DNA from: Rickettsia typhi
GTDB taxonomy: Bacteria > Pseudomonadota > Alphaproteobacteria > Rickettsiales > JABSSG01
Direction of reading: 5' to 3'
NCBI GenBank assembly: GCA_945877755.1
Contig: CAMCSP010000003.1
Span: forward strand, 1-35,947
DNA length: 35,947 bases
Shown: positions 1 to 35,947 of the stretch, piece after piece
Position numbering within the stretch: the stretch's first letter is position 1
Layout of the letters: every line of letters begins with the position of its first letter
Notes under the pieces: generated by a model
Seen by the model: only the letters and a program-made list of their open reading frames with translations
The model's database searches: none
What the model was told of the DNA's origin: nothing
Translations under genes and position numbers: made by a program

Positions 1-420
1 GACTATGGCAATCAAGACCTCGCAGGATATAAAGACAAAGATAACGGTTCTAAGCCTTGGATATCAAGTTCTTTGCATATTTCTCCTGAAGAACAGATTG
101 TCTTTTTACAAAAGTTAGTTGATAACAAATTGCCGGTAAGTCTTAAAGCCCAACAAATGACTAAGAATATTACTTTTATCGAAGAATTACCTGGTGGCTG
201 GAAGCTCTATGGCAAAACAGGAACTGGTGATCAGTGGAACAAAGAAAGAACAAAGCAAACAGATCTTCAATTTGGCTGGTTTGTTGGATGGGTTCAAAAA
301 GGCGATCGTGCTATCGTCTTTGCAAATTATGTTGAAGATAAAGACAAGCAAGATACTTATGCAAGTTTTCGTGCGCGAGATGCTGTAATAGCAAGATTGA
401 AGGAAATAGTGAGTCAATAG
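1..420 (+). CDS. Class D (OXA-type) beta-lactamase, 3' part only (truncated by window start)
   Basis: Frame 1 is open from base 1: DYGNQDLAGYKDKDNGSKPWISSSLHISPEEQIVFL...WKLYGKTGTG...QFGWFVGWVQ. Contains the class D YGN, KTG and FGWFVGW motifs. Confidence 0.9.
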   Translation, partial: DYGNQDLAGYKDKDNGSKPWISSSLHISPEEQIVFLQKLVDNKLPVSLKAQQMTKNITFIEELPGGWKLYGKTGTGDQWNKERTKQTDLQFGWFVGWVQKGDRAIVFANYVEDKDKQDTYASFRARDAVIARLKEIVSQ

Positions 421-2121
421 TTATACAAAGCTATTTACATCTATCTGTTTGCTGTGATACTTCTTCAATTCCGTTGTATGAGCCATAGTAATTACAGTTG
501 AGTTTTTCAGATAATCACCAAGTAAACTAAACACAATTTTCTGCAAATCATCATCTAGTGATGAAGTTGGTTCATCCATAACCACCCATTTAGGCTTATG
601 TATCAGCAATCGAATAATTGCAATGCGTTGTTGTTCACCAGGAGATAAAATCATTCCCCAGTCCTGTTTTATATCAAGCGATTGAGTTAAATGACCAAGT
701 TTCAACAACTCTAATAATTTTATTATTTCTTCATCTTTGATTTTAATTTTGGATGGATAAGTTAGCACATTTCTCAGTGTAGAAATTGGCATATATGGTT
801 TTTGCGGAACGAAAAAAATCTGTTCAGATGGCAATAATATTTGCCCATGCCCATATGGCCATAATTCAGCTAAAGTTCTTACTAAGGTGCTTTTTCCAAC
901 CCCACTTTTGCCAGTGATTAAAATTTTATCCTTTAAGTTAATTTCAAAATTTATGTCTTTAATCAAAATTTTTCCTGTTGGGGTTGTAATAGTTAAATCT
1001 TCACAAACTAACTTTTTACCATTAGAGATAGTGACCAAAATTTTACTATGTTTACGCTGAATTTTTGCCTGATCTAAATGGTGTTCAAGTTGAATTAATC
1101 GTTGAGATGTTGCAAGCCATGCACTGATTATGGTAAATGATTTTACTATCATCGATAGCGAACCTTTTACCTGTTTAAATGCGTCAACTACTTGCATTAA
1201 TGTACCAAGTGTAAATACACCGATGAAAAACATTGGAGCGGCTACCAGTAACGGAAAGATTGTATCAAGCTGATAAAAAAGATTACGCCATATATCCAGA
1301 TAAAAAGTACGCATCACTATGGCATAAAAATTAGCTTTGATATCATCAAAGCAGTCTTTTAAGTTATGAATTTCAGGACTTATTTCTTTATGTAGTGCTA
1401 TTTCTTCACGTTTTTCACGAATTCTTACTAAAGAATAACGAAAATTAGCTTCATATTTTTCTTGGGCATAGTCTAAATGCACCAAAGGTTTCCCTATAAG
1501 AATAGTTATATAAGTTCCAACAATAGCATACAGCAATGCAATCCACACCAGATACCCAGAAACATCTATATTTATACCAATAATATTTTCTAGATTAAAG
1601 CTGCCTGATAAGTTCCATAAAATTACTAAAAATGAAACCAAGTTTATAGTCTCTTTAAAGAATACCAAAAATAATTCTAGGGAATTAAAAGCAAAACTCT
1701 TTAAATCCTCACTAATTCTTTGATCAGGGTTATCAGGATTTTGTGCTAACTGCATCACACGATAAAAATTATTATTCTTTAGCCATTTATGTGAAAGATG
1801 ATTAGTTAACCATTTCCGCCAAGTAAAACTCAAAATATTTTTAAAATAATAATTAATATTAAAAACAGCGACTAAAGCAAAAGTAATTGGAATAAAAACG
1901 AGGGCTTGTTTAAAAAACTCATGTTGGTTGCCATTTTGTAAGGCACTATATAGTTTATTATTCCATTGATTGATCTCAACAAACCCATAAACAATCAGCA
2001 AATTTGAGATCAATACTACCAACAGCATTGCCCAAGCTTTTAGTTTTTGATCAGATTGCCAAAATGGGATAATTAATTGCCAAATTAATTTGAATTCTGT
2101 GAATGAATTTTCAGCCTTCAT
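421..2121 (-). CDS. SbmA/BacA/YddA-type (ABCD-like) fused permease/ATP-binding ABC transporter; candidate flavin transporter by riboswitch association
   Basis: N-terminal membrane domain, then Walker A GKSGVGKST, signature LSPGEQQR and Walker B WVVMDEPTSSLD. The ORF track starts at a TTG (2127); the ATG at 2121 has AAGGG 8 nt upstream and is the better start. Confidence 0.88.
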   Translation of the reverse strand: MKAENSFTEFKLIWQLIIPFWQSDQKLKAWAMLLVVLISNLLIVYGFVEINQWNNKLYSALQNGNQHEFFKQALVFIPITFALVAVFNINYYFKNILSFTWRKWLTNHLSHKWLKNNNFYRVMQLAQNPDNPDQRISEDLKSFAFNSLELFLVFFKETINLVSFLVILWNLSGSFNLENIIGINIDVSGYLVWIALLYAIVGTYITILIGKPLVHLDYAQEKYEANFRYSLVRIREKREEIALHKEISPEIHNLKDCFDDIKANFYAIVMRTFYLDIWRNLFYQLDTIFPLLVAAPMFFIGVFTLGTLMQVVDAFKQVKGSLSMIVKSFTIISAWLATSQRLIQLEHHLDQAKIQRKHSKILVTISNGKKLVCEDLTITTPTGKILIKDINFEINLKDKILITGKSGVGKSTLVRTLAELWPYGHGQILLPSEQIFFVPQKPYMPISTLRNVLTYPSKIKIKDEEIIKLLELLKLGHLTQSLDIKQDWGMILSPGEQQRIAIIRLLIHKPKWVVMDEPTSSLDDDLQKIVFSLLGDYLKNSTVITMAHTTELKKYHSKQIDVNSFV

Positions 2122-2124
2122 AGT

Positions 2125-2156
2125 CAAAGCCCTTAATTTAAAAATTACAGGGTTTG
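2125..2156 (-). promoter_or_regulatory. RBS-sequestering hairpin of the riboswitch leader
   Basis: Minus strand CAAACCCTgTAATTT-TT-AAATTAAGGGcTTTG: about 14 bp with two single-nt bulges. It encloses the AAGGG Shine-Dalgarno and ends 3 nt before the ATG. Confidence 0.6.
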
Positions 2157-2248
2157 ACCAAAATAAAAAACTGTTACTAACTAAGCACCATAAATGTCAC
2201 TTACGTGTACATCAATCAACACCTAACAAGCAAAGCTCGTTTAAAAAT

Positions 2249-2396
2249 AGTCATCTTCTTTCATCCGGACTATAACCGTCGGCTTTGGCATCTCACCAAA
2301 TCTGCTGACCTTTTTCTTTGGAAAAAGCGCTCGCGGGCTCTTTTATTTTCAATAAAATACCGCCGGTAAGGAATTACACCTCACCCTGAAGATGAT
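2249..2396 (-). promoter_or_regulatory. FMN riboswitch (RFN element)
   Basis: Minus strand reads ATCATCTTCAGGGTGAGGTGTAATTCCTTACCGGCGGTAT...AGCCCGCGAGCGC...GGTCAGCAGATTTGGTGAGATGCCAAAGCCGACGGTTATAGTCCGGATGAAAGAAGATGACT. All conserved RFN blocks are present and P1 closes (ATCATCTTC / GAAGATGA). Confidence 0.97.
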
Positions 2397-2437
2397 TAGA
2401 ATATAGTTGCAGATAGTGGGAATGTCAAGAAAAGCAC

Positions 2438-3784
2438 TTAGTTAAACAAATTCTTAATTCCGCTGCGCATCATCGCCTTCTGATCCATGCCGCCAAATCT
2501 TTTGAACATATTGGCCATTTCCATATGTTGTTTGAGTAAGCGATTAACATCAGAAACTTTCATTCCAGAGCCATTAGCGATTCTAATTTTTCTTGAAGCA
2601 TTTAGGATTTTTGGATTCCGTCTTTCAGCTTTGGTCATTGAAGAAATAATCGCTAATTGTCTTGCGATCATTTTGTCATCAATTTTTGCATCAGCTATTT
2701 TATCTTTCAAACCACCGAGGCCAGGGATCATGCCGATGAGACTACCTATGCCACCCATTTTATTCATATTTCTTAGTTGATCAGCTAAATGATTCAAATC
2801 AAACTGTCCTTTCTTAATCTGCTCCATCATTTTTTCAGAAGCTTTCTGATCCATGATTTCCGAAGCTTTTTCCACTAATGAAACTATATCACCCATTCCT
2901 AAAATTCGGGATGCAATTCTATCTGGATGGAATTCTTCTAATTCAGATAATTTTTCACCAGTGCCTAAAAGTTTTATCGGACAGTTTGTTATAAAGCTCA
3001 TGCTCAAAGCTGCACCGCCTCTGGAATCACCATCGATTCTGGTTAAAATAATTCCGGTAATACCAACTTTTTCATTAAAACTTTTAGCAACATTAACCGC
3101 ATCTTGCCCGGTTAAACTATCAGCAACTAGCAATGTTTCGATAGGTTTAGCAAGAGCTTTGACTTTAATCAGCTCATCCATCAATTCATCATCTATGTGC
3201 AACCTACCAGCAGTATCTAGAATCAATAAATCATATGATTGTAACTTTGCTTCTTTAAGCGCTCTTTTAGTTGTTTCAACTGGAGACTCATTCTCAATGA
3301 TTTCTGAAGAACTAACATTTGCTGTTTTTGCTAACACCGCTAACTGCTCTTTTGCAGCGGGTCTATAAACGTCTAATGATGCCAATAATATCTTTTTACT
3401 AGTCTTATATTTATTTGCAATTTTGGCACAAATAGTAGTTTTACCAGCACCTTGTAAACCAACCATCATGATGACTGCAGGTGGTGTTGTGGAAAGATTT
3501 AGCTTGCTATTTTTATGAGTTAATAACTCTACTAAACAGTCATTAACGATCTTAACAACCATTTGTCCTGGAGAGATGCTTTTTATTATCTCTTGGCCTA
3601 AAGCCTTATCTTTTATTTTCTTGGTAAATTCTTTGGCAACTGCTAAAGAAACATCGGCTTCTAAAAGTGCTACTCTGATTTCGCGTAAGGCTAAGTCAAT
3701 ATCCTCTTCTTTTAAAACGCCTTTACCAGTTAATTTGCTAAAGATTTTGTTTAAATTATCACTTAATCCGTCAAACATAATCAC
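2438..3784 (-). CDS. ffh: Signal recognition particle protein Ffh
   Basis: MFDGLSDNLNKIFSKLTGKG..., GTPase motif GLQGAGKTT, DTAGRL, C-terminal M domain with GGIGSLIGMIPGLGG. Confidence 0.97.
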   Translation of the reverse strand: MIMFDGLSDNLNKIFSKLTGKGVLKEEDIDLALREIRVALLEADVSLAVAKEFTKKIKDKALGQEIIKSISPGQMVVKIVNDCLVELLTHKNSKLNLSTTPPAVIMMVGLQGAGKTTICAKIANKYKTSKKILLASLDVYRPAAKEQLAVLAKTANVSSSEIIENESPVETTKRALKEAKLQSYDLLILDTAGRLHIDDELMDELIKVKALAKPIETLLVADSLTGQDAVNVAKSFNEKVGITGIILTRIDGDSRGGAALSMSFITNCPIKLLGTGEKLSELEEFHPDRIASRILGMGDIVSLVEKASEIMDQKASEKMMEQIKKGQFDLNHLADQLRNMNKMGGIGSLIGMIPGLGGLKDKIADAKIDDKMIARQLAIISSMTKAERRNPKILNASRKIRIANGSGMKVSDVNRLLKQHMEMANMFKRFGGMDQKAMMRSGIKNLFN

Positions 3785-3894
3785 AATATAAATAAGATAA
3801 AAAAACTATTTGACCAGATTAAACAATATCCCTTGAAAAAGCCACTATTTTATGGCAAAAGTTTTATGTAATTAAAACAATTTTAGGATGTATT

Positions 3895-4833
3895 ATGAAA
3901 AGAGCATGTGTTTTTCCAGGCCAAGGTTCCCAAGTAGTTGGTATGTGCAAGGATGTAGTGGAGAATTTCTCGGTAGCTAAGATGGTTATGCAGGAGGTAG
4001 ATGATGCTTTAGGCCAGAGTTTATCAAGTATTATTTTATCAGGACCAGCAGAAGAACTTATTTTAACGGAAAATGCTCAACCCGCATTAATGGCTTGTTC
4101 AATTGCAATATTAAAAGTGATAGAAGAACAATCTAGAAAAAAATTACCAGAATTTTGTGATTATGTTGCTGGTCACTCTCTAGGAGAGTTTACGGCTCTT
4201 ACTGCTGCTGGCGTTTTTTCATTATCTGATTGCGCAAAGTTATTAAAAATTAGAGGCAAGGCTATGCAAGAAGCTGTACCTTACGGGCAGGGCGCAATGG
4301 TTGCTATACTTGGCACGAGCATGTATTCTGCGGAGGAAATTTCAGAAAAAGCTGGAAAGGTGGGATTATGTCAAATTGCTAATGATAATTCAACTGGACA
4401 GCAAGTTCTAAGTGGAACAAGTGAAGGAGTAGAGGAGGCGGTTAAGTTATCAATAATACGAGGTTATAGAACAATAAAGTTAAATGTAAGTGCACCATTT
4501 CATTGTCAGTTAATGCAAAAGGCACAAGATGCTTTAGAATTGGCTCTTGAAACAGTACAGGTTAATAATCCAAGCGTTCCATTGATTGCTAATTTTACTG
4601 CAAAACCTACAAGCGATAAAGATACTATTAAAGAATTGTTGATTAAACAAGTGACAGGAATGGTGAGGTGGAGAGAGACTATTCTAGAGTTAGATTCTTT
4701 AGGGGTTAATAATGTGGTAGAAATTGGTGCTGGCAGAGTCCTGTCAGGTTTATTCAAAAAAACTGCGCCAAATATTTTAGGGATATCAATACAAAATTGT
4801 CAAGATATAGAGGCTTTTGTACAAAATTTATAA
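3895..4833 (+). CDS. fabD: Malonyl-CoA:ACP transacylase
   Basis: CVFPGQGSQVVGM, active-site GHSLGEFTAL, SAPFHCQLM. Confidence 0.96.
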   Translation: MKRACVFPGQGSQVVGMCKDVVENFSVAKMVMQEVDDALGQSLSSIILSGPAEELILTENAQPALMACSIAILKVIEEQSRKKLPEFCDYVAGHSLGEFTALTAAGVFSLSDCAKLLKIRGKAMQEAVPYGQGAMVAILGTSMYSAEEISEKAGKVGLCQIANDNSTGQQVLSGTSEGVEEAVKLSIIRGYRTIKLNVSAPFHCQLMQKAQDALELALETVQVNNPSVPLIANFTAKPTSDKDTIKELLIKQVTGMVRWRETILELDSLGVNNVVEIGAGRVLSGLFKKTAPNILGISIQNCQDIEAFVQNL

Positions 4834-4930
4834 TTCTGTGAATATTTTGCTACAAAATTAATAAGTTGTACTTTATAATTACAGAAAATAATAATTCTTA
4901 TTAACTTTATTTATATATCTAGGTGTTTTT

Positions 4931-6265
4931 ATGACAATCAATTTGCAAGCAGCTGAAAACATAGTTCTTAAACCAGTCATAACAGTTGTAGGGGTTGGCG
5001 GCGCTGGTGGGAATGCTGTAAATAATATGATAAATGCTAAATTACAAGGTGCAGAGTTTGTTGTCACAAACACAGATGCTCAGGCTTTAGAATATTCATT
5101 AGCTCCTAGAAAAATCCAACTTGGGAAAAAAGAAACACGTGGTCTTGGTGCTGGAGCTGCTCCTGAAGTTGGTGCTTCTTCTGCTAATGAATCTTTGGAA
5201 GATATTATGCAGCACTTGGGACAAAGTAATATAGTGTTTATTACTGCTGGTATGGGTGGTGGCACCGGTACTGGAGCTGCGCCAATTATTGCTAAAGCAG
5301 CAAAAGCTTCTGGTATATTAACCGTTGGTGTTGTTACAAAGCCATTTCTTTTTGAAGGCTCAAACCGTATGCGTATAGCAGAAAAAGGTATTGAGGAATT
5401 AGCAAAACATGTTGACACCTTAATCATTATTCCAAACCAAAATTTATTTAGAATTGCGAATGAGAATACTACCTTTGCGGATGCATTTAAGATGGCGGAT
5501 GATGTTTTGCATGCTGGTGTCAGAGGGATTACAGATTTAATGATTATGCCTGGTTTGATTAATTTGGATTTTGCAGATATTAAAACTACTATGAGCCAAA
5601 TGGGTAAAGCTATGATGGGAACTGGTGAAGCTGAAGGATCTGGTAGAGCTGTAAAAGCTGCAGAAGCTGCTATCGCTAATCCATTACTTGCGCATTCATC
5701 AATGAAAGGTGCTAAAGGTGTATTGATTAACATCACTGGTGGTCATGATATGACATTATTTGAAGTTGATGAAGCTGCTAACAGAATTAGAGAAGAAATA
5801 GAAAACGAAGATGCAAATATCATTTTTGGTTCTACTTTCAACACTGCTCTTGATGGTAAAATTAGAGTTTCTGTTGTTGCAACTGGTATTGATTCAGATA
5901 AGATTAATAATCAAGTTTCACAAAACAACCAAGCAATAGAAGAAGTGCTAGATGAATTAATAGAGCTAGACGAAACGTTAGAGAATCTTGCAAATGATCA
6001 AGAAGAAGATTCTGATATGTCTGAAGAATTAAATATTTATATCGGTCAGTCAGAAGATCAAGCTGCTAAGCAGCCTGAAAAAAAGAGCTTCTTTGGCTTA
6101 TCAGGTTTATTTGGTAAATTGATGAATCAATCAGGTTCTGATGATCAAATAAGCCCAGTGGCAAAGGTGGATCAAAAAGATCGTGTACCAGGGTTTGCAG
6201 ATTCTTATGAGGTTGATGATTTAGACGATATTCCTGCTTTCATCAGAAAACAAAATGATAAATGA
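4931..6265 (+). CDS. ftsZ: Cell division protein FtsZ
   Basis: [13 protein letters not shown], tubulin signature [11 protein letters not shown]-terminal peptide [10 protein letters not shown]. Confidence 0.98.
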
Positions 6266-6843
6266 AAACGTTACAATATTATAATATACATTTTTTAATT
6301 TCGACGTTCTTTGGGCTAGGTAAGACGCCAAAAATTCCAGGGACTATTGGTTCAATTGCTGCATTTCCTGTGGCCTACTATATTTTCAGTTTAGCGATTG
6401 CTGCGCATCATACATTATTCTTAGAGAGTGAAGTTATATTTTTTTGCATAATATTTTCACTGATTTCAACATTGATAATTTTTGTAATTGGCACTTATAG
6501 CGCTGATCGATATTCTAAATTAACAGAAATAAATGATCCGAAAGAAGTAGTGATAGATGAGGTTGTAGGGCAGATGCTTACAATTTTTTTAACAATTCCT
6601 TTTTCCTTTATGTTTCTGAGTAATTCTGTTCCTATAGATCTTCTTGTAATTATTAGTTTGTTAGTGAGTTTTATTTTATTTAGAATTTTTGATATTCTAA
6701 AACCATGGCCTATAAATTGGATTGATAAAAAAATCAAAGGCGGGTTTGGTATTATGCTAGATGATGTGATGGCAGCGATATTTGCTATTGTTGTGTATGA
6801 TGCCGTTTTAATATATATAATAGACTATTTTACAACAAAATGA
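6262..6843 (+). CDS. pgpA: Phosphatidylglycerophosphatase A
   Basis: [50 protein letters not shown] overlap with ftsZ. Confidence 0.92.
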
Positions 6844-7340
6844 TTCAGGTTAAGCATCTTGATCTTATTAAAAAAATCTTTGATTGTTGTGCTAAATATA
6901 GTTTGAAGATCTGTATTGTTGAGTCTTGTACCGGAGGTCTACTAGCTGCTTACTTTACATATCTATCCGGCTCATCTGAATTTTTTGATAAAGCTATTGT
7001 TAGTTATTCAAATAATGCCAAAGTTGATTTGCTGAATATACCAAAAGAAGTCTTAGAAAATTATGGGGCTGTGAGTTTTGAGATTGCTACATTAATGGCT
7101 CAAAATTTGAGTAAGAGTCAGGATAAATATATAAGTATAGCTATAACAGGACTGCTAGGACCTAATGATGATGGTAGTGGCAAACCAGTGGGGTTAGTCT
7201 ATATAGCTGTTAATATTAGAAATGAATCTTTAAGAGTTAAGAAATTAATGCTCAAAGGTGATCGTTATGATATGCAAGAACAAGTTATTAATCATGCGTT
7301 GAATTTAACTATTGAGAGTTTGAGTTATGTTCAAGAATAA
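6840..7340 (+). CDS. CinA C-terminal-domain protein (NMN amidohydrolase/PncC type)
   Basis: IVESCTGGLLAAYFTYLSGSSEFFDKAIVSYSN, AITGLLGPNDDGSGKPVGLVY. ATGA overlap with pgpA. Confidence 0.9.
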   Translation: MIQVKHLDLIKKIFDCCAKYSLKICIVESCTGGLLAAYFTYLSGSSEFFDKAIVSYSNNAKVDLLNIPKEVLENYGAVSFEIATLMAQNLSKSQDKYISIAITGLLGPNDDGSGKPVGLVYIAVNIRNESLRVKKLMLKGDRYDMQEQVINHALNLTIESLSYVQE

Positions 7341-8526
7341 GAAAATCCTGTTAGGAATTACGGGTAGCATTGCTGCTACTAAATGTATTGATTTGGTTCA
7401 ACAACTGTTATCAAAAAAAGTACAACTAAAAATAGTGCTTACATCAGCTGCAGAATATTTTGTTTCAATGGAATCATTAAAAAAAGCTCTTGGGACGGAG
7501 GATGTTTATAAAGCTTCTGACCTATTTAACTCAGAGGATGAAATGCTTCATATAGAGCTAGCACGATTTCCTGATGTTATACTAATTGCTCCGGCAAGTG
7601 CAAATTTTATTGCAAAATTAGCTAGTGGGTTTGCAGATGATTTGCTTTCCTCAATATGCGTTGCTTCTGGTAGTGAGATTGCAATTTCCCCAGCGATGAA
7701 TCAACAAATGTGGCACAATCTTTTCACTCAGGAAAATATCCAGAAATTAAAAAATAACGATGTAAAAATTATTGGACCTACTGAAGGATTGCAAGCATGT
7801 GGTGATTATGGCTATGGTCGTATGCTGGAGCCGGTAAAAATTGTTGAAGATTTAGAACAATTATTTGCATATCGAAAATTACTTGTTGGAAAAAAAATTT
7901 TGATTACTGCCGGCCCAACAATAGAACAAATTGATGCTGTTAGATATATCTCAAATTTTAGTTCTGGTAAAATGGGTTATGCTATAGCACAATCTGCTCA
8001 AAAAATGGGGGCAGAAGTTGTGTTAATTAGTGGCTCAACAAATCTTACAAAACCTGCTGGTATTAAAACAGAAAATATAAATTCTGCGAATGATATGTTA
8101 AACAAGGTTTTTGAGCATATTGCTCAAGCGGATATTTTTATTGCTTGCGCAGCGGTGGCTGATTATACACCTATAGTTACTCATCAAAATAAAATAAAAA
8201 AACAACAGAATAATCTTCAACTAGAGCTTAAACCAACTGTCGATATAGTAAAAGAAGTAGCAAAAATGAAGGACAAGATATTTGTTGTTGGGTTTGCTGC
8301 TGAGACTGATGATGTGCTTGGATATGCACAGAAGAAATTGAGCGATAAAAACCTGGATATGATTGTTGTAAATGATGTATCTGACGGCGCTGTTTTTGGT
8401 AGGGATGTTAATCAAGTATCAATACTAACAAAGCATTCTCAACAATTTACACACACTTCACCACAAAGTAAAAAAAACATAGCGGACATTATCCTGCAAC
8501 GCATTGCACAAGAAATAAATAACTAG
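7327..8526 (+). CDS. coaBC: Bifunctional phosphopantothenoylcysteine decarboxylase/phosphopantothenate-cysteine ligase
   Basis: ILLGITGSIAATK, PAMNQQMW, ITAGPTIEQIDAVRYISNFSSGKMGYAIA, FAAET. Confidence 0.95.
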   Translation: MFKNKKILLGITGSIAATKCIDLVQQLLSKKVQLKIVLTSAAEYFVSMESLKKALGTEDVYKASDLFNSEDEMLHIELARFPDVILIAPASANFIAKLASGFADDLLSSICVASGSEIAISPAMNQQMWHNLFTQENIQKLKNNDVKIIGPTEGLQACGDYGYGRMLEPVKIVEDLEQLFAYRKLLVGKKILITAGPTIEQIDAVRYISNFSSGKMGYAIAQSAQKMGAEVVLISGSTNLTKPAGIKTENINSANDMLNKVFEHIAQADIFIACAAVADYTPIVTHQNKIKKQQNNLQLELKPTVDIVKEVAKMKDKIFVVGFAAETDDVLGYAQKKLSDKNLDMIVVNDVSDGAVFGRDVNQVSILTKHSQQFTHTSPQSKKNIADIILQRIAQEINN

Positions 8527-8626
8527 AACTTTTATAACAACTTTAAGTTGCAAAACTTCAGTAAACTTGTTTACTTTTGTACTAGTTTTGTGTAGTTTGG
8601 TTTGAATAAAAAGGCGAAATATCAGC

Positions 8627-10162
8627 ATGGTTTCAACTGTTAATACATTGACCTTCAAAGGTTTAGACATTATTGATGTGCAAGTCCAAGTGCATATGGC
8701 TAATGGTTTGCCAGCTTTTAACATAGTTGGATTACCGGACAAAACTATTGGTGAATCACGTGAAAGAGTAAGATCAGCGCTTAATAGTTTGGCTTTGTCT
8801 TTGCCACCTAAGCGAATTACGATTAATCTTGCACCTGCTGATTTGATGAAAGAAGGTAGCCATTTTGATGCAGCGATTGCTTGTTGTATATTAGCATCTT
8901 TGAATATTATTCCACAATTAGTTCTACAAGAATATTTGATATTAGGAGAGTTATCTTTAGATGGTAGATTGCTGCCAGTGACTGGTGTTTTGCCAGCGGC
9001 AGTTGGTGCAAATGAACGTAATATGGGGGTAATTTGTCCAGCAGCAAATGGTTCTGAAGCTGCTTGGTCTGGGAATAATTTAATAGTTGCTGCTCCTGAT
9101 TTGTTAGCAATTATTAATCATTTTAAAGGTACGCAATTATTAGCTTTACCAACACCAAACCATAATAAAACTACTACCATAAAACATCTTGATTTAAAAG
9201 ATGTTGTAGGTCAGAAGCTGGCGAAAAGAGCTTTAGAAATTGCAGCAGCTGGCAGGCATCATTTATTAATGTCTGGTCCTCCTGGATCAGGAAAGTCAAT
9301 GATTGCATCACGTTTACCAGGAATTTTACCAGAAATGTTGCCGACAGAAATTCTAGAAACCAGCATGATTACAAGTGTTGCTGGTGAACTTAGTAATGGC
9401 CAGTTAAATACCGCCAGACCATTTAGGGCGCCACATCATTCTTGTTCAATGGTCTCAATGGTTGGTGGTGGTCATAGCAAAAGAATTACACCTGGTGAGA
9501 TTTCTCTTTCTCATAATGGTGTGCTATTTCTGGATGAGTTTCCTGAATTTTCTAGATCTGTTATTGACTCATTAAGACAGCCGATAGAGGTTGGAAAGAT
9601 TTTAATCTCTCGTGCTAATAGTCATGTTACATACCCTGCAAGATTTCAGCTTATTGCAGCAATGAATCCATGCAAATGCGGTTATTTATCTGACCCGTCA
9701 AGAGCTTGTAGCAAAGCGCCAAGGTGTTCTCAAGACTATCAAACTAAAATCTCCGGTCCTATTTTTGACCGAATAGATTTATTTGTTAATGTACCAATAA
9801 TTCCTTCAGTTGAGATTCAGGACGCTAGAAATATCAAGGAAGAAAGTTCAAAGATTGTGGCGGAAAGAGTAAGTAATGCCAGGAAAATTCAAATGGAAAG
9901 ATTTGATGGTTTTGGTATTTTAACTAATTCAGACTTAGATGGAGAATTATTATATGAAATTGCTTCACCAAATTCTGAAGGGTTAGAGCTTTTGAAAAAA
10001 GCTGCAGAAAAATTTAGATTATCTGTGCGTGGTTATAATCGTGTACTGAGAGTGGCAAGAACTATCGCTGATTTGGCTGAGGAGAAAAATGTTAGTAAAA
10101 GTCATATTGCTGAGGCGCTAAGTTATCGTCAAATATATGTCACTCAACTTGTTCACAATTAG
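8627..10162 (+). CDS. comM: ComM/YifB family Mg chelatase-like AAA ATPase
   Basis: GLPAFNIVGLPDKTIGESRERVRSAL, Walker A GPPGSGKSM, FRAPHHSCSMVSMVGGG, AAMNPCKCGY. Confidence 0.93.
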   Translation: MVSTVNTLTFKGLDIIDVQVQVHMANGLPAFNIVGLPDKTIGESRERVRSALNSLALSLPPKRITINLAPADLMKEGSHFDAAIACCILASLNIIPQLVLQEYLILGELSLDGRLLPVTGVLPAAVGANERNMGVICPAANGSEAAWSGNNLIVAAPDLLAIINHFKGTQLLALPTPNHNKTTTIKHLDLKDVVGQKLAKRALEIAAAGRHHLLMSGPPGSGKSMIASRLPGILPEMLPTEILETSMITSVAGELSNGQLNTARPFRAPHHSCSMVSMVGGGHSKRITPGEISLSHNGVLFLDEFPEFSRSVIDSLRQPIEVGKILISRANSHVTYPARFQLIAAMNPCKCGYLSDPSRACSKAPRCSQDYQTKISGPIFDRIDLFVNVPIIPSVEIQDARNIKEESSKIVAERVSNARKIQMERFDGFGILTNSDLDGELLYEIASPNSEGLELLKKAAEKFRLSVRGYNRVLRVARTIADLAEEKNVSKSHIAEALSYRQIYVTQLVHN

Positions 10163-10472
10163 AGTCTAGATAGATAGTCTCATCGTTTCTGGCGTAACCA
10201 AGCACTCTCCTAGTTTGTTCGTCTAGCAAATCTATATCCAAGGATTCTGATTTCAGTGCATTAACTCGATTTTCTATGTCTAAACGCTCTGTCCTTAGAA
10301 TTTCGATTTCTTCTTTTAGGATGTTGTGTTTTTTGGAGAAATAAAATAATGATGATATACCACGTTCACCATTTATGGCTTGATATAAGCAATAAAAAAT
10401 TAGCAAAGTGGCGAAAGATACTAGTATAATTTTTTTAAATTGGAATTTTCTTCCTTTTCTTATGGCGTACAT
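10140..10472 (-). CDS. FtsB/DivIC-like septum formation initiator
   Basis: Single N-terminal TM helix plus coiled coil (KKHNILKEEIEILRTERLDIENRVNALKSESLDIDLLDEQTRRVLGYARNDE). Downstream of enolase, as in many alphaproteobacteria. Confidence 0.8.
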   Translation of the reverse strand: MYAIRKGRKFQFKKIILVSFATLLIFYCLYQAINGERGISSLFYFSKKHNILKEEIEILRTERLDIENRVNALKSESLDIDLLDEQTRRVLGYARNDETIYLDSNCEQVE

Positions 10473-10512
10473 AACAATTATTAATTTTTATATCTTTATA
10501 CTTAATGATATA

Positions 10513-11775
10513 TTAATTATTAAATTTAGCAAACCTTGCTTTGTCACCTAAAAATTCTTCGATGCGAATTAATTCATTATATTTTGCAGTTCGATCTGTT
10601 CTGCTCATAGAGCCAGTCTTAATCTGACCACATTGCGTTGCAACAGAAATATGTGCTATTGTTGTATCTTCAGTTTCACCAGAACGATGTGATAATATTG
10701 TTCGATAGGATGATTTATGAGCGATATCTATTGTTTCCAATGTCTCTGTCAAAGTACCAATCTGGTTTGGTTTGATTAAAACTGCGTTTGCAATATTTTT
10801 GGCAATGTAAGCTCGTAGAATATTTGGATTGCTTACAAACACATCATCACCAACTAGTTGAATTTTATTACCTAATTCTTTAGTAAGTAGTTGCCAGCCA
10901 TCAATATCATCTTCAGACATTGCATCCTCAATTGAGAAAATTGGATATGTATTAGCCAAGTTACTGTAATAACCTACGAGTTGTTTGGATGAGAGTTCTA
11001 GATCCTCTCCTTCTAAAAAATATTTGCCATTTTTGTAAAACTCCGATGCGGCAGCATCTAATGCTAGAGCTACATCCTTACCAGGTATAAATCCTGAATG
11101 CTCAATTGCTTTAATTACATATTCAATTGCTGATGCGCTTGATTTTAGATTTGGAGCAAAACCACCTTCATCACCGACGCTAGTACTGAAGCCATCTTTA
11201 TCCAGTAATGCTTTTAAACTATGAAAGACTTCTGTACCTATTTGTATTGCTTCTTTTATAGAGCTTGCAGCGATTGGCATAATCATAAATTCTTGTATGT
11301 CCAATGCGTTATTAGCATGCGCTCCACCGTTAAGAATATTGATCAAAGGCATTGGCAATAAATTGGCGCTTGGTTGAAGATAAGAAAATAGTGGTTGTTT
11401 TGTGGCATTTGCCGCAGCTTTTGCGATTGCTAAAGAGGTTACAACTATAGCATTTGCACCAAGCCTTGATTTATTTTCGGTTCCATCAAGTTCTATTAGG
11501 AATTTATCAAGTTGAGCTTGTTGTGTTACTTCTTGACCTAGCAAAGCTTTTTTAATTTCAGTATTCACTGCTTTTACTGCTTTTAATACGCCTTTTCCAT
11601 TAAATCTTTTTTGATCACCATCACGTTTTTCAAGAGCTTCTTTTTTACCAGTAGATGCGCCACTTGGCGCTGCAGCTCTACCAAATACTCCTGAATCAAG
11701 ATATACATCAACTTCGATAGTGGGATTGCCTCTACTATCAATAATTTCTCTGCCTATAACATTATTTATTTTCAT
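10513..11775 (-). CDS. eno: Enolase
   Basis: [54 protein letters not shown]. Confidence 0.98.
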
Positions 11776-11776
11776 G

Positions 11777-13345
11777 TTATTCCTTAGTTAATGACTTTAT
11801 TAATTTAATAGTTTCATCAATGCCGTATAAGGCGATAAAAGACCCGATCCGAGGGCCTTGTGATTGTCCAAGAAGTATTTCATATATGCGTTGGAAAAAT
11901 TCTCTTAAGTCGCTATAGTTGCTATTTTTACCAATATTATATAATGCATTTTGGATTTCTTGAGCATCGGCATTCTTGTCTAAGCTAGATAGCATACCTA
12001 CTATTTCTTGTAGTATTTTCCGATCATTTTCATCTGGGGTGCGATATATTTTTTTTGATTTTACAAAATCATTATAGTAGCAAATAGCATGGTCCACTAA
12101 CTTATCTAAAAATGAAGCAGATTCTGGATTGGCATTAGGAGAATATTTAGTAATGAATCCCCATAACACTGATTTATCACTTGGGTTACATGCACAGGCT
12201 AAATTAATTAGTAGAGCAAAGCTTAAACCAAAAAACTCATGTTTTATTGGCTTGCCATTATGAATATGCCAGATTGGATTAGACAATTTTGCCGCATCAT
12301 CTTCTTCAAAAAATTTCTGCAAAAATGTTATATACTCATCGACGCTTTTTGGTATCACATCAAAATGCAGACGTTTTGCTTTTTTAGGAGATTGATACAT
12401 ATAAAGAGAAAGACTTTCTGTAGGGGCGTATTTTAACCACTCATCAATTGTTATGCCATTACCTTTAGATTTAGAGATTTTTTTACCTTCATGATCTAAG
12501 AACATTTCATAACATAATTGTTGAGGAGGGATTCCACCGACAATTTTACAAATATCGCTGTACAATGAAGAGTTGGCTAAATGATCTTTGCCATACATTT
12601 CAAAATTTACATCCAACGCTGCCCAGCGTACTCCAAAATCTGGTTTCCATTGTAATTTGCAATGTCCACCAGTAACAGGAATTGTGACTTCTTCTTTTTC
12701 ATTAAGATAAGTTATAGTGCCTACATTTTCGTTTTTCCTAATAATTGGAACATATAAAACTTTTCCCGTTTTAGGGCAAATTGGCAAAAATGGACTATAG
12801 GTTGCCTGTCTTTCCTCGCCAAGAGTTGGAAGCATGAGATTCATGATCTCGTCGTAATGCTTTAATGCTTTTAGTAAGAACTCATCCAAAAATCCATTTT
12901 TATAAAACTCAGTTGCACTATGAAATTCATATTCAAAATTAAACCGATCAAGGAAAGCTGTTAAACGTGCATTCATATGATGGCCATAACTTTGGTGAGT
13001 ACCAAACGGATCTGGCACTGAAGTTAACGGCATTCCTAAATAATCTTTGATTATTTCTGGTTGTGGGATGTTTTCTGGAATTTTTCTTAAACCATCCATA
13101 TCGTCAGATACCACAAATAATTTTGTAGGTATATCTGAGATCAGACTAAACGCATTACGAACCATTACAGTTCTTGCTACTTCACAAAATGTACCAATAT
13201 GTGGTAGCCCAGACGGGCCATATCCTGTTTCAAATAAGACATATCCCTTCTTTGGTATTTTGTTATTCAGCCTGGATAAAATGCTTCTTGCTTCTTCAAA
13301 AGGCCATGAATTATTTTTTAATGCAAGTTCTTTAATATCTGTCAT
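11777..13345 (-). CDS. lysK: Class I lysyl-tRNA synthetase
   Basis: HIGH-type [15 protein letters not shown]-type [14 protein letters not shown], class I LysRS architecture. Confidence 0.95.
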
Positions 13346-13410
13346 AATCCATTATATTATTTTAATGCTCATCACTTTATATAATAATTAGGCAAAATTA
13401 GCAAAGCAAA

Positions 13411-13929
13411 ATGCTCACTAAATTCTCAATATCACAATTATGCATTGGATTAGTTATATTAAGTCTAGGAGCCTTAGGCGCCGCATTTATTGCAGAATAT
13501 GTGTTTATGATTGCTCCATGCAAGCTGTGTATCTACCAAAGATATACTTACTTGGTCTTAGCAATAATTTCTACTATAACGCTTTGTTTTAGATTGGCTT
13601 TTGTTCAGAGATTTCTACTGCTTTGTGCTGTTGTAATAGTTTTGGTTGGATGCCTAACAGCTTTTTACCATGTGGGTGTTGAGCAGCAAATCTTTACCGA
13701 ACCCTTTTCTTGCACGTCTTCTATCAATGAATCATCATTGCTGACTTTAGAAGAAATGAAAAATCAAATTTATAATAAAACACCGCAGTGTAGTGAAGTT
13801 AGTTTTAGTTTTCTGGGAATCTCAATGGCGGGTTGGAATGGAATATTATTGTTGACCATCTTCATATTATTGGTGAGGTATTTATATGCCACTAATTTAA
13901 TGAATAATGTGAGAAAATATGCAAAATAA
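13411..13929 (+). CDS. dsbB: Disulfide bond formation protein B
   Basis: Four TM helices, CKLCIYQRYTY CxxC motif, second Cys pair in FSCTSSIN...PQCSEVSFSFLGISMAGWNG. Confidence 0.92.
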   Translation: MLTKFSISQLCIGLVILSLGALGAAFIAEYVFMIAPCKLCIYQRYTYLVLAIISTITLCFRLAFVQRFLLLCAVVIVLVGCLTAFYHVGVEQQIFTEPFSCTSSINESSLLTLEEMKNQIYNKTPQCSEVSFSFLGISMAGWNGILLLTIFILLVRYLYATNLMNNVRKYAK

Positions 13930-15058
13930 AAGTAAACCTACAGTTCTACAAGTTCTGCCATCATTAGTTACTGGTGGTGTTGAGCGCGGAACTATGGATA
14001 TTGCAAAAGCATTGGTGGATAATGGTTTTCGTTCCTTGGTTGTTTCATCTGGTGGACCACTCGTAAAATCTATAGAGCGTGATGGCTCTAAGCACATTAC
14101 TATGACTTTAAATACTAAAAATCCTTGGCGGATTTTTAGTAATATATCAAAATTAGTAGAATTAATCAAAAAGGAAAAGGTGGATATTGTTCACGCTAGG
14201 TCTCGTGCACCTGCCTGGAGTGCATATTTTGCTGCGAAGAAAACTGGTTGTAAATTTATAACTACTTTTCATGGGTCCTACGGGATGCAAAATAGTATTA
14301 AAAAACTCTACAACTCAGTTATGGTTAAGGGAGAAAAGATTATTGCTGTATCTGAATTTATTTCAGATTATATTTGTAAGTATTATCCTGATGTATCTAA
14401 GAAAAAGATTGCAGTTATTCATAGGGGAGTTGATACAAAAGTTTTTGATCCTAATAATATTGGTTTTGAAAGAATAAATATTTTAGCAAGGAAGTTTAGA
14501 ATACCCGATGACAAAGTCATTATAATTATGCCAGTGCGTTTTACAAGATGGAAGGGACATTTAGTATTAATACGAGCGCTTGCGACTTTAAGCAAAAAGC
14601 AATTTTATTGTATAATTGTGGGTGATGTTCAAAATAATCTGAATTATTACAATGAAATGTTAGAATTAATGGGTGAGTTTGGTTTGGACAATAATATTGC
14701 ATTTGCTGGGGCTGTTAGGGATATGCCGGCATTATATATGATATCAGACATTGTTGTGGTTCCTTCAACTAGACCAGAGGCTTTTGGTCGAATTTCGATT
14801 GAGACTCAAGCAATGGCAAAAATCATTATTGCAACTGATATTGGTGGTTTTAAAGAAACTATTATTGGTCAGGAGAATGGTTTTATAGTGCCGCCTAATG
14901 ATAGTACGGCATTGGCAAAGGCAATTAGAAAGGCAATGAGTTTAACAGTAAAGCAAAGACAAAAGATGGGTGCTAATGCTCGTCATTTTATAAAGGAAAA
15001 ATTTAGTCTAGATAGTATGATCAAGAAGACTTTGGATCAGTATAAAAAATTGCTATAG
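13919..15058 (+). CDS. Glycosyltransferase family 4 (LPS/lipid glycosylation type)
   Basis: LQVLPSLVTGGVERGTMDIA, VHARSRAPAWSA, VPSTRPEAFGRISIETQAMA. Confidence 0.88.
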   Translation: MQNKSKPTVLQVLPSLVTGGVERGTMDIAKALVDNGFRSLVVSSGGPLVKSIERDGSKHITMTLNTKNPWRIFSNISKLVELIKKEKVDIVHARSRAPAWSAYFAAKKTGCKFITTFHGSYGMQNSIKKLYNSVMVKGEKIIAVSEFISDYICKYYPDVSKKKIAVIHRGVDTKVFDPNNIGFERINILARKFRIPDDKVIIIMPVRFTRWKGHLVLIRALATLSKKQFYCIIVGDVQNNLNYYNEMLELMGEFGLDNNIAFAGAVRDMPALYMISDIVVVPSTRPEAFGRISIETQAMAKIIIATDIGGFKETIIGQENGFIVPPNDSTALAKAIRKAMSLTVKQRQKMGANARHFIKEKFSLDSMIKKTLDQYKKLL

Positions 15059-15295
15059 ACCTTCTTCAGTAGAAATTGATCCATCAGCTTTTTGAACTAT
15101 CTTTTCTACCACTAATTTGGCTTCTCTCAATTTTGTTTCGCAATAGCTTTTTAAAGCATTGCCGCGTTCGTAATATTTGATAGTAGCTTCAAGACTCTCT
15201 TGACCAGTTTCAATTTTACGTACTATTTCTTGCAGTTCAGCTAAGGCTTTCTCAAAAGACATGTCTTTGAGGTCGTTGTGATCATTTGAAACCAT
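15053..15295 (-). CDS. xseB: Exodeoxyribonuclease VII small subunit
   Basis: MSFEKALAELQEIVRKIETGQESLEATIKYYERGNALKSYCETKLREAKLVVEKI. Confidence 0.95.
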   Translation of the reverse strand: MVSNDHNDLKDMSFEKALAELQEIVRKIETGQESLEATIKYYERGNALKSYCETKLREAKLVVEKIVQKADGSISTEEGL

Positions 15296-15320
15296 TGGAG
15301 CTACCTTTTATCAATTAAAC

Positions 15321-15348
15321 TTGATATAACTATTGGTTAATATATACT
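15321..15348 (+). promoter_or_regulatory. Putative sigma70 promoter for the ETC complex I gene
   Basis: TTGATA, 16 nt spacer, TATACT, about 30 nt upstream of the ATG at 15380. Confidence 0.5.
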
Positions 15349-15379
15349 ATAATTCAACTAATTGCCAAGGATCTATTTT

Positions 15380-15661
15380 ATGAAAGCAGTTATATATAGC
15401 CCTACAAAATCTGCAATGCAGTCTGGAACGCGCAATACTAAACATTGGGAAATCAAATTTAACAATGATGGCAGTAGGTATATTGATCCATTGATGGGTT
15501 GGACAGCATCACGCGACATGTTACAAGAAGTGCAGCTAAAATTTGATAGTAAAGAAGAGGCTATTGCTTTTGCTGAGGAAAATAATATTCGATACGAAGT
15601 TCTTGAGCCAAAGTTTAAAAAAGTTTTGCCCAAGGCTTATGCTGATAATTTTACCAACTAG
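15380..15661 (+). CDS. ETC complex I subunit (NDUFS4/NDUFA4-type conserved region)
   Basis: MKAVIYSPTKSAMQSGTRNTKHWEIKF...DPLMGWTASRDMLQEVQLKFDSKEEAIAFAEENNIRYEV. ATG at 15380 preferred over the TTG at 15362. Confidence 0.92.
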   Translation: MKAVIYSPTKSAMQSGTRNTKHWEIKFNNDGSRYIDPLMGWTASRDMLQEVQLKFDSKEEAIAFAEENNIRYEVLEPKFKKVLPKAYADNFTN

Positions 15662-15670
15662 TAAAAGATC

Positions 15671-17794
15671 TTGTTAGAATTAGATACACATCTTGAAAAC
15701 CTAAATAATGCTCAGGCTGAAGCTGTGCATAATTTCGACACGCCTTTGTTGGTTTTAGCCGGGGCTGGAACTGGGAAAACCCGAGTAATTGTTAGCAAAA
15801 TTGCTCAAATTATTAAGTCAGGGCTTGCTTGGCCTAATGAGATTCTAGCAGTAACATTCACCAACAAAGCTGCTAAAGAAATGCACGAGCGCATTGCTAA
15901 ATTGGTGACTTTATCAGAGCCTGGAAGATGGTTTGGAACTTTCCATGCAATTGCTGCCAAGATTCTAAAAATCAATTGCGATCTAGTTGGGCTGACTAAC
16001 AATTTTCTTATCATTGACTATGATGATCAGATTAAACTGATCAAATCGCTGTTATCTGAACAGAATATTGATCCACAGAAATATCCTCCTAAATTATTAC
16101 TGGCAATAATTAATGGCTGGAAAGATCAAGCTTTAGCGCCAGAGAAGATTACTAATGCAGATGCTAAATTTCCCGCTGAGCAAATAGCCAAGGATTTATA
16201 CAAATTATATCAGAATCGGCTGTTATCAAATAATATGGTAGATTTTGGGGATCTGTTATTACATAATTTAACTATCTTTATCAAACACCCTGCAATTTTG
16301 GAAGGCTATCAAAATCGGTTTAAATATATTTTAGTGGATGAATATCAAGATACTAACGTGGCTCAATATTTATGGTTACGAATCCTGGCACAAAAAAATA
16401 ATAATATTTGTTGTGTTGGTGATGATGATCAATCGATATATGGTTGGCGTGGTGCTAAAATAGAAAATATTTTGCGTTTCGAGAAAGATTTTCCTGGAGC
16501 ATCTGTAGTTAAATTAGAACAAAATTATCGTTCCACAAAATATATCTTGCAAGCTGCTACTGCTTTAATTTCCAATAATTCTAATCGATATACAAAGATT
16601 TTATGGACCAGTGATGATCATGGTCATAAATTAGTGGTTAATTCTTTCTGGAACGATTTAGAAGAAGCTAAATACATTGCATATCAGATTAAGCAAAAAG
16701 CCTATACTTTCTATCAACCATGTGACATCAGTACCTTAGTAAGAGCTGGGTTTCAAACACGTGTTATTGAAGAAGCATTTATTGCTCAAAGCATCCCATA
16801 CACAGTTATTGGTAATATGAAATTCTATGAGCGGATGGAAATAAAAGACATCATCGCTTATATTCGCTTGGCAGTAAATCATAATGATAATTTGGCATTT
16901 GAGCGAATAATCAACAAGCCTAAAAGAGGTGTTGGTGAAAGTGCAATTGCAAAATTAAAACAATATGCTTCGCAAAATAATTGTTCGTTGTTGAAATCGG
17001 TTAACATTATGCTTTTGCAAGAACCTGGTAAAACTCAACTGAAAACAAACTTGCTGGAATTTTCAAATTTGGTTCACAAATGGCATGATCTTTTTGCAAG
17101 TCTTAGTCATACCAGTGTTGTTGAAACTATTATTTCTGACATCAATTATATCCAAATGCTAGAGTCTGAAAAATTATCTAAAGATGATGCCATCAATCGC
17201 ATCGATAACATCAATGAATTGTTAAAAGCTTTAGAAGATTTTGAGACTATTGGCGATTTTTTGGAGCATATTAGCTTAGTGGCAAATAACGATCAAGCTA
17301 CTACCAATCATCAAGTTAATATCATGACTTTACATGCGGCAAAAGGTCTGGAGTTTGATCTGGTGTTTTTACCAGGATGGGAAGAAGGTTTATTTCCAAA
17401 TAGCAAGACTTTAGATGAAAACGGTAATAGTGGTTTAGAAGAAGAACGAAGACTTGCTTATGTTGGCATTACCCGCGCCAGAAAAGAAGTACATATTAGC
17501 GCCGCCCAAAGTCGTAGAATGTATAATCAATGGCAACATAACGCACCCTCAAGATTTATCAAAGAGTTACCTGCTGATTGTTGTGATTTTTCTAAATCTG
17601 CGGAAGTTGAACAACCAAGAAATGAATATGTTAGCAGTCCTAGCAACAGTAAATTTTCGATTAATCAAAAAGTTTCTCATCAGAAATTTGGTGAAGGTTA
17701 TATAGTTAAACTTGAAGGTAATGCTGCGGATGTATTTTTTGATGGTTTAGGAACAAAGAAAATTATGCTAAGCTTTTTGGAACATGCTCAATAA
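15671..17794 (+). CDS. uvrD: ATP-dependent DNA helicase UvrD/PcrA family
   Basis: LNNAQAEAV, Walker A GAGTGKTRV, VDEYQDTN, GDDDQSIYGWRGA, TLHAAKGLEFD, YVGITRARKE. TTG start. Confidence 0.95.
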   Translation: MLELDTHLENLNNAQAEAVHNFDTPLLVLAGAGTGKTRVIVSKIAQIIKSGLAWPNEILAVTFTNKAAKEMHERIAKLVTLSEPGRWFGTFHAIAAKILKINCDLVGLTNNFLIIDYDDQIKLIKSLLSEQNIDPQKYPPKLLLAIINGWKDQALAPEKITNADAKFPAEQIAKDLYKLYQNRLLSNNMVDFGDLLLHNLTIFIKHPAILEGYQNRFKYILVDEYQDTNVAQYLWLRILAQKNNNICCVGDDDQSIYGWRGAKIENILRFEKDFPGASVVKLEQNYRSTKYILQAATALISNNSNRYTKILWTSDDHGHKLVVNSFWNDLEEAKYIAYQIKQKAYTFYQPCDISTLVRAGFQTRVIEEAFIAQSIPYTVIGNMKFYERMEIKDIIAYIRLAVNHNDNLAFERIINKPKRGVGESAIAKLKQYASQNNCSLLKSVNIMLLQEPGKTQLKTNLLEFSNLVHKWHDLFASLSHTSVVETIISDINYIQMLESEKLSKDDAINRIDNINELLKALEDFETIGDFLEHISLVANNDQATTNHQVNIMTLHAAKGLEFDLVFLPGWEEGLFPNSKTLDENGNSGLEEERRLAYVGITRARKEVHISAAQSRRMYNQWQHNAPSRFIKELPADCCDFSKSAEVEQPRNEYVSSPSNSKFSINQKVSHQKFGEGYIVKLEGNAADVFFDGLGTKKIMLSFLEHAQ

Positions 17795-17814
17795 CTAATA
17801 ATAGGAAAGTGAGA

Positions 17815-18243
17815 ATGACAAATATAGCAATTGCTTCTGATCACAGAGGGTTGAAATTAAAAAATTATATCCTGGATTACTTAGTGCAATATCAGCATCA
17901 TGTGTGTGATTTTGGTTGTTCTACGGATGATTCAGTTGATTATCCAGATTTTGCCAAGTTGGTAGTTGATTCTATTGTTGCTGATCAGCATGAAATCGGT
18001 ATTTTAATATGTGGAACTGGCATTGGCATGTCTATCGCTGCTAACAGAAATCCAAAAATTCGTGCAGTGCTTTGTCATAGCTCTGAATATGCAAAAATGG
18101 CAAGATTGCATAATGATGCCAATGTTATTATTTTTGGTGCAGACTTTATTTCTACCGAAGAAGCTATTGAATTTTTAAAAGTTTTTCTTGATACTGAATT
18201 TGAAGGTGGCCGCCACCAGAAACGCTTGGATAAGTTATCCTAG
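17815..18243 (+). CDS. rpiB: Ribose-5-phosphate isomerase B
   Basis: IAIASDHRGLKLK, VDYPDFAKLV, ILICGTGIGMSIAANRNPKIRAVLC. Confidence 0.95.
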   Translation: MTNIAIASDHRGLKLKNYILDYLVQYQHHVCDFGCSTDDSVDYPDFAKLVVDSIVADQHEIGILICGTGIGMSIAANRNPKIRAVLCHSSEYAKMARLHNDANVIIFGADFISTEEAIEFLKVFLDTEFEGGRHQKRLDKLS

Positions 18244-18324
18244 TTTTGGTAAGCAGTTGCTTTTCATAACTATTTATTATATAAGTGAGTAGTAAATTAA
18301 CCTATCATATTACTTGAGGTTGGC

Positions 18325-19611
18325 ATGCCAAAATCCATCCATAATTTTTTTACTTCTGATCTATCTGTTGTCGATCCAGAAATAAACGTAATTGTTGGTG
18401 ACGAGTTAAAACGTCAGCAAAATCAGGTAGAGTTAATTGCTTCAGAAAATTTCACTAGCCACGCGGTGCTGATGGCTCAAGGATCGATTCTCACTAATAA
18501 ATATGCTGAAGGTTATCCGCATAAAAGATATTATGGTGGTTGTGAGGTTGTTGATAAGGCTGAAATTTTAGCGATAGAAAGAGCAAAAAAATTATTTGGA
18601 TGTAATTTCGCCAATGTTCAACCTCATTCTGGCTCACAAGCAAACCAAGCAGTTTTTTTGGCATTGTTAAATCCTGGGGATGTAGTTTTGGGAATGTCAC
18701 TTGCTGCTGGTGGTCATTTAACTCACGGTGCTGGTCCAAATATGTCTGGCAAATGGTTTAAAGTCGTCCAATATGGTGTAAAATTAGAAGATGGCTTAAT
18801 CGATTATGAGCAACTGCATCAGCTCGCCAAAGAACATAAACCAAAATTGATTATTGCTGGTGGTTCGTCGTATCCAAGAGTAATTGACTTTGAAAGATTC
18901 AGAAAAATTGCTGATGAAGTTGGCGCTTTTTTCTTAGCAGACATTGCACATTATGCTGGTTTAATTGCTTCAGGCTTATATCCAAATCCATTTCCACATG
19001 CACATATTGCAACAACTACTACACATAAAACTTTGCGTGGCCCAAGAGGCGGCATGATCCTTTCTTTGGAGGAAGATATTGCAAAGAAAATTAACTCAGC
19101 AATATTCCCTGGGTTACAAGGTGGGCCTTTAATGCATGTGATTGCTGGCAAGGCTGTAGCTTTTGGTGAGGCATTACAGCCAGAATTTAAGCAATATTCT
19201 CAAAATGTAATTAATAATGCAATAGTTTTAGGAAAAACTCTCAAAGATGCTGGTTATGATTTGGTTACTGGTGGAACAGATTGTCATTTATTATTGGTTG
19301 ATTTGCGCAGTAAAAACCTAACAGGAAAAGCTTCAGAAGCTAGTTTAGAACGCGCTGGTTTAACTTGTAACAAGAATGCAGTGCCGTTTGATCAATTATC
19401 ACCTTTTGTCACTTCTGGTATTAGAATTGGCACGCCAGCTGGTACAACTAGAGGTTTTGGTGAAGCGGAATTTAAAGAAATTGGTTCATTAATTGCCCAA
19501 GTTCTTGATGGGCTGATATCAAATCCTGAAGATAATTCAGTTATAGAAAACCAAGTTCTAAAGCAGTCATATGCTTTGTGTCAGAAATTTCCAATATATA
19601 GTTCTAGGTAA
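18325..19611 (+). CDS. glyA: Serine hydroxymethyltransferase
   Basis: [32 protein letters not shown] lysine region [14 protein letters not shown]. Confidence 0.98.
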
Positions 19612-19615
19612 TTTT

Positions 19616-20068
19616 ATGCGCTGCCCCTTTTGTGGAACTTTAGACACTCAAGTAAAAGATTCGAGACAAAGCGAAGACGGTAGGTCGATAAAACGCCGTC
19701 GCTATTGCGTTAACTGTCATTCAAGATTTACTACGTTTGAGCGAATCGAATTACGCGAATTAACTGTGATTAAAAAAGATGGTGCGCGAAGACTTTTCGA
19801 TAGAGAGAAAATTCTGCGCGCTATAAATTTAGCAGTTAGGAAAAGACCAATTACAGCTGAGCAGATAGATTTGCTGATTGATAATATGGTACAGAAAATC
19901 GAAAAAGCTGGTGAAAGCGAAATCCATAGCAATTTTATAGGAGAGCAAATTATGCTTGAACTTGCCAAGCTTGATCAAGTTGCGTATGTACGCTTTGCAT
20001 CGGTTTATCATGACTTTTCCGAGGCAAAAGACTTTGAGAATTTCTTGAGTAAGCTTCGCAACGGCTAA
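19616..20068 (+). CDS. nrdR: Transcriptional repressor NrdR
   Basis: MRCPFCGTLDTQVKDSRQSEDGRSIKRRRYCVNCHSRFTTFER plus ATP-cone domain. True start is the ATG at 19616. Confidence 0.97.
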   Translation: MRCPFCGTLDTQVKDSRQSEDGRSIKRRRYCVNCHSRFTTFERIELRELTVIKKDGARRLFDREKILRAINLAVRKRPITAEQIDLLIDNMVQKIEKAGESEIHSNFIGEQIMLELAKLDQVAYVRFASVYHDFSEAKDFENFLSKLRNG

Positions 20069-20077
20069 TTTTGGGAG

Positions 20078-20105
20078 TTGTTTAAATACAAAATTATGTT
20101 ATAAT
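20078..20105 (+). promoter_or_regulatory. Putative sigma70 promoter for the symporter gene
   Basis: TTGTTT, 16 nt spacer, TATAAT. Implies a ~150 nt 5' UTR before 20263. Confidence 0.4.
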
Positions 20106-20262
20106 GCAAACATATCTTTGCGTTAACTAAAATTATTAAATGAAGTGTTAAAAGTTAATTATATAGTCTTATTCCTTACTACCAACACTACCGGTTTGGT
20201 CTGGTAATCATTTCGCACACCCATTTTATTCATTATTATTTAATTCAATTTAGGAAAAGATT

Positions 20263-21426
20263 ATGTTTCGTAAAATGCCGTTTATTTTGGTTGCCATTAT
20301 TTTGGCTATCATATTACTAGATCCTTTTATACCATTTATGATTAAGCAAGGGCTTTATTCTATAAGTCTAACCATCAAAGACATTATCGTATTATTACTG
20401 CCCTTCATCATATTTGGCCTGCTGTTTAAGGCAGTGGTTATGTTGTCTAGTAGTGCTACAAAAATCATAGGTATGATTTTGATTTTGGTTTGTATATCAA
20501 ATTTTATTTCAACATTCCTTAGTCATTATGTGGGTATGTGGGTATATCATTTTGATTTATCGATGATCGTACCAAAAGAATCAGATGGTTTAACAGCATT
20601 ATGGTCGCTGAGCTTGCCTAAATTTATTGCTAATGACAAAGCAATGTTCTTAGGGATAGTGCTTGGTATCTTAGCTTCCAAATTTGCATCAAAAAAATCT
20701 GTGGTTATAGGAAAGACAATAGAGATTTACATAGGAAAATTATTGGGTGTATTTACTTATTTAATACCTTTGTTTGTCGCTGGATTTGTAGTTAAGTTAC
20801 AGTGTGATGGTGTTGTTGGTGTAATTGTAAGAGACTATACTGCAATTTTTGCACTGATAGCGCTAGCCCAGTTTGGTTATATTGCATTTGCATACCTCCT
20901 TCTTAATAACTTAAAATTGAAGAGTTTTTTAAGTAACATCAAGAACATGCTACCTGCAGCAATTAGCGGTTTTAGTACTATGTCGAGTGCAGCAAGTATG
21001 CCGCTTACAATTATTGGTGTAGAGAATAATGCAAAAAATAAGGATGTAGCCCTTTCTGTTGTTCCAGCAACCGTTAATATCCATCTTGTTGGCGACTGTT
21101 TTGCTATACCAATATTTGCTTATGCTGTATTAAAAAGTTTTGGTATGGCAGAGCCATCTTTGTTTAACTACTTGATTTTTACCTTTTATTTTGTACTAGC
21201 AAAATTCTCTGTTGCAGCTATACCAGGCGGTGGAATTATAGTGATGTTACCAATCCTTGAAGGCTATCTTGGTTTCAATGGAGAGATGATGTCATTGATT
21301 ACTGCGCTCTATATTCTGTTTGATCCAGTGATTACTTGCGCCAATGTTTTTGGCAATGGAGCATTTGCTAAGATGATTGACAGATTTGTAGTTAAAAATA
21401 CAAAATTAAGTTTTAAAAGTGCCTAG
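20263..21426 (+). CDS. Dicarboxylate/amino acid:cation symporter (DAACS/SDF family)
   Basis: SDF-type signatures: GFSTMSSAASMPLTI serine-rich motif, VPATVNIHLVGDCFAIP, IPGGGIIVMLPILEGYLGF, DPVITCANVFGN. Confidence 0.87.
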   Translation: MFRKMPFILVAIILAIILLDPFIPFMIKQGLYSISLTIKDIIVLLLPFIIFGLLFKAVVMLSSSATKIIGMILILVCISNFISTFLSHYVGMWVYHFDLSMIVPKESDGLTALWSLSLPKFIANDKAMFLGIVLGILASKFASKKSVVIGKTIEIYIGKLLGVFTYLIPLFVAGFVVKLQCDGVVGVIVRDYTAIFALIALAQFGYIAFAYLLLNNLKLKSFLSNIKNMLPAAISGFSTMSSAASMPLTIIGVENNAKNKDVALSVVPATVNIHLVGDCFAIPIFAYAVLKSFGMAEPSLFNYLIFTFYFVLAKFSVAAIPGGGIIVMLPILEGYLGFNGEMMSLITALYILFDPVITCANVFGNGAFAKMIDRFVVKNTKLSFKSA

Positions 21427-21530
21427 CAGCGCTAAACATTTTTGCTGCTAAAGTTATCTTAATGCGCTAAAACTGCCATATATTGCTTGATCATTGGCTC
21501 TTTTATTTGTATTATACCAATCCTTATATG

Positions 21531-21607
21531 GCGGGCGTAGCTCAGTTGGTTAGAGCATCAGATTGTGATTCTGAGGGTCGCGGGTTCGAGTCCCGTCGTT
21601 CGCCCCA
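21531..21607 (+). tRNA. tRNA-His (GTG), CCA encoded
   Basis: GCGGGCG/CGTTCGC acceptor stem, anticodon arm TCAGA-TTGTGAT-TCTGA, T arm GCGGG-TTCGAGT-CCCGT. G at 21530 (G-1) can pair with discriminator C at 21604. CCA at 21605-21607. Confidence 0.96.
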
Positions 21608-21611
21608 GTTC

Positions 21612-21676
21612 AAGTTAGATCCAGAAAATAAAGTTAAAGGTATATTTTCCTCTAGGTCGTAGGGGTGATCTAACTT
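21612..21676. other. Structured inverted-repeat element (three-way-junction-like RNA leader or small MITE remnant)
   Basis: Perfect 10 bp outer inverted repeat AAGTTAGATC (21612-21621)/GATCTAACTT (21667-21676). Encloses GAAAATA/TATTTTC (21624-21630/21643-21649) and CCTCTA-ggtcg-TAGGGG (21649-21654/21660-21665). Confidence 0.55.
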
Positions 21677-21733
21677 CATGAATTTATAGTATTGCAGATA
21701 TGCGCTTAAAAATGCACGCTAAGGAATATAAAT

Positions 21734-22774
21734 ATGTTAGAAAAGCACTTCATTTCAAAACAATCTATTATTAATAGTCTAAATGATTTTTATGGTATTA
21801 AAGTTCATACACTTACATTCCTACCTCTAGGAGCTGATAGGAATGCCTTAGTGTATAAGGCAGATACACAGGATAAGTCTTATTTTATAAAGCTAAAAAA
21901 AGGGAGACAAGATGACATATTCATTGTTATCATGAATTTATTGTACAATGCTGGAGTACAACAACTCATTCTTCCAATTACAACAATTCATGGGCAATCA
22001 ATTCATCATATGGATAGCATTAGCCTTATTGTATATCCATTTATTGTAGGAAATAATGGATTTAACCAAGTTCTGACTCAAGAGCAGTGGTTAATACTCG
22101 GTACGGCATTAAGAAAACTTCATGAAATTGATGTTCCGATCTCAATTCAATTACGACTACGGCAAGAAACTTATTCCCCCAAATGGCGAGATTCTGTCCG
22201 ATCCCTCTATGCCCATCTCCATACTGAGCGGATTGGCGATAGCGTGTCACTAAAACTTCAGAAATTAATGAAGGAAAATGCTGAAGCAATTCATAGGCTA
22301 GTAAATCGTGCAGAGCAGCTAGCTGAAAAACTTCAGCATGACTCTCCTCAATTTGTGCTATGTCATTCAGATATTCATGGTGGCAATTTATTAATTGATC
22401 AACATAATTTTATTTATATAGTAGATTGGGATGCACCTATGATGGCTCCCAAGGAGCGCGACCTTATGTTTATTGGAGGAGGAGTGGCTAACGTCTGGAA
22501 CAAGCCACATGAAGAAGAAGCTTTCTATAAAGGTTATGGTAAAGCTGAAGTAAATAGAACAATTTTAGCGTATTATCGCCATGAGCGAATTGTGGAAGAT
22601 ATTGCTCTATTTGGCGAAAGTTTGATTCTTTCAACATCAGGCAGTACTGAAAGTAGGCTAGAAAGTTACAATCACTTCAAAGCAATGTTTGAGCCACGAG
22701 GTGTGGTGGAAATAGCCTTTGAGACTGATAAAACTATTAATGTATGTATAAAAGGCAATACAGAGGGGTTATAG
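21734..22774 (+). CDS. APH(9)-like aminoglycoside (spectinomycin) phosphotransferase family protein
   Basis: CHSDIHGGNLLI catalytic loop, IVDWDAPMMAPKERDLMFIGGGVANVWNKPHEEEAFYKGYG, YYRHERIVEDIA. Recalled as closely resembling Legionella APH(9)-Ia. Confidence 0.85.
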   Translation: MLEKHFISKQSIINSLNDFYGIKVHTLTFLPLGADRNALVYKADTQDKSYFIKLKKGRQDDIFIVIMNLLYNAGVQQLILPITTIHGQSIHHMDSISLIVYPFIVGNNGFNQVLTQEQWLILGTALRKLHEIDVPISIQLRLRQETYSPKWRDSVRSLYAHLHTERIGDSVSLKLQKLMKENAEAIHRLVNRAEQLAEKLQHDSPQFVLCHSDIHGGNLLIDQHNFIYIVDWDAPMMAPKERDLMFIGGGVANVWNKPHEEEAFYKGYGKAEVNRTILAYYRHERIVEDIALFGESLILSTSGSTESRLESYNHFKAMFEPRGVVEIAFETDKTINVCIKGNTEGL

Positions 22775-22882
22775 AATTATTCTATAAACGGCAATTGGAT
22801 TGGCTAGGTAAGTAGATAACCCAATAGTCAGCCAGCCTATCCTGATGCACCAAATCTACAAAACAAAGGTAAAAGGTGGCTT

Positions 22883-24493
22883 TCAGTCATTAAATATAGT
22901 ATTTAAATAGGAAACAAGTTTATTTAAATCTATTGGCTGATTACGATAAGCAATATACCCATCTGGCCTTAAAAGATAAAGTCCGATTTCCTTAATTTCA
23001 AGCTGCTTAAAAATATTAGCAGTAGTGCTATAACTACCCGGAGATCCTTTTTTATCTTTTATAGTTAATAAATCTATTACGTCGTTATATTTTGTTTTAA
23101 TAAGCCTTTCTACATTCTCTGCATTATTATTTGTGGTAAAGATTAATAAAGTATGCTTGCGATCTTTTATAACTTTTTTAAGTCTGGTTTTTTTATATTT
23201 TTTGTCGAAAAGCTCTATGTCAGGAAATAAATCTCCTGCTTTAATTGAGTTGCAATTATTATCCCAATCTTCAGCAACAATAGGACTATGACGATAATTT
23301 AATTTTAGTTGCCCAATTTTATTTACAAGATTGCTTTTAAAGCAATCAAATTTGCATAATAAATATATCATTTTATTTCTAAAAAACCGTAAAATAGGGT
23401 TTTTTATTGATGTCATAATGGTCATTTGGTGAGAGAGTGCGACAACACTTTCCATTACTTTATATCTTTCTTGATGACTTTGTAATAATTCTTCTTTTGC
23501 TTTATTCATGAGCACAAGTTCCATTTTCCATGCTAGAGAATTTGCGTCTTGAATACCAGTGTTCATGCCTTGGCCACCAGCTGGGCTATGGATATGAGCA
23601 GAATCACCAATTAAAAAAACATTTTTAGAGCATAATTTTTTAGCCATACGATGATTAACTAAAAAAGCTGACATCCAGCCAATTTTAGTTATTTTAATAC
23701 CAGGTCCTGCTCTTTCGGTAACAATCTTTTGAAAAAAAGGTAAATTTAATTTTTTTTCCAATTCTTCGCGGTTAATATTAATATCATAATCTCCTATAAA
23801 CCTGACATGATTTTCACCCAATGGAAATACAGCTAAAAATCCATTCTCTGAGAAGAAAACATTCATTGAATCAAATTTTAATGGCCATTTTATATGTGCA
23901 TCTGCTAATATCCAATTTGTTTTGTACTGATCACCTACAAAATTGGTGCCCATTAATTCACGACAAACACTATGTGCTCCGTCACTACCAATCATATATT
24001 TAAACGATGTTTCTTCTATTTTGCCTTTGTCGTTTTTAATTCTTGCAACTACATGTCCATTCTCTTCGGCATAACTGGTTAGTTCAAGATTTCTCTCGAC
24101 CTTAACTCCAAGTTTTTCAAGATTTTTGATTAAAATTTGTTCAGTTTTATTTTGAGGAATGATCAATATAAAAGGATAAGTGCTATGAATATATTTTGTT
24201 TCAACGTGGCTTATGCGCTCTGAAATTTTGCTATAAGTATTAACAGCTTTTAGCTTTAGCCCCTCCTTTAGAAAGTCATTTAATAGACCAGCGCCTTCAA
24301 ATAATTCCAATGATCTAGGTTGCACACCTAAGGCTTTTGATTTATCTGATGGTTTAGATAGTTTGTCTATTATCCTACAGCTTATTCCGCGTCTAGTTAA
24401 TTCATGGGCCATTGCTAAACTACTAGGTCCGGCTCCAACGATTAATACATCAATTTTTTCTTTTTTGAGCATCTTTAATAAATTAACCTCCAT
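22883..24493 (-). CDS. FAD-dependent monooxygenase, PheA/TfdB-like, with C-terminal thioredoxin-like domain
   Basis: DVLIVGAGPSSLAMAHELTRRGISCRIIDK, GSDGAHSVCRE, VFLIGDSAHIHSPAGGQGMNTGIQDANSLAWKM, C-terminal YLLRPDGYIAYRNQP. Confidence 0.9.
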   Translation of the reverse strand: MEVNLLKMLKKEKIDVLIVGAGPSSLAMAHELTRRGISCRIIDKLSKPSDKSKALGVQPRSLELFEGAGLLNDFLKEGLKLKAVNTYSKISERISHVETKYIHSTYPFILIIPQNKTEQILIKNLEKLGVKVERNLELTSYAEENGHVVARIKNDKGKIEETSFKYMIGSDGAHSVCRELMGTNFVGDQYKTNWILADAHIKWPLKFDSMNVFFSENGFLAVFPLGENHVRFIGDYDININREELEKKLNLPFFQKIVTERAGPGIKITKIGWMSAFLVNHRMAKKLCSKNVFLIGDSAHIHSPAGGQGMNTGIQDANSLAWKMELVLMNKAKEELLQSHQERYKVMESVVALSHQMTIMTSIKNPILRFFRNKMIYLLCKFDCFKSNLVNKIGQLKLNYRHSPIVAEDWDNNCNSIKAGDLFPDIELFDKKYKKTRLKKVIKDRKHTLLIFTTNNNAENVERLIKTKYNDVIDLLTIKDKKGSPGSYSTTANIFKQLEIKEIGLYLLRPDGYIAYRNQPIDLNKLVSYLNTIFND

Positions 24494-24658
24494 TTAATTT
24501 TTAAGAATATTGATCAATTAAAATATAAACTCATTAGATTAATAATAAGTTAAAATTAGATTATAAATATAAATTATTTAAATTAACTGTATCCATAACC
24601 GTAGGTTTTCTGATACTTAATAGGCGCTCTATAGCTATTCATTTGCAATGACGAAGCC

Positions 24659-24691
24659 TCTAACTATCACTCTTGAAGGGCGATAGTTGGA
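24659..24691 (-). repeat. Long imperfect hairpin immediately after the ADC stop codon
   Basis: Near-palindrome AACTATCACTCTTGAAGGGCGATAGTT (24662-24688), extendable by 2-3 bp. No U-tract on the minus strand. Confidence 0.5.
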
Positions 24692-25465
24692 TTAGTTTTG
24701 CGGTTTTAAATAATCATACATCACTCTTCCGTATGGTAGAGTGAGATCAGTTATAAAATGTAGACCTCTTATTATTTTTTTTACTGGTAAATTTGCAACT
24801 GGAGCACCAACATGTGGGACTAAATGTAAATTAGCAGGTCCTTCCCATGCTCCTCTAACATGAATATCTGAACAATTAAACGCGACTAGTTGAGCTATAG
24901 CTAATGAGCCATCTATATCAGGTATTAGTTTAAGATTTACCTGAGTTTTGCCTAGTATCTTTACAATTTTTTCAGTATTCTCACTTTTACTACTATCAGT
25001 ATTATTGATTAGATCATAACGTTTATAACCCATAGTACCAAGAGCTACTAATTGCTCTGACATTTCTAGCTTTCCTACTAAAATAGAACCTTTAATCTCT
25101 AGTGATGGGTTGGCAAGTTTTTTAGGAAATCCCCATATTTCTCTACCACCAGCTATAGGGGATTCACAATCAAGATACATCTCAGCAGTAAAATTAACCT
25201 TTTCTCCTTTATATAAGCATGGTATAACTAGCCCACTTTCATGATAATCCCCAAAATTACTATCTGGCATGGCCAAAAATTCATAAGATACCGTATTAGA
25301 ACCATCTGGTTCTAATGGCTCAGGTACTGCTGCTCTTATGGCTTCAGGATCTGTTTCATATGTAATTATAAAATGTTCTCTATTAACAAACCAATATGGT
25401 CCTTTGGGATAAGTTGGGCTACATAGTGGTGTTGAAGGCTGTTGTAAAATTTCGTCAATTCTCAT
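24692..25465 (-). CDS. Acetoacetate decarboxylase family protein
   Basis: GPYWFVNREHFIITYETDPEAIRAAVPEPLEP, catalytic KK dyad in AGGREIWGFPKKLANP. Confidence 0.93.
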   Translation of the reverse strand: MRIDEILQQPSTPLCSPTYPKGPYWFVNREHFIITYETDPEAIRAAVPEPLEPDGSNTVSYEFLAMPDSNFGDYHESGLVIPCLYKGEKVNFTAEMYLDCESPIAGGREIWGFPKKLANPSLEIKGSILVGKLEMSEQLVALGTMGYKRYDLINNTDSSKSENTEKIVKILGKTQVNLKLIPDIDGSLAIAQLVAFNCSDIHVRGAWEGPANLHLVPHVGAPVANLPVKKIIRGLHFITDLTLPYGRVMYDYLKPQN

Positions 25466-25683
25466 TTTAATTTCTCCATTAAAGTAATAAATTTGATATA
25501 TTAAGACCTATATCGTTTGTAGAACCGGTAATAATTGCTGATTTCAACCTTCTCATTTATAGCTCTTTGTGTTTTTAACCATTTATCGTATAGAATAATA
25601 GTAGACAATAGTTATTAAAAAATAGTTAATATTATTATTTAGTTTTTCTAATTAATTTAATTTAGAAATTAATATTATTTTCC

Positions 25684-25701
25684 ATTAAATTACAATTTAA
25701 T
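25684..25701. promoter_or_regulatory. AT-rich dyad, possible operator in the ADC/ruvA divergent intergenic region
   Basis: ATTAAATT-AC-AATTTAAT perfect 8 bp inverted repeat. Confidence 0.25.
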
Positions 25702-25781
25702 GATGACACATAACTTATTTTCTATAGCATTCTCCTCGCTTTTCGTGCTAGAATAAGAAAAATTCTAATTTAGAGCAGGCT

Positions 25782-26390
25782 GTGATAGGAAAATTAAAAG
25801 GCTTAGTTGATAGCATTGAAAAAGATTACGTAATCATTGATGTCGCGGGTGTTGGATATAAGGTGTTGTGCTCGACCAAGACTCTTGAGACTTTAATCAG
25901 AGATATGGGGCAAAAGGTAGAGTTATTTATTGAGACTTTAGTACGAGAAGATCAAATCTCTTTGCTTGGTTTTTGTACTAAAACAGAGCAGGATTGCTTT
26001 AGCAAACTAACCACTGTACAAGGTGTGGGTGCGAAATTAGCGCTAATAATTCTTGGAGCTTTATCCCCTGATAAAATTGCTGTGGCTTTGGCCTCGCAGG
26101 ATACTAAAGCTTTTTCTGGCATTTCTGGGGTTGGCCCCAAATTAACCAGTAGAATTTTTACCGAGTTAAAAGACAAAGATATGAATTTTGCAACAGAGTT
26201 TGTTAGTAGCACTAATAGGTCAGATAGCGGCGTAAAAAACACCACCCAAGAAGATGCTATTTCTGCCTTGGTGAATTTAGGAATTAACAAAAGCGATGCC
26301 TATGTTATTGTAAATAAAATTTTAGTTACAACGCCTAATGTTAAAATTGGAGATCTAATTAAATTGGCGCTTAAACAATTGTCAAAATGA
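25782..26390 (+). CDS. ruvA: Holliday junction DNA helicase RuvA
   Basis: MIGKLKGLVDSIEKDYVIIDVAGVGYKVLCS, LTTVQGVGAKLAL, ISGVGPKLTSRI. GTG start. Confidence 0.96.
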   Translation: MIGKLKGLVDSIEKDYVIIDVAGVGYKVLCSTKTLETLIRDMGQKVELFIETLVREDQISLLGFCTKTEQDCFSKLTTVQGVGAKLALIILGALSPDKIAVALASQDTKAFSGISGVGPKLTSRIFTELKDKDMNFATEFVSSTNRSDSGVKNTTQEDAISALVNLGINKSDAYVIVNKILVTTPNVKIGDLIKLALKQLSK

Positions 26391-26396
26391 GCTTAA

Positions 26397-27434
26397 ATGG
26401 ATTTTAATTCGAAAATATTAGAAGAAGAATTTTTACAATCTGACGAAGAAGAGAAAACGCTTAGGCCATCTTCATTGAATGAATTTATTGGCCAAAGCCA
26501 GATAAAAGAGAATTTGCAAGTTTTTATTAAAGCGGCACAAGATAGAAAAAGTGCATTAGATCATGTTCTTTTGTATGGCCCTCCGGGGCTTGGTAAGACT
26601 TCAATAGCTCAAATCGTAGCTAAGGAATTGGGAGTTAATATCCGCTCTACCTCCGGGCCAATTTTGTCAAAGGCTGGTGATCTTGCGGCGATATTAACTA
26701 ATTTGGAAGAGCGTGATGTTTTATTTATTGATGAAATTCATAGATTAAACCCAAGTGTAGAAGAAATCCTTTACTCCGCGATGGAGGATTTTAAACTTGA
26801 TATCATCATTGGCGAAGGCCCATCGGCGCGTAGTGTATCTATCGATTTACCGAAATTCACTTTGGTGGGAGCTACTACTAGGTTAGGTCTGATTTCTAAT
26901 CCATTACGTGATAGATTTGGTATTCCATTACGTCTAAATTATTACGAAACTAACGAGTTGGTAGAAATTGTGTCGCGTGGTACAAAAATTCTCAATATGC
27001 AATTTAATGCTGAAGGTGCGCACGAAATCGCAAAAAGGTCACGAGGCACTCCTAGAGTAGCATTGAGATTATTAAGGAGAGTTACTGATTATGCTCAGTA
27101 TAATAAATCAAGTATGATCGATGCTCAAGTGGCTGACGAGGCATTGAAAAAATTGGAAGTAGATAAATTTGGTTTGGATAGCAACGATTATCGTTACTTG
27201 AAATTTATTGCACAGCATTATAATGGTGGGCCGGTTGGAGTTGAAACTATAGCAGCTGGTTTATCTGAACATAAAGATTCAATCGAGGAAACCATCGAGC
27301 CATATTTAATTCAGCAAGGCTTTGTTCAAAGAACAGCCAGAGGAAGGGTATTGACCGCATTTACTTTTGATTACTTAGGTATTAAGACTATTCCAAATCA
27401 AGATCTTCTGAATTTGATCGACGACAATGATTAG
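26397..27434 (+). CDS. ruvB: Holliday junction DNA helicase RuvB
   Basis: [47 protein letters not shown]. Confidence 0.98.
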
Positions 27435-28449
27435 AGTATTAGGAATTGAATCAAGTTGTGATGAAACGTCAGTTGCAATTGTAACTGATAATAAAAATAT
27501 TATTGCGCATGAAATTTACTCACAGATAGAGGTACATCGGCCTTTTGGTGGGGTGGTGCCTGAGGTGGCTGCAAGAAGTCATATGGATTATTTGGATAAT
27601 ATGATTTCCAGAATAATGGCTCAAACCAAGCTCACTTATAATGATATAGATGCTATTGCAGTCACTGCTGGCCCTGGTTTGATCGGCGGGGTTATAGTTG
27701 GAGTAATGTATGCAAAAGCAATAGCAGCAGCTTCTTATAAACCAATTATTGCAGTAAATCATCTTGAAGGACATGCTCTTACGGTACGTCTTACAAATGA
27801 AGTAGATTTCCCATTTTTATTGATGCTAGTTTCAGGAGGGCATTGTCAGCTTCTGATTGTTTATAACGTTGGTAAATATAAAATCTTAGGTTCAACAATG
27901 GATGATGCGGCTGGTGAATGCTTTGATAAAGTAGCAAAAATGCTTGGCCTTGGTTATCCAGGAGGACAAGTGATTGAGCAAAGGGCAAAAAAAGGCAATC
28001 ATAATCGATTTAAGTTTCCTAAACCATTGTCAGATAGACCAGGGTGCGATTTTTCATTTTCAGGTTTAAAGGCTGCTGTTAAAAGGCAGGTGGATGAAAT
28101 TAGAGAACTAACTGAAGATGATATAAATGATATTTGCGCTTCTTTGCAGCATACTATAAGTGAGGTTTTGCAAAGTAGAATGATTAACGCATTTAAAATA
28201 CATGCAGGTGAGACTCCGGAAGTTAAAACAATAGTTCTAGCTGGGGGCGTGGCAGCAAATCAATATATTAGAGATAAGTTAACCCTATCTGCTAAGGAAC
28301 ATGGGTTTGACTTTGTAGCGCCGCCAATAAATTTATGCGGCGATAATGCAGCGATGATTGCTTGGGCTGGTATTGAAAGATATAAGTTAGGTTTAACTGA
28401 TAATATCAATTTTGTTCCTCGTTCACGTTGGTCTTTGGATCAATTGTAA
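27427..28449 (+). CDS. tsaD: tRNA N6-adenosine threonylcarbamoyltransferase TsaD
   Basis: [61 protein letters not shown]. Confidence 0.97.
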
Positions 28450-28526
28450 CCATAAAATCATAGACTAATTAAACATTGTAGATTATGTTTTTTAGAATAT
28501 AGAGTAATATTTAAATAAGCATTCTT

Positions 28527-31181
28527 ATGAAAAACTTAAGTCAGTTACGTAGTTTATTTTTAGATTATTTTAAAATGCATGGCCATAAAGCTGTGCATTC
28601 CAGTTCCTTAGTGCCGCATAACGACCCTACTTTAATGTTTACTAATTCAGGGATGGTACAGTTTAAAGATGTTTTTACTGGTAAGGAAAAACGTGATTAT
28701 ACCAGAGCAACTTCCAGTCAAAAATGTGTGCGTGCAGGGGGTAAGCACAATGATTTAGATAATGTAGGTTATACTGCAAGACATCTGACTTTTTTTGAAA
28801 TGTTGGGGAATTTTTCATTTGGTGATTATTTCAAAGAAGATGCAATTAAATATGCATGGGAATTGGTGACGAAAGAAATTGGCTTTAATAAAGATAAGCT
28901 ATATGTAACAGTTTATCACGAAGATGATCAGGCATTTAAATTGTGGCAGAAAATAGCTGGTTTAAATGAAGATCGAATTATTAAAATCAGCACTAATGAT
29001 AATTTTTGGTCTATGGGTGATACTGGCCCATGTGGTCCATGTACTGAAATATTTTATGATCATGGAGATAAAGTTTTTGGTGGGTTGCCAGGCACAAAAG
29101 ATCAAGATGGTGATCGGTATATTGAGATTTGGAATCTGGTTTTCATGCAATATGAACAATTAGCCAATGGTAGTAGGGTAAATTTACCAATGCAATGTAT
29201 TGATACTGGTATGGGTCTTGAACGACTTTCTGCAGTAGTGCAAGGGGTACATGATAATTATGAAACAGACTTATTTAGATCGTTGATTAAATCTTGTGTT
29301 GATTTTATAGGAGTGCAGCCAGCTGACAAAGCTAAGGTTTCTTATCGAATTATTGCAGATCATTTGCGATCATCTTCATTCTTAATAGCTGACGGTGTTA
29401 TTCCTTCTAATGAAGGCAGGGGATATGTTTTAAGAAGAATTATGCGTCGAGCTATTAGACATATTCATCAATTAGGATATAAGAAGCCATTATTATATCA
29501 GTTACTTCCTAGTTTAGTAGGACAAATGGGTGATTCTTATCCAGAATTAGCAAGAGCGCAGGAATTTGTAGCGCAAGTATTATTGCGTGAAGAGGAAAGT
29601 TTCATAACCACTCTAGAACGTGGGTTGAAGTTACTAAATAGTGAAGTTGATAATTTGGTAAATAAGAAGAATTTATCTGGGGAAGTGGCATTTAAACTTC
29701 ATGATACTTATGGTTTTCCACTGGACCTTACTACAGATATTTTGAAGGACAAGAATATAGAGGTTGATGTTGATAGCTTTAACAAATCTATGTTGGCACA
29801 AAAAGAATTAGCTAAAAAATCTTGGGTTGGTTCTGGTTCGAGCGTAGTAAATGATTTATGGTTTGAAATAAAAAACAAGCATGGTAACACGGAATTTTTT
29901 GGTTATGATTTATCAGAAATTTCAGCAACTGTTTTGGGTATAGTACAAAATAATATTTGTATAAACGAAGTAAGAGAAGTAAATAGCAAGTTTTATCTAG
30001 TGGTAAATCAAACAACTTTCTATGGAGAATCTGGTGGTCAGCTTGGAGATGTTGGTATGATATCAGGAGATGATTATTTACAGGTTAAAGTGGTTGATAC
30101 AAAGAAACCAATTGCTGGTTTGCATGTTCATGAATGTGTATTACTTAAAGGTGTTATTCATTTAGCACAAGAAGTTAGATTGACTGTGGATCAAGGTTAT
30201 AGGAAAAAGCTTAGAGCCAATCATACTGCTACTCATTTGTTGCATGCAGTGTTGCGTCAAAAATTAGGTAAACATGTAACGCAAAGTGGATCGATGGTTT
30301 CTTCGGATCGATTAAGGTTTGATATAAATTATTCAAATTCAGTTTCACATTCAGTGCTTAACGAAGTGGAAGCCGAAATAAACCAATTAATTATAACCGA
30401 CTGTCCAGTAACAACTAAAATAATGGATTACGAACAGGCTTTAGAAAATGGCGCAATAGCTTTGTTTGGTGAAAAATATGATTCGGAAGTTAGAGTGGTA
30501 TCTGTTGATAATGGTTGTAAGCCAGATATTTCAACAGAATTATGTGGTGGTACGCATGTACATCGTTTGGGCGAGATTGGTTTGTTCAAAATAGTTTCTG
30601 AATCATCTATTGCTGCTAGCATAAGAAGAATAGAAGCAATTACAGGTGCTGAAGCATTAAAATATACTCAAAAACAAAGTGATCTTATTATAAACTTGTC
30701 TTCGCTAATGAAAACAAATGCCGATGAATTGGAAGTAAAAATTGTAGGGTTGATTGATAGTAAAAGAAAATTAGAAAAGGATATCGAGGGAATGAGAGGT
30801 AGTAATCTTGCTGGGTTATTATCTTTTACAGAAAAGGATACTACCAAGATTGGTCATTATATATTTGTAAGTAAGTCTTTAGATAATTTTGAGGTAAAAG
30901 AATTAAGGAACGCAGTGCAGAATTATGTAAGAGATAATCCATCTTCGATTATCATTTTATTTAGCGTTACTGAAGAAAAAATCTCGTATGTTGCAGCGGT
31001 GAGTAAAGATAGTTATGAACATATTTCTGCTTTAGAATTAGTTCATATTGCGGCTGATATTTTTGGTACTAAAGGTGGTGGCCGCAATGATTTAGCTCAA
31101 GGCGGTGGTGTTGATTCTGCTAAAATTCCTTTTGTAATTGATGCAATTAAAGATTCTATTACTAAGAAATGCGCAAAATAA
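28527..31181 (+). CDS. alaS: Alanyl-tRNA synthetase
   Basis: LFLDYFKMHGHKAVHSSSLVPHNDPTLMFTNSGMVQFKD, RANHTATHLLHAVLR, ELCGGTHV. Confidence 0.98.
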   Translation: MKNLSQLRSLFLDYFKMHGHKAVHSSSLVPHNDPTLMFTNSGMVQFKDVFTGKEKRDYTRATSSQKCVRAGGKHNDLDNVGYTARHLTFFEMLGNFSFGDYFKEDAIKYAWELVTKEIGFNKDKLYVTVYHEDDQAFKLWQKIAGLNEDRIIKISTNDNFWSMGDTGPCGPCTEIFYDHGDKVFGGLPGTKDQDGDRYIEIWNLVFMQYEQLANGSRVNLPMQCIDTGMGLERLSAVVQGVHDNYETDLFRSLIKSCVDFIGVQPADKAKVSYRIIADHLRSSSFLIADGVIPSNEGRGYVLRRIMRRAIRHIHQLGYKKPLLYQLLPSLVGQMGDSYPELARAQEFVAQVLLREEESFITTLERGLKLLNSEVDNLVNKKNLSGEVAFKLHDTYGFPLDLTTDILKDKNIEVDVDSFNKSMLAQKELAKKSWVGSGSSVVNDLWFEIKNKHGNTEFFGYDLSEISATVLGIVQNNICINEVREVNSKFYLVVNQTTFYGESGGQLGDVGMISGDDYLQVKVVDTKKPIAGLHVHECVLLKGVIHLAQEVRLTVDQGYRKKLRANHTATHLLHAVLRQKLGKHVTQSGSMVSSDRLRFDINYSNSVSHSVLNEVEAEINQLIITDCPVTTKIMDYEQALENGAIALFGEKYDSEVRVVSVDNGCKPDISTELCGGTHVHRLGEIGLFKIVSESSIAASIRRIEAITGAEALKYTQKQSDLIINLSSLMKTNADELEVKIVGLIDSKRKLEKDIEGMRGSNLAGLLSFTEKDTTKIGHYIFVSKSLDNFEVKELRNAVQNYVRDNPSSIIILFSVTEEKISYVAAVSKDSYEHISALELVHIAADIFGTKGGGRNDLAQGGGVDSAKIPFVIDAIKDSITKKCAK

Positions 31182-32329
31182 AAATCTTTCTAATTGCTGG
31201 TGAGGTATCTGGTGATAAACTTGGCGCTTCTTTGATTAAGTCATTAAGGGCTCAGTTTAAAGGTAAAATTATTTTTCAGGCTGTTGGTGGGGATAAAATG
31301 GCGGGTGAAGGAGTAAATTCTATCTTCCCAATGAATCAAATTTCTCTTATGGGATTTGTGGAGGTTTTATCTCATGTTTTTCGAATATTGAAATTAATCA
31401 AGCAGACTGTGAAAGCAATTTCTAATTTTAAACCAGATGTGGTGGTTACTATAGATTCACCAGGATTTGGAACCAGGGTGGCAAAACAAATAGACCGTAG
31501 TCATACTAAACTAGTTCACTATGTTGCACCCTCAGTATGGGCATATAAACCTAAACGTGCGGCCTATTTACAGAAATATTATGATTTAGTTCTAGCATTA
31601 CTTCCTTTTGAACCACCTTACTTTACTAGTGTTGGGTTGGCATGTGAATTTGTTGGTCACCCAAGCGTTGAAGATGATTGGATGAGCAGTGATTCTAAAA
31701 TGTTTCGAAAAAAATACAATATACCATCTAATGCATTAGTTTTTGGAGTTATGTGTGGTAGTAGGGCAGGTGAAGTGAGCATGATGCTTCCTGTTTTTGC
31801 TCAAACAATTGATCTTTTTAATAAACAATCACAAGATAAAGAAGTGGTTTGGGTTTTTCCAACTATTTCTAAAGAACTTGCTGAACAAATTAAAAATACT
31901 ATGAGTAAGTTCGATATAAATTTTGTGGTGCCAATAAATGAGCCAGAAAAGATTAACATGTTAAAGGCAATGAATTTTGCAATTGTAAAATCTGGCACAA
32001 TTAGTTTAGAGATGGCATTTGCTAATGTACCTACGATCGTTGCATACAAGGTTAATAAACTTACCGCATGGATTCTAAGACATGTTTATAAGATTAATAC
32101 CTATGTTAGTATCGTGAATATTTTGGCTAAAAAGGAAATTATTCCTGAGTTTTTGCAAGAGGATTGTACGGCAGAGAAATTATCTGCTGCTTTAGTAAAG
32201 CTTATTAAAGGGGATGGCAAAAAGCAAGTTATGGAATCTAAGAAAATTCTGAGTCAACTTATGCCTAAAGATAAAATTAAACCTAGTGATAAAGCTGCAA
32301 AGCTAATTCTTAAGTTAATACAGCACTAG
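31169..32329 (+). CDS. lpxB: Lipid-A-disaccharide synthase
   Basis: IFLIAGEVSGDKLGASLI, AVGGDKMAGEGV, YVAPSVWAYKPKRA, SGTISLEMAFANVPTIVAYKVN. Confidence 0.96.
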   Translation: MRKIKIFLIAGEVSGDKLGASLIKSLRAQFKGKIIFQAVGGDKMAGEGVNSIFPMNQISLMGFVEVLSHVFRILKLIKQTVKAISNFKPDVVVTIDSPGFGTRVAKQIDRSHTKLVHYVAPSVWAYKPKRAAYLQKYYDLVLALLPFEPPYFTSVGLACEFVGHPSVEDDWMSSDSKMFRKKYNIPSNALVFGVMCGSRAGEVSMMLPVFAQTIDLFNKQSQDKEVVWVFPTISKELAEQIKNTMSKFDINFVVPINEPEKINMLKAMNFAIVKSGTISLEMAFANVPTIVAYKVNKLTAWILRHVYKINTYVSIVNILAKKEIIPEFLQEDCTAEKLSAALVKLIKGDGKKQVMESKKILSQLMPKDKIKPSDKAAKLILKLIQH

Positions 32330-33489
32330 AATTTTTTATAATTAGGGGCAGAGGATAAAATAATCCAGCCAAAAATTGCTGATATCAATGAGCCAGAAAT
32401 AACTCCAATTTTTGCTTGTTCTTGCATTAGTGAGTCACTAAAAGCTAACATATTGATGAATAGGCTCATGGTAAAACCTACTCCCGCAATGATTGAAACC
32501 CCATAAATTTGTCTCCAATTAGTGCCTTTTGGCAAATTAGCCAAGCCAGATTTTATAATTAGCCAACTGGCACCAAATATACCAATTTGCTTGCCAATAA
32601 ATAAACCAAGCGCTGTTCCTAATAGTAATGGTTCCATAATCATCCCTAAATTAATATTGCCAAAATTTATTCCAGCAGTGGTAAATGCAAACACGGGTAA
32701 TATAAGAAAATTTACCCATGGATGTAGAAAGTGGATGAAGTTTTTAAGTGGTGAGTGAGGCTTATTTTTTTGATCATAAAGTGGTATTGCCATTCCAACT
32801 ATAACTCCACCGATAGTGGTATGAATACCGCTTTGATAAAGCGCAAGACATAATACTGCTCCTGTCGCTATGTAAGCATATATTGATATAATACGTATTC
32901 GATTGAGTATATATAATGCTGCTATTGCTGAGATTACTATTGATAGAGGCAAAATAGATAACTTTCCAGCATAAAAAAGAGCAATTATAAGTATTGCCCC
33001 TAAGTCATCAAATATTGCAATAGCCAGAAGAAAAATTTTAAGTGTAGATGGTACACGCTTTTTTACTAACAGTAGTATACATATGGCGAATGCTATGTCT
33101 GTGGCAGAAGGAATTGCCCAACCATTCCAATGTTGGGGGGTATCATAATTAATAAGCAAAAAAACTATTGCTGGCACAATCATGCCACCTATTGCTGCTA
33201 GTAGTGGTAGTAGAATCTGTTTCTTATTTGATAGTGAGCCTTCAAGCATTTCACACTTTAGCTCCATGCCCACAAGTAGGAAGAAGAATATCATTAGAAC
33301 ATCTTTCACCAATTGCCTAAGTGGTTCAATTATGCTTTGTTCTCCAAAGCTTATTTCTATAGGCATATTAACGAAATAAAAATACCATTGTGCTGTTGGA
33401 AAATTGGCTAGAATTATTGCAAGAAGAGCAGCTGATATCATAATAATTCCACTGCTAATTTCAGACTTAAAGAACCTAGCTATGTTCAT
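32326..33489 (-). CDS. nhaA: Na+/H+ antiporter NhaA
   Basis: FFFLVGMELKCEMLEG, GGMIVPAIVFLLIN, ATDIAFAICILLL, AIFDDLGAILIIALFY. Confidence 0.97.
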   Translation of the reverse strand: MNIARFFKSEISSGIIMISAALLAIILANFPTAQWYFYFVNMPIEISFGEQSIIEPLRQLVKDVLMIFFFLLVGMELKCEMLEGSLSNKKQILLPLLAAIGGMIVPAIVFLLINYDTPQHWNGWAIPSATDIAFAICILLLVKKRVPSTLKIFLLAIAIFDDLGAILIIALFYAGKLSILPLSIVISAIAALYILNRIRIISIYAYIATGAVLCLALYQSGIHTTIGGVIVGMAIPLYDQKNKPHSPLKNFIHFLHPWVNFLILPVFAFTTAGINFGNINLGMIMEPLLLGTALGLFIGKQIGIFGASWLIIKSGLANLPKGTNWRQIYGVSIIAGVGFTMSLFINMLAFSDSLMQEQAKIGVISGSLISAIFGWIILSSAPNYKKF

Positions 33490-34265
33490 AAATTATTCAT
33501 TTTTTCTATTATGACTAAACCATTTAGAATTAAGTCTGGTTCAATTGTATCAAATAATTTACTATCATTATATAAAGTTGCAAAACCGCCTGTGCCTATG
33601 ATTATAAAGTCATTAGTGTTGCCAAATACTTCTTTAGCAATTTGTTTGCTTAATTCTTTTATTGCTGCCATATGTCCATAGTATATGCCTGATTGAATAG
33701 CATGAGAAGTGCTAGTACCAGTTACTGTAGGTGGTGCGATAATATCAATTGATGAGAGTTTTTCTGCTGCCAGAGATAATGAGTCCGCTTGGGTTTTAAT
33801 ACCGGGCAAGATAACTCCGCTTTTAAATTCACGATCGCTATTTACTGCAGCAATTGTGGTGCATGTTCCTAAATCTGCTATTATAATATTACGTCCGGGT
33901 TTTAAGTTCATTGCAGCAACACATCCTGTTACTATATCTGCGCCTATCTCGTGTGGATTTTTATATTTATTTACAACTAACCCTGTTTTTACACCTAGCT
34001 GAATCATAAAAGGATCGATGTTAAAATATTTTATGCAAGCGCTTCGCACGGAGTAATTTATAGAAGGGACTACAGAACAAATAGATATTTTTTTAATAAA
34101 TGTTGGCTTTATATTTTGTTCTCGAAAATAGCTTTGCAGAAATACCCCAAATTCGTCTGAGCTCCATCCTCGTTTTGTATTAATACGAAAGCGATGAGTA
34201 ATTTCTTCACCATTATGATAACCACCATATATCTGAGTATTACCTATATCAAGACAAAGCATCAT
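33486..34265 (-). CDS. coaX: Type III pantothenate kinase
   Basis: MLCLDIGNTQIYGG, HEIGADIVTGCVAA, IIADLGTCTTIAAV, GGVI-type GVILPGIKTQADSL. Confidence 0.95.
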   Translation of the reverse strand: MMLCLDIGNTQIYGGYHNGEEITHRFRINTKRGWSSDEFGVFLQSYFREQNIKPTFIKKISICSVVPSINYSVRSACIKYFNIDPFMIQLGVKTGLVVNKYKNPHEIGADIVTGCVAAMNLKPGRNIIIADLGTCTTIAAVNSDREFKSGVILPGIKTQADSLSLAAEKLSSIDIIAPPTVTGTSTSHAIQSGIYYGHMAAIKELSKQIAKEVFGNTNDFIIIGTGGFATLYNDSKLFDTIEPDLILNGLVIIEKMNNL

Positions 34266-35553
34266 GTTTCTTCTCCATATTTTTTTTATATATATAATAC
34301 ATAATTATAGTAGCTATAGTTAAAGCTCCGGCCGGGAGCATATGGTTTATACCATTCAGCAATTGTAATATTAGAGGAGAAAACCCACCAAATATTGCTA
34401 TACCTAAAGCATAACAAATCATAACTCCACGGCAACGGTTTTCTGGAGTAAATAATTTGTACATGATTACGCTACAACAAGTAGCATTAATACCTAAAAC
34501 TCCACCTAGTAAAATATAAGCCATATATAGCATTATAATATTATAGCCATGTGCACTTAGTAGAATTAGACTAAATGATAGTGGGAAAATAAAGATACAG
34601 GATAGAATATTAACATTCATTATTTTCCTTGCATCGCCAATTTTATCAATAAGTCTACCAGTAAGAAATGAGGTAATTGCGCATGTGAATAGCCCTGCTA
34701 ATCCCATTGAATACGCAGTTTCTTTACTGAATCCCAAGGAAATTAGATAGGGGCTAAGGAATCCTGATATAGTGTATGAGAGCATTCCCAGTAATGATCC
34801 TAAAGTAATGGTTATAATTACTTCTGTCTTGTATTGTTTTACTATTGATATTATACCTGCTTCCTTATTATTATTTTTGGGCATATTTTTTAATAAAGAG
34901 ATAAATTCAGGAGATTCAGATAGTTTACGCCTGATCATTAATCCAACTATAGCTAAGCTGCCCCCTATAAAAAAAGGCAAGCGCCAGGATATACCTGTTT
35001 TGCTAATTAATAATCCCATTCCCATAGCTAACCCGACCCCAAGAGAGCCACCTAGACTGGTAAGCCCAGAAACATTACCAAAATTACGTTTTCCTAAATG
35101 CTCCATTGCAAAAATTTTTCCTCCCATAACTTCACCACTTGCACTAATTGCTTGCAGTATTCTGCATGAGATAAGTAATATTGGTGCTAATATACCTATT
35201 TCTTTGTAATTTGGGAGCAAACTAATTAATAATGAAGGGATGGCCATTAACATTATTGATTGCTTTAACATTGGCAGTCTGCCATATCGATCTCCATACC
35301 AACCCCAGAACCATGCAGACAGTGGACAGATAAGCATAGTAAGGGCAAAGCTTAACATGCCAAATAATAAAGATGTTGAGCTTGAGTTACTTGGAAAAAA
35401 TTCAGGCGAAATGATGTATAATAATACCGCATATAAAGTGTAATCATATAATTCTAAGAAATTTCCAATCGGCACAAAAAACAGTATGTTTGTTTTTTTC
35501 TGTATAGTCTTAAGCTTTAAGAAGCCTGCTTGATTTTCTGGTACTTTTCGCAT
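34249..35553 (-). CDS. MFS transporter (ProP-like metabolite:H+ symporter family)
   Basis: IGNFLELYDYTLYAVLL, WGWYGDRYGRLPML, RILQAISASGEVMGGKIFAMEH; about 12 TM helices. Confidence 0.88.
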   Translation of the reverse strand: MRKVPENQAGFLKLKTIQKKTNILFFVPIGNFLELYDYTLYAVLLYIISPEFFPSNSSSTSLLFGMLSFALTMLICPLSAWFWGWYGDRYGRLPMLKQSIMLMAIPSLLISLLPNYKEIGILAPILLISCRILQAISASGEVMGGKIFAMEHLGKRNFGNVSGLTSLGGSLGVGLAMGMGLLISKTGISWRLPFFIGGSLAIVGLMIRRKLSESPEFISLLKNMPKNNNKEAGIISIVKQYKTEVIITITLGSLLGMLSYTISGFLSPYLISLGFSKETAYSMGLAGLFTCAITSFLTGRLIDKIGDARKIMNVNILSCIFIFPLSFSLILLSAHGYNIIMLYMAYILLGGVLGINATCCSVIMYKLFTPENRCRGVMICYALGIAIFGGFSPLILQLLNGINHMLPAGALTIATIIMYYIYKKNMEKKHDALS

Positions 35554-35831
35554 GATAAAGCCCTCTATATAATTAGTTACTTAGCTGATAACTACCTAAT
35601 CTATGATTCTAAAAGCTATCATGATTATCATCAACCGGACGAATTCTAACCTTAGCAAGAAAGTATGTCAAGAATTAGAAGTTTAGAAATTGGATGTAGC
35701 TATTATTATAAATACATTGACTTGGAAACTTATATGCTCGCGCAATTAGAAGTAGAATTTATTATTAATATATAAATAAAAGTTATATCAATAACATTAT
35801 TTTACCTGGCTATGCAGTTTACTCCACTAGC

Positions 35832-35845
35832 TACTACATGTAGTA
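35832..35845. repeat. 14 bp perfect palindrome TACTACATGTAGTA upstream of the transposase
   Basis: Self-complementary, 9 nt before the ATG at 35855. Confidence 0.6.
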
Positions 35846-35854
35846 TTGGTTATT

Positions 35855-35947
35855 ATGAATATTAAACCGTCAAATTTGATTGAATTAATGGATATGTTTC
35901 CAACTGAAGAGTCGTGTTTAGAATATTTGAGTCTGGTACGTTGGCCT
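35855..35947 (+). mobile_element. N-terminus of an IS1595-family (ISXO2-like) transposase, truncated by window end
   Basis: Open frame MNIKPSNLIELMDMFPTEESCLEYLSLVRWP matches the FPTEEACxEYLxxLRWPxG start typical of IS1595 transposases. Confidence 0.72.

Follow-up and report, generated by a model that had tools for sequence, protein, structure and literature searches.

What does an FMN riboswitch control when the gene behind it encodes an ABC transporter of the SbmA/BacA type? When a transporter gene carries such a riboswitch, flavin uptake is the usual reading, and predictions of this sort have been borne out by complementation. Going by sequence analysis, we consider it likely that the protein encoded here imports a flavin and that FMN itself feeds back on its gene; the bacterium, whose gene content suggests the order Rickettsiales, would be a riboflavin auxotroph and probably depends on a host. 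The window, by which we mean the whole stretch of 35,947 nts analysed, is contig C3 of a draft assembly (1.26 Mb in 109 contigs, 94% complete). The first-pass annotation had described a textbook FMN riboswitch at about 2249-2396 on the minus strand, directly upstream of and co-directional with a fused transporter gene, with no gene between them, and it suggested an Infernal run with RF00050. That run (cmscan) finds the RF00050 model at full length (positions 1-138 of 138) at 2397-2249 on the minus strand, with 124.3 bits (E 7e-29) against a gathering score of 66.2 bits, so that the RNA belongs to the FMN riboswitch family. The description is accurate, including the start and end given for the 421-2396 feature. 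The aptamer starts 40 nts beyond the stop of ffh (2438) and ends 127 nts ahead of the ATG at 2121, and no gene lies in the interval between riboswitch and transporter gene. It is the only FMN riboswitch in the genome, and its score is among the highest in the 71 (of 395) alphaproteobacterial genomes that have an RF00050 match.

The leader carries signals on both sides of the aptamer. Between the ffh stop and the aptamer there is a promoter-like sequence of the sigma-70 type, TTGACA-N17-TATATT (2428-2400, minus strand), that matches the consensus at 11 of 12 positions and stops 2 nts short of the aptamer; on the two strands of the 36 kb together there are four sites of this quality. This promoter would place the transcription start at the 5' edge of the aptamer. 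Immediately upstream of the start codon, a hairpin (2160-2121, minus strand) with arms GGUCAAACCCU...AGGGCUUUGACU buries the Shine-Dalgarno sequence AAGGG (2134-2130), which pairs with CCCU and has an unpaired probability of 0.25 to 0.00. With a folding energy of -14.9 kcal/mol (z -4.66), the hairpin is not equalled by any of 200 shuffled sequences, and it is the most stable of 46 start regions, taken from long ATG-started ORFs of the same genome, some of them on non-coding strands (next -9.0, mean -4.4, standard deviation 2.7). The start of the transporter is best put at the ATG at 2121, which has the AAGGG ahead of it, rather than at the TTG at 2127.

The sequestering hairpin is what we expect of an expression platform, and the alternative on-state is only suggested. 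A CAGGGU in the aptamer (2388-2383) is complementary over six bases to ACCCUG in the hairpin (2153-2148) and could act as antisequestor. Part of this complementarity is expected: CAGGG is a conserved element of the aptamer, and its AGGG also occurs in Shine-Dalgarno sequences. When the CAGGGU/ACCCUG pairing is forced in equilibrium folding, the closed state is favoured by about 15 kcal/mol, and for that reason we offer the on-state as a suggestion. By eye, there is no similar hairpin upstream of the paralogue of the transporter gene or of two orthologues. Promoter, aptamer and hairpin together look like a dedicated FMN-off unit rather than a leftover. In such a unit, the promoter just past ffh would start transcription at the aptamer. 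When FMN is plentiful in the cytoplasm it would bind the aptamer, and the sequestor hairpin would keep the ribosome-binding site closed. When FMN is short the ribosome-binding site would open, perhaps through the antisequestor pairing, an Rv1819c-like ABC transporter would be made, presumably acting as a homodimer, and it would use ATP to move a flavin, be it riboflavin, FMN or FAD, inward through the inner membrane.

The regulated gene (421-2121, minus strand) encodes a protein of 566 amino acids in which an SbmA/BacA-type membrane domain is fused to an ABC ATPase. The Pfam domains ABC_membrane_2 (PF06472, 9.5e-53), SbmA_BacA (PF05992, 9.2e-44) and ABC_tran (PF00005, 4.6e-18) are all above their cut-offs, and with PF06472/PF05992 the protein falls outside the RibN, RibM, RibU, RibXY, RfuABCD, ImpX and RibZ transporters. 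The Walker A (GKSGVGKST), ABC signature (LSPGEQQR), Walker B (WVVMDE) and H-loop (AHT) motifs are intact, and the residues of the nucleotide-binding core are invariant across 17 homologues. Compared with its closest orthologue (72% identical, in the congener G029) the gene has a dN/dS of 0.115, which shows purifying selection, of a strength that can only be rough since dS is near saturation. Rv1819c of Mycobacterium tuberculosis is the closest solved structure by sequence (E 4e-84). It is also the best fold match (6tqe, TM 0.82, about 30% identity in the fold alignment) to an AlphaFold2 model built from the 17 homologues (pLDDT 82.6, pTM 0.71), followed by ABCD3, ABCD1 and ABCD4. The ABCD proteins and MsbA also have folds of this exporter (type IV) kind, and one could imagine that the protein exports a flavin or another compound. 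We regard export as very improbable: a bacterium that cannot make flavin gains nothing by exporting it, FMN-off control would switch such a protein off just when FMN is high, and two members of the family, SbmA and Rv1819c, are importers. FMN-off control fits an importer.

The bacterium apparently cannot make vitamin B2, as judged from its gene content. RibH is absent from all eight genomes of the family, one of which is 100% and another 99% complete. A query of RibD, RibE, RibBA and RibH taken from G035, which picks up the operon in both positive controls (G035 and G048), gives in the window genome only a 26-bit match to the deaminase part of RibD, most likely a tRNA adenosine deaminase. The loss of rib genes that the first-pass annotation proposed to look for is therefore seen, with RibH missing and no convincing RibD, RibE or RibBA. 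FMN riboswitch control in an organism without RibH is a combination that would be expected of a riboflavin importer, and it is the one found here. Within the family, lone GTP-cyclohydrolase-II-like frames of about 360 amino acids appear only in G073 (C6:108965), G085 (C113:6201) and G049 (C13:48253), where RibH is also absent.

The pairing of riboswitch and transporter is found in no relative. Searches of 8 genomes of the family, 378 of the order and 395 of the class show it in the window genome alone, and the transporter loci of the other family members (including the orthologues in G029 and G062) and of the paralogue have no riboswitch, even in a covariance scan at loose threshold. The conserved synteny that had been proposed as a check is thus not there, the pairing occurring in 1 of 378 order genomes. 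Five of these 378 have an FMN riboswitch, and in the four besides the window genome it precedes ribD. After the 69 other alphaproteobacterial FMN riboswitches that we checked, the 1.5 to 3.5 kb of sequence read contain no SbmA-type gene; the genes that follow are mostly RibH, RibB, RibD and RibE, with three RibN-like EamA genes, and the rest include one PnuC-like, one TonB-dependent-receptor-like and one unclear case. An SbmA/BacA gene is also absent from a survey of 842 FMN riboswitches (Table 1, PMC4418817), in agreement with the first-pass annotation, which knew of no member of this family among the riboswitch-linked flavin transporters. The pairing is rare and possibly unique.

A rival reading is that a rib operon was lost here and the riboswitch is its relict, standing by chance before an unrelated BacA/BclA-type transporter of host peptides or other large solutes. 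The ribD genes behind the four other riboswitches of the order speak for this, as does a crude aptamer tree that groups the window aptamer with those four, and its SbmA/BacA relatives are known as importers of peptides and drugs (PMC12003926). We find a relict unlikely: though the pathway is gone, the aptamer has kept its full length and scores with the best of its class, when decay would be expected. A promoter of its own stands before it, the ribosome-binding site that is sequestered is that of the transporter itself, and there is no remnant of a rib gene beside the aptamer. The dedicated flavin importer is also consistent with the case of RibZ, for which the riboswitch occurs in one species only, yet the protein rescued a riboflavin-auxotrophic E. 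coli (PMC4418817). In the same survey, two of the genes or operons behind FMN riboswitches have no evident part in flavin metabolism (PMC4418817), which leaves the flavin inference strong and not certain.

Other copies of the transporter bear on what it carries. A scan of the genome contigs with the transporter protein identifies one close relative (L058), the others being matches to the ATPase domain only; plasmid relatives among the best matches are below 40% identity. The second copy in the genome, on contig C14, is 59% identical and sits in the order ispG-transporter-ribF. The place of this paralogue next to ribF is one sign of a flavin cargo. G062 has ispG-transporter-two opposite genes-ribF-lspA, and in G001 the transporter lies a few genes beyond lspA. 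The protein tree unites all family copies except that of G073 in a single clade, in which the G029 copy is the sister of the window copy; synteny and tree conflict over which of the copies at the ispG locus are orthologous. Across the order, the presence of the transporter does not go with the absence of RibH (6/36 versus 12/107 in 143 genomes, Fisher p 0.39). On this showing the wider family is not one of flavin importers, and a flavin role, if real, would be confined to this branch. This lack of association with rib loss would also suit an uptake of broad specificity like that of Rv1819c (B12 and bleomycin), with flavin as one of several cargoes and FMN as a gauge of cofactor supply, and Rv1819c, which takes up corrinoids, is the nearest relative of known structure. 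We hold broad specificity to be quite unlikely, in that the FMN riboswitch is the only RNA signal found at the locus, with no cobalamin riboswitch, and the paralogue, as a neighbour of ribF, suggests flavins.

The transporter, read as a flavin importer, could bring in riboflavin if the flavokinase domain of RibF still works, and FMN or FAD if it does not. RibF appears split in this genome: contig C100 has its flavokinase domain, and contig C14 ends in its FAD-synthetase domain. By eye, the left ends of C14 (L027) and C100 (L054) look like the two ends of one IS-like element, with inverted ends CCTGGCTATGCAGTTGACTCC / GGAGTAAACTGCATAGCCAGG and an eight-base duplication AATTATTA at the domain boundary of ribF. 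Thus ribF appears to be interrupted between the FAD-synthetase and flavokinase domains by an insertion, which we take to be IS1595-like from its transposase; both domains keep open frames despite it. In G029 there is no match to ribF or to a flavokinase. With ribF apparently split here and a flavokinase missing there, preformed cofactor may come from the host, and we entertain as a tentative and rather doubtful proposal that the transporter was recruited to take up FMN or FAD, the phosphorylated flavins, and not just riboflavin. In G029 an ispG remnant is found immediately before the transporter (L025 8573-8977) and ribF is gone too; the isoprenoid and flavin routes appear to be decaying together there. 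Genome G049 has ribF and lacks both RibH and an SbmA/BacA-type transporter, which implies that another flavin route exists. An EamA-type protein on contig C6 of the window genome may be a flavin importer instead. It cannot be recognised as a RibN, since its identity to RibN is 26-28% and that among riboswitch-linked RibN proteins is 50-90%.

The transporter is the best candidate for the flavin importer of this bacterium, and it comes from a family not previously linked to flavins. Like other FMN riboswitches (RFN element, RF00050) under translational control, this one has a full aptamer and a Shine-Dalgarno-sequestering hairpin in the leader; unlike them, it regulates an SbmA/BacA-type ABC transporter, a kind of gene absent from the survey of 842 riboswitches (PMC4418817). 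The arrangement of a transporter gene after an FMN riboswitch is shared with RibZ (Clostridium difficile), RibN, RibM, RibU, RibXY, ImpX and RfuABCD, which belong to the MFS, EamA, PnuC, ECF and other ABC families; RibZ has the same limitation of the riboswitch link to one species and was itself confirmed by complementation. Rv1819c, a BacA homologue, has the same fused TMD-NBD architecture and differs in its cargo, corrinoids and bleomycin; we know of no FMN riboswitch for it. It imports vitamin B12 (PMC3603451). Members of the BclA/ExsE/SbmA/BacA family share the PF05992/PF06472 membrane domain and, unlike the flavin role proposed here, those studied import peptides or drugs; a 2025 survey of that family mentions neither riboflavin nor riboswitches (PMC12003926). 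For Rickettsia, a need to import FMN and FAD has been inferred, with no transporter identified (PMC5615194). The candidate bears on how flavin-auxotrophic intracellular bacteria acquire flavins. If true, it would widen both the list of flavin transporters and the cargo range of SbmA/BacA-like ABC proteins, and import of FMN or FAD would make it the first molecular candidate for their uptake in obligate intracellular Rickettsiales. Tagged by its riboswitch and coming from a family known to take up peptides and B12, the candidate lends itself to a direct test in E. coli.

In the first-pass annotation the protein was a candidate new class of flavin importer that takes up riboflavin, FMN or an analogue in a host-dependent bacterium. 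The wiring of the riboswitch, the absence of rib genes and the paralogue next to ribF support the importer; the orthologues without riboswitch in two congeners, an outcome that the annotation had listed as refuting, weigh against it, "class" is too strong a word for one genome, and substrate and direction are our inference.

The surroundings of the locus show some further differences. In G062 and G029, ffh is followed by a rhodanese-like gene, so that the riboswitch-transporter unit sets the window apart at ffh. Contamination or misbinning is unlikely, as the ffh and beta-lactamase genes are 78-79% identical to those of the congeners and the transporter 72% to that of G029. A FAD-dependent monooxygenase-like gene is two genes past ffh in G062 (L234 4063-5640) and 20 kb away in the window (22883-24493), a sign of rearrangement around ffh. 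Elsewhere among the alphaproteobacteria, an FMN riboswitch precedes a PnuC/NMN_transporter gene (PF04973, 1e-28) in a 2.0 Mb genome (L192, G485:C14:64480-68112); riboswitch-linked members of the RibM type have been reported only from Actinobacteria (PMC4418817). Another lies ahead of a TonB-dependent-receptor-like gene, about 375 nts from the riboswitch start (L168, G495:C114), a possible outer-membrane flavin receptor. Finally, the 3' end of the transporter at 421 abuts, end to end, a gene on the other strand (1-420, PF00905) that is the C-terminal part of a class D beta-lactamase-like gene of the beta-lactamase/transpeptidase type. Contig C29 overlaps exactly with the first 147 bases of the window and holds the N-terminal part of this gene, beside groEL.
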